Assembly: GCF_026210795.1 (NCBI RefSeq)
Contig: NC_089449.1
Location: 1,798,001-1,862,000, forward strand
Direction of reading: 5' to 3'
DNA length: 64,000 bases
DNA from: Rhizophagus irregularis
Lineage: Eukaryota > Glomeromycota > Glomeromycetes > Glomerales > Glomeraceae
The position numbers were made by a program, and so were the translations under genes. The notes beneath the pieces were generated by a model. The model saw only the letters and a list, made by a program, of their open reading frames with translations. It was not told where the DNA came from and made no database searches. Shown one piece after another: positions 1 to 64,000 of the stretch; position 1 is the stretch's first letter, and each line of letters opens with the position of its first letter.

Positions 1-2186
1 CTGATAAATCGGTAATAAAGAAGGGGAAAAAGAGAACAATTATTGATTAGCTTGGCCTTGTTGCCGAGCTAAGATGAGGTTGTTTTGTTGGATTACTTCT
101 TTAATCAGAGCCACAAAGAAGGAACGAGTATCGAAAGAGAGGAGAGCGCTGTTGCCATATCAATAGGGGAGGAAGGAGCGACGTTGGAAGATGGAATGGG
201 AGCAAATGAGGAATCGGTGAAAAACCACTTGTTGATTGTAAAGGAGGAGAATTAACATCAACGAGGATATTATTATCATTTCGATTCACTGTATCATCCC
301 AACCTTGCATAGAGGAAGGGATGTAGGAAGGAGGTTTAGTGACAAAAGGGCCAGGAATAGGAGCACGAGCAGCCATAGCAGATTCCAAATTAGTGATGCG
401 GCTGTTCATGGTAGCAAATTGTGTGGTAAGAAGGGCTAATTCTTCAACTACTTTTTCAAGAGCAGCACCAATAGATTTCCAATCAGTAAGCACAGTAGGA
501 GGAGCAGGGTATGTAACATCCATGCCATCAGCATAGTGATCAAGTTCCTTTTCATCAGGAATGCGACGACGTTGATCATTATTATTATTATTGAGATTAT
601 CGCGATTCCATGGTCGGCGTTGAGAACGAGAACGAGATTGTTGTCGGTTATTAAGTCTGGATTTAGAACGATGGCGAGAAGCATTGGTACGGCTTTGTCC
701 ATCATTATTGTTATCAGGGCGGGCAAAACGGTTATGTCGTTTAGCGGGATGAGAAGGAGGTAGATGCTTGTTATATAAAGCACGTAATTTATCATTAGAT
801 TGCCAAGGGCGAGAAGGGTGATTAGGTCTAGATGAAGAACCACATCGATCAGGGTTACAATTAGGCGACCACATCGATGACAAAGAGAAGTGACTTCATC
901 CGGAGAATGCCAGGTAAGGCCAACTTTCTTGAGGGCGCATGAAATAGATTTAGCATTTTCCATAGCCGTTTCGGAGGCAAAATGGCAATAGGCGTAAGGT
1001 TTGGGATTGTAGGAATTCATAGGAAGGGAACATTAATAGATTTAGCGGAAATTTCATCGGCAATTTCAGCAAGATGGCCGGCTATAGTACCACGTGGAAG
1101 ACCGGCAAAGTAAAGCAACATAAGCGCGTCTTTCAGCACGTTGGTCAGAGGAGAAAGAAGCGGGGCAAATTCGCAAACAATGTCCTCCATGAGACCCGCC
1201 CCAGGTAGAGTCGAGGTTCTGTAAAGCACCAGTAGATTCAAAGGTAATGTATGCAGTACGATAAAGTTTAGATAAACGGGTATGGCAGCGAACAATATTG
1301 CCGTAACGGGAAAAGTGCACCACGCAAAAGAAATACGTCAGTTATAAAAAAGGTGTGGATGTCAGTAACCTACCAGGGCAAGCGCGCGTTCATCTGCTTT
1401 AATAGCCTGGGGGTCGTATGCATGGAAATGCAAGCCAACAAAGAATCCATAGGGAAGCTGTGGCTGTGCAAGATCATCCTTTTTTCGGAAGTGGACGACG
1501 ATCCTCTTCAATCGGGGCCGGATCCACTACACGTGGCACGACTACCAAGAGAGCAGGAAAGTTGTCGATCAACCGCGTCGCACGCGTCGCGGTTCGAAGC
1601 GAAGTGATTCCAAAAGCCATCGACGTCATTAGGAGCGGCCGGCGTCAGAAAAGTGTAGGTTGAGATTGTACTGCAGCTTAGGGCCGCGTCGAGGCGCACG
1701 TTCGGGGAAAGAGACTGCGGGGAGTAATTTCAGGGCTTTTGCACTTTGTCGTTGTTAGCGGGGGCGTGTTGCGAGCGTCGAGAGAGGAGGTATCGGGTTG
1801 AGAAGGTATCTCAGCGGAAGTTGTCTCAACAGGGCCAGGAGGCGTGAGAGGTTTATCAACATCCGTGACAGAGTCATCAGCGCCGACTGCAGTACGTTTA
1901 TTAGTAGAGGTGGTCGAAGGTGGGGTGTTCGAAGGGCCAGATATAGAGGAACCTTGACCAGAAACGTTGCCTGCTGGAGAGCTAGAGGCAGGACGTTTAG
2001 AAGTAGTATCGTTGTTAGACTTGTTGTTTTTCTTTTTCTTGTCTGTAGTCATTTTGTAAAGTGTCGTAGTTATCTAAAATAAAGAAAATATAAAGAAAAA
2101 GTAATAAAAAACTTCGAAAAAATTTTTTATTTTTTTCGTAAATATTGTCAAGTGAGCAGAACGGGAGAGAGTTAGTTTTAGTTTTT
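1..2186 (-). mobile_element. 5' part of a LINE (LINE-A), rest beyond the window
   Basis: The minus strand carries a 5' untranslated leader (about 2053-2186) and an ORF1-type coding region that run toward position 1, so the reverse-transcriptase part would lie outside the window. The 5' end abuts the 14-mer AAAAGGATAAAACT (minus strand, 2187-2200) in a TIR transposon arm. The leader has a CTCTCTCCCG block and a GACAATATTTAC block that recur in the leader of the chimera at 37512. ORF1 is homologous to the ORF1 copies at 34.6-36.7 kb and 60.9-62.7 kb. Inference: a site-directed insertion of a LINE of the APE/RT/RNase H type into the transposon. Confidence 0.75.
101..2052 (-). pseudogene. LINE ORF1 (RRM plus zinc knuckle), frameshifted
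   Basis: ORF1 encodes the RNA-binding nucleoprotein of a LINE. The start is the ATG at 2052; the first 124 residues are low-complexity, rich in S, T, P and K (MTTDKKKKNNK). Frameshifted pieces follow: a middle part at 1508-1699 with the conserved C-x-AVDRQLSCS block, an RRM-like part at 1066-1323 (FSRYGNIVRC and CPASFS motifs), a part at 448-1020 with YNPKPYAYCHF and a CHRCGR zinc-knuckle start, and an SR/N-rich tail at 101-883. The order matches the longer copy at 34615-36733. At least three frame changes separate the pieces, so no full product can be made. Assignment rests on within-window homology and the recognisable RRM pattern. Confidence 0.65.
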
Positions 2187-2867
2187 AGTTTTATCCTTTT
2201 CTGATCACTGGCTGACGAGTTATTCAACAAAATGTTAAACATCGTCATTATAATATTTCTTGATTTACGTTTACTGCGCCATTTAACATTTTGCTAGATT
2301 TCTCGGTACCTAGTGATTGTAAAAAAACGATTTATAGCTCGTTGGAATCGCCTCATCGAGACGAATCGAATGGTGGTAAGCTCATATCTCTGTGATCAAT
2401 ATTGACGGAGTTATTACTTAAAAACCATTTAATATTTTTTAATTTCGGAAATTGATCTAGTGATTGGATTTCGATGTATCTTATACCATTAGATTCGTCT
2501 CATCAAGACGAATCGAATGGTAGTAAGATAGTCTTTCTAGGATCAATATTGGCAGAGTTATTACACAAAAACCATTAATATTTTTTTAATTTTGGAAATT
2601 AATCTAGTGATTGGATTTCGACGTATTTTATACCATTAGAACCGTCTCATCAAGACGAATCGAATGGCGGTAAGATCATCTCTCTACGATTAACATTGGC
2701 GAAGTTACAATACAATAAAGTTTTAAGTATAATTCTGACTAAAATTATGTTAATTTTTGGCCAGAATTATGATATACAAATATAAGAAATTTTTTATATA
2801 GTCACATCTCTTTATAATCACCAAATATGGACTGTCCCAAATGTGTGACTATAAAGAGAGTTGACTG
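2187..2867 (-). mobile_element. TIR DNA transposon copy A, one arm
   Basis: Reading the minus strand from 2867 gives CAGTCAACTCTCTTTATAG, the same end as copies B (23723) and C (27793), next to a TA at 2868-2869. The arm carries the same internal blocks as B in the same order: the terminal TATAGTCAC motifs, a block with GGCCAAAAATTAAC, three 147-bp hairpin repeats, the ATGTTTAACATTTTGTTG block and the CAGTGATCAGAAAAGGATAAAACT region, where LINE-A begins. No transposase is visible. TA duplication and end sequence suggest the Tc1/mariner-pogo group; that is inference. Confidence 0.75.
2310..2720 (-). repeat. 147-bp hairpin satellite, about three units (copy A)
   Basis: The AATGG anchor of each unit falls at 2369, 2516 and 2663, exactly 147 bp apart. 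Each unit has an imperfect palindrome with 15-base arms (ACCATTCGATTCGTC and its partner) around a loop of about 7 bases, followed by a CCAATCACTAGAT block. The same repeat occurs in copies B and C and at 49.5 kb. Confidence 0.85.
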
Positions 2868-5800
2868 TAATATAAGAAATATTTAATTCTGTACTAATAA
2901 TAATAACAAATAAACTTTTATATATGTTTTAATTACTTTATATTATTACAGAATTTTTTGGAAATATAAACCTATTTATTACATAAATTTTACAATTTGC
3001 ATAACAAAAAATTTAAAAAATTACTATAATTCAATCAATATTAATCAGATCATCTACTATTTGAATTATTTCAATGAAACAAATCTAATGAGGTAAAATT
3101 ATAAAAATCTGATTACTAGAACAAAAAATACTATAGGGAACATTTAAACTTAATGTCTAAATATTTTAAAGTAAAATTACATGCCAAATATCAATACTAT
3201 AAATGTAAGATTATTATCATTCAAATTCTCTCAATGAAACAAATATAATGAATCTAAAATTATGAAAATCCAATTACTAAATAACAAAATATTCTTAATT
3301 TCATTACTGTTTTAAATTTTAAACTATGCAAACTTACATAAACTTTAAAACTTTATGTAATATTTACATTTGCATACTACTTATAATTTTAAACAATATT
3401 ATTCCATAAAACTTGTATAATATTATACCTGTCATCTTATTAAATTTTATAATAAAAATACTTGAAAAATACATTAAGAATGCATAAAAAGATATTTTTC
3501 TGGAACCTAAATGTTTTCTGAATAGGATTTTAAAGGTAAAACTTCAATTTTTTTTTTATTTTTTATTTTTAAAGAAATGATACTAACATTTCTTTTTTCT
3601 TCTTATTTTAGATATCAAACTTTTGAATAGTATAGTAAGTTTCATAATGTTTATTATATATTATAAAAAATCAATCAATAGAATATCTCAGAATTCAAGT
3701 AATTATTGTTGCAAATGCATAATAATAGAATTTATTATTAAATTTTTATTTAAAATAATAGATAAAAATATAATGGTTATATTTATTTAACTTAAATTTT
3801 ATCTTTAATATATTATATGTTTATAAATTTTTTTGTACTGAAAAGTGGCTGGATAATAACACTATTTGTAATTGGTAATATTTCTCCTTTTAAGTTTCTT
3901 TAATTAATATAGTTGTATGAAAGCTAGAATTATGAAATTTTGAATATAATATATTCTTTAGATCATATATTAAAATTTCAAGTATTACTATTATTATGTA
4001 TAATTTTGAGTAATTAGGAACTGCTAGGTAGTGTATATTTTTTAATTAAAATTAGGAAATTAGTATAAACTGTATTTTTTTTCAAAAAAAAAGGTATATC
4101 TTCAGTATAAAAATCTAAATCATAAAATTATTAATTGTTAATATTGATAATTCTTGTCATGCAAATTTTTATATAATGAATAACTAGCTATAATGAAGAA
4201 AATTTCAGGTACAGATTTTTTTATAAAAATGACCACTATACCGAATTTTTAATTTCCAGCCCATAGGATTCACTATAGGGAGGGTGAACTGTAATTGAAT
4301 TTTCCCATGATCATTATTTTTAATTCACAAAATGAACCGAGTTACAGTAAAAATTACCGAGTCCTACATACTAAGACCAAAAGTAAGAATTATAGAACAT
4401 ACATCCTTCATTAATATACCCAAAATTTTACAATATGTTTTTTTTTAATATTTGATAATGACTTTTATCTATAAAATCTAATCTTTTAATTTTTAAACCC
4501 TTAATGAAAGAATACTTTTACAGTTAACAGATGTTTTATCTATAAGAAATCTGTTCGTAAATTTATTTGGCAGATCCTTCATAATTTACGGATAATACGT
4601 CAAAATTTAAAACTGTATCGTTGTAATTTGATATTTTATCTAAGAAAAATCTAAATTTTATAGAATTATTAATTAGGGGAATTATATTGATAATTCTGGT
4701 TCATTCTATTACTAATTGATTTTTCCGGGATCGCAGATCTAAAAACACTTTTTTTACAGCTAAAATCATAATTTTTACAGCTAAAACATAACCTTATAAA
4801 ACTTATGATATTCCCTTATTTTCATATAATATTTTCATTATTTGATATTTCCGGATTTTCTTTATTTTTTAATTTTATTTTATTTTTTTTTTTAAAAAAA
4901 AAATCGTATTACTGCGGGCAGATAGTTTTGGGAATTATGGCTTTATGGGCAAAATTATTAAAAATTATTGATAATTCTGGTCATATTCAACTTTTATTAC
5001 TAATTGATTTTTTTTTTTCCTGTGATTCGCAGATCCCCTCATAACCTTTTACGGGTTTAAAAAAAATTTTTATAATTAAAAATATTAAAAATAAAATTCT
5101 CTTATTTGTTATTACATACACTCTTAATATTTTTTTTTTATTTGTTTTCTTTTTTTAGTTATTTGATATTTTAACCGGATTTTCTTTTACTTATCTGTTA
5201 TTTAAAAATTTTTTTTTTTATGCCGATTATCATGTGAACGGATGACTTAATAACAAAAAAAGGATCATAGTACTGCGCCAGATACCGAGTTGCGAGAAAT
5301 AAAGAAAAACAAAAAAAAAACTTTTTTCCTTCAAGAATGTTGTGAATGGTTGTGCAAATATAGTAAATTCGATTAAAAAGAATAATGAAAGGTAAAAAAA
5401 AATTTGGCAAGTTGATCTATAATAAGAAGGTAACGAGGGGAAAAAACATTTACATTTTTCATATGTAATAAATGAAGATCATGGATTTATAATTCAGGAA
5501 AAAAAAAAAAAATTTGAAACAAAAAAGTGACGATATTTAAATTTACCAAATAAGAAAACCAAACCCAAATCTTTACTAATTTTGAAAATCAAAATAAACA
5601 TTCATGCACATATGACCCCAAGTGACCTTCTATTTTCGGTAAAAGCAAGAAATTTATTGGTGGTTAAAAGTAACGCCCAAATTTTATTCGACAAAAGAGT
5701 TATTGTGTAAACTTTAATTTTACAAGGTTTTTTTTTTTTCAAGGAAAATATTAAAAAAGAATGTTGGTCAACCATCACGTAATCATTTATAATTTGAAAT

Positions 5801-8071
5801 TCGGTCCAGGAATGAAAGGTTATCCGAATGGTTGATCAATAAAATATTAAACCATTATAATAAAGACCCTTTTCCTATTTAAGAACATAATTAAAAATTA
5901 TTACCTAAAGAAGATCATAAAATTTTTTCCGAAATAAAGAATAAGAAAAAGGTTTTTTTTTTTTTCAATCATGAGCTTCCGCATTTTTACGATGAAAATA
6001 CTTTACTCGCCTGACCTCACGATTTCAATTATTTGAACGCCTTTTTTACCTTTTAAGGTAAAAACATCAACTTTTTTTTTCTTTGTTCAATAAAGATTTG
6101 ATAGACAGGATGGTACATGTTTACGATTCGAAACCAATATTTGGAATCAATATTCGTAAATTTATATATTTTGATTCTTCTCTCTCCTGAGTTTATTTGT
6201 AACAAGTTAATAAGGAGTGAAATTTTTTCTCCCTTAAAATAAATACAAAGTAACCCTTTATTCTAGTTTAATACAAGTATTATATTACGTAATATTAATT
6301 ATGTTTATTTACTTGAATAACCTATTGTTATTTAAAGTCACACGACACAATATTTTCTTTCGATAATTTTCCGGATTTTTCTACCAGTGAATGCTGTGAA
6401 TGCTTTGAATGCCCTTCTTTTTTTTTTTTTATTCTCCCCCTAAAAAAATTTTTTTGCATTTTTGTTTTGTTTCTTATAGGTCGCGTGCACTTATTTGATT
6501 ATAAAATTATTTCATTAAGCATTTTTTTTTTAAAAAAACAGGTTTACAGGTTTAACCAGATATATAAATATTTAAGAGTTTCTTTATAAACGGTACTTAC
6601 ATAACGGACATTACCGATTAGAAATTAATATTTCTGAATTTAGCATTTATTATTTATTTTTTTTCGCTCGGGGTCGTCTTTCTTTTTTTTTTTTTAAAAA
6701 AAAAAATTAAAAATTCAAAAAATAAATTAAGATAAATTCCAAAAAAAAAAAAAGACCCCCAGACCCTGACCCATCATATAAGTGATAGTGATTTAAATAG
6801 TATCACAGTTATTTTAGCATGACATCATTCATCAAAAATACATCATCATTGAAACTTTGAGAAACCTTTTTCCGACATCCTATTTGTGCTCCGAATGTGC
6901 TCCGATTGTATATAGAAATCGAGATTGAATCAATCAATGGGTCACAAATTCACAAATGCAGGGATCGTAAGTTACCCTTACATGAGTGTAACCTGTCAAA
7001 TATTGATACAAATTTTAAACACTACATTTTTGATTATTTAATATAACCGGTCCCATTTTACACAATCCTCCCTTTTTTTTTTGAAAAAAAAAAAAAAAAA
7101 TTTTTTTTTTTTACGAAAAAAAAATTTGCAAAAAAAAAAATTTGGTCTTGATTACTTCATCAAAAGATCATATGCGTACACATTTTTTTTTTCCTTTTTT
7201 AAAATATTGTTTTCAATTAAAAATTTTTTTTAAAAAAAAAGGTGAACGTCACATAAAAAAAAAGTAGGTAACTTGTAGAACATGATGAAAAGATTCCTCA
7301 AACAACGGTTTTTAATAACATCATTGTTGAATGTTGAGCAAAAAATTATTTCATTGTGAAAAAAAAAAAAAATTCTTTATGATGGTAAAAATGGAATATC
7401 ATTGGTTCAAACGTATATCATTTTTATAAATGGAAATTCAATGATATCATAAGAGCGTCAACAAAAATATCTTGTTTTACATGACATAATCATAGATTTA
7501 GATTGAAATGATTAGATATTGATTTTTTCTGTTGTGATACGCATCTGTGTAATGTGATGATTAAGAAATTAACTTGAAGATCTCACACACTGACCCCTAG
7601 GATCATCCCATCAAAAATTTAATATAACCATTTATTAATACCTTTTAAAGAACTTTTTTTCCATCAAAGGATATTTTATTACATCAATTAATATATAAAG
7701 AGTTTTGGAACCGAAATAATTGTATTACAATGATGCCATATTTTAAGTCTGGAAACAATGGTTGGTGTAATGCTGTGTAATGTACGAATTTTTTGTATTA
7801 CTATATCAATTTTCTCTATTGGAAAATTCGAGACTCTGTAAGAAATTCTTTGTGGAATATCTCCCCAAAAAAAAAAATAATCTTTGTTGTTAGAATGAGC
7901 CAATAAATATTTACTTTTCTTTTTTTAATTTTTTTTCTTTTTTTTACAAGGGGTCGGTTATTTCTTAAAAGAATATTCCAGTTAGATTATTCTCTTCTTT
8001 TGGTAACACCTTAAGTTTGGTAACACCTCAAGATATTTTTGGTTATAATAATAGAATGAGAAAATTTTTGG

Positions 8072-8122
8072 GAAACCTGGGAAAACCTGAGAAACTTTGA
8101 GAAACCTTGAGAAACCTGAGAA
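8072..8122. repeat. Short tandem repeat, about 11-bp unit GAGAAACCTTT
   Basis: Variants of GGGAAACCTG and GAGAAACCTT follow each other several times. It is non-coding as far as can be seen. Confidence 0.6.
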
Positions 8123-9409
8123 GCATGTAAAAAACAAGTTTAATAAAATTATTTTTATTTTTAAACTATACATATATAAAAAAAATTTTTTTTTTTTTTA
8201 CTAGAAATTCTACTTTTATGGGAATTATCAATCATTGTTTTTCCCGAATACTTTTAATCCATGTTTGGGTCAGTTTTGTGGTAACTTGATGACATCAATG
8301 TTTTGAATACGATAAATGACGTAGAAGAAAAGGGTTCTTAATAATCATTTCATTTTTTTTTATTATTTTTTTTTTTATTAATTTTTACTTACTTATTATT
8401 TATTACATTATCCCATTATTTTCATAAATTTTTTGTTTACTTTGGATAAATGTACATTTTTAAAAAAAAATTTCTCCGATATTAAAACTTTTTTACCGAT
8501 TTAAGAAAACAAACATACAATGCGGCCGATTTAATTGCAATTGTTCTTTTTATTTTTTTTTATTTTTTTTATTTGCGTCATAAGTTCTTCATGTCAAATA
8601 ATATAATAGATCATATATATATCACCCTGTTAAGGATTAAAAATGAAAAAAATTTCACAGGGAGAATGTTTCAGAAAAAATTTTTAGCACTGCCCTTATA
8701 CCATTGTGGTTATCAAATAAATTTATAATATTTGATCGGTAGGTCGGACGACAGGAATAAGGGGTTCAGTTTTTTTTTAAAAAAAAGGGTTATTGAATCA
8801 TACCCTCAAAAAAACATCCTTTCAATCCCCAAAAATTGGGGTGAGCCAAGATTTTTTTTTACAATAACTAAATAAAATCTGTAATTGATTGATGATGATT
8901 GGCATGTACTTTATTCAATCGACAACGTACCTTTTTTTTTTAACCTCTACAAACAAACTGATTCTAAAAAATTTTTTTTTTTCTTTTTTTTTTAAAAAAA
9001 AAATAAATAAAATAAAATTTTTTTACATTACACAAAAAAGGAAAATAAATTTAATATAGCCACAGATTATTATTTTTTTTTGGAAGATCCTCTTTTAAAA
9101 TAAACTAAACTTAATTAATCAAATTTAATTCCCGTAATTTGACTTGAATTGAATAAAGTGGTATCATTATGATATATTATTATAAAATGTACAAGAACAA
9201 GGGAACTTATTTACCAATAGCCAAGAAAAGTTATCATCCAAACTAAAAAAACAAGTTTGAAAATAGATCAAGTGACCTTTTAAACTAAATATAATATGTA
9301 ATTTTGATATTACGAAATATGACCTAGCATGTTTTATTATTATTATTATTATTTCCCTTTTTATTCTTTTTATTTCAATAAAAAAAAATTTTTTTTTAAA
9401 AAAAAAAAA

Positions 9410-9477
9410 TAAACAATAATAATAATAATATAATATAATAATAAATAATAATAATAATTAATAATAATTAATAATAA
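9410..9477. repeat. AAT-type microsatellite
   Basis: A run of AATAAT with interruptions follows a T-tract/A-tract pair. A similar ATT run lies at 9335-9352 and a TTA run at 17943-17980. Confidence 0.7.
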
Positions 9478-9656
9478 TGTTGTTATCTCTTTTACAGGAT
9501 TAATTATTATAATAATGATATTGATATTTAATATGTAATTAATAATTAAATTACGAAAGGTTTGCTTCATGAATCGGCCAATACCGTTAATTTCAAATAT
9601 AATAGATATATAATAATCGGTAAATACACATACACATACATACAACACTAATATCA

Positions 9657-9722
9657 ACTAATACGACTAATACGACTAATACAACACTAATACAACACTA
9701 ATACAACACTAATACAACATTA
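9657..9722. repeat. Minisatellite, 9- to 11-bp units
   Basis: CTAATACGA units are followed by at least three perfect 11-bp units of AATACAACACT. No coding context. Confidence 0.7.
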
Positions 9723-12700
9723 AATATAACCAAAAATTTTATTGAGGTACAATCCCTTGATTTAGAATCATTTTTTTTGTTCAAATATGATTTTTTAATA
9801 AATACAGAAAAGGAAATTATTATCAATCACTTTAAACTTAATTGGAAAGTATATTGATTCAAATTTGTGATAATTAAGGTTACAATGGTGAACATTCTAA
9901 ATATTGTTACAATTCTACTGCGGATGTTCATTTTATAAGTTTAATGTGTGTGATAATTTCAAAGAAATGAATGTATCCGAGTTTATTATCAGTTATATAT
10001 AAAAAAAAAATTCCTTAAACATTTTTCTCACGATCATAATATTAATAAAAAATCTTAAAAATTCTCGAAAGAAAAAAGAGATTTTCTTATTTATTTTAAT
10101 CATGGAACCATGCGACCATAAAAATGTATCATTTGTTTAAAAATGTGGGATGATGTTCTTAATTGTTATTGAATAAGAATTTAAACATTATTCCCTTAAC
10201 GATTGTCATTTCTTTTGTTTCTTTTTAAAAAAAAATTTAGAAAAAAAAAAAAAAGTTCCCCCTTTTCATTTTAAAAATTACCAAACTACCCATACTAGAG
10301 AAATTTGATCAACAATACATAATTTTTAATACTCACAAGACGGCATGACAGACATGCATGGTATATCTGGGAATGAATAAAAAAAAGGTTTATGGCTCGG
10401 ACCAATAATAATAAGTAAAATATTTTTTTTTTTATAGTGTGATAAAGCATAAGCATGATGTATCATTGAAAGTTTGGGAAGATTTCAGTTATCTTTTGTG
10501 TCCCAAATTCTTTTTCCCCACAAAGTTTATCCCGCCGAATTAAGAAAAGCTCGAATCTTTTTTTAAATGTTGTGGTTTTTTTTTTTTTTTGGCTTTCGTA
10601 AAAAAAATAAACAATAAATACATTGTTTTGTACCATAAGATTGGATAATGTCACTATATTTACATACAGTATTATTAGAAAAAAAAAAATTGAATTTATT
10701 ACATTTCTTCTCATGTCAAGCATTCTTCCCGCCTTTCTAATATATATATATTTTTTTTAGTCAGCTCATGGTACATAAAAAGATCGACCAAAAAAAAAAA
10801 AAAATTTTTTTTTTAATAATTTTTTTTTTTCTTATTGCATATATTAAATTATATTAAAAATTTTTATATATGGTAGGATTCTTCTAAATGATATCCGTGT
10901 TACACTTTAAGCATACAATATGTTTTAGTTTGCGATTGAAAGAAAAAAAAAAAAAAATTTTTTTTTTTTTCAAAAAGAATTTCTTTAAAAAGATAATGAA
11001 TGCGCTATAACAAAAATAAAATAATAAAAATTTTTCATCAAAAGATATTGTCAAAAAAAAAAAAAAAAAAAATTTTTTTTTTTTTTTTTTCGAACCCCCC
11101 CTCTCCCCTTCTTTCCCTCCCCCCATCCCCCCCCTCACTTTATTATTATTTGCTGCTTACTCTATGTAACCTCTATGAAGGTATCAAGTAATAACTTACT
11201 TAAATAAGGTTATAATAAAAATTTTTTTTTTTTACAATAGTAGATAAAATAAGTAGTAAATAAATAGTAATATTGATCAGATAAAAATTTAATTTGCATA
11301 TTAGTTTAGGATATTGGTGATACGACATATTACTTACTTCACGTATAAAGAGGTCATAATTTCCTAATTAGTTTTTACTTACCAAATGTTATTTTTTATA
11401 TCATAATTATAAATTACATTGTTAATAATTTAAAGTTTTTTATATGATGTCATAAGTAATCAGGAGAGTTGAGTAAATTACATCATCATTCAATTTATGC
11501 CGCAGTAACCCTGTGTACTGTTTCATTCGTGACATAACACTGACTCAATAAACGTTTCACGATCGTTTCACCCTTTTCTTTATTATTTTATTATTTTATT
11601 ATTTAATTATTATTTCAAAACATTTTGTACCTTATTTACCATATTTTAAAAAAGAAACTAAATCATAAAAAATAAAGCGGGAAAAAAGAGATGCAGATGG
11701 AAATAAGAAAGTTTATAAAAAAAAAAAAAGGGAGGGAAATTAGATTATTATCAGTTAGTTAATTAATTAGATAAGAAATTTTCAAAAAGAAAAATGGGGT
11801 AATAAAAACTTGATATCTTTTTATGAAAAAAAAAGATGTTGATTTTGATAAAAGAAAAACAGATAAAAATCGTATGACTTGTAATGTAATGATAACGGTT
11901 AATATATATATCAGTATGTATTCAAGTTGGAAATAAAAAAAAAAACAAAGAAAATTTAGGTGATTTTTACACACGAACACATAAAAGTCACATTGTTTAC
12001 CATTTTTATACTTTTATTTAAATTACTGAAATGCCGAAATGTTTTTATTATGTGATGTTAGAGATGATCTACATCCGAATAACAACAACAACATCAACAA
12101 CATCAACAACAACAAATTCATTTTATACATGATGTAAATTTACATATTTTTTTTCTTTACCCGCCATAATAACTGACACAGACATGAACACGAACACGGA
12201 CCAATCCTTTTTTTTTTTTTTTTGAATTCAAGATCTGAAATCGAGTGATTACAATAAGTGTCACATTGAATATTATGAAAAGGGGTATTTAAAAAAATGT
12301 TCAATGCTTAAATGTTTTAATCAACTGTAATTCTGTAAATTAATAATAACAGATTACAAATTACAATGCAACGAAAAAAAAAATAAAATAAAATAAAATT
12401 TATTTTACAAACTTTTAACTGCGGAAAAATTCCCAGGATAGTATGATATAGTATGAATGAGAATCTCCGGTTTTATCACAAGTTATACGAATCCGGTTTT
12501 GGAATGACTCATTTTGATAAACGAAGAAATAATTATTTTTCTAATTATTAAACGAATTGAATTTAAAAAAGAAAACATCGCGTTATAATGATTTACATGG
12601 ACAAGTTATTTAATATTACGTTAGCATTATTAGTTTTTCTAAACATCATCAGGTGAATTGAATAATAATGTAAGAGAAAATTAACGTAATATAAAACGAT

Positions 12701-14108
12701 CTTCAAAAAAAAATTTCGTTTTGAAAAATCCTTTTAAGTGAATTTGAATGGGTCATTTCTAAAATAAAATTATCCATTTATTTTTATTTTTTTTTATTAT
12801 TTTTTTTTTGTATGCGCTTACATATGTCGTTATCCATATAAATGTAATTTTTTTTTAAACTTTTTTTTTTATTTTATTTTTTCTTTAAAAAAAAAAAAGA
12901 AAAAACAATAAACAAAGGAGCAGTAATATTATGAACGCTAGTTTAAAAAAAGGAAATTTTTTTTTTTTTTAAGTTTATCATTTTTATTTGATATCTTTTT
13001 TTTTTTTATTTTATGAGTCATGCAGAATCGCAGGGGCCCTTTTTCCCTGAAAAAAAATTTTCATTGAATTAAAATAAATCTGGACTTGAAACTTGTTTAA
13101 TTGAGGTAAATCTTCCATACCGTATAACGTATAGTTATTATGAACGCTGCGGGTTTTTTCCCCAAATCCGTCTTAAAAAAAAATATTTTTTTTTTTGATG
13201 TTGGACAAAAAAAAAAAAAATTTTTTTTTCAATCATTCTTTTACGAAGAAAAAGTCATGTTCGGTGCATACCGTGTCAATAAATTTTCGCCTGACGATCA
13301 CGTTTTGTTACTGTACGCTTTGTTGAAATTGGAAAGATACGTTTGACGTTCTCTTAATTAACTTATTTTCCCCAACCTTTTTTTTTTTTTTCATTTTTAA
13401 TTTTTTTTTTCATATTTATTATTCCCCTTTTAAGTTTTGAATGCTGCATAATGCATGTTCGTTTTATTTATTTATTTTTATTAAAGAAAAAAAAAATTTA
13501 AAAAGAAAAAAAAAAAAATTTTTTTTTTTTAAAATAGTGTCAAATATAAAGAAAGAATATGGTGCATAATAATACGATGTACCAAGCATCCACTCCTAAA
13601 AGTTAGATTGAGAATTTGTGTGGAATGTTTGATATTTTTTTTTTTATTTTTATTTTTATTTTTTTTTTTTGCGCAATGGTAAAATGCGTTAAAAAAGATT
13701 ATTTACATTTAATCTTTTTGATAGATTCTTCCAATCTGTGCTTAATAAGATCTAATTTAACGGTTTGCTCTTATTTTTTTTCATCATCATATCAAATCAA
13801 ATTTGATAAACGGCATCTCGGCCTTTGGGAAAACTTTTAAGTGGCCTTCTCTCGGTCTTTTATAGGTACGTAACACTTTCGGGTTTTACTATGAAAATGA
13901 TTTCTAAAAATATAATTTTTTGGAATACTTTTTTTTTTCTCAACCGAAACGAATGAACCCTAAAAAAAAAAAAATGGTCACCATATCGTAAAACACAATC
14001 ACCCCATTTTTTTTTTTAAAATGAAAAGTATGAAGTCATTTGGTTTACAATAATAAAAAATATATTATGTTCACAATAGAAAATTTAACAATTGAAAAAA
14101 AAAAAATA

Positions 14109-14111
<3 letters not shown>

Positions 14112-14139
<28 letters not shown>

Positions 14140-14205
14140 CTCACATATACAAATATATATATATATATATATTTTATTTATTTATTTATTTATTTATTTA
14201 TAAAA
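14112..14205. repeat. AT dinucleotide runs followed by TTTA repeats
   Basis: Two AT runs of about 20-28 bases (from 14113 and from 14153) are followed by a run of TTTA tetranucleotides up to about 14203. Further AT runs lie at 14935-14955 and 15041-15060, upstream of the zinc-finger gene. Confidence 0.8.
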
Positions 14206-15034
14206 AGAAATAGTCTAATATATTGTCGATAACACGTATTTTTTATAATATCATTATATCACCGATTACAAAAAAGTATATTTTATAATAATAAATATAT
14301 TATTATTATTTGGTAATGTATTTATTGATTGATGTATATATTTATTTCTATTCTACACGATTATTCCAATCACACATGTACAAAAATGTTTAGTGTTATG
14401 TTTAACTCACATCATAGATATTTTTTCTAAAATATATATAATGCCGAACGCTTTTCCTTCTCGACTCCAAAAAAATTTTTTTTTTTAAACAAACAACAAC
14501 ACAAAAGCAATAATAATCTTTTGCAGCTAAAAATCCATCTATTTTATTATTAAAAAATTTCTATTAAAAAAAAAACTTATTTATTATTACATATTATATA
14601 TAATTTTTTTTATATATAATATTACATTAAAAAAAAAAAATAGTATTGTATAAAATTTTATTTATACAATCAAAATACAATAATCTACTATTTATTTGAC
14701 TTGTATAAAGATAATCCGTTATTAACTCTTTCACATCTAAAACTTGAGACTAGTATATAAACGCAGTAATTTTACCCCTCTACAATTTTTTTCCTTAACA
14801 AATAACAAAACCGTTTTTTGTTCCAACAACTTTTTTTTTTTTAAAAAAAAAAAAACTTCAACGAGCTTTCTCGCTTTGTTGAACAAAGAAGGTCCTTATT
14901 ATATTGAAATAATATTTCGAAAAAAAAAAACCATATATATATATATATATATATAATCGTAAATATATATATTTTTTCGTTTTAAAAAAATAATAAGTTT
15001 ATTTTTTTTTTGTGTAATATTTTTTCATACGCAG

Positions 15035-15118
15035 CAAAAATATATATATATATATATATAACTATTATTATTTCTTCGACGACTTAACGTTCTTCTTTTT
15101 CAAATTATTAAAAAACTT
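15035..15118 (+). promoter_or_regulatory. Probable promoter/5' leader of the zinc-finger gene
   Basis: An alternating TA run (15041-15060) that could serve as a TATA-like element is followed by a pyrimidine-rich leader (TTCTTCGACGACTTAACGTTC) and an A-rich stretch directly before the ATG at 15119. There is no experimental mark; the call rests only on position and composition. Confidence 0.35.
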
Positions 15119-16339
15119 ATGACCGCTATCGCTGGTAACAACTATTTAATTACCATGCCTTATATTGGACAATACGACATTAACTTGGGTGGAAACGGTT
15201 ATGATTACCCTCCTCAGTTTGTTAAAACCGAATATTTCCCAACTCAAAAACAACAACCTCAACAACAACCTCCTCAACAACCTCAACAACCTCAAGAACA
15301 ATTATATTATCCAATGTCCGGTTCAACTTCTCCTCAACATCCAAATCTTTTATATTCTCATCAACTTGAACAATACGATAATAATAACGATAATACCAAA
15401 AATGTTCAAGTTAAAACTGAATTTGATTATCGACAATTTGAGGAATCCGTTTCAAGTGTAGAATCTTCTCCACATAATGTTCCTGTTAACGACTTTGAAC
15501 AACCTTCGCAATTCACTTATAATTATCCTCCTCCTCTTTGTGATGATTCTTCAAGTGAACCAATTTCTACTGCTACTTCTCCAACTGTAACAACTGGTGG
15601 TGATCTTACTTTCGCTTTATCTCCTGATTCTCTTTCTCAATATTATAGTATTATTCAAAGTACACCACTTGATCAAAATACTGGTGTTCAACCTTCTTTC
15701 ACTGATCAAATGAGATTCATCATTTATGAACCTCGTCAAAATGATAATGTTTCATTACTTCCAAATATTAATGGTCAAAATTTTTCTTCCGTACCAATGT
15801 GGTCTTTACCCGTATCAGCTCCAAGTATTGATAATAGACCTATAACATCAGTTGCTTCAACTCAAGGTTCTTTAAATTTACCATTTGATTATTCGCAAAA
15901 TCAAGTTTTGGTAAATCCCGCTCAAATAAATCCTATTCCTCCTGTATCATCAGCTTCTCAATCACAAACTACTCAACAATCTACTACTCAACAAGGTCAA
16001 CAAACACAACAACAACAACAACAACTCATCAAATGTCCACATGATGATTGTCCAAAAACCTTTAGCAGATTATATAATTTGAAAGCTCATTTAAGATCTC
16101 ATTCTCCTGCTAGACCATATCAATGTCCAATGTGTCCAAGATCTTTTTCAAGAAAACATGATTTACAAAGACATATTAGAGTTCATACAGGTGTTAAACC
16201 TTATCAATGCCCATGTTGTCGAAAAGCTTTTGCTCGTACAGATGCACTTCGTCGTCATTTCAAAATGGAAGAGACCTGTAGAAATTCACCTGAAGTTCAA
16301 AACATGAAAACAAGAAGAAGATACTCAGAAATGCATTAA
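15119..16339 (+). CDS. C2H2 zinc-finger transcription factor, Crz1/Prz1-like
   Basis: A single uninterrupted 406-residue frame from an ATG in an A-rich context to TAA at 16337-16339. The first 300 residues are low-complexity and activation-domain-like, with glutamine-rich stretches at about residues 43-61 and 283-303 and many S/T/P/N. Three zinc fingers sit at the C-terminus: finger 1 from about residue 306 (C-x4-C-x12-H-x3-H), finger 2 from about 336 (C-x2-C-x12-H-x3-H) and finger 3 from about 364 (C-x2-C-x12-H-x5-C, ending EETC). The finger cores KTFSRLYNLKAHLRSH and KAFARTDALRRHF match the pattern of the fungal calcineurin-responsive Crz1/Prz1 family, which acts in the nucleus on stress and calcium genes. 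I saw no clear PxIxIT calcineurin-docking motif, so the link to calcineurin is unproven. It stands alone in about 17 kb of spacer and is the only intact-looking host gene here. Confidence 0.9.
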   Translation: MTAIAGNNYLITMPYIGQYDINLGGNGYDYPPQFVKTEYFPTQKQQPQQQPPQQPQQPQEQLYYPMSGSTSPQHPNLLYSHQLEQYDNNNDNTKNVQVKTEFDYRQFEESVSSVESSPHNVPVNDFEQPSQFTYNYPPPLCDDSSSEPISTATSPTVTTGGDLTFALSPDSLSQYYSIIQSTPLDQNTGVQPSFTDQMRFIIYEPRQNDNVSLLPNINGQNFSSVPMWSLPVSAPSIDNRPITSVASTQGSLNLPFDYSQNQVLVNPAQINPIPPVSSASQSQTTQQSTTQQGQQTQQQQQQLIKCPHDDCPKTFSRLYNLKAHLRSHSPARPYQCPMCPRSFSRKHDLQRHIRVHTGVKPYQCPCCRKAFARTDALRRHFKMEETCRNSPEVQNMKTRRRYSEMH

Positions 16340-17941
16340 TTAATTATAATAAATTCTAATTTTTTTTTTATAATGGGTTATATATTTGGGTTTGGGAATT
16401 GTTTTTTTTTTTATTATTATTTTTTTTTTTTTTTTTAAGGAAAAAAAAAAACAAAAAAAAAATTTATATATACACATACATACATATTACAACACACACA
16501 CACAAAAAAATCATCGGTTAATCGGGATATTATTAGTGGTAAAATTTGTCGAGTGGTATTTTAGAATCAAAAAAATTTTTTTCTTATCAACGGACAATTT
16601 TTTTTTTTTAATCATTTCTCTCTTTAAAGAGAACTTACATTTTTTTTTCGTTTTCGATTTTTTTATTTTATTTTATTTTCTTTTTTCTTTTTATTTTTAT
16701 TTTTTTAACTTGTATAAAAATTCCAAGAATTTAATCAATTTTTGGATAATATTTTAAAACGAAGATAATCATGAACATTTAGTGCAAAGAAAAATTTTTT
16801 TTTTATTTTTTAGTATTTCTTTTTTTTTTTTCGTGCATTTGGAAATTTGTTTTTTTAAAAAAAAAAAAACAAAAACAAAAAAAACATCATTTAACACATA
16901 TATATGAACAATAAGAATTTACGATTACAATTTCTTTTTTTTTTCTTTTCATTCACAATCCGCGTAAAATCATTTTTTTTCTACCTTCATCCTTCACAAT
17001 TTTTTTGTATATACAAACAATTAGACTTTTATTTTCAAGATTATATGGCGATAAGAAAATTACGATCAAATTTTTTTGCTTTTTTTACTTACGTTTAATT
17101 TTGTAAAAAAAAAATACACATATTATAATATATAAAAAAAAAAACTTTATTAAAAAAATCAAAAATATATAGTATTAAAAATTTTTTTTTATCTTTTCGA
17201 TTTAATATTAATAATAAATAAAAATTGAGGAAAAAAGCAAAAAATTTTGCGAGTTTTCGGAAAAGCATCAAAAAAAAAAAAAGTGTTTCTGAATTTTAAA
17301 AAAGTGTAAATTTTTCAGTGTTTTTTTTTTTATTAAATAATCAATCTCTACGATAAATTCAAATAAAATTTTTTCCTGATATGTTCCTGATAATACCGTA
17401 AATCTAATAATCATCAGTATACTAACAATTTTATTAACAGTTGTTGTAAACTTTTTTTAAAATATTTCGCGTGGTTTTCAGTAAAAAGCTTTTCTTAATT
17501 TGGGTTGTAAGATCTTCAAAAAAAAAGACTTGCACACAAAATATTACCTTTGAAAGAAATCCATTATTATAATGAAAATTTTCTGCAGTCACCTCATGTT
17601 ATTGCTTTGACATTTTTCATTTTTCCCACAATATTATTTTTTTTTTTGCGTTTATTGGCGCAGCATTCTTTTTTTCCCGCCATTTTCCATTAAGAAATTC
17701 CAGAAAAACAATCTATAAAAGTTGAATCATGTGAATGTAACATAATATGAATGATTCGGGATATTCGGAAAGAATAGGAACATGTGCTTTTGAATGTGCT
17801 TTGTTTTCATATTAGTTTTCCCTTCTTTAAAATGGGATCAATGTAAAAAAAAAAAAATACAATGTCTTTAATTTAATATGATTATGGGATTTACCGTTAA
17901 ATGATGTATATTGACGGACTAACCCATCATAAACAATTAAA

Positions 17942-17981
<40 letters not shown>

Positions 17982-20035
17982 CGATTTTTTTAAAACCTCC
18001 CTTTTTTTTTTTTAAATTACGAATACAAACTCACATTGACACATTCTTATCCTTAAAAGTTTTGACCATATTAGGATAAAAAAATATTGAATTTTTTTAT
18101 TTTTTTTTTTTCAAACAAATGCAATTTCCCCACATAATTTTCTTTGACCATTGTTGTTTCTCAAACTGAAAAAAAAAGGATCATTATAAAAATATATATG
18201 TAAATATAATATAATAAATATAATAAATATATATAATAAATATAATAATTGTTACTTGTTTGACGTATTTAGACATCAAAGAAAGGTGACACAGAGAATT
18301 TTTTTTTGAGGGGGGAAAGAAGGGGAAAAGGGAGAAAAATAATAATAACGATAAAAAAAAATAAAGTTATCGTGGTGTATCAAAACAAAGTTTTTGTGCA
18401 TTGTTTAGAATCATTAAAGAAAGAAACAAAGGAGAAAATTCAAAATATCACTAACATATTTTCCCGTTGTCTTTTGAAATAACACAAATCTTTTGGTTCG
18501 GCCGATTTTTTTTAGCAAGTTTATAAACTATTTTTGGAAATTATAAATAATGCATGTAAATTTTTACTGTATAAAAATTTATAAAATTAAATTAAAATTC
18601 TTTGTAAATTATTCATATTATTCATATTATTACATACTGTATATTGAATTTTGAACGATTGTTTTAAAAATTATAAAGTCTTTATTCAAATTAATACATA
18701 TTATTCTTATTTCTTATTATTATTCTTTATTATTCTTTATTTATTCTAATATTCTTATTATTCTTATTATTCATATGAATTTTCTCTTTTAACCGTTTCC
18801 CTTCTTTACTTTTCGTTATAATATTATAATATTATGCTTGGTAATAAATAATTCTATTACGTACATTGATAATTTACAAATAAATAAATCTATCTAATAA
18901 TTCTATCTATATTTTCTATATTTGATTAAAAAAAAAAGCTGATTAAGTTTTATCTGTTATTAATATTAATCTTACATGTTGTAAATGATATTAATAATCA
19001 CGAATCATAGTAAAAACATATATGTGTTACATCTATTACATCTAATTTTAATGGTTACGGTAACATAACATTTTTTTTTTTTTTTTTTTTCATCGATGAT
19101 TTAAAAATCTTTATTCATCGTTAAAGAAATGTACAATACTGTATCAATTAATTAATTTAATTAATTTTCCTTGTACCGTACTTCCTAATTTTCTATAAAG
19201 ATAATTCATATTATAATCGTTTAAAATATACAACAAAAGTGATGATATAAATTACATCACATCTTTTTTATTTTATTTATTTTATTAGGTAGAAAAAATT
19301 CAGTAATTGGGAGATTTCATAATTTAGTAATAAATATATGGAAAATGTAAAAAATTTTATATGATATTAATATAATATACTGTATATAAATTTTTTTTTT
19401 TAAAAAAAAAAGTGATTAAAAAAAAAATTTACAGTTTATTGATTTTTATTATGCCAAAATTATTAAGAATACTTGAAATGTATTTTATAATAAATTTTAT
19501 ATACTTTAAAAATTGTACTAATATATATATTTTATTTAATCTACTTTACTAGCAAATGTTTTTAATAAATCTAATCACAATACAATTATTATACTTTTTA
19601 AATTACAGTAATATTTTTATAAATATTCCCTTTTTAATTTAAATTCTTTTGTAAGTTTAAAATAATAGAAATTAAATAATATTAAAATTCAGAATTCAAA
19701 AAAATTTAAATTACTTATTGTGTTAAACTGAAGTTTTGATTTAAATTAATATAATTATTTTAAATTAGTTAGTTTTTTGGCTAATAATATTGATTAGTTT
19801 TGTTTAACCTTTATTATATGTATAATATAATACTATAGGACTTGAGGTTCCTAAGAGAATCTGACTTTTGACATTGATATGATTCTTTAGAATCACATGG
19901 ATTTAATAGTAATTGATATAATAAACGAATGTTTTTGATAATGTAAAAAATATTTAACTTCCTAATTATTATCCCCTAAAATATGTAATAAAGTAGAGTA
20001 AGAATCAATGCCTTTAAACACACATTTATAATTCC
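16340..20035. other. AT-rich spacer downstream of the zinc-finger gene
   Basis: Contains T-tracts, A-tracts, a CA-rich run near 16490-16505 and a TTA microsatellite (17943-17980). Frames here are phenylalanine/lysine runs produced by homopolymers. No gene or RNA gene is supportable. Confidence 0.55.
16344..16356 (+). terminator. Possible polyadenylation signal of the zinc-finger gene
   Basis: AATAAA lies about 10 bases after the stop codon, inside ATAATAAATTC, and T-rich sequence follows. Signals this close to the stop are possible but not certain in so AT-rich a region. Confidence 0.3.
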
Positions 20036-20263
20036 TTATTTTTGGATAATAATTATGTATATATTCTTTGAAACACCAAAAAATTGACTCTTAAAATAGT
20101 TAATTATAATATGAATGTTACTAACATACCTTGAATGTTGATTTAGTCTTTTCTTTATATAATAAACTAAAATTTGTTGCATTTCTTCAATTGCTCTTTC
20201 TGGTAAATCATTTTCACACGTCAAATGATCAAAAATAGGCAAAAAAAATGGCGCAAATCGCAT
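20036..20263 (-). CDS. Hypothetical short exon or gene fragment
   Basis: The first 45 residues (starting MRFAPFFLPIFDHL, then an acidic PERAIEEMQQILVYY stretch) have a more balanced composition than other frames in this spacer. A good 5' splice site, AAG then GTATGT, follows the HSR codons near 20130, so the frame after it is probably intron. No downstream exon was found. The start ATG lies inside a short inverted repeat. I do not recognise the product; it may be a fragment of a host gene or of a transposon. Confidence 0.25.
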   Translation of the reverse strand: MRFAPFFLPIFDHLTCENDLPERAIEEMQQILVYYIKKRLNQHSRYVSNIHIIINYFKSQFFGVSKNIYIIIIQK

Positions 20264-20384
20264 AAACTATTCGCAAATTTGTATAAACTATTTACAAATA
20301 GTATAGGTTAATTCGTAAATAGCCAAAAACAGCCAAGAATAGCCAAGAATAGCCACTGCTTTTCGCGCCATTTTTTTGCCAATT
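20238..20384. repeat. Inverted repeat with about 20-bp arms
   Basis: GGCAAAAAAAATGGCGCAAA at 20238 pairs with the TTTTCGCGCCATTTTTTTGCC region ending at 20384, with about 100 bases between. The spacer contains a small tandem repeat of AGCCAAGAAT. Probably a MITE remnant. Confidence 0.6.
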
Positions 20385-20552
20385 TTTAGCATTTCGACCT
20401 GTGTTTTACACTATTAGTATCTTTAATTATTAACATATGTCTTACTAAACCCAAATTTCTTTTAAAAATTTTCTTATATATCCTATAGAACCTTGGATAT
20501 CTAATATAAAAGTCATAATGGACTTTTGGCCAAAAACACCTCTTTTTGCTAA

Positions 20553-20704
20553 AACTTAAAAAATCATTTTTTGTAAATATCTTAGCATCTAGTGGTCCAA
20601 TTTTGATAAATATTTTTTTATTTTGGAGCTCTTATTTAGCTCTATAATTTTAAAAAAATCATCAAAATTGGATCACTATATGCCAAAATATTTACAAAAA
20701 ATGA
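20553..20704. repeat. Long inverted repeat, about 50-bp arms
   Basis: The left arm (about 20553-20603) reads through TCATTTTTTGTAAATAT and CCAATTTTGAT; the right arm (about 20652-20704) is its diverged reverse complement. Roughly 45 of 52 positions match by eye. The loop is about 50 bases. It is a foldback/MITE-like structure with no ORF. Confidence 0.7.
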
Positions 20705-20915
20705 TTTTTTGAACTCTTGAAAAATGGGTAAATTTGCCAAAAGTGTGACTTATGACCTGTTTTGGAGATATCTGGGGTTCTTATTTTATATTCCAATTTG
20801 TTGCAAGACACGTTATTTGAAGTTAAGGATATAAATACAATTATTTGGCAAATGTTGCTATAAAAAATATAAAAATGAAAGTTTTATAAACAAAATATTT
20901 ATAAAATTTTTTAAC

Positions 20916-21054
20916 TACCATATTTGTCCAAAAATAAGCAATCACTGAAAATAAGCAACATAGCTCACATTATAACAAATTTTAGCTCACATTATCAAAA
21001 CTTAACCAGCATTATATATAAAAAACTTGTTGCTTATTTTTAGGCAAATATGGT
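20916..21054. mobile_element. Small MITE with TA target duplication
   Basis: The ends CCATATTTGTCCAAAAATAAG and the reverse complement of CTTATTTTTAGGCAAATATGG are near-perfect inverted repeats of about 24 bases flanked by TA on both sides. About 137 bp, no coding capacity, compatible with a Tc1/mariner-type MITE. Confidence 0.7.
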
Positions 21055-21956
21055 ACATTAATTTTTTTCTAATTACTTACTTGAAATTTATTAATGGATT
21101 TCTTACTTAATTAATAAGTTCCTTAGTATTTTACATATTAAAGTTTTTTTTATTTAAAATATTCATAAAAATAGAATGGAGTTTTAGAAATCAACAAAAA
21201 TTTTAAGCTATTAGATTTTATAATTTATATTACACATAACAAAATTTAGTAACATAAAAATCAGATCTAATTTTTTCAATCAGCTGATATGTAATTTTTT
21301 AGAAAATATTAGAAAGACACTATAATTCTTTGTTGAAATATACAGCTTAATTATATATATATACTAATTTACTATAGTGTAATTTAACTTATACTAATCT
21401 CTGTACCTTTACACTATTGATAGTAATGTCTGTAGTAAAATTCTTTTAATTTCAATGATCAATAAAATTAAACTTACAACCTTACTATAATCAGATTTAA
21501 TGAAAAAGTGCTATTTTAATAAGAAAATCAACCCTTTAAAAAATGCTATTAATTATATAAATTAAAATAGAGAAAATTTATTCCTCATTCAGGTGATTAT
21601 TCACCCTCTATATATTATTAGTATTTATTTACGTACTTGTATAATAAATTATAATGATTAGAACCTATACATTTGTATTATAAACTAAACAGTATATTGT
21701 GTTCTAAATTATAAGTCACAGTTACGTATTTTTCATATGCATGCTACATAATACTCACCATAATAATACTTGCTTTTGCATGTTTCTTTGCTTTTTGTGC
21801 TTATTAATCATGTTTTATGAATTATGAGGTTGCACCTTTTACAAACCTATTAATTATGATGATAATAATAAAGAATATGTTGTTAAAAGTGTATTAAATA
21901 CTGAATTTAAAGATTATTATATTGGTGGCTTTTTGTTGTAGTCATAGATATTGATA

Positions 21957-22170
21957 TAATCATGTGATAATCATGTGATACAGATAAATAGTATCAGATA
22001 ATAAGTCACGTGATAAAAGGATAAAAGTCACATAATAGAAGTCATGTGACATGATATAATGATAGTAAGTCACGTGATAATAGGTCACGTGATATAATAT
22101 AATATTTATGATATAATATTGAAGTTTGCTATTTATAACTACTGGTGTTTGTCACCAGTATCATGTGATC
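21957..22170. repeat. MULE terminal region with a CACGTG cluster
   Basis: Three CACGTG palindromes (22007, 22071, 22086) lie among several CATGTG variants within 140 bases, followed by a core (22129-22170) with ACTGGTG and CACCAGT arms. The same core, read from inside outward, occurs at 47685-47725 outside the start of the second MULE. It is therefore best read as the 3' terminal region of the MULE at 22.5-23.6 kb. Confidence 0.55.
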
Positions 22171-22305
22171 AACATTATATCATCTGATTAGTATTATATG
22201 CGCAGCAAATAATAAAAATATGTTTATTAAATTTACAAGTTTTCAAATTTACAAGTTTTCGATTACATTCCTACTTTTACTCTAAACCTAAGCAAAACAT
22301 TTTAT

Positions 22306-22493
22306 CATGTTTTAATTCTAAACAAACATACCTTACCCTAACCTTACCTTAAACTCCCTAAGCCAATGCAATTGTTTTAGCCACGTTTTAATCCTAAACA
22401 AACATTTCTTACCCTAATCTTACCCTAAGCTTCGTAAGCCTACGCAATTTTTTTAATCATGTTTTAATCCTTAACAAATATTCCTAACCTTAC
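22306..22493. repeat. 76-bp tandem repeat, about 2.5 units
   Basis: CATGTTTTAAT-type unit starts fall at 22306, 22382 and 22458, 76 bp apart. Units contain TTACCCTAA-like strings. The array lies directly behind the stop of the MULE reading frame and is probably subterminal sequence of that transposon. Confidence 0.75.
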
Positions 22494-23556
22494 TAAATAT
22501 TCTCTTTATTTTCGACCATATCAGCCTTATATTTAGCACAACTTCGGATATTGTGACCTTTAACAAAACAATATCTACAGGTTCTTTGAATATTCTCAAC
22601 AGACGTATTCTTTGATTCTTCAATAGATGATTTAAGATGTTTAGACCTTTTGTTTTTGTGATATTCAGGATTAGATATTTCAGGAAGTTCAGCTAAAGGT
22701 TCTCTTGAATTTTCTGTAAAAGATCTTTGGAGATCTTGCAATAATATACCCGAAAAAGAAATATCATTTTTAATGTTTTCAATGCTTAAACCTGTTCCCC
22801 TATGATACTTCATAATAAATTCTGTTAACAATCCAATAAATTCTGGTGTAACATCTTCTTTTACAGCAATTTGAACACTCGTTTTTACCACAGACATCGC
22901 ATTGCCATATTTAACTTTTTTGCTAACTTGTTCCCTAATAGCTGGCATATACACATCATCTGTTCTCAAATAAGTAATGTAACTCAAAGGTACTGATGAA
23001 TGCTTTCTTTCTCCACTTACAACTGTAATAAAACCCATTAAATTAGATGGAACCTGATTAAACCAACACATATGAATGAAAGACATATGAAATATAGCTT
23101 TTTCGGATTGAATTAGTATCCTATATTGATGATGACACAACATTCCTTAATTTACAATGAACATGCAAGTACATAGCGAAGTTGAATCCTCAAGTATAAT
23201 AACATAATGTGACTTAGAAGATTTTGATGCAATATATGATACTTCTCAGATTTCCTTAATGTTATTGTAAGGTATATTGTTAAGGAGTTCTTTCAAATGA
23301 ACCTGTGATATATCATATGAATGTTCTAATACACCTTCAAAATTTCCATCATCTTCTTTAATATATTCAAATGAAATTAAGGTTCCTTGATAAAATAATG
23401 CTTGATTTATCTGAGTTCTTTGAATAGATAAAGGAATTGGTGATAAATATGCTTGTAATACTAAATCAATTTCTTTGAAAATTGTATTATAAGTAGAAGG
23501 AAGTCCAATTGATGGATTTGTTCCATAGTAATCATTAATGCGAGTATTTAATTGTT
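22493..23556 (-). pseudogene. MULE transposase, C-terminal half (MULE-1)
   Basis: The minus frame from about 23556 gives a helical region, then a SWIM-type zinc finger (CTCMFIVN, stop, GMLCHH), then a tail ending in a CCHC knuckle C-x2-C-x4-H-x4-C (CRYCFVKGHNIRSC) before the stop at 22493. Stops interrupt the frame near 23250 and inside the SWIM finger. The FAR1 domain and the catalytic DDE part are missing; the gene is cut at the edge of the foldback element near 23.56 kb. The tail corresponds to the knuckle at 60394-60642 of MULE-3. The protein would have bound transposon ends and cut DNA; here it is dead. Confidence 0.7.
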
Positions 23557-23879
23557 ACTCAGCACGAAGTGCTGAATAACTGTTGTATTTGCAATAAGCA
23601 ATATCACTGGTCAAAAACTAATATATTAGATAGCAGATATATATCAGATATGTACCTGATATGTGTAGTATTAATGCTGAAAATCGGGTACCTGATATGT
23701 GTAAGATATGTGTAAATATATACAGTCAACTCTCTTTATAGTCACACATTTGGGACAGTCCATATTTGGTGATTATAAAGAGATGTGACTATATAAAAAA
23801 TTTCTTATATTTGTATATCATAATTCCGGCCAAAAATTAACATAATTTTAGCCAGAATTATACTTAAAACTTTATTGTA

Positions 23880-24445
23880 TCATAACTTCGCCAATATTAA
23901 TTGTAGAGAGATGATCTTACTGCCATTCGATTCGTCTTGATGAGACGGTTCTAATGGTATAAAATACGTCAAAATCCAATCACTAGATTAATTTCCGAAA
24001 TTAAAAAAATATTAATGGTTTTTGTGTAATAACTCTGCCAATATTAATCGTAGAGAGATGATCTTACCGCCATTCGATTCGTCTTGATGAGACGGTTCTA
24101 ATGGTATAAAATACGTCGAAATCCAATCACTAGATTAATTTCCGAAATTAAAAAAATATTAATGGTTTTTGTGTAATAACTCTGTCAATATTGATCCTAG
24201 AAAGACGATCTTACTACCATTCGATTCGTCTTGATGAGACGAATCTAATGGTATAAGATACATCGAAATCCAATCACTAGATCAATTTCCGAAATTAAAA
24301 AATATTAAATGGTTTTTAAGTAATAACTCCGTCAATATTGATCACAGAGAGATGAGCTTACCACCATTCGATTCGTCTCGATGAGGCGATTCCAACAAGC
24401 TATATATCGTCTTTTTACAATCACTAGGTACCGAGAAATCTAGCA
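23880..24445 (+). repeat. 147-bp hairpin satellite, four units (copy B)
   Basis: CCATTCG anchors at 23923, 24070, 24217 and 24364 are exactly 147 bp apart. Units 1 and 2 are nearly identical; units 3 and 4 diverge. Each contains the GATTCGTC/GACGAATC hairpin. Confidence 0.9.
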
Positions 24446-24536
24446 AAATGTTAAATGGCGCAGTAAACGTAAATCAAGAAATATTATAATGCCGATGCTT
24501 AACATTTTGTTGAATAACTCGTCAGTCAGTGATCAG

Positions 24537-24550
24537 AAAAGGATAAAACT
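24537..24550 (+). repeat. 14-bp junction repeat AAAAGGATAAAACT (B, left)
   Basis: First of three exact copies in transposon B (also 25501-25514 and 26510-26523). They flank both SINE units and behave like a target-site duplication used twice. Confidence 0.85.
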
Positions 24551-25500
24551 CCTCATTAAGCCTGAGTATGGTGAGGTCGCAGGTTCAATTCCCATGACCA
24601 CGGAAATAAAAAGAATTTTACTGCGGACGCTACAACCAATAGCGTGAAGGTACAGGGATTAGTGTAGTTGGACTGCATCATGGTGAATTAGTGTGTACGG
24701 TTAGGCCGCACATTTCAACTAAGGGTCATGGTGTCCTTCTAACGTTCCCTATGAGGCCATTGGCATGTGCGCAGTCCTGTCCTTGAGGTCACTACTATAC
24801 CTTGGGGGGGACTTCCTGTCGGGTGGTCACTCTACTGATACCGCTTGGGGTCAGTAATGGCTAGATGGTCGTCCTAGATGGTAAAGCTGAGGGTGCAATG
24901 TCTTAGTGGTAGTTAGACCTTCTGTTAGGTCTTAGACCAACCAAGGTGTTCGTGCACAGAACAGGTAGCATGGCTATGGGGTTCGATTCCCTACTCCTTG
25001 GGATTGCCTAGGTGAAGATCCCCTGGTGGTTGATACCCACCATAAGGGGGTAATCCTGGACAGATGCCTGCTACTTCCTGTCTGAGTGGTCACTATAAAG
25101 TATACCACTTAGGGTAAACAACTGTACTATCGGTACTAGGTAATCGCGGGAGTAGTGGCGCTGAGTGAGGCTTAGTACTAAGCTGGTGGTATGGAATGGG
25201 AAGTCTTAGATGGTTGATGTTACCTGTCGAAAGTCCTCCATGAAAGTAGATGCTCTCTACAAGGTCGTTAAATAAATTGAGTATCAGTATCATGCAATGG
25301 GTATAGGATGAGTAGGCGGCGTGTACCTAGCTTCAGATCAGCCTAAAATGGCCTGATGGGGGATGTCTTCTATAGTGGTGCTGTTACCTGAGGAATTAAG
25401 TACTCGGTATAATGGTTGCCCATTGAAGATGATAGGACACAGACCCGAGATTAGTCTCATAAAAGGCAATGGGTGGTCTGGCCGTAAACGCTTGCAAAAG
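24551..25500 (+). mobile_element. SINE-like unit 1, 5'-truncated
   Basis: About 950 bp, collinear with unit 2 but starting inside the first tRNA-like head (CCTCATTAAGCC). Its first B box is changed to GGTTCAATTCC; the second, GGTTCGATTCC, is at 24980-24990. It ends GCTTGCAAAAG before the next 14-mer. 5' truncation is typical of target-primed reverse transcription. No protein is encoded. Confidence 0.65.
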
Positions 25501-25514
25501 AAAAGGATAAAACT

Positions 25515-26509
25515 AGGGTTGGTCTTGGTCACCCTATCTCGGTGGTTAGTCACTGAGACCCTCATTAAGCCTGAGTATGGTGAGGTCGCAGGTTCGATTC
25601 CCATGACCACGGAAATAAAAAGAATTTTACTGCGGACGCTACAACCAATAGCGTGAAGGTACAGGGATTAGTGTAGTTGGACTGCATCATGGTGAATTAG
25701 TGTGTACGGTTAGGCCGCACATTTCAACTAAAGGTCAGTGTCCCTTCTAACGTTCCCTATGGAGCCATTGGCATGTGCGCAGTCCTGTCCTCGAGGTCAC
25801 TACTATACCTGGGGTTGGGGGGGACTTCCCTGTCTGGGTGGTCACTCCACGATACCACTTGGGGTCAGTAATGGCTAGATGGTCGTCCTAGATGGTAAAG
25901 CTGAGGGTGCAATGTCTTAGTGGTAGTTAGACCTTCTGTTAGGTCTTAGGCCAACCAAGGTGTTCGTGCACAGAACAGGTAGCATGGTTATGGGGTTCGA
26001 TTCCCCACTTCTTGGGTCCTGGTTGGTGATCCCTGGTGGTTGATACCCACCATAAGGGGTGATCCTGGACAGAAGCCTGCTACTTCCTGTCCGAGTGGTC
26101 ACTACATAAGTATACCACTTGGGGTAAACAACTGTACTATCAGGTGCTAGGTAATCGCGGGCTGTAGTGGCCTTTGAGTGAGACCTCGTACCTAAAATGG
26201 TGGTATGGAAGGGTACTAGATGGTTGATGTTACCTGTCGAAAGTCCTCCATGAAAGTAGGTGCTTCTCTAAAGGTCGTAAAATAAATTGAGTACCAGTAT
26301 CATGCAATGGATTAAGGATGAGTAGGCGGCGTGTACCTAGCTTCAGATCAGCCTAAAATGGCTCGATGGGGGATGTCTTCTACATGGTGCTGTTACCTGA
26401 GGAATTAAGTCTCGGTTTAATGGTTGCCTTTATTGAAGATGATAGGACACAGACCCGAGATTAGTCTCATAAGAGGCAATGGGTGGTCTGGCCGTAAACA
26501 ATAGCAAAG
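25515..26509 (+). mobile_element. SINE-like unit 2, full head
   Basis: About 995 bp beginning AGGGTTGGTC, with a tRNA-like head (25526-25609) and a second tRNA-like block with B box GGTTCGATTCC at 25994-26004 and an A-box-like TCTTAGTGGTAGTTAG near 25915. The rest is unique, GC-richer sequence unlike its surroundings, with no ORF of note. It ends in GCAAAG before the 14-mer. A related unit lies on the minus strand at 27847-28865 and a 3' fragment at 40819-40935. Confidence 0.65.
25526..25609 (+). ncRNA. tRNA-like SINE head (class II tRNA-like, pol III boxes)
   Basis: TGGTCA at 25526-25531 pairs with TGACCA at 25604-25609 as an acceptor stem. A D-arm-like CTCGGTGGTTAGTCACTGAG and a perfect B box GGTTCGATTCC (25591-25601) follow at normal tRNA spacing. 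The 84-nt length suits a Leu/Ser-type tRNA, but the anticodon arm is not clear, so this is probably a SINE promoter rather than a working tRNA. Confidence 0.55.
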
Positions 26510-27110
26510 AAAAGGATAAAACTACCACCATTCAATTCGTCTCAGTGAGACGATTCTAACAAGCTATGATACATCTTTGTACGATTATTAGATGCCAAGT
26601 TATTTAATATATTCTTCATATAACTGTGATTATAAACGGTTCTTTTTAATATAAGATTTTTGAGGATAGGTGTGATAGTGACTATAGATAGATTGTGACT
26701 ATATAGGATAGATTTTAATAATAAAGTGTTTTGAACATTCAACTGGTGTGACTATATAGTAGAATGTGACTATAACGGGAGTGACTATAGAGGGAGTTGA
26801 CTGTATATCATATACATATCGGGTACCGATATGTATATGATATGTAAATGATATGTAGATGATATATATATTTACACATATCTTACACATATCGGGTACC
26901 CGATTTTCAGCATTAATACTACACATATCAGGTACATATCTGATATATATCTGCTACCCGATATATTAGTTTTTGACCAGTGATATGATTGGTGGGATTT
27001 ACTGAACACAGCTCAGTAAATTTTACTGATCATATTCTTATTGCAAATACATGTAAGGCACGACAGTGCCGCAGTTATGAGGCACGTGTGTCATATAACT
27101 GTTTTATCGG

Positions 27111-27120
27111 TATATAAATA
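27111..27120 (+). promoter_or_regulatory. TATA box of the tyrosine-recombinase gene
   Basis: TATATAAATA lies 150 bases before the ATG at 27271. Between them a leader holds three imperfect copies of a roughly 30-base motif (CTTT.ATAAAAGCTTC followed by a T-tract, about 27131-27225). Confidence 0.5.
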
Positions 27121-27270
27121 GTTTAATTTAAACTTTTTTTTTAGACTCTTTCTCATAAAAGCTTCTTTTTTTTAAACTCTTTCATAAAAGTTTCTTTTTT
27201 TTTTAGACTCTCATAAAAACTTCTTTTTACGCGTAATGTTTCTTCAAAAAAACAAAAAAAAATCTTATAA

Positions 27271-27790
27271 ATGGCACAAAATATTTTACCTAAAGGTAAT
27301 CACTTACCTTCACTTGAACAACTATCAGCACTTGTGAAAGGAAGAGTTCCCCAAAACACAGTTGCTAATACTGAAAAGTGGATAAGAATAATGAATAAAT
27401 GGAGAGTAGATGTCAATTATAATTATCCCTTGGAAAGTCAAGATAAATATACTATTGAACTACAAGTTACACAATTTCTCTGTGGCGTAACTTCGCAAAA
27501 TGGTGATTATTATTCACGAACTTCTTTAAAAAATGCTTTATCTGCAATTAGCGGATACCTGCAAGATGTTAAATCAAATTGGATGTATAATCTACATAAT
27601 AAGGTTGATTTTCCTGACCTGTATGCACGTTTTGATGGTCTTCTTAAGGATATGAAAAAAAAGAGTATTGGTGAAACAAAATCTACAGATGGATTATCAA
27701 CAGATGAGATTCGTCATATCATTTAACATGAAGCCTTGAATCCTAATGTCCCTTTGGGTTTGCTAAAGTGGGGTTTCTTTTGGATTTGTA
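27271..27790 (+). pseudogene. Tyrosine recombinase (Crypton-like), 5' part
   Basis: The frame opens with MAQNILPKGNHLPSLEQ and runs 151 residues to a TAA at 27724, then continues in frame (HEALNPNVPLGLLKWGFF) to the TA where transposon C begins. The first 150 residues are a helical N-terminal DNA-binding (SAM-like) domain as in phage-type recombinases of eukaryotic Crypton elements. The catalytic half lies 15.7 kb downstream at 43508-44172. The gene is broken by one stop and two insertions. Whether it was a Crypton or a domesticated gene cannot be told. Confidence 0.65.
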
Positions 27791-27846
27791 TACAGTCAAC
27801 TCTCTTTATAGTCACACATTTGGGACAGTCCATATTTGGTGATTAT

Positions 27847-28865
27847 TTTACAAGTGTATTGTACGTTTAGTGGCCACTACTTTTCGCACCCTCTATTGAA
27901 GGTTATGGAGGTAGGTCGTTCGTATCCTCACCATCATTGAACCACCAGATGTCATCAAGGCCACCTTTTAACCAAGACAACTTATCCAGCACGTCCAACA
28001 TTTAGGCATACCAGGGGACCCGAAGGCACTTTGAATCGGAAGGAAAAACCTTGGCCTCTTCTTGTCGTGCAATCCGTTGCGTGATGCGCAATGCTGGGCT
28101 GCGTATTAAATCCCCTCGCCGCCTTCTTGCTGTCACGAGGAACTTTCGTCAGATAACCTTCGAAACATCACAGACCCCTTCCATACCACCATAATTGAGG
28201 TAAAGATTATCGCTCGAAAGGCCTTCCTACGGCCGCGATTACCCGCGCGATAGTACAGTTGTAATCCCCAGTGGTATCTTTACTTTGTAGTAACCACCTG
28301 AAACGATAAGCTTGTAGGTATTCAGGGATCATCCCTTATGGTGGGTATCAAGCCACCAGGAATCGCCAACCGGGGGCCCATCAGAAGGGAATCGAACCCA
28401 ATCGCCCAAGCTATCTGTCTGCGCACGAACACCTTGCTCCCGGCGACACCTAAGAAGGTCAAACTACCACTAAGACATTGCACCCTCAGCTTTACCATCT
28501 AGGACGACCATCTAGCCATTACTGACCCTAAGCGGTATCGTAGAGTGACCACCCAGACAGGAAGTCCCCCCAAGGTATAGTAGTGACCTCAAGGACAGGG
28601 ACTGCACACATGCCAATGGCCTCATGTAGGAATGTTAAGGACACATGACCCTTAGTTGAAATGTGCGGCCTAACCGTACACACTAATTCACCATGATGCA
28701 GTCCAACTACACTAATCCCTGTACCTTCACGCTATTGGTTGTAGCGTCCGCAGTAAAATTCTTTTTATTTCCGTGGTCGTAGGGAATCGAACCAAGCTCA
28801 GTCACCATACTGGAGGCTTAATGAGGGTCTCAGTGACTAACCACTAAGATAGGGTGACCAACCGT
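27847..28865 (-). mobile_element. SINE-like unit on the minus strand
   Basis: The minus strand starts CGGTTGGTCACCCTATC and contains two B boxes (TTGGTTCGATTCC near 28780 and GGGTTCGATTCC near 28390). Its first 600 bp is homologous to the units at 24551-26509; its 3' third is different and ends CACTTGTAAA. It is flanked by ATATTTGGTGATTAT at 27832-27846 and 28866-28880, a 15-bp target duplication. Confidence 0.65.
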
Positions 28866-29181
28866 ATATTTGGTGATTATGAGCAAACAGTCTTATGACT
28901 TTATCTTTTATTATTAATTTTAAACGAAAAGTACAACAAACAAATCGAACAATATTACAAATATCAAATATAGAAAATAAACATAAAAAATAAAAAGAAC
29001 TAGCTTCACGATTCATACAAGTAAAGAAATCTAAACAAAATAAAATTAAGTAAAGAAAAACTAAACTATTACAGAATACGCATACCCCACTTTACCTGAA
29101 GGCCAGTGGAGGTCCAACTATCCAGCATGTCCTAAGATCCAATCCGTTCTTAAAAGAAATCCTAAAGTAGAGGCTGAACTG

Positions 29182-32100
29182 TTAAGCGGCGCCAAAATCA
29201 AATGTGAAATCCAAGATCCCCCACGGATTATAGAAGAGGAAACCCAAAGAACCCAGGAATCCAAGGAAGCTGTCGCCAAGGAAGGTGTCAAGAGAGTCAA
29301 GAGGAATATTAGTGGAAGGACAAAGAATAGAAGAAGGCCCAAGAGCTGACGATTTCATTTTTTTTGTAATGCCTTGAGCTGATTCCCAATGATGAAAGAA
29401 AACGGAACGGCACAACCAGATTTGGACATAAAGGTCAAAATGAAAGTCGTGCAAAGGTGTATTTAAAATAGACCATATGGTAAGTGAAGAAAAATAATTT
29501 CCAAGGAATTTTGTAAGGGATATCGGTATAAGTCCTCGTGCGAGTCTCAGGCAAGAAAATGAAGGAGGGTCACAATTCCAACAATCAAGAGCCATAAATT
29601 CAGCAACAAAAGAGTCCGGTAAAGGTATTAAAGATGACGTGGAAAGGAATTTGTCAAGATAATTAGTTCGGAGAGCCAATAGAAGTGTTTTAAAAGTATT
29701 TAAAGGGCTAAATTCCGGTAAGATATAAGGACAAGTCCACAAGTGGTCTAAAGTCTCAGGAAAAGAATTACATTGAGGAACAAAGCCAACTCGGATCATA
29801 AAGGTGAGGCTTTCGTCTTTGAAGAGTTGTAAGCGTTGGAAGCATATCTAAAAGTAATTTGATACGGAAACCACAAAACTCAGAACGGCCATTCCGATGG
29901 GAGGCAAATTGCTTATTGTTATTGAGACAAAATTTGGTACAAGCCCAATCAATATCAGAAGTTGAAGAATAGGAATTAAATCTTGGTAATACAGCAAGAG
30001 TCAAAAGACTTTTGGCGTCAAAAATATCTCTAATAAATTTCCGGATATTTATATCCACAGGTAAGGAATTAAATTGTAAAATGCAAGGAGCCATTAATTC
30101 CAATGGTAGACAAGAAGAAAGCTGTGAGTCAAAATGAGCGGCTTTGGCTAATGCATCCACATGATTATTCAAATGATCGTCAGCATGAGCAGGGACCTTA
30201 ATCAAGGTAACATCCAGATTCTTTTGCAACATAATAGTGCGTATGGAGGACCACAAAAGGTGGTTGGATTCTTTAAGCATTCTGGGAATAAAAGGAGCAT
30301 CCACATATAAAGACCATAAAGAAAGTAATTGAGCACAATCAGTGGCGACAGTTATCGAAGAATTCCGAGGGAGGGAGTCTAATCCATGTAATAAAGCAAA
30401 AACTTCTGAACGTAAAGCGAAGGAAAAATGGAAGAAATAATATTATAGTGAGATTCTAAAATAAATCCATCAGGATCTATAGCAGTCCATGCGTAGGCCA
30501 TCGAGGATGTCGGATGACTAGGAGGAGAAAGGAAGGAACCATCAATATAAAGTGTGAGCACCTTAAGAAGGAAGTTGGATATCGGAAGTCCTAGACACTT
30601 GATCAGTTATAGGAGGTAGTTGAACCGGAGCAAAAAGCTGGAATAATAAAAGAGATTTGGCATAGCCTAACGAGGCAGAAAGTGAAACTGAGCGAGTATC
30701 CGCATGTATATAAGTACGTGGTTTCGTAGGATAACGGATCAAACTTGATAACGGAACATGAGAAAAACATCCTTCGGAGGGACATCGTTTAATCAAAGTC
30801 TTAGAAGTAGAGGATCGCGGAATAGCAGAGGCACAACCTTGGCATGCAGTAAAATCAGAAAGCAAGTCATCAACTGAAGACGCAATCCAATGTGAAATAA
30901 GAGCTTCATTACGTGGAGTAGGATAGGTAGTAATCACACGGCCAACAAGAAAAGAGTTAGTATTACGATTAAAAGAAATAGCCCATTGAGGGTTAAACCA
31001 ATAATTTCGACTAACGTCGATAAAAGAAATGGAAGCTACTGTATGAGAAATAGGAATCTTAAATTGCGGTAAAACAAAAAAAGGAAGAAGAATCAGAAAT
31101 AACAATAAAATTAAATAAGAAAGTAAACCAAGCAGGCACAGATCCTTTGTTCGAAACTCGTTTAAGAAAGCGTAAATCTTTCCATGAGAGAAGTCGAGAG
31201 CCACACGGAGAAACCAGTTGGGCAAGAAAACGAGTGCCAAAATTGTTTCGAACATTTTTCATGGAAGTAAATAAATCTTTCGGTAAAATAGACCGGAGTG
31301 GAATCGCCGGACGTAAGTCTTTTCTCGGAGGTCGGAACAATAAAGACCACGTGATATTTAAACGAGAGGAGAACAATAAAGAATTAAATAAAGAATGTGT
31401 TCGCAAGGAAAAGGTATGGGACCATGGTTCCAGATCAATAGTAGAAGGGCAGGCATCACAGTCCAAAAAACCTTGGAGATAAGTAATCATATAATTAGCA
31501 AATAGCTTATATGAAGGGTGAGAGAAAATTTTCTGCCATGAAGCCACATGGGATGATAGAAATCGACCAAACGCTTGTTGAATAGAGAAAGGCAACAGAG
31601 TGAAAAGCGCGGAAAGAGGAGTGACTGAGGCCAAACCAGCCTTCTGTCGAATAAGAGAAAGCATTGGAGAAACCATGCGATTAATGGTAGATTCTGCAAA
31701 TAATGTGGTTTGTAGGCGAAATTCTAGCCGCGGAAGTAGGACAACGTTATAAAGGTAAGCTACATGTTGTGCTAAAAGTTTTTTAGGACTGAGTAGAGCT
31801 GCCATGTCATTAACCATGGAGACAGTTTGGTTATGAACAAAACGAGAAGAAGCTGAAAGGTTAAACCAAACACCTAAAAACCGAAAAGATGTAGATAAGG
31901 CTAACGCCATTAAAGTAAGAGTAGGATGCAGAATTAAAGAGGAAGAAGAAAGATCAAATTCTATAGTTTGTGAAAATTGTTCAGAAGAAAGAAGGATATA
32001 TTTTGCTGAATTTGCTTGAGTATTATTTAAAGTATAAAATTCAGCAGTAATGGAAAGGCGATCTTCAATTCCTCGTTTGGATGAGGCAATTAAAGTAGAA

Positions 32101-34622
32101 TCATCCATAAATGTAATATGTGAAACAGGAAGATTGTGTTGTTCATATTCAATTGGAGAATAATCCAATAATGCAGAAGATTTCAAGATAAAGGGATCAC
32201 AAGCTTCTCGATTAAGTGTAGTAAGCAAAGGATCCAAATAAATAACCCATAATAATGGAGAAATAATTTCACCCTGGTCAATACCAATTCTAACTCTGTA
32301 TCCAGAAGTATTACCATAATGGGTAATAATTTTATTATTACGTCTTGTAAAAAGATTAATGATAAATTTAATCAATAAAGAAGGTATATGTAGACAAATT
32401 AAAGCCAATCTAAGCATATTCAAATCAATTGAGTCAAAGGCCTTGGAAATGTCTTGAGAAACAATCCATAATTCTTGGTCATCAGTTTTGTCAAATCGTC
32501 GTTGATGAATAATAGCATCAAGCATCTTAATAGGGATGTCAGTGGAACCGCCTGGCAAACCAGCAAAATTACCACCTTGGAGCACTTGGTTGTCAGCTAG
32601 GATTTTTGAAAGACGAGTTGTAACGACCTTAACCACACATTTTCGTACAGTTTCCAACAAAGTGATAGGTCGCGTATTCTTTAATTGTGCGTCAAATTCA
32701 TGAGGTTTTGGAATGGGATAAACAAGCGCTTCACGCCAATCAGCAGGAATATCTCCATGAATGAGGCAAGCGTTGGCTAGTACAAGGGACAAATTAAAAG
32801 CTTCTCCAGTTAAATGTTTGAGCATCTCATAAGAGATCTTGGAAGGACCAGAGGCTTTATTGTTAGGCATAGAGTTAATAGTATTTTTCCATTCATCGGT
32901 CAGAATAGGAGACATAACCGAAGTATATAAGGACGAATCAAAGTCAGAAAGAGGAGTATATGCTCTTTGCCAACGCGGAGGAAATAAATCAGTGGAAGAA
33001 TACTGGACCAAAGGAGGAGTAACAACCGATTGGAAATGTTTAATAGCAGCTTGTTTGATATCTGAAGGATCAGTAAGTAATGTGGGTTTGGAGTCAATAA
33101 CAACTAAAACTCTATCAAGGACGATAGAACGATGTTCCACTGATAGGGCTGAAGAAATAAAAGAGCCCGGAGATGTAGAGAAATGTTCATCTCTAAGAGC
33201 AGTATAATATTCAATGGAATCTACCCGATGCTGATGAAATTGTGTGGAAAGATAAGCTGAGACCAAAGCTTTTTGTGAACGCAAAAATTTGACAAAAGTA
33301 GGAAGTGGTGTTGTACTATAAGAAGGTATAGTATAATCTTTTAAAAGAGACTTAAGGAGGATTAATTGAGTGGGTAAAGAATTAATCATTTGTGAAATTT
33401 GAGCAGGACGACTAGGCCTAGAAGTGGTCAATTTGAACAATAATCTATCCAAAAATTTGTTGATAGCAATAAGCATTGTAAGTTCTGGAGAATATTTATG
33501 GTGATGAGTATTGGATACATGTTGGAATGGTAGAGAATCAATGGCACCGCCAAGAATAGAACGTTTAAGAGCATGCCAAAGTTTGTCCAATAAAAGAGCT
33601 GAAAGTGAAGATACTGAAGGATGATGTGTGGTCAAATACAACTCAAGACGCGAGTTCACTTCAATAGAAAATTTGTCCCAAGTATCATCTTTCAAATTTT
33701 TGTAGAGAAAAATGGTGCGTTGTTCGCTTTTTTGTTTTAATCTAGCTTTGGCTAAAGTAGCGAAACAAGAACTAAAATCAAAAGCCGTTATAAGTACACG
33801 GTGATCAGTAAATTGATTATCATTCAACTTAGGACAAGTTTCAACATGAGAGAAAAGACCAGGAGCGGGAAAGCCAGGGGATGACCAAATATAATCAAGT
33901 CTTGAAGAACCATTCTGATGATAAAAAGTGGGACTAGGACCTGAAATTGAAGAAATATGGGATTGATGATCCGTGAAATATCGAGAAGAAAGTGATCGTA
34001 AAATTTTTAAATGATGTTGAGGAAGATGTGAATGTGAAATTTCATCTGCATTAAAATCGCCAAGGATGACTACGTGATAGTTATTAGAGCGGGCTTTATC
34101 AAGCCATAAATTAAGTTGGGCAAAAATAGCATCACGTTCTTTATAATGAATAGAGTGATAAGGAGGAAGGTAAACAGAAATAATAGAAATTTTTGTTTGA
34201 TGGAAGAAAAGATCTAATTTTAATAAACGACCTTTCCAAGGATCGATCTTCTGAACATGTTTATGTAAAGGATGGCGAAGCAAAAGACCAACACCATCAT
34301 GTGGTCGTGAATTACAAGGGGAAGGAGCCCAATAGGACTTAAAATTATATAAGGAATGTTCATTTTGATAAATAAATTTAGCACCAGAAGAAGTAAGGCG
34401 AGTATCATTTAAGGATAAAACGCCAAAGGAGGAATGGAGAAAATAATTTAACAAATGCAGTTGTCGAACAGGAGAACACAAACCATTGACATTGATTTGT
34501 CCAAAATTAATAAGGGGGGAAGAAGGAGAAGAGAGATTATTAGAATTATTAAAATTAGGTATCGCACTATTAGGGGGGTGAAATCCCTGTGATACACCCG
34601 ATATAAATTGGTGTTCAATCAT
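29182..34622 (-). pseudogene. LINE ORF2: APE endonuclease, reverse transcriptase, RNase H
   Basis: The likely start is the ATG at 34622, in ATGATTGA, overlapping the ORF1 stop, an arrangement for re-initiation. The endonuclease follows: GQINVNGL near 34490, VILGDFNAD near 34050, SRLDYIW near 33895 and TDHRVL near 33800. The RT has DISKAFDSI near 32440 (motif A), GIDQGEIISPLLW near 32270 (motif B) and FMDDS near 32105 (motif C). The first frame is open to 31059. Frame changes then occur near 31.1 kb, 30.56 kb, 30.43 kb and 29.79 kb. Past them lie a CQGC zinc-like motif (30840), RNase H residues (YIDGS near 30545, RSEV near 30405, ATDC near 30345, HADDHLNNHVD near 30165) and a C-terminal zinc motif (QCN, then HLWTC). 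The enzyme would nick the target and reverse-transcribe LINE RNA; this copy cannot make it whole. Confidence 0.85.
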
Positions 34623-36733
34623 TAGAAGGGGAGGGTTTTGAAGGAGAGAAGGAGTCCAATTTTTCCATAATCGAACCAAGTTGGGCAGAAAGATTCTTTT
34701 GTGTATTAGTAACATTAAAGATTTCTGATTGCAAACGAGAAGCGTTAGCATCGGGGGTGGTATTAATAGGTCGGGAGACAGGTAAGGGGACATGTCGTCT
34801 TGATAGGATTGAGCTAGAGTCCAGGGCTGAGAAGGAAGCATCAGGAGAGACGTCCATAAGAGAAGAAGAGATATTGGGGGGAAGATTGAATCCAGAATTC
34901 GCGTCTTGGGGTGGAATATCATCCCATCCATGACTATAGGAATGAGTTTCTTGATCGTTATGAGGTGGGTACAAATCTGAGTCACCGGGATTACCGCTAT
35001 CATAATTCATCATTGATTCAAGCTCGGAAATTCTATAATCATGATTCGTGATAGTATCCTGCATCCAGGAAACAGTTTCGTCATGAGATTTAAGGGTAGT
35101 AGCAATCTCTTTAATCTGCGCCTTTAATTCATCAATAATATGTTGAGGAAGCATAGGGGCAGGATTGTCCGATGGAGAAGTAGGTGATGTAGAATTGACA
35201 GAATGAGGTTTGTGTGGAGGTCGAGTAGAACCGGAGGAATTTTTATTGTTCCTACGATTATTAGGATTAGTATTGTTCCGGTTGATATTTTGAGAAGTAT
35301 TGGAACGAGAAGTGTCAGAAGTATTATTGTTGTTGTTGGAACGGGATGAAGAGGAATTATTATTGCGGGATCTAGAGTTGGAACGTGATCTTGAACGGGA
35401 AGTGGAATTGTCACGTGATTGGCGCGAATCCTGACGACCACGTCTAGGTCCAGCATTAAAACGAGAATAAAGTTTGTTAAGGCGATCGTCCACTTCCGAG
35501 TAGGACGTGGATTACATGCAGAGGGAGAACAACCAGGACGCCCACAAACATGGCATAAAGTTTGTGCTTCATTGGGAGGGTGCCATGTTAATCCTTTGCC
35601 GCGGAAAGCCACGGTCATTTCTTTGGCAGCTTCAAGGGATTCAAATGAGGAGAAATTCAAATATACATAAGGTTTAGGTTTGTAGGAATTGATAGACAAA
35701 GGGATGTTAAGGGCCTTAGCGTTGACTTGAGTAGCGATTTCTAACAGATCAGCTTCTTTAATATTCTTAGGGATGCCGGCAAGGATAGCAACATGTTCTC
35801 TGCGGTTATCGCGTTGGGATTTCGAAAAAGATGCCGGGCAGACACGTAAAGAATTACCAAGGCAAATGATCGCCCAAATGTCATTAAATTGGGTAACTGC
35901 ATCCGTGGAAGAAAACTGGATATGACCATTATAATAATGTTTTCGAGGTGAAGTTTGCACTTAATAACAGCGCCATATCTGGAAAATGCTTGACGGACTT
36001 CAGTCTCAGTTAGGAAAAGCGGGATATCATGACGAACAACGACTTCATCTCATCACTGAGTTTGGCATCTGCAGGGGAGTAATGCATAAAGACCAAATCA
36101 AGGAGATCGGCACGTGGGGAACTGACACAATCGGTATAATCATGCTGATCATTAAAGAAGACAAGGATCTTTTTGTTATCGCCTGATCCTTCGCAACGTG
36201 CACGAGCGCCATAAGAAGAGTAACGGGAGAGTGAACAATCTACTTCGTCACACATGGAGCGATTGGTAGTGAATTTAGCTTTGAACGCGTCAGGGCGCGT
36301 CGCGTAAATATGCCGCAGCATAGTAACGAGATGGAGCGGATTTTATAGCGGCAGCATTACCATCGGGGGATGGTCGTCGTTCTGGAATATCAAAGGCGAC
36401 AGCTTTGCCTTTACCACTGGTGGTAGAGGGAGCATGAATAGAAGCGTCAACAGTTTCAACAGGAGTGGTAGTATTTTGAGGAGATGTAAGCACTTGGACT
36501 TTGTTGACCGGAAGACCTGAGGGAGTGGTAGAAATAAGGTTGGGAGCTGAAGCAGAAGGTGAAGTTATATCAACATTCATAGCGTCATCAGAGACAACGC
36601 GTGAACGTTTGTTGGGCGCGCCAGCGGTACTAGTGGGAGATAAAGGTCGGTCTCCAGAGGGAGTAGAAACAACAGGACGCGGTGGCGGCGGAATATCCGG
36701 GTTAATAACAGAAGGAGCTGGAGTTGTAGACAT
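34615..36733 (-). pseudogene. LINE ORF1: RRM, zinc knuckle, SR/N-rich tail
   Basis: Starts at the ATG at 36733 (MSTTPAPSVINPD) and ends at the TGA at 34615-34617. A proline/serine/threonine-rich first 130 residues is followed by a cysteine-containing block (MCDEVDCSLS near 36250), an RRM-like domain (HYYNGHIQFSSTDAVTQFN near 35920), a C-x2-C-x3-G-C-x4-C knuckle (CHVCGRPGCSPSAC near 35540), an SR/N-rich stretch (near 35330-35420) and a hydrophilic tail with coiled-coil character. Frames change near 36.30, 36.0 and 35.5 kb. By family, the product binds LINE RNA. The copies at 1-2052 and 60.9-62.66 kb support the reading. Confidence 0.75.
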
Positions 36734-36890
36734 AGTTTAGAGCTCAGTAAAGAGGAAAGCAACTGTGGAAATATTAATATTTTGAACGAGCACTTAGAAA
36801 TTTTCGAACGAAAATTTCAAAAATAAATTTTATTAGTATTTTCAAAAATTCAGGAAAGAGTTGCGATGATCCTCTATATTTGGTGATTAT

Positions 36891-37497
36891 AAAGAGATGT
36901 GACTATATAAAAAATTTCTTATATTTGTATATCATAATTCCGGCCAAAAATTAACATAATTTTAGCTAGAATTATACTTAAAACTTTATTGTATCGTAAC
37001 TTCGCCAATATTAATCGTAGAGAGATGGTCTTACCGCCATTCGATTAGTCTTGATGAGACAGTTCTAATGGTATAAAATACGTCGAAATCCAATCACTAG
37101 ATTAATTTCTGAAATTAAAAAAATATTAATGGTTTTTGTGTAATAACTCTGTCAATATTGATCCTAGAAAGACGATCTTACTACCATTCGATTCGTCTTG
37201 ATGAGACGAATCTAATGGTATAAGATACATCCAATCACTAGATCAATTTCCGAAATTAAAAAATATTAAATGGTTTTTAACTAATAACTCCGTCAATATT
37301 GATCACAGAGAGATGATCTTACCACCATTCGATTCGTCTCGATGAGGCGATTCCAACGAGCTATAAATCGTCTTTTTACAATCACTAGGTACCGAGAAAT
37401 CTAGCAAAATGTTAAATGACGCAGTAAACGTAAATCAAGAAATATTATAATGCTGATGTTTAACATTTTGTTAAATAACTCGTCAGCCAGTGATCGG
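36891..37497 (+). repeat. Transposon C left arm with 147-bp satellite
   Basis: CCATTCG anchors at 37037 and 37184 are 147 bp apart; the next, at 37325, is 141 bp away because six bases are missing next to CCAATCACTAG. One unit fewer than in copy B. The arm ends at the 14-mer at 37498-37511. Confidence 0.85.
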
Positions 37498-37629
37498 AAA
37501 AGGATAAAACTTTAAAAACTCTCTCCCGTTGCCCTCACGACAATATTTACAAAAAAAATAAAATAATTTTTTTCAAAGTTTTTTATTACTTTTTCTTTTA
37601 TTTTATCCTTCCTATTCTTTTTCAGGCCT

Positions 37630-40033
37630 ATGGCCTCTTCTCACGACTTCTCAACTTTGAGTTGGGATGAAGTTCTTTCTAAACTTCGCGAAGTTGAGGA
37701 CTTTTGCGCTAAGTGCGCCCTTAAACAAGAAACTCTTTTTGCTCGTTTCAACTCTCTTCCTGACAACTCTTCCGCCAAGTCACGTGCTTACCTCGCTTTT
37801 GGCCCCCTCCGCCTACTAGACGACTCTCTTTCTTTCTGAACAAAAACGCCTTTTACACTTGCGCTTGGACTCTCTTTCATTTACTGCAGATTCAGAAAAG
37901 GATTTCGCTATCCCCCTGTTGACGATCATCCATCACATGATGATCCAATAATTGATAATCTACCTTCTCTTCCATTAGCTATTTGGGCTTCTAAACACGA
38001 GGCTGATCCCAATATCATCTTAGATTTATGTACCCCTTCTACACGACGCACCAATCGTTTATGCCCTTCACAGCGTACTCCTAAATTTCTTTGTAAACGC
38101 GTATCCTCTATGATTTCCCCTGCATCCTTTAAGTGCGCACAGAAAATTAAGACAAAATTGTCTTTTACGCGTCTGGTTTTATCCCCTTCTACTATACGTT
38201 TATTGGTTCCACCTTTATCATGTCCTTCCGAACCTAAAAGTCCCTTTCAAAATACATTCCCAGACTCCTCTCTCATTACTCCCCGAATTTCAGCTTTAGA
38301 AGATATCGCTGATTATGACCATAACGTCCCTTCTCCGGTCCTTTCTTTAAATAGTACACCCGCGGGATTTTTACTGGCAACTTCTACTTCAGCCCCCCTC
38401 CTTCATGATAATGTACAGTGTTCATCTTACACTTTCACTATACGTACCATCCTGGATGGATGGATACGTCCTGCTCGAAATATTGGCTCTAACCGTTTAT
38501 ATTCTATTCGCCGTGGCAACTGTTACTTTCTTTTGGACTCCACTCCTGATTCGGATAATTGTTATTCAATTCATACCAATTCTCCTCTCCTTTCAACTAC
38601 TGATCCATTTCAATTTATATCTGACCGTCCTTCTCCTAACTTGAAATTTATTTTATCAAAATTTTTAACCTTTTTCTTTTACCGACAAAACCGTATTCCC
38701 TCCCATGCTTGACGTAAATATTTTAATAGGTTACGCCAGCTTTATTAACACAACGTGTTACCTCTCTTGCCCGTTGGTCATCTTCTCATCGTAATAATAG
38801 ACGTACTTGTACCTTTATTCAATTTCAATATCATCAATCTTGCTTTTACCTTGGCCTTTATTTTGGTTGCCCGTTTTGCAAGACTCCTGCTGCCTATGTT
38901 ATGTCTCAATTTCGTCATGCTTGTCATATTCATGACAGGAAACTTGTTCACACTCCTTCCCCTCCTCCTTCCCCTCCTTTCACTTTACCTTGTAATCGTA
39001 TGTCCAAAAGACACGCTGATGGTTTTTATAAAGATGTAACTTCCCGACGCCTAGGAGTTTCCTACCACAAATCCTATGCTTTCCATCATGTTCTTGAGGA
39101 TGACAGTGGTTTACTTTCTGCCTGAACTCTTATCTCATATTCTGCTCACAAGTCTATCTCCCACCCTACGAAGAAACAACTTGCCCGTCAAGTACGCCAT
39201 AAAGACCTTTTATCAGACCGGAGCAAATTTTCACGACATGTTGTTCACCCTGATCTTCTTGACTCTTCTATGTGGATGGCCACTAAGGATCATGCTATAG
39301 TCATTCCTCCTACCTCCTATAATTTGACTATATCTACTACTGATTACTCTATTGTCCAGAATATACGTAATCTTGTATCCTCGCATCCTGACGTTTCCTT
39401 CTGTTTGAAAGAACGTTCACCTCACTCTTCAGTTGCGTTTGTATCTTCTAAGTTTACGGGTTCTATCCAAAAAGTGGTTTTGAATCCCTCTTCTGTAGTT
39501 GCAAGCCATTGTTTTGAATCCCTCTTCTGTAGTTGCAAGCCATTGTTTTGAATCCTTCTTCTGTAGTTGCAAGCCATTTCATTACTGACAAACCCATGTC
39601 TGGTCCTTTTGTTGGTCTGAACTGCCCTGTTATTGATTATCAAAATTTCAAAACTCTTGGCTTTAGTCGTTCCATTATTGATATGGTCCGAAGGATACTC
39701 TCGAATAGTGCTTCCATTTATGTACCTTCTCACAATTTCCTCTGGTTATTAATTTCCAAGCACAACACTTCCTCGGTATCAAAGAAGTTTCTTTGCGATG
39801 CCATCCAATCTGTTATCACCAAATCGGCTTCCTCTTCGACATTTTCACATCTTTGGAATAGTGATACAAGGTTTTCTTTCAAACTAGGTCGTGTTAAACC
39901 TTGTGATATCTTAATGTTATTGGATGTTTGTGCACCTTGGTTTGATTCACATCCTTACCCTGCTTCTTCCGATTTCCGAACACCGTGGGATTTACCCGCT
40001 GATTTTGTTCATCCCATTTTTCTAATGCGCTAA
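37630..40033 (+). pseudogene. Chimera ORF, C2H2-finger protein of unknown function
   Basis: The first ATG (37630, MASSHDFSTLSWDEVLSKL) opens a helical N-terminus; the frame breaks near 37820, 38.70 kb, 39.12 kb and 39.48 kb, but the pieces read on in neighbouring frames. A clear C2H2 motif, C-x2-C-x12-H-x4-H (CPFCKTPAAYVMSQFRHACH), lies at about 38872-38935. The C-terminal part (SGPFVGLNCPVIDYQNF to the stop at 40033) is globular-looking. It does not resemble RT, endonuclease or ORF1. By position it could be an RNA-binding partner, but I do not recognise the family. Confidence 0.55.
39478..39581 (+). repeat. 34-bp tandem triplication inside the chimera ORF
   Basis: TGAATCC starts at 39481, 39515 and 39549, 34 bp apart; the units are nearly identical and encode LNPSSVVASH in changing frames. 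The two extra units add 68 bp, not a multiple of three, and so shift the reading frame. Confidence 0.9.
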
Positions 40034-40818
40034 TTGCGCTGGTTTCTTATTAATTAATTACTTTCCTTTAATTATTCTCTTTTTTTCACCTCTTTCATGC
40101 TTATTTTAAGCTTTCCTATTTCCCTTCCTCTTTCTTTATGAATACAAATTTTATCATTCTGTATCGGAAATTTATATACAGCGCTTTAGCGATTGATGAA
40201 TTTACTCTATTGAATTACAAAATTTTACAACATTTTATGTCAGCCAGAATTTACACATAAAACTTCGGTTAAAGATTAATTCGACTAGCTTGCTAGTGAA
40301 ATGTTCTTTTCCATGCTTAGGAAGAGTCGCAGGGTATCTCGGCTGCTTCCAAAATACGTGGCCCATCTATAAATTCTTCTCCTAATGCTACTTCTCCACA
40401 ACAACACAATTCTTCTTTGGCGTCAGTTTCTCAGGATTCCTGGATTTTTTGGATATCCTCTTCTATAATTCGGGGTGGATCTTGGATCTCGCACTTGGAT
40501 TTTCTGCACCGCTTAACAGTTCAACCTCTTAGGATTTCTTTCTGGTAACAGACTGGATTTTTGGATGTTGGATAGTTGACTCACACTGGCCTTCGGGTAA
40601 AGTTGGGGTATGCGATTCTGTAATAGTACAGTTTTTCTTTGCTTAAATTTTATTTTAGTTTAGATTTCTTTACTTGTATGAGTTGTGAAGCTACTCTTTT
40701 TATTTTTTATTAGTTTATTTTCTTATTTTTGTAATATTGTTCGATTATGTTTTCGAAACTTAAAATATAAATAAAAGATAAAGTCATAAGACTGTTTATA
40801 CAGGAAAAGGATAAAACT

Positions 40819-40935
40819 TTACCTGAGGAATTAAGTACTCGGTATAATGGTTGTCCATTGAAGATAATAGGACACAGACCTGAGATTAGTCTCATAAGAG
40901 GCAATGGGTGGTCTGGCCGTAAACACTTGCAAAGG
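40819..40935 (+). mobile_element. 3' fragment of the SINE-like unit
   Basis: Homologous to the last 117 bp of the units in copy B (GAGGAATTAAGTACTCGG to CTTGCAAAGG) and flanked by AAAAGGATAAAACT at 40805-40818 and 40936-40949. A strongly 5'-truncated insertion. Confidence 0.75.
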
Positions 40936-41234
40936 AAAAGGATAAAACTACCACCATTCGATTCGTCTCAGTGAGACGATTCTAACAAGCTATGATACAT
41001 CTTTGTACGATTATTAGATGCCAAGTTATTTAATATATTCTTTATATAACTGTGATTATAAACGGTTCTTTTTAATATAAGATTTTTGAGGATAAGTGTG
41101 ATAGTGACTATAGATAGATTGTGACTATATAGGATAGATTTTAATAAGAACATTCAACTGGTGTGACTATATAGTAGAATGTGACTATAACAGGAGTGAC
41201 TATAGAGAGAGTTGACTGTATTAGGTGCGCCAAG

Positions 41235-43507
41235 TAGAGTGTTCAGGATGGAGCGATCACACTTTTTTCGCATTTTTTGCCATTTTTTCACATTTTTGGT
41301 GTGACCGCATTTTTTGGCAAAATTTCACATTTTTCACACTTTCCGCAGTAAATTAGATTTGATTGGCTGTAGATCTTATAAATCGATCTATTTTTTTTTC
41401 GTACAATATAATCAACTTTTTACAAAGATGGTTAGCGCTCATGTACGTTTATCTCAAAGTTCCATATATCGAGAAAATTATATTCTTCAAGGCAGTGTAT
41501 TGTGGTGTCGATTTTGTAATATAAAAGTTGACCATGAAATAAAATCCATTATCGATAAACATCTTCAAACTTTAAAACATGAAAATAATAAAAAAAATGC
41601 AAATAATTCTAATTATTTAATTCAAAGAACCATACCTTCATTAACTGGAAATACTTTGAATGAAAGAAAAAAAATTAATATTGAAGTTGTTGAAGCATTC
41701 ACTTTTGCAGATATTCCATTAGAAAAGATTGAAAAACTCAAACCATTTTTGATGAAATATTGTAAAAATGGTATGTAATTTTTTAATTTATGTAATATTT
41801 TAATTCAATAATTAATTAATGAATTAATTATATTTTTAGGAGGGTTAATTACTGGAGCAAATCAGCTTTGTGAGAAATATCTTCCATTATCATATGAAAT
41901 AGAACTTCAGAACTTAAAGAATAGTATTATTGATAAGATTATTTGTATAACAATTGATGAAACAACAGATCGTTGTGGTCGTCATGCTGTTAATCTTTTA
42001 TTTAGTTTTGATAATCAAACTAAATTGGCTAGGACTGAATTTTTATCTATTGTAAATGCTTCATCTATTTCCCAATTTGTCATGGATACACTTCATTTTT
42101 ACAAAATTCCTTACAAAAATATTATTTTTTTTATATCTGATAATGCTTCTTATATGAAATTGGCATATTCACATTTATCTCCTTTTTTACCAAGAATGAA
42201 ACATAATTGCTGCTTAGCACATATTCTTAATTTGATTAGGGAAACATGGGTTGATTTTAAAAAATTTGAATTAGTTGATAGATTGGTTGCGAATTTTAAA
42301 ACAATATTTGTTTATAATTCACAAAGAAAAATTCGTTGGAAGGAACATTTATCATGAAATAATATTGAATCTCCTACTTTAGCACCATTATCAGTAAAGA
42401 CACGATGGAATTCATGATTCTCATTTTTACATTGGATTAAACCTTTATATCCTCATGTTATTACATTTATTAATGCAGAATATTCTATTAATCATGATTC
42501 AAAAGCTATTCAATACCTTAATACTTTTTGTCAACACCAAAATCATATTTTATATGTTAGAATTTTTATTTGTTTTATTACATATAATTGTGGCAGGTAA
42601 GAGAAAATTATCAAAGTAATTATACAATTGATAATGTTACTAATCATTTATTGAATTTAATTAGATTGGTTAATGATTTGGAATTCTTTAAAATACGAAA
42701 CAAAGCAATAGCTCCATTTGTTTATTCAAGAATAGTTAGCCTTCAAGCTTTTCTTTCATCAGGAAGAAGCACTCCTCCAATTTCAAATGAATTAGATCAA
42801 ATATTAGCTGAAGCAAATTGTGATGAGGAATCATTTGCCATAATATTTTCTCAGGCTTTTTCTTTGGCATATGAAAAATGCGAAAAACACTTATCTCATC
42901 ATCCAGCTTTATCATTATTTAGAGCAATACAATGCTTTGATCCAAGATTTATTCAATCTAATATAGCACATCATAATATGACAGATTATGGAATTATTGA
43001 AGTGCTTCATTCTCCTACTAATAATTTAATCCAAGAATAGGCTATTTATTGTGGACTTAATGAATCAGTTGAGGAATTAATAGATTTAGATGTATATTGG
43101 CGAGGTAAAACACATTTATTACCAGAACTTAGTGCTTTAGCTTTAGTATATATTTGGTTATTAGTGTTTGGGGTAGATGTTAAACGTAGTTTTTCTAGCT
43201 ATAAAAGCATTTTATCAGATAAAAGGATTGCACTTAAAGAAGAAAGTATTCAGATGCTCAATTTTCTTTATTTTAATTTAGGTGGTAATGTTAATTATGA
43301 TTTATTAGATAGCGAATAATTAAATTTACTGTATATGTTAATAAATAAAATAAATAAAATAATAAAATTTGCGCTATTATAATATTATTAACTCCGGCCA
43401 AAATTACACTAAATCTGGCCAGAATTAAAATCACACCAAATCACACTTTTTGTCTAAATCACACCATACTTTTTGGGTCATCGTATCATGAAATCCTGGA
43501 CACCCTA
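41235..43507 (+). mobile_element. hAT transposon (hAT-2) with transposase
   Basis: The ends TAGAGTGTTCAGGAT and ATCCTGGACACCCTA are inverted repeats. Flanks GCGCCAAG (41227-41234) and GCGCTAAG (43508-43515) are an 8-bp target duplication with one mismatch, as expected for hAT. It sits 16 bases past the end of transposon C, inside the split tyrosine-recombinase gene. Confidence 0.85.
41428..43319 (+). pseudogene. hAT transposase, nearly complete
   Basis: Start chosen at the ATG at 41428 (MVSAHVRLSQSS). A BED/THAP-like zinc motif WCRFC...H...H lies at about residues 27-50. An intron with good sites spans 41771-41839. The catalytic part has TIDETTDRCGRHAVN (about 41955) and ISDNASYMKLAYSHL (about 42135) with the usual CCLAHILNL block. 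A possible 41-bp intron is at 42556-42596. The C-terminal dimerisation region LPELSALALVYIWLLVFGVD is at about 43120, and the stop is at 43317-43319. In-frame stops at 42355, 42414 and 43038 kill it. It would have cut and joined hAT ends in the nucleus. Confidence 0.8.
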
Positions 43508-44193
43508 GCGCTAAGAGGTGGTGAGCATGTTAATTTGCTTGCTTCCCAGTTAGTTGATACTCCAGATGGAATTATTTTCAGAAAAGGACAACAAAAAAAT
43601 GATCAAGGTGGTATTGATGGCAATCAATTTGATTTAAATATTCCTTTTCCTCCTGATCCTACTGGGATTGCTGGTCCAAATCATGATATCAAAAAATACC
43701 TTTCCCTTCGACCTCAAAAAGGAAAATGCCTATACCTTTATTTATCAGTTAGCCGAAGTGTTAATGGTATTTATTACTTTTATTTTACGTGTATTAATTT
43801 TATTAATTTTTAAACATTAATAACATTAATAATATTGTATTTATTAGCTATAGCTCAAGGGAAATGGTATGCTGACAAGCAATTGTCTGATCGTACTATT
43901 CGTTCAATGTTTAAAAGCATATATGTTGAATGTGAAATTGATATAAAAGGAAGAAATATTTGCAATCACTCTGGAAGAAAAACAAGTATTTTTGAATTGT
44001 TTGATCTTGGAATTCCTGAAAATACTGGCATGGCAATTACTGGACATAACTCTGTTAGCGGGTATCATGCATATGCCAAACCAAATAATAATCACAAAAG
44101 AGAGGCACTTTCCGGAATTGTTAATCAACTTGAGGGACTTCCTTTATTACCATCTTCTTCCAATACAATTGTAAATTATTTTTTTATATTCTG
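43508..44193 (+). pseudogene. Tyrosine recombinase (Crypton-like), catalytic part
   Basis: Continues the gene begun at 27271. The first catalytic arginine lies in ALRGGEHVNL right after the hAT duplication. A GT-AG intron spans 43767-43847. The next exon carries the H-x-x-R box (NHSGRKTSIFEL near 43965), a TGHNS box (44040) and a candidate nucleophile tyrosine in GYHAYAKP (44062). The reading frame is off by one base across the insertion scar. A second intron may begin near 44170 (GTAAAT), with a short exon from 44241 (KRKNSIASQSS). Family: phage-type integrase domain as in Cryptons; substrate unknown. Confidence 0.7.
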
Positions 44194-45768
44194 ATATATT
44201 GTTTAGATGTATAATATCATATTAACTAATTTTGTATTTAGAAACGAAAAAATTCAATTGCTTCTCAATCTTCTTTAATGTCTGACAGTATTACAGTAAT
44301 TCAAATCTTGATGTAGAAAATGAACTTCAGGTAATAATATTAAAATTATTAATATTGTTTGTTAGATACTTTTATGCAATAATTTTTTTTTAAAGGGAAA
44401 TTCTGTTTCGGGCTTTGCATTGCCAAGGAAATTATGCAAAAAAATAATTATTCGCAAAGTAATCATAACTCTACTGAACTTGATGAAGATCATACTTTCA
44501 AGAAAAGAAAAAACCACAAATACAAGAGGGTAAAAATAGTCAAGAAATACTATAAAAATTGTACTTTTAATAAATAAACTAGTTATTAATATAAATAAAA
44601 ATAATGATATCTAGTAATAAATAATAATTGTATAGTAACAAAATAAATTGCATAGTAACAAAATATATGCATAAATCATCAATAGTAAATTACCGATAAA
44701 ATAGGATTCCTTATCTGATTCACGCTCAATAGCAATCACTAACTCTTTTAATCGTGTACCTCGATCCACTAGTTTTTTAATAACTCCATTGATTGATTCA
44801 ACTCGTTGTGTACTTTCTATACCTGCAGTAAATGTTTTTGCAATTGAATATCTAGCCCAAGAATTCCGAGAAGGATAAAGTCAATTTTCAAGATATGAAT
44901 GACATGGCTCATATTTATTCAACATTTCATGATATCTCATATCAAATTGTTCTTCATTATAACTATTTCGCATAATATAAAAATCTGTTACAAAGTTTTT
45001 TGCCATGTCACCTCGCAACTTGGATTTTGATTTCCTTTTTATATTCTCTAGAAGATGATATATACAAAGTAAATGTTGGATTTGTGAATAAACTACTTGA
45101 ACAGATGCTAACATTGCAGGATCTTCATCTGTAAATAGGACCTTAGAAAGGAAATTATTAGTTGCTTGTAATGTACACTGAAGAATCCAGTCATAATCAG
45201 CTTGAGTTTCATATTTAGTCAACGCCTGAGCAACTATTCTTGTTTTATAGTTATTATCAATAACAATAAACAAACTAAGAGCCATATCATACCGATTGGT
45301 CTTTGATGTATTATCATGAATCATAATATTATGAAACCTTGGCTATAAATCATTGCGTTGCTAACTCGTCATCCAGAATAATCCTGTAAGTTCATTAGCT
45401 GACCCTTTCAATCATGGTATAATAACATATCCAGGATTATTTTTGCGCTGCTTCAGAAGGTATAAAAACATTGTAGCAGCATCAGTTTCATCATGAGTTC
45501 GTACGCCAGTATCGCATTGTATAAGTTTTTTTTCTTAATGTTAAATTGAGGAAATTCATTAATAAGCAAATTATATTGCTGTCCAGCACTTAAATGTCCA
45601 TTTCTAGTATAGTGCTCGATCTTATCCAATATTTGTTGAGGAAAACGCAAATTTTTTGGAGCTAATTCTATAGATACAGGATCACACTGATGATTGTGAG
45701 TATCTTCAAGTTTAGTAAGTCATATAACATTTGTCCGTTTTGCAAGATATAAATTAGCTTGCCATGGA

Positions 45769-47216
45769 TAAGGATGGGCCCTCAAATGATTTTTCAAATC
45801 CGCAATATTGCGGATTTTGGAGTAAAATTGCGGTTAGTAATCCGCAATTCCACAATTCTGATTGGCTAATGTTTTTAAATAATAAATTATTTTTTAAACG
45901 TTTATAACGATAAATAAATAAAAATGTTTTTTAAATCAATATAATAAATTTATTTATTTATTTGTTTGTTTGTTTATCATTCGTCTTAAGCATAGACCAA
46001 TATTTTTCTAAATTGCATAACTGTGCCGTTTCTTAGAAAAAATTCTGGACAATTTTGTCCATTTTTAAAATAAGTCTTCCCGCTATATATATTTTCATCC
46101 AGCAACCCTATAAAAAGAAAAGAAATGTTAGTGACGTTTCTTTTTAAAGAAAATTAGCAATAAACATCTTTTCCTTCGGTTCTCCCTTACCTCAATTTCA
46201 AAATTCTGGTTGTGTCTTTAATTATTAAAACCCTACGAAAAGAAAAAAAAAATAAATTAATTAAATTTATCAAAAAAAATAATGAAAATTTTCCGGTCCT
46301 CCCTTACCTCAATCCAGAATTCTGGTCATACTTTTCGTCTGGCAACTCTACAAAAATGAAAAAAAAAATAAATTAGTGAAAATTATTAAAAAAAAGTAAC
46401 AAAATCCCTTTTTGGTCCTCCCTTACCTCAATTCCAGAAGTTTGGTCGTGCTTTTCATTTGGCAACTCTACAAAAATGAAAAAAAAATAAATTAGTTTGA
46501 AAATATTAAAAAAAAAGCAACAAAAACCCTTCCCGGTCTTTCCTTACCTTAATTTCAAAAGTCCGGTCATGCTTTTCTTCTGGCAACTCAACAAAAACAA
46601 AAAAAAAATAAATTAGTTATTAAAAAAAATAACGAAAACCCTTTCCGGTCTTCCCTTATCTTGAGCTTTTCATCCGGCAACATTACAAAAATGAAAAAAA
46701 AATAAATTAAAAAAAAAATAACAAAAATCCTTTCCGGTCCTTCCCTTACCTCAATTTCAAAAGTCCGGCCATACTTTTCGTCTGGCAACTCTACAAAATC
46801 AAAAAAAAAAAAATTTATTAAAAAAAACAACTTGCTGTCCGGTTTCTCCTTATCTACATGACTCCATTTTAAAAGTTCAGTCATAATTTTTGTCTGGAAA
46901 CTTCAATAAAAAAGAAAAAGAGATCATCAGATGATTTGTACTATGCAATTCATCTGATAATCTGTGTCGGACTGGAAGACTATAATTGGCAAATCCGCAA
47001 ATCCGCAAAATATTCTGCAATTTCATAAAGTACTGCAATTGTACCGCAATTGAATTGCGGTACTTTAGATCATTTGTGGAATTGCGGAATATTTGTGGAA
47101 TTGCGAACAATTGCGAATTGCAGATTTGCAGATATTTAGACTTCAAAATCCACAATGTTCTGCAATACCGCAAATCGCAATTATTCTGCAATTGTCTATT
47201 TGCGGCGTCATCCTTA
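45769..47216. mobile_element. Non-autonomous hAT-type insertion in MULE-2
   Basis: Ends TAAGGATG and CATCCTTA; flanks GCCATGGA (45761-45768) and GCCATGGG (47217-47224) form an 8-bp duplication with one mismatch. Without it the FAR1 domain reads through (NCPW then QANLYLAKR). Near both ends lie GCAATATTGCGG-like inverted repeats of the CCGCAA type. The middle is a minisatellite. No transposase. Confidence 0.8.
46177..46912 (-). repeat. Minisatellite, about seven units of 89-121 bp
   Basis: Units begin GGTCCTCCCTTACCTCAATT (plus strand) near 46177, 46296, 46415, 46536, 46647, 46736 and 46841 and share a TCTGGCAACTCTACAAAA core with a variable A-rich tail. The minus-strand frame at 46588-46884 is only the repeat read as protein. 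Confidence 0.85.
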
Positions 47217-47684
47217 GCCATGGGCAATTAGTTTTGTTTGATTTACAATCACGATGCAAATTCATATCTTCAACTTTTTTTGGTTTATGAATACCTGATT
47301 TCCAACATGTATATACACGACAACGAATAATAGAATTATCTATAGAGTCTACTTCTTTTCGAATTTTATTAGCAACAAAACCATTCCGTTTTGCATACAA
47401 ATCAACAACCGTTTGAACTGATATCTAATCATTAAAGCTATCATTAACCTTTAATATTACTTTATTTGTACTACATTCATCATTGTCACTAGCGTCCTGC
47501 TCAAACTCTTCAAGAGAAGATAAATATTCGGAATTCATGAAAGGAGAATTTAAGGATAAAAGAATGGAGAAGGGAATGTGAAAGAGAGTTCATGAGAGTT
47601 TGTGGAAGAGTAGGAATAAATTATACTATTATTTATTCAATGAAGTAATCAATCGATAATTAATGTGTAACATACAAGACTATT

Positions 47685-47725
47685 ATCACGTGACACTGGT
47701 GACGAATACCAGTGGTTATTTGTAG
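47685..47725. repeat. MULE-2 terminal core
   Basis: ATCACGTGACACTGGTGACG followed by an inverted CCAGT arm matches 22129-22170 when both are read from inside the element outward, as two ends of one MULE family should. Confidence 0.55.
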
Positions 47726-47754
47726 TAATTTTCTATAATATTTATAATATAATG

Positions 47755-48894
47755 AGCAAGTCAGAGATATTATTGTATACGACATTCCATATACCTGGGA
47801 TGTTGAAAAAATCTTAGAAGAATTAACGTTATAGGGCAAAACTATTAAGTTGTCATTAAAACGGCAACACAAATATCAGACTCTTAGAGTCAAAATAGTT
47901 TTAAACTCATTTACCCTTCCCACATTTAACAAGTTCTGGACGACTGACCTGGGAAGTATACCGGTGAGATAGTTCCCCGCTAGTTGGACTTTACGAGAAA
48001 GAAAACAATGTGAAAAGTTCCAAGCTGTTATTCATGACATTCCAGTGGATATGACGATGGCTACCTTATGAGCTGACCGTAAACTAACAACATTTTTAAC
48101 GATGTGCGGTGCTAGCGTGTTTAAAATTTTACAAACAAGTAAAGATAAGAGGAAGCTCGTAGAATATTTTGAGAATTAGGAGGCTATACTCAAAGCCTTA
48201 GGAACTCTGCAAGCTTTCTGGGAGAATTCTCTAGAGTTGAAATGGTGTTGACACTCTTTACCTACCTTGAAGAAAGCACCAACTAAACAAAAGGCAAAGA
48301 ATGTTCCTGACAAGAAACCTGGAAAAATCGCGCAACAGTCCGGTAACGTTAACCTTAAGAAGAAGGACCTGAAATCCTTGGCTAGTACTAAGAAGCAAGC
48401 CAAATCTACTAAAGACCCGTTGAAGGATCCCAAATCCCAGAAGTCGAAGTCCAATAAGAAATTTAGGGATAAAGGAGGTAATAAGGATAACACAGTGGTT
48501 TTAGCAGAAATTTTATCCTTACTGTGAAAATTAGTCTAAGAACTTTCCTTGGTTGACAGCTGGGGGATTCATTCTTTTTTTTCTTAAAGATTTAGTAGTT
48601 ATAAGAATAATAGATTTTATTCAGAATAGGCAGAATTCATTTTTTTTTTTTGACTGGGAACTCTCGTTAAATTAGTATTTGGGTGTCTTTTTTTATTCTA
48701 TTTGGTTCGTAGCTTGAGTTGCGGCTAAGCCTGCATTCCTTGTGAAGCGAGGCTAGACGACCCCTTCGATTTGTTTAAGAAGTTAGGTTAATCTTTAGCT
48801 TAGAATAATGGTTTTACTTTATTTGTACCCGTCCTATGTATAGTACAACCCCAGTACTAGTCTTTATTTTAAAAATAAAAATAAAAAATAAAAA
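47755..48894 (+). pseudogene. Retroposed ORF1-type gene with target duplication
   Basis: The 14-mer TTTATAATATAATG stands at 47741-47754 and again at 48895-48908, and an A-rich tail precedes the second copy, so this is a retroposed copy. Conceptual translation gives VYDIPYTWDVEKILEEL, LGSIPVR, FPASWTLRERKQCEKFQAV and KDKRKLVEYFEN, with at least six stops, then a lysine-rich tail (48267-48527). Its first part resembles an RRM/gag-like ORF1 of another retrotransposon. The region from about 48540 is non-coding 3' sequence. I do not recognise a cellular function. Confidence 0.65.
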
Positions 48895-48908
48895 TTTATA
48901 ATATAATG

Positions 48909-49262
48909 TTTATTGAATGATTAGAAAAGAAAAAATAACAAATTAGAAAGATAGAAAAAAAAATAACAGAAAAAAAATAAAATAGAAAGATAATAGATTA
49001 AAAGAAATAAGATTTGTAAAACTATAAAAAGAGATGGAATTTAATAGGAATTTCACAGTTCAGAGTAACTCAATTTTATAAACATAAAAAGGCTAAATTT
49101 TAGATTTGGTTTCAGTTCAACTTAATAAAATATTAATTATTAAAAGTTATTTTAAATATACTTATGGTTTGCCTAAGTTTTTAATTAATATTTAATTTTG
49201 AAAAGTAAAAAGATGAAATAAATAAAGTGATCTGCCTAAACTAGTTTTAAATTTGGCTAAAT
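48909..49262. other. AT-rich spacer
   Basis: No gene, repeat or element end is recognisable here beyond A-rich runs. Confidence 0.5.
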
Positions 49263-50005
49263 GTCTAAACTATACTTGTGTCTGAAATTATTTTAGTATT
49301 ACGGAAATACATAATTACGTAATTCTGTAATTATTAAGTAATTCATTAGAAAAACTCCGTATTCCGTAATTAATTTCGGACTCCGTAATTAATTTCGTAT
49401 TACGAAAATATTTGGCCAGAATTAGCCTTAATTTTGGCCGATTTATATATAAAAACTTTAACAAATAATAAATCGGCACCCAGTGATCCGTTTTGGATGA
49501 TCTTACTACCATTTGATTCGTCTCGATAAGGCGATTCTAATGGTAGTAAGATCATTTAAATCCAATCACTAGATCGCGCTCTGATACCAATAACTTTTAA
49601 ATATTTATAGCATAATAGCTCCGTCAATTTCAATGCTAGAAAAATGATCTTACCGCCCTTAGAATCGTCTCGTCATGACGAATCGAATGGTGGTAAATTC
49701 ATTCAAATCTAATCACTACATCGTGCTCTGACACCAAAATTCATTAAATGTTTATAGTAAATTAACTCCATCAATATCGGTGCTATAGAAATGAAACACA
49801 TATCATTAGATTCGTCTCGATGAGATTAATCGAATGGTAGTAAGATCATCGAAATCTGATCACTAGATCCCGCGAAATTCGCAATTTTGCATTATTATGC
49901 AAATTTCAGAATTTCGGAATACGTAATTAATTACGATTTCGTAATTTTGGATTTTGGATTTGCCAATTGAATTTCAGAAATAACTATAGTCTAAACTTTA
50001 GTTTC
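49263..50005. mobile_element. Possible TIR element carrying the 147-bp satellite
   Basis: CTAAACTATA...TCTGAAATT near 49266 has a diverged inverted partner near 49960-50000, and ACGTAATT/TTCCGTAAT-type inverted blocks follow on both sides. The satellite lies between. End coordinates are approximate and no target duplication was identified. Confidence 0.4.
49490..49875 (-). repeat. 147-bp hairpin satellite, free-standing, three units
   Basis: AATGG anchors at 49539, 49686 and 49833 are exactly 147 bp apart. Each unit has the GATTCGTCTCGATAAGGCGA-type hairpin followed by CCAATCACTAGATC. The orientation is the same as in copy A, but no TIR transposon arm adjoins it. Confidence 0.85.
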
Positions 50006-50451
50006 GCCAATTTTTTTTATAATATTTTATTATTATTTCAATGTTTAATATAATTTACTATAGGTTTTATTTTTCATCAAGTTTCGCTAATTTTTTATTA
50101 ATATTTTAATATAGTTTCATCAAGTTTAACCTTTTTAACATTTTGACAATTTGTTAAACTATCTAGTTTTGCCCAGCACTTTAAAAATAAATATAAACTT
50201 TTGTAACAAGAATTATCATACTTTGAAAGTAGAAATATAAATAAAACTTTGTGGTGAGAGTTATCAAAGTTTGAAAGTTAAGTATATAATTATATAAAAC
50301 TAAACTAAGCACAAATATTAATGTTTCATTGCGAACAAATATATGATAAAAGCAGAGAACTTGTTTATTAACGAGTGGCAGAAATCAGTGACACTGTTAA
50401 TTAATACTCTAATTGAGATTGAGAATGGAACAAAGTTTCATTCTATAAAAA

Positions 50452-50823
50452 TTGCATTTTCTAGAACAGTACGTTCTTCAGAATAACTTTGCTGTCTTTA
50501 AACATAAAAGTGAAAAATTTCCAGATGGTACTTGTAAAAAAAAGGTATTTAAGTGTGATTTAGAAGGAAGGTATACTGAGAAGCTTTTAAGATTAACATT
50601 AGGTAAAGAAAAAAATAAAGAAACTAAAAAACAGAATTGTATGTGGCAAATGAATGTTAATAGGCGAATGAATTTACTTATAGTAACTGTAACGTTATTT
50701 AATAACGAATACAATTATGAGATTCTCATTGATACCATAAAATTTTCCACTTCTTACAAAAATTTTACTGAAGAAATTATGAAACATATAGAATTTTATA
50801 TATGTTGTGCATGGCCAATATAA
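50452..50823 (+). pseudogene. MULE-3 FAR1-type DNA-binding domain
   Basis: The frame FLEQYVLQNNFAVFKHKSEK, then FKCDLEGRY, QNCMWQMNVNRR and EYNYEI follows the FAR1 pattern of paired C and H positions found at the N-terminus of MULE transposases, where it binds DNA. The ATG at 50452 is probably internal; the upstream sequence is broken. A stop at 50821 separates it from the next piece. Confidence 0.6.
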
Positions 50824-51427
50824 TGCAGAAACAATTAGAAATCTTCTTCAACTGAAGTATCCTGATCATGTATTTCTTATTCAAGACTTGGAAAATGCAA
50901 TTTAAAAAAATCAAACAAGAAAAAGGTCTTAATAATTTAGGAGATGCAGCATTTTTATTAATGAGACTTTTTGAATTGCAAGCAGATGCTATGACTCTGC
51001 ATAGTTTGTAAAGCCATTAATAGATGATACAAGTAACCAACTAATTGGTATTTTCTGAATATTACCAGCACAATGTAAAAGATGGTCTAAATTTTATGAC
51101 ATTATTATCCATAACAATACTGCTTGAACTAATGTATAACTACCCATTAAGTTTCTTTATTTTAATTGATAATTATAATAAAAAATAAGAATCTTATAAA
51201 TGGTTGCTTTGATGTTATCTTGAAGCATGCAAAATTCCTCCATTGATATTTATCACTGATGCTAATCCTGCCATGATTGCAGCTATTTCTACAGTATTTT
51301 CAGAAACTTATCATATGCAATGTTTATATCATCTTTACCAAAATCTTCTAAAAAAACTTTGTTCATATTTAGGATCACCTCTTTATCAAGAATTTCTTAA
51401 AAATTTTAGGGCAATTTAACGTTCTTA
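50824..51427 (+). pseudogene. MULE-3 catalytic domain, first part
   Basis: Across several frames the sequence gives LKYPDHVFLIQDLENA, FITDANPAMIAAISTVF (about 51250) and YHMQCLYHLYQNL (about 51310), the second catalytic aspartate and the C-x-x-H block of MULE transposases. It has multiple stops. The frame runs into the insertion at 51436 and resumes at 52208 after the two MITEs (YYE, then SVFECQSADIVKKYEVGKK). Confidence 0.65.
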
Positions 51428-51435
51428 TTATGAAA

Positions 51436-51909
51436 TAGTGTTTGGAATCATGTAACAGTTATTTAGAACTCTGAAAATACATATGGAGGTCATAAATGAT
51501 CGGCAAGATTTTAGCCTAAAATAAGCAACTTTTCAGGACCGGAATTATGATAATGCTGGCCTGTATCAAAACGGACAATAAAATTTAGGCCGGCACTATC
51601 TAAAAAAGGCAAGATTTTCATGAAAATTTAGGTTCTTTTTAAGCAAACTCAAATGTGACCTTTTTATGTATTTTTCAGGATCCTAGTTATTTGAATAACT
51701 CGAGTCATTTAGCCAGATATAATATAGTTAAAATTCTAATTGGGCATTAAATCCTTAAATTTAACTGAGTTAAAATCATAATTCGGGCTAAAAATTATGT
51801 AAATCATTACTATAAAAGGAAATTTAACTTATTCGAATATTATTCAAATACACTTTATAAATTTAAATGAATACTCAAGTATATTCGAATATATTTGATT
51901 CCAAACACT
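51436..51909. mobile_element. hAT-type MITE
   Basis: 474 bp with ends TAGTGTTTGGAATCA and TGATTCCAAACACTA. Target duplication TTATGAAA: left copy 51428-51435, right copy 52208-52215, separated from the element by a later insertion. No ORF. Confidence 0.85.
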
Positions 51910-51912
51910 ATT

Positions 51913-52207
51913 AGGCCAAGTAAATAAATTTATTCGTTTCTTATGACCGGGCGGGTCATGTAAATGTTACGAAAAAATAAAAAAATTTATTTTATTTGGT
52001 CAGTACGATTTTAGTTTTGACCAATCATAGTCATAAAAAAATAATTTTTTTTTCCACCCGGTGACCTGAGCAAAAAATTTATTAAATCAACCAATCATCA
52101 TCTAGGAATCGGCTAAATTTTTTTGAAAATAAATTTTTTTTCCGGGTGGCCGGGTCAAATTTAGCAATTTTTTTTCATGAGAAACGAATAATTTTATTTC
52201 TTTGGCC
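51913..52207. mobile_element. PIF/Harbinger-like MITE in the hAT duplication
   Basis: 295 bp with imperfect inverted ends of about 30 bases (GGCCAAGTAAATAAATTTAT / ATTTTATTTCTTTGGCC) and a 3-bp TTA duplication (51910-51912, 52208-52210). Inside the ends lie GC-rich GACCGGGCGGGTCA blocks. It entered the right-hand TTATGAAA of the hAT MITE. Confidence 0.8.
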
Positions 52208-52792
52208 TTATGAAAGTGTATTTGAATGCCAGTCTGCAGATATAGTTAAAAAATATGAAGTAGGAAAAAAATATATAACTACAATGCTACTAAATAGAAA
52301 ATATACATGGGTAAAGTGTTTTATATTAAAACATTTCACGGTAAGAATACAATTCATATAATGCGTAGAATCAGAAATGCGTTAATACAGAAGGCTGTAC
52401 AGTCAAGCTTTTTTCTTTCACAAATTCAAGAATCAATTAAAAATTGGCTAGAATTTGAGTTAATTAAGAATCGTTATTTAATTTGAAAATTCTTAACATT
52501 ACAGTATACACAACCCTTTATTATTCAAATGTTTTTTAAAACCATGAAAAAGTATCTCACTAAATCAATTCATGATGCACATTATAAGCAAATATACCAA
52601 TCTGTATATTATTGTACACATCAAGTACCATTTTCTGAAATTTCAGCATTAGATAACGATTCATTTGAACCCTTTTTTAATAAAAAAGTAGATAATTCTA
52701 TTGAAACACTTATTGAAGCTGATGAGAATCAGGAACTTAATTTAAAATCCTTAATTTCAATGGTTAACTCAAGCAATATTTTAAAAATTTGA
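52208..52792 (+). pseudogene. MULE-3 transposase, middle part
   Basis: Resumes after the MITE pair with SVFECQSADIVKKYEVGKKY and TWVKCFILKHFT, then, after a frame change, RRIRNALIQKAVQSSFFL and the 52529-52792 frame (MFFKTMKKYLTKSIHDAHYK to a stop at 52790). The latter aligns with the helical region before the SWIM finger of MULE-1 (23300-23556). Stops lie near 52358 and 52484. Confidence 0.6.
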
Positions 52793-52982
52793 AAGGGCTC
52801 TCAGTATAATTTACTGAAGTATTATCACATATGGGCTGATTTGTCTACCTTTAATTAAAATATTGATTTTGTTACATTTTTATTATACAAAATACTATAT
52901 AATATACAGTAAATTGGGTGTGAGTATTAAAAAACTTTTATTTAATGTTATTATACTTTAAGTTGGTAAATATTTCTTTTAA

Positions 52983-54399
52983 ATTAATTGCCAATCTGCC
53001 ACTAAACGATACAAAATTGATTAGTAAATCTGTCGCAAGTTCTTATATGAATGACATCAATCGGCACATTTCAACTCTGATTTTATCCTATATAAGTCAT
53101 GCTTAATGTTACCAATTAATAATGCAAAACGTGAATATGTCACAAAAAAAAAATTTTTTTCGTTTGCTATAATTTAAAGAGTTTACTTTGGAGGAAGTCA
53201 CCATTCCAGCTCATATTTTAGGTAACTTTACACCAATTATTCGTGAATTTTGCAAATTTTACGGTGCAGAACCTCTATAATAGGAACTTAAAAAAATTTA
53301 AATAAAATTTGATTCTATGATTGAATTTTAATTTTATAAAAAGAATTAAACTCTATTTGTTAAAAGGAATCGATTTAAAAAATAAAAAAAAGTCTCAATT
53401 TTTTAGATTATGTAAGCATCATGTGATACATATATTAGCCAATCAGAAATTAGGATTTTATTAATTATATGATATAAAAATTTATATAATATATTTGTTT
53501 ATTGTATTTCATTATAAACTGATGATTGATGAATCAGGTACATGATAATGAGATTTATATTTTATTATATGCATTTTTTGATTAAATTAAAGTAAAATTA
53601 CTTAATTTTTGAATTCTTTTGTTTATAAATTTATTATCTGAACTGTCTTTTAAATATCATTATTTATAACATTAAATTAATCTATACTTAAATAATTTTG
53701 TTTATTAATTTTTTTTTTTGCAATATTAGAACTTTTTTTTCTTCTTAGCATATTGAAAAAAAAATCTGAAGTAAAATAATAATTAATATTACATTAAATG
53801 TGGCTAAAAAAGATCTGTAATGCAAAAATTAGACTAGTCTCAATTTTAACTAAATTTTGTCAGTATATTTAAATTACAGATTTTTAAACAATTAAAACTT
53901 AGCCAAAATTTAATTTAGAAAAAAAATAACCGATAATTTTTAAAGCTAATGATCATATCTATAAAAATTATCGGTTAAATTTTTTACTTTAATATAAAAA
54001 AATTTTTTTTTTAGAAATTTATAATCAATCAATTGTTACTATACATAAGTAGTTGAGTATAGAGGTTCTGCACTATACAAGATTTTTTTGTATTATTATA
54101 TAATATATGGTATATTCTTGCTTAGATTAACAAAATAATGTTTTAAAAAAAATAAAATAAAATAAATTTTTTTTTTTTTTTTGGCAATGTTTTAGTTTTA
54201 CCAATTTTATAAAACTATACTTAAGTAATATAACACCTTTTTTTAATGTATTTTTAGGGCATTTATATTACAACAAAACATTTTCAAACTTGTACAAACA
54301 CCATTCAGAAGCAATAGTATTTAATATAAAAATGTCTGACGAGATTAATTATAGATTGCCAATCATTTTGTATCGCTGAGTGGCGAATCGGCAATTAAT
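52983..54399. mobile_element. Nested TIR element, about 1.4 kb
   Basis: ATTAATTGCC...CCACTAAACGATACAAAAT at 52983 is repeated inverted, with mismatches, at about 54350-54399 (ATTTTGTATCGCTGAGTGG). No ORF; it is interrupted by another element at 53264-54073. Confidence 0.65.
53264..54073. mobile_element. Innermost TIR element, about 0.8 kb
   Basis: The ends GTGCAGAACCTCTATA and TATAGAGGTTCTGCAC are perfect 16-bp inverted repeats of a mariner/pogo-like type. AT-rich interior without coding potential. Flanking duplication not certain. Confidence 0.65.
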
Positions 54400-54439
54400 A
54401 TAATTCTTAGCATTTACTATATATATTAAAAATTTGTAT

Positions 54440-54767
54440 CTCAACTTTAAATGTAAATATTTCCAGATCTAATGATCCAATCGGCAAGCTCTTTTTTCGC
54501 TCATATAGACCAGATCAAGGGCTTTCTGAAAAGCCTAAATTTATAAAAAATGGATCAGTAAATCCCAAGATATTTGCATTTAAGCATGTTAAAAAGTTCA
54601 TACCTCAACTTTAAACGTAAATATCTCCAAATCTAATGATTCAATCGGCAAGCTCTTTTTTCACCTATAAAGTCCAGAACAAGGGCTTTCCAACGAGCCT
54701 AAAATTATAGAAAATGGATCAGTGAATCTTGGTATATTTGCGTCTAAAGATGGTAATACAAATTTCG
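54440..54767 (+). repeat. 164-bp tandem duplication
   Basis: CTCAACTTTAAA starts at 54440 and 54604; both copies continue through GTAAATAT, CAATCGGCAAGCTC and GGGCTTTC blocks and an AAAATGGATCAGT string. About 85% similar by eye. Confidence 0.8.
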
Positions 54768-55171
54768 ACATAAAATAATTATTTTTATTGTTTGAAAATA
54801 TCTATTATGATACCATCTTTTATATGATATTTTTATTATACTTTTATAAACATTTATAGCTACTAAGACTATATAAATTTTTATTTTACTTTATATTTTA
54901 TTAAAATATACTTACTTTTTAATAATATATGTTAAAAATTCCATATATATGAGAAATGGGTTTTTTATTAGTGAAATGGGTTTTTTCACACCTCTTTTAC
55001 ATTTAATAATTTAAGTTTCGCAAATGTGAATTTTTGTTCAACTTATTATTTAGTCAAGTGATTATCAATCAGATGATTTTTTGGTATTACAAAACAATTT
55101 TGAATAATGAAAATTGTGAAAATTAATTCAACAACTCTTTTTAATGCAGAGTAGACAAATCAGCCCATATG

Positions 55172-55332
55172 AACATGTGATTTTGCTTAATACTGAAAAA
55201 TATTTATGCACTTGTTTCATGCTTGTCATACATGGTATTATATGCAGACATTTTTTTAAAGTGTTTGTTGAAATTTCTAAAGTATATTTTCATTTAATAT
55301 TTATTTCTAAGCATTGGTATAAAGATGAATAT
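55172..55332 (+). pseudogene. MULE-3 SWIM zinc finger
   Basis: EHVILLNTEKYLCTCFMLVIHGIICRHFF gives the C-x-C...C-x-H SWIM pattern of MULE transposases, followed by KVFVEISKVYFHLIF. The first residues of the open frame (from 55144) belong to the TIR of the inserted element, so its ATG is not a real start. The frame is cut by the MITE at 55333. Confidence 0.7.
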
Positions 55333-55511
55333 GTTGTGCCTCAGATTGATTCTTGCCTCAGATTAAAACTCACGCTGCGTGAGATCAATACCAGATCACA
55401 TGTATTACATATATGGTAATTTTACTATGTAGATCATCACGTGTATATATATAATTCATCACATCCTATTGGTAGTTTTAATCTGAGGCAAGAATCAATC
55501 TGAGGCACAAC
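55333..55511. mobile_element. 179-bp MITE with 38-bp perfect TIRs
   Basis: The ends GTTGTGCCTCAGATTG... and their exact reverse complement cover 38 bases each; each arm holds GCCTCAGATT twice. It interrupts the MULE frame after WYKDEY. The perfect match of the arms points to recent insertion. Confidence 0.85.
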
Positions 55512-55696
55512 AAATATATCATTTCAAACAATATTTCTTCTAGTAAAATAATAATAAATAGTTACCAAAATGATTAAAATGATATGCAAATCACTTTAGA
55601 ATTTATACGAAAATATATTGTAATTTGTAAATGATCTTTCAGAGAGCTATTTTAGGCAAATATCACAAAAACAATTGAAATTTGGTACTTTAATAG
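55512..55696. other. Remnant MULE-3 sequence, no readable frame
   Basis: AT-rich sequence between the MITE and the hAT element. A short stretch (SFQTIFL) may continue the MULE frame; nothing more can be supported. Confidence 0.35.
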
Positions 55697-56074
55697 GCAC
55701 AAGTTAGGGTTTCGATTCTAAATCCACTTAATCTGGATTAATCCGTCAATCCGGATAATTTCGGATATCCTGATCCGTAGAAATTTGATCCGATTGTACT
55801 GCAGATTTAGGATAATAGATGATTCAGATTTTAATCCTTATAAATAGGATAGATTATCGCTAAATTTTAATTTATTAAACCTTCGTAAGAACATGATGAT
55901 GATGAAATTTAATAAATCTTTAAAAGGCAATCAAATTTGTTAAAACTCATTCACATTTGTATATTTTACACGTTAATGATGTTATAATTGAATAAATTGG
56001 TTAAAAATGCCTTATATTCGAAGATTTTTTTTTTTAAAAAAAATAGAGTTTCGTACTTTAGAAAAATTGTATTG

Positions 56075-58240
56075 ATGGCGGACAGTTCTAACGAAACAGA
56101 ATTTAATAATAATTATGACCAAAATGATGCTGAAGTTGAAGTTAATGAAAAGACTGCAACCAAATGGAAAAAAAGGAAAAACCCCAGTTTTACTAATGAA
56201 TATTTTGAAAAAATAATTGATCCAAAAACTGGTGATGAATTACGTATTTGCAAAATTTTAGATGATGATGGCAACCAGTGCAAAAAGACATATCGAAATA
56301 CAGGAAGTTCAACGGGAAATCTAATTCAGCATCTGGATTTAGTGCACAAAATCATTTCTCAAGAAAATGAAAAGAAAAAGGTAGATATTTTTTGCTTTAA
56401 TTACTATTTACTTAAAAAATAAAATTTTTAAATTCTAATGTCAATAATCTAATATTTAGCCGCATACGACAAAAATTACAGATTATGTAAAAAGTACTCA
56501 GCCCTACCCTCCACATATTCAAAGACAACGGGAAGAAGGTTTGCTTAAGTGGATGCTAAGAACAAATCAGCCCCTCTCTGCTGTTACAAATGAAGCATAC
56601 AAAGAAATGATGAATATTTTCGATTCATCATTTATTATACCAGGAGAAAAAAAAATTTGAACAATGATTGGAAAAAGTTATAATCACAATCAAAGAAATT
56701 GCCATAACCTTCTTGATGAAACAGCACGGAATATTTCATTAACAACTGATTTTTGGTCTAGCAGAGCAAAACATGGTTATCTTGGAGTAACTGCTACTTG
56801 GATCACACCAGATCTCAAAATTAAAGATGTTATGTTAGAAACATACAGCAGTTGTTATTGCTAATTCCCTACATAAGATTATTTCAGATTGGAAATTAGA
56901 AGATCGTATCTCTTCAATCACTACTGACAACGGAGCTAACATGGTAGCATCAATTCCTTTCTTGAAAATTAAGCCTGGGTGTTCTGATATTTTACGCTTA
57001 CCATGTACAGCCCACACATTACAACTTGCAATTATAAAAAGATTAGCTCCGGTAGAAGTTCTGGTGGCACGTGTAAGGAGATTAGTAAGATTTTTTGTAA
57101 CTCAAAAGCAAGTAGAACGATTAACAGCAGTTCAAAAAAAACTTGGCTACAATGAAGTTTTACATCTTATACAAGATGTTCCAACCTGTTAGAATTTTAC
57201 ATACTATGCTTGAGATCGTATTTATTTTTTTAAAGACGTTATTATTCAACTTCAAACAGATTTAATTACTTTGTCCATTAGAAAAGAAAAGAATGATGGT
57301 GCAAAGCTCAAAAAAATTATGCTATCAGATTCTGAGTGGGAATTAATAGATCAATTAGTAACTTTATTAATGCCATTTGAAGAAGAAACACGTAAATTTT
57401 CTGGTGGAACTTACGTGACTTTAAGTAGGATGATATCAACTATTAAAGAGTTAATTTTTGATCTAGCTGGAGATTTTCCATCTGATAATACAACTAATCT
57501 TTCATATGAAGATAATGAAGAAGTTAATACATTTCCAATTGAAACTAATGATGAAGAAGTTATCAGTGATTTTACCAATAAGAAAATATCAATTAAAGAA
57601 CCTTTGAATACAACTGGAGTTTTGAATAAAGTTCAAAATAATATTTATAACGCGTTGATTTTTTATTAGAATATTCCTAATGAACTTGGTTTAATGGCGG
57701 CACTTCTGGATTCCCGTTATAAAAATTTGGACTTTGTGAAGGATGAAGATGAAAAACAACAAATTATTCAAAAGCTTTGTGATGAATATAATAAAATTAA
57801 TAATGAAACTGCAAATTCCCAAAAAGAAATTCAATTAGAACCAGTTTCTCCAGAAGAAGGTTCTTCCCGTTCATATAAAAAATATCAACAATTACGTTTA
57901 ATGAAATATAAGAATAAACAACAAGTATTAAATGATGAATCCACTGCTAAAGTAGATAAAATTGCAGAATATTTGGCAATGCCATTAGCGATGGAAACTG
58001 AAGATCCACTGGAATGGTAAAGTCAGTTGGCATACTTTTCCAAATTTTTCCAAACTTTCTCGTAAGTATTTAGCAATACCTGCGACTTCCGTATCTAGCG
58101 AATGTTTATTTTCAGATGCTGGCAACCTAATAAATGCATAGAGAACACGATTAAATACAAATCTAGTTGGAAAAATGCTTTTTTTGAAACGAAATATGAA
58201 TGTTATGAATGTTTTCGCACCCAACTGGAATGAGGAATAA
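56075..58240 (+). pseudogene. hAT transposase with BED zinc finger
   Basis: Start chosen at the ATG at 56075 (MADSSNETEFNNNYDQND); the frame before it is low-complexity. A BED finger, C-x8-C-x15-H-x4-H, spans CKILDDDGNQC to LDLVH at about 56250-56346. A GT-AG intron of 79 bp (56381-56459) follows. The catalytic part includes LTTDFWSSRAKHGYLGV (56740) and TTDNGANMVASIPF (about 56922), then PCTAHTLQLAI (57002). An insertion and frame changes occur near 57190-57240 and 57668. The dimerisation region LAIPATSVSSECLFSDAG lies at about 58070 and the stop is at 58238-58240. Stops at 56658, 57190, 57667, 58018 and 58139 inactivate it. Confidence 0.8.
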
Positions 58241-58342
58241 ACAGTAATACTGTAATAGTAAGTAGTAACTTACAAATCATAACTCAAATAGTCAAATTAC
58301 AATATCGGTTTTAATAAATATTAAATAAACGTGCATAAAGCA

Positions 58343-58858
58343 TAGTGTTCTTCACGAATCGAATTGAATCGAATCGTTGGATTTGGATTTGATTTGATCA
58401 AACCCGAATAATAGAATTTTAGATTTGATTTGATCAAATCAAATCGATTAGTTCAGATTCGATTCGATTTGACGAATCGCCGATCTTTCCTTTTTAGGTC
58501 GAATGTTACACAAGATCTAAAAAGGATATCTGCGCGTTTCACAAAAATTATTTTATGGAACGGGTATCACCCAAAAAGGAAATTCCAATGATCAGCAAAA
58601 TAAATTTCCTTTTTTGGAAACTTATACAACCTTATTCGATACTTTTTTCCATTTTTGCAGGAAATAAAATTTTCCTTTTTTGGAATTTTATATAACGTCA
58701 CATGATCGAATCGAATCAGGCTTGATTCGGATTCAAGTTTGAATCAAAATTTCAGATTTGAGTTCGATTCGTGAATCAAAAATTATCGAATCAAATCAAA
58801 TCAAACCCGAATTGAATCCGAATTGATTCGATTCAATTGAATCATTTGCGGAACACTA
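58343..58858. mobile_element. hAT-type MITE nested in hAT-3
   Basis: 516 bp, ends TAGTGTTC and GAACACTA followed inward by GAATCGAATTGAATCG-like repeats. Perfect 8-bp duplication ATAAAGCA at 58335-58342 and 58859-58866. The interior is dominated by GATTCGATT-type repeats; no ORF. Confidence 0.9.
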
Positions 58859-59174
58859 ATAAAGCATAATTGTCAATTTATAATTGTCAATTGTTAAATG
58901 GTGTTGACGTTTTTAATTTTTTTATTTGTAAAATGTAAATTGTAATTTGTTTTAATTGTAAATTGTTATTACTTTATAAAGTTGTACAGTATATCTAAAT
59001 CTGGATGAAAATCCGAATGCAATCCTATTATTATTAACCTGGATTAAATCTGAAATTACGGATGATCCTAAAAATTTTGGATTATACTAGACCCGGATTA
59101 TAAACTGAATACTGTATGATGATGGGAATTAGGATTCTATCCGAATAGCTTTAAAAAATAGGATCAAACCCCTA

Positions 59175-60240
59175 GCACAAGTCGAAAAGTGAAAAATCAG
59201 GTATCAATCAGTCACCAATCGGTCACCAATCAGGTAGCTGATTGGTGGCTGATTGGTGACTGATTAGCATTTTTGCCAAATACCATCACCAATCAGGCAG
59301 TTTGCTAACTTTTAATCCAGTGATCAGAAAAGGATGAAATATAGCTCATTGAAATCATCTCAACAAGATGAATCTAATGGTAGTAAAATCGCATTTCTAG
59401 GATTAATAGTTAATAAAAAATTAAATAAAATATAAATGATACATTTTTATTTTTATATTTTACTTAATTTCTCATCAAGTATATCAGGAAATTTATTTTA
59501 GCGTAATTTAATGTAATATTTCGAAGGTGGTGTAAAATTTCAAAATATTACACTAAAAACGTAATATTACAAAAGTTTATGCTCTTAAATTTAAATAATT
59601 ATAGTAATTTAAGAATATCTCACTATCTACTGATCCAATCAAGACAATCTATAGCTCATTGGAATCGACGAATAGAATGGTGGTAAAATCGCATCTTTAC
59701 GTTTGTGATAAATGGCTTTCTATTAATTTAAAACTTTATTGTATACTATAAAGCGTTTTATCAACTGTAAAAATGCGATTTTACTACCATTCAATTCATC
59801 TTAATGAGCTGATTCCAATAAGGTATAGATCGTCTTGATTGGATTAGTAGATAGCGAGATATTCTTAAATTACTATAATTATTTAAATTTAAAAGCGTAA
59901 ACTTTTGTAATATTATGTTTTTAGTGTAATATTTTGAAATTTTACACCACCTTCAAAATATTACACTAAATTACGCCTAAACAAATTTCCTAATGTATTA
60001 ATCCTAAAAATGCGATTTTACTACCATTAGATTTGTTTTGTTGAGACAATTCCAATGAACTATTATATTTCATCCTTTTCTGATCACTGGGTCAAAAGTT
60101 AGCAAACTGCCTGATTGGTGACAGTATTTGGTGAAAATGCCAATCAGTCACCAATCAGTCACCATCGGTCACCAATCAGCTACCTGATTGGCGACCAATT
60201 ATGACCGATTGATCGCTCGATTTTTCACTTTTGACCTGTG
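59175..60240. mobile_element. Foldback element with arms of about 500 bp
   Basis: Left arm (about 59183-59700) and right arm (about 59768-60240) are reverse complements with modest divergence; the loop is about 67 bases. The outer 120 bases are built of GTCACCAATCA-type repeats. Further in, CCAGTGATCAGAAAAGGAT and the GATTCGTC-type hairpin blocks match the arms of the TIR transposons A-C. hAT-3 split its left tip (CACAAGTC), so a few bases lie at 55698-55704. Confidence 0.8.
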
Positions 60241-60642
60241 GGATAAAGCCAAAAAGGCAATTTAATTTGCGATTCAAGATAATAATAAAGAACTAATTCA
60301 GTTTATAAAAGAATATAACAAAAAAAAAAAAGCCTAACCAATTGAATTCAAGCAAAATCAATTAGACAACAAGAAGATTTAGTAAGAAGAAAAATGATTG
60401 CAAATGATAATCAAATTTTTCATAATACAAGAGGAGTATTAATTGATTCTAATCAAATAATGGATCTATTAAAGCATCAACCAAAGAGTAGACTAGTAAC
60501 GAAGCAGTTAAAATCATCTTTTGAAAAATCAGGTTTAAATAAAGTCAAAAATAGGAGTGAACAAGTAATTTCTGATGATAAAGGTTGTAAGTGTAATTTA
60601 TGTGAAGAAAATAGTCATTATTATAATGCTTGTTCAAAATAA
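60241..60642 (+). pseudogene. MULE-3 C-terminal tail with zinc knuckle
   Basis: The frame AIQDNNKELIQFIKEYNKKKK lies before the ATG at 60394, then MIANDNQIFHNTRGVL and the knuckle CNLCEENSHYYNAC (C-x2-C-x4-H-x4-C) end at the stop at 60640. Layout and knuckle match the end of MULE-1. Stops lie near 60336 and 60380. Confidence 0.65.
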
Positions 60643-60645
60643 TAA

Positions 60646-60870
60646 TGGACTTTATCTAATTACATGTTTATAGTGAAAATTATTTTGTATTTTATTTAGT
60701 AGTAATGCAATACAATTTTAATTATTACATTTATTTAGTGAAATTAAATAATAAAGATTAATTAACAATATGTATATATTTGACATACAATAAATATAAC
60801 TTTATTTTTTTTTATATGTATTATTATTATAAAATGATATAAAATATATAACAAAAATAAAAAAATTTTT
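60646..60870. other. AT-rich spacer between MULE-3 and LINE-D
   Basis: No gene or element end could be recognised; it may contain the MULE 3' terminal sequence. Confidence 0.4.
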
Positions 60871-60889
60871 AGGGGTAAGGAATATCAAC

Positions 60890-62656
60890 CGGAACGACGA
60901 CTATCCCCCGATGGTAATGCTACTACTATCAAATCCGCTCCCTCTCGTTATCATACTGCGGCCTATCTATGTGATGCGCCTGACGCGTTCAAAACTAAAT
61001 TCACCACCAATCGCTTCATGTGTGACGAAGTGGATTGTTCACTCTCCCAATATCCTTCTTATGGCGCCCGCGCACGTTGTGATAGATCAGGCGATAACAA
61101 AAAGATCCTTGTCTTCTTCAATGATCAGCAAGATTTTACCGATTGTGTCAGCTCCCCACGTGCAGATCTTCTCAATTTATCTTTTACTCATTATTCCCCT
61201 GCAGATGCCAAACTCAATGACGAAGCGAAGTCTTTGTTTGTTACCGACATCCCACTTTTTCTAAACGAGACGCAAGTCCACCAGGCATTTTCCCGGTATG
61301 GCACTGTAATTAAATGCAAACTCACCCCTAAGAAACATTACTACAATGGTCATATCCAGTTTTCCTCCGCGGATGCAATTACCCAATTTAACAACATCTG
61401 GGCGATTATCTGCCTAGGCAATTCTTTATGTGTCTGCCTGGCATCCTATTCGAAAACCCAACGTGATAGTCGAAGAGAACATGTCGCTATTCTCGCCGGT
61501 ATTTCCAAAAATATTAAAGAAGCTAACCTTCTTGAAATCGCTTTCCAAGTTAACGCTAAAGCTCTTAACGTTCCCCTTTCTGTCAATTCCTACAAGCCCA
61601 AACCTTATGTATATTTAAATTTCTCCTCGTTTGATACCCTTGAGGCTGCTAAAGAATTATCTGTGGCTTTCTGAGGCAAAGGTTTAACATGGCACCCTCC
61701 CAATGAAGCTCACACTTTGTGTCATGTATGTGGATGTCAAGGTTGCTTCCCTTCTGTATGTAGCCTCATCCTACGCGCAAAGTGGATGATCGCCTTAACA
61801 AGCTTTATTCACGCTTCAATGCTGGTCCTCGACGTAGTCGTCAGGATTCACACCAATCACGTGATAAATCCACTTCCCGCTCAAGATCAGGATCCACTTC
61901 TAGATCCCGTAACAATTCGTCCTCATCTAGATCCAACAATAACAATAATAATATTAATACTTCCCGTCTCAATGTTCCTAACCGTAACAATCAGTCCAAT
62001 AACAATAATACCAACTCTAGGAACAATGCAAATTCTTCTGGCTCTACTTAACCTCCACACACTCCTCACTCTAACAATACTACATCTACTCCTCCGAATA
62101 ACAATTCTAATTGTACGCTTCCTCAACACATCATTGATGAGTTAAAGGCGCAGATCGAAAAGATTGCTAATACCCTCAATACTCTAGAGGAAACTGTCTC
62201 TTGGATGCAAGATACTATTACGGCCCATGAGTATAGGCTATCTGAACTTGAATCAATGATGAATTATGACAACCCTGGTGACTCCGATTTGTATCCGCCT
62301 CGTAATGATTATGAAAATCAAAATCATTCTTATGATAATGGATGGGATGATGCTCCAATCCAAAACACGAATTCTGAATTCAATCTTCCTCCCCATACTT
62401 CCCCTTCTCTTATGGATACTTCTCTTGATGCTTCCTTTTCAGCTCTGGATCTTAACTCCGTCTTATCACGCAGACATGTTCTATTACCTAACTCCCGCCC
62501 TAATAACATTACCCCCCCGATGCTACTACTTCCCGTCTGCAATCGGAAATTTTTAATGTTACTAACACACAAAAGAATCTTTCTGCCCAACTTGGTTCGA
62601 TTATGGAAAAATTGGACTCTTTCTATCCCTCAAAACCCTCCCCTTCCAATAATTGA
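60890..62656 (+). pseudogene. LINE-D ORF1, partial
   Basis: Reads CDEVDCSLSQYPSYGARARC, then a complete RRM-like stretch in one frame (SLFVTDIPLFLNETQVHQAF, YGTVIKC, HYYNGHIQFSS at 61225-61390), which is the clearest copy of this domain in the window. A TGA at 61672 replaces the arginine codon of LINE-C (VAF-stop-GKG). The zinc knuckle CHVCGCQGCFPSVC follows (about 61720), then the SR/N-rich part (61782-62048, ended by TAA) and the acidic tail to the TGA at 62654-62656. Confidence 0.7.
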
Positions 62657-64000
62657 ACACCAATTTATATCGGATGTATCACAGGGAATTCACCCCCCTA
62701 ATAGTAGTGTGATATCTAATAATAATAGTCCTTATAATCCTTCTTCTCCTTCTTTTTCTTCCCTCTTATTAATTTTGGACAAATCAATGTTAATGGTTTG
62801 TGTTCCCCTGTTCGACAATTACATTTGTTAAATTATTTTTTTCATTCTTCTTTTGGAGTTTTATCTTTAAATGATACTCGTCTTACTTCTTCCAGTGCTA
62901 AATTTATTTACCAATATGAACATTTCCAACATAATTTTAAATCCTATTGGGCTCCTTCCCCTTCTAATTCGCGATCACATGATGGTGTTGGTCTTTTACT
63001 TCGCCATCCTTTATACAAACATGTTTAGAAGATTGATCCTTAGAAAGGTCGTCTTTTAAAGTTGGATCTTTTTTTTCATCAAACAAAAATTTCCATTATT
63101 TCTGTCTATATTCCTCCTTATCATTTCATTCATTACAAAGAACGTGATGCTATTTTTGCACAACTTAATTTATGGCTTGATAAAGCCCGTTCTAATAATT
63201 ATCACGTAGTTATCCTTGGTGACTTTAATGCAGATGAACTTTTACATTCACACCTTCTACAACATCATTTGAAAATTTTGTGATCACTCTCTTCTCGATA
63301 CTTTACAGATCATCAATCCCATATTTCCTCAATTTCAGGTCCTAGTTCTATCTTTATCATCAGAATGGTTCTTTAAAACTTGATTATATTTGGTCGTCCC
63401 CTGGATTTCCTGCTCCAGGTCTTTTCTCTCAAGTTGAAACTTGCCCTAAGCTGAACGATAATCAATTTACTGATCACCGTGTACTTATAACGGCCTTTGA
63501 TTTTAGCTCTTGTTTCACTACTTTAGCTAAAGCTAGATTAAAACAAAAAAGCAAATAACGCACCATTTTTCTTTACAAAAATTTGAAAGAAGATATTTCT
63601 TGGGACAAATTTTCCAATGAAGTAAACTCACGTCTTGAGTTGTATTTGGCCACACACCATCCTTCCATATCTTCACTTTCAGCTCTTCCTTTGGACAAAC
63701 TTTGGCACGCTCTTAAACGTTCTATTCTTGGTGGTGCCATTGATTCTCTACCATTTCAACATGTATCCAATACTCACCATCATAAATATTTTCTTGAGCT
63801 TACCATGCTTATTGCTATCAACAAATTCTTGGATAGATTATTGTTTAAATTAACCACATCTAGGCCTAGTCGTTCTGCTCAAATTTCACAAATGATTAAT
63901 TCTTTATCTACCCAATTAATCCTTCTTAAATTTCTTTTAACAGATTATACTATACCTTCTTATAGTACAACACCACTTCCTAATTTTGTCAAATTTTTGT
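62649..64000 (+). pseudogene. LINE-D ORF2, N-terminal endonuclease part
   Basis: The position of the ORF2 start codon of LINE-C holds ATA here (62649-62651), so the start is lost. A frame change follows near 62770, then INVNGL-equivalent sequence, SFGVLSLNDTRLTSS, NYHVVILGDFNADE (63190-63238) and, in shifted frames, the region around SRLDYIW. At least six stops follow up to the window end. The RT domain would lie beyond 64000. Confidence 0.7.

Follow-up and report, generated by a model that had tools for sequence, protein, structure and literature searches.

Tx1L and Tx2L of Xenopus laevis are LINEs that insert at one site inside DNA transposons and generate a target duplication, and a DNA-transposon target is a feature of some members of the Tx1 clade. 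R1, SART and TRAS are further site-specific LINEs of the APE type. We analysed a window of 64,000 bp from Rhizophagus irregularis (C21:1798001-1862000), together with the whole assembly of 146,748,485 bp on 32 contigs. Like Tx1L and Tx2L, the elements found here include an APE-type LINE at a single site within a DNA transposon, with a target duplication. The Tx1-clade feature is also present, as the target has terminal inverted repeats (TIRs) and TA flanks. Unlike in the Xenopus case, there are two sister LINEs at two sites of one MITE, each with a SINE-like partner; there are also arrays, a third site, an apparently fungal host, a weak RNase H match and a duplication of about 16 bp. We consider it very probable that this is a site-specific family of APE-type LINEs whose target is a non-autonomous TIR transposon and which inserts through target-primed reverse transcription.

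PMC4640811 provides two further comparisons. Keno and other APE LINEs of the Tx1 and R1 clades share with this system the sequence-specific insertion, the multicopy target and the APE endonuclease, but the target here is a transposon and not an RNA gene or a telomere repeat. Utopia, inserted in U2 genes, resembles it in occasional tandem insertion at one target, although Utopia has a restriction-like endonuclease and a gene target. That LINEs can target other transposons is known in principle (PMC8869645). According to PMC3747384, the partners in LINE/SINE pairs have a 3′ tail in common or, in the case of L1, poly(A). The present elements resemble these stringent and relaxed pairs in that a short non-autonomous partner would be moved by a LINE; they differ in that neither a common 3′ tail nor poly(A) was found between the partners, the target being the link observed. 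For R. irregularis, the families L1-Tx1, L1-R1 and I are listed in PMC11075540, without a tie to the present copies. PMC11075540 and PMC8647823 both describe LINE families of this species, and the term "target site" is absent from their main texts. Among the titles and starts of abstracts listed, no report of this system was found.

The host of the first target site (site 1) is a TA-flanked TIR transposon of about 961 bp, a MITE that we take to be Tc1/mariner-like; the insert-free reference copy (L026) has 961 bp. In the loci read, there were 26 TIR-to-TIR rows from 25 places, one of which was found on both strands. TA stood on both flanks at 24 of the 25 places, the exception being L029 with CA/TA. 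Eleven of the 26 rows measured 959-962 bp; the rest were longer, owing to inserts or to additional repeats within the MITE. By TIR search and mapping, two copies were delimited on the plus strand of the window. MITE copy 1 (23723..26803), flanked by TA, begins with CAGTCAACTCTC at 23723 and finishes with GAGTTGACTG at 26803. MITE copy 2 (27793..41218) extends over 13,426 bp because neither site 1 nor site 2 is empty; four insertions are distributed over the two. Within the MITE, 147-bp tandem repeats were seen (window 23872-24427), the number of which varies between copies (L037 has several more), and site 1 resembles a diverged last unit of these repeats.

The original prediction placed exact copies of the 14-mer AAAAGGATAAAACT at 24537, 25501 and 26510, and a pattern search found all three. 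Further exact copies start in the window at 2187 (minus strand), 37498, 40805 and 40936. With up to two mismatches there are 11 matches in the window, a number reached by none of 100 shuffles. The two SINE-like units predicted between the three sites do share their orientation and are 91.8% identical; unit 2 has 995 bp and unit 1 has 950 bp, without the first 45 bp. The transposon arms also proved to be as described: the left one ends with CAGTGATCAG plus the 14-mer, and the right one restarts with ACCACCATTC. As for the predicted 14-bp duplication, the duplication held, whereas its length had to be revised to about 16 bp, with two extra bases on the left. On the plus strand of MITE copy 1, the order is therefore the left copy of the duplication (AG plus the 14-mer; 24535..24550), unit 1 with its 5′ truncation of 45 bp (24551..25498, by segment comparison), the middle copy (25499..25514), the full unit 2, or SINE1 (25515..26507), in which the B-box string GGTTCGATTCC occurs exactly at positions 77 and 480 of the unit, and the right copy (26508..26523). 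The three site copies were defined by pattern search and allele comparison. Site 1 of MITE copy 2, also on the plus strand, holds a mixed array: the left copy (GG plus the 14-mer; 37496..37511, allele comparison), an element of about 3.3 kb that we call passenger B (37512..40802, BLAST comparison), the middle copy (40803..40818), a strongly 5′-truncated SINE1 (40819..40933, segment survey) and the right copy (40934..40949). A third MITE has its site 1 at 2187..2202 on the minus strand; the adjoining LINE1 (7,842 bp) runs left, beyond the window, into locus L009.

The idea that a transposon site is reused as a landing pad for retroelements could be examined in the whole assembly, where pattern counts for repeats may understate the true number. 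The exact 14-mer occurs 827 times, versus 19 for a reversed-pattern control. The original prediction had proposed a search for empty sites with a single 14-mer; allowing up to three mismatches, 240 were counted genome-wide (reversed control 0), and 19 empty sites were confirmed by reading the sequence of retrieved loci. Left arms of site 1 numbered 422 at the same threshold (reversed control 0), and since the two patterns differ, 422 minus 240 is not the exact number of filled sites. On contig C1, where each exact 14-mer was read in sequence, 41 of the 42 belong to an empty site or mark the border of an insertion; the remaining one (C1:2655628) is unrelated.

The 14-mer adjoins hundreds of SINE1 and LINE1 3′ ends, as would be expected if it were a 3′ tail belonging to the elements themselves. 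However, it stands alone in the 240 uninterrupted sites, it adjoins unrelated element types, and LINE2, which has a similar 3′ end, runs into another sequence. The bases next to it provided a further contrast. The two bases preceding the 14-mer differ between MITEs (GG, GC, GT or AG). At those filled sites whose left arm could be read, the base just before later copies of the 14-mer was compared with that of the left copy: G was followed by G in 30 cases, C by C in 3, T by T in 2 and G by A in 2 (n = 37). Thus the host allele was matched in 35 of 37 cases, and in 5 of 5 with the informative C or T hosts. One base further out, it was matched in 32 of 37, and in 4 of 5 with A hosts. As the neighbouring base tracks the host allele, the repeats represent a true target duplication and not an element tail. 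Empty sites and allele copying rule out the tail, to which we give practically no probability; the same two observations support the landing pad. Nor is the 14-mer a part of the SINE, the reading against which the original prediction had been set, as it adjoins LINE, passenger and SINE 3′ ends alike. In alignments with the empty MITE, seven clean site-1 rows overlapped by 14, 15, 15, 16, 16, 16 and 20 bp. Together with the tracking of host bases, these overlaps indicate that the 14-mer is duplicated target of about 16 bp, which fits the 10-20 bp given as the usual duplication length of APE LINEs in PMC6895275.

The contents of filled sites, which the original prediction had also proposed to tabulate, were surveyed in 37 segments, which came from 21 of 45 sources; a segment of L011 (plus strand) proved to be false, leaving 36. 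Three kinds of insert were found, namely SINE1 (about 1 kb), LINE1 (up to 7,837 bp) and passenger B (3.15-3.29 kb). No other LINE was present at site 1 among the 36 valid segments, in which L020 has an uncovered stretch of 244 bp. The inserts examined at site 1 have fixed 3′ ends, varying 5′ truncation and a single orientation. In the same 21 of 45 sources, SINE1 starts at positions 11, 46, 675, 840, 875, 879 and 925, and LINE1 at 1, 5447, 6496, 7321 and 7395. Genome-wide, with up to three mismatches, there are 249 site-1 junctions of SINE1 and 136 of LINE1-type ends (LINE1 or B), and none in the reversed controls.

Arrays at site 1 contain up to five elements, with LINE, passenger and SINE in mixed order. 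Such arrays could have arisen by unequal crossing-over, and one filled MITE could have been multiplied by MITE transposition, so that there would have been few independent insertions. Tandem units in one orientation are expected in that case too, and the MITE is multicopy. Against it, the segments examined show twelve different 5′ starts (7 of SINE1, 5 of LINE1) and the three kinds of element occur in mixed orders. Moreover, the two SINEs of the window are 8% apart, whereas the first differs by 3.8% from a copy that lies on a different contig. We therefore regard few insertions and later multiplication as quite improbable, and growth of the arrays by new insertion as the better reading.

LINE1 in L024 matches RVT_1 (1.6e-16, above the Pfam cut-off), RNase H (0.0019) and Exo_endo_phos (0.011), the latter two below the cut-off, and the domains lie in separate broken frames. 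Broken frames were found in the LINE copies inspected, and this counts against our preferred explanation. In passenger B, the first ~85 bp and the last ~500 bp are LINE1-like and enclose an unrelated middle of 2.7 kb, and this structure is common to three copies (window 37512-40802, L011 and L012). The middle has open stretches of up to 429 codons (in the L011 copy); two stretches from the window were tested and gave no Pfam match. At the 5′ ends of several full-length LINE1 or B copies (L011, L012, L017, L024, L040 and window 2187), extra AAAACT-like pieces of target were seen, which would be expected if the end of the cDNA realigns with the target.

SINE1 and SINE2 contain two exact B-box strings each, and their A-box matches are not distinctive. 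ARAGORN detected no tRNA gene in the window, and Rfam no tRNA in 20000-42000 and no RNA in the SINE. The Rfam rows near 26816-26906 were rejected as miRNA models that scored below threshold and had matched an AT-rich palindrome. In L016 (minus strand), a foreign insertion of about 3.45 kb with inverted ends (GGGGCGTGCCAGAAATCAGCTGATTT..) lies within a SINE1 segment of 4,439 bp. It has an open stretch of 657 codons and lies beside the second B-box string of the SINE, the overlap being 7 bp.

The second target, ATAATCACCAAATAT, is found at 27832, 28866 and 36876 of the window, on the minus strand and in the orientation opposite to site 1; within this same MITE family its position is subterminal. 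It is empty in MITE copy 1 (23762..23776, minus strand, by pattern search). In MITE copy 2, all on the minus strand, the 3′-most copy of site 2 (27832..27846) follows SINE2 (27847..28865; 1,019 bp), the first ~730 bp of which are SINE1-like (83%) and the tail of which is different. A further copy (28866..28880) lies between SINE2 and LINE2, a sister of LINE1 with 7,995 bp (28881..36875), and the 5′-most copy is at 36876..36890. The main open stretch of LINE2 ORF2 (31059..35003, minus strand) encodes 1,314 aa, and the frames downstream are broken. Its endonuclease (about 33801-34499; Exo_endo_phos, 1.9e-12) and reverse transcriptase (about 31866-32714; RVT_1, 5.8e-17) both exceed the Pfam cut-off, and the best PDB relatives of the 1,314-aa frame are L1 ORF2p and R2. 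At the DNA level, LINE1 and LINE2 are 71% identical over 3.3 kb and 81% identical in the final ~400 bp; the main segment of 464 residues around the reverse transcriptase has 78% amino-acid identity. With up to three mismatches, the genome contains 499 left arms and 395 uninterrupted copies of site 2, with 130 LINE2 and 74 SINE2 junctions; all the reversed controls gave 0. Among 100 matches listed, a LINE2 junction spacing of 7.9-8.0 kb was found 8 times, consistent with head-to-tail full-length LINEs.

A third target lies on the other MITE strand. It reads GTAAAAAGACGATT in L007, where it is filled by SINE1, and in L043, where it is filled by SINE1 twice in tandem; in MITE copy 1 it reads GTAAAAAGACGATA and is empty (24405..24418, minus strand). 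Genome-wide, 16 SINE1 junctions are at site 3 versus 249 at site 1. When the reference MITE was compared with the 17 nt around the inferred nick of site 1, the best match after site 1 itself was the neighbourhood of site 3 (12/17), with runner-up places at 11/17, just one match below. Mapping of the insertion rows on the MITE (n = 15) placed 11 at site 1, two at site 2 and two at site 3, where L005 and L006 are the same place and the left edges of L006, L007, L019, L020 and the first row of the window are blurred by internal repeats.

The 3′ ends of the elements were also surveyed. Of the exact LINE 3′ ends, 143 of 183 run exactly into a merged site-1/site-2 pattern, and with up to three mismatches at least 88 among 100 matches listed are at a site. 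A strict audit of tails in the loci read placed LINE1-type tails at site 1 (15 of 15), LINE2 and SINE2 tails at site 2 (3 of 3 each), and SINE1 tails at site 1 (25) or site 3 (2). None of these 48 tails was outside the three sites or at the wrong site. The loci had been picked nearly all via the 14-mer, so that the share of site 1 in them is biased upward; the absence of other contexts among the tails is nevertheless informative. A looser search returned 61 tails, three of them SINE1 at site 3 and the rest at sites 1 or 2. A loose regular expression gave four matches in reversed orientation, which were 5′ ends of insertions read backwards, and 26 cross-site matches, which we ascribed to tails differing by few letters; the strict audit had none.

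As all three sites are in one transposon, the MITE might be recognised via chromatin or a DNA-bound host factor and not by sequence. However, the borders are base-exact, and site 3, on the other strand, is similar to site 1. The paralogous repeats that the MITE contains a few hundred bp from site 1 adjoin no tail: tails were found at 0 of 147 candidate places, which include some unrelated look-alikes outside MITEs, versus 19 of 39 at site 1. Recognition of this kind is thus hardly credible, and we prefer recognition of sequence.

Under target-primed reverse transcription, the ORF2 protein of LINE1 would nick the bottom strand of site 1 (..TCCTTTTCC^GATCACTG..) and prime reverse transcription there. 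The second strand would be cut about 16 bp away, after AAAACT, and this distance would account for the target duplication. LINE1 may copy its own RNA and also, in trans, two others, one from the SINE-like unit and one from passenger B with its LINE ends. Each insertion would leave a full site on the left and a duplicated core on the right; the site thus regenerated would permit further insertions and hence mixed arrays. LINE2, together with SINE2, would act likewise on the opposite MITE strand at site 2. The upstream context that sites 1 and 3 have in common persists in the left copy of site 1, which is thus where new insertions are expected to enter. The order of SINE divergence was mixed, and the predicted leftward growth was not clearly seen.

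SINE1 and SINE2 have ~730 bp in common (83%) and differ in the last ~260-290 bp, and the tail sorts with the site. BLAST aligned SINE1 with LINE1 over no more than 16 bp, and at E 1e-4 it detected no similarity between SINE2 and the LINEs. The SINE units lack poly(A) and end with GCAAA or GTAAA. The search for an RNA structure common to SINE and LINE tails was negative, as the four tails folded no better than shuffles (z from -0.12 to -1.33). Between the tails of SINE1 and SINE2 there is one weak match of 25 bp, equalled by 4 of 300 shuffles. That the SINE tails are unlike either LINE tail would suit a different, unseen LINE as the mover of the SINE-like units, with LINE1 and LINE2 sharing the target by descent or convergence. 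SINE1 is also inserted at site 3, where no LINE tail was found in the loci read. Nevertheless, the 36 segments examined at site 1 are all SINE1, LINE1 or B and the edges of the duplication are identical, so we think such a LINE unlikely, although it has a better chance than the other alternatives. The 3′ module of a SINE may tentatively be viewed as an address label: the choice of template would depend either on a match between tail and protein that does not involve sequence homology or on pairing between the nicked target and read-through target sequence in the RNA. This view is based on the DNA read, in which each SINE tail is only at its own site or sites and the LINE tails are alike. If read-through pairing with the nicked target is true, the landing pad itself would be the label common to the partners.

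What is new here is the apparent fungal host, the two sister LINE/SINE pairs on one MITE, and SINE tails that are unlike the LINE tails yet sort with the target. With two sister enzymes and two sites in one small transposon, nature has in effect set up an experiment on how APE-type LINEs choose their targets; empty and filled copies number in the hundreds, the paralogous repeats are untouched and there is one off-target. In this setting, the sequence code of the endonuclease and the rule for SINE partners are directly testable. The MITE would be a self-regenerating docking platform on which retroelements could multiply without hitting genes.

Two inverted repeats were observed outside the MITE copies. 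One of 122 nt (97%), at window 23601-23722 and 26865-26986, brackets MITE copy 1, which therefore seems to be nested in a further inverted-repeat element. The other, of 87 nt with a 7-nt spacer and 79% complementarity, is located at window 20544-20724.
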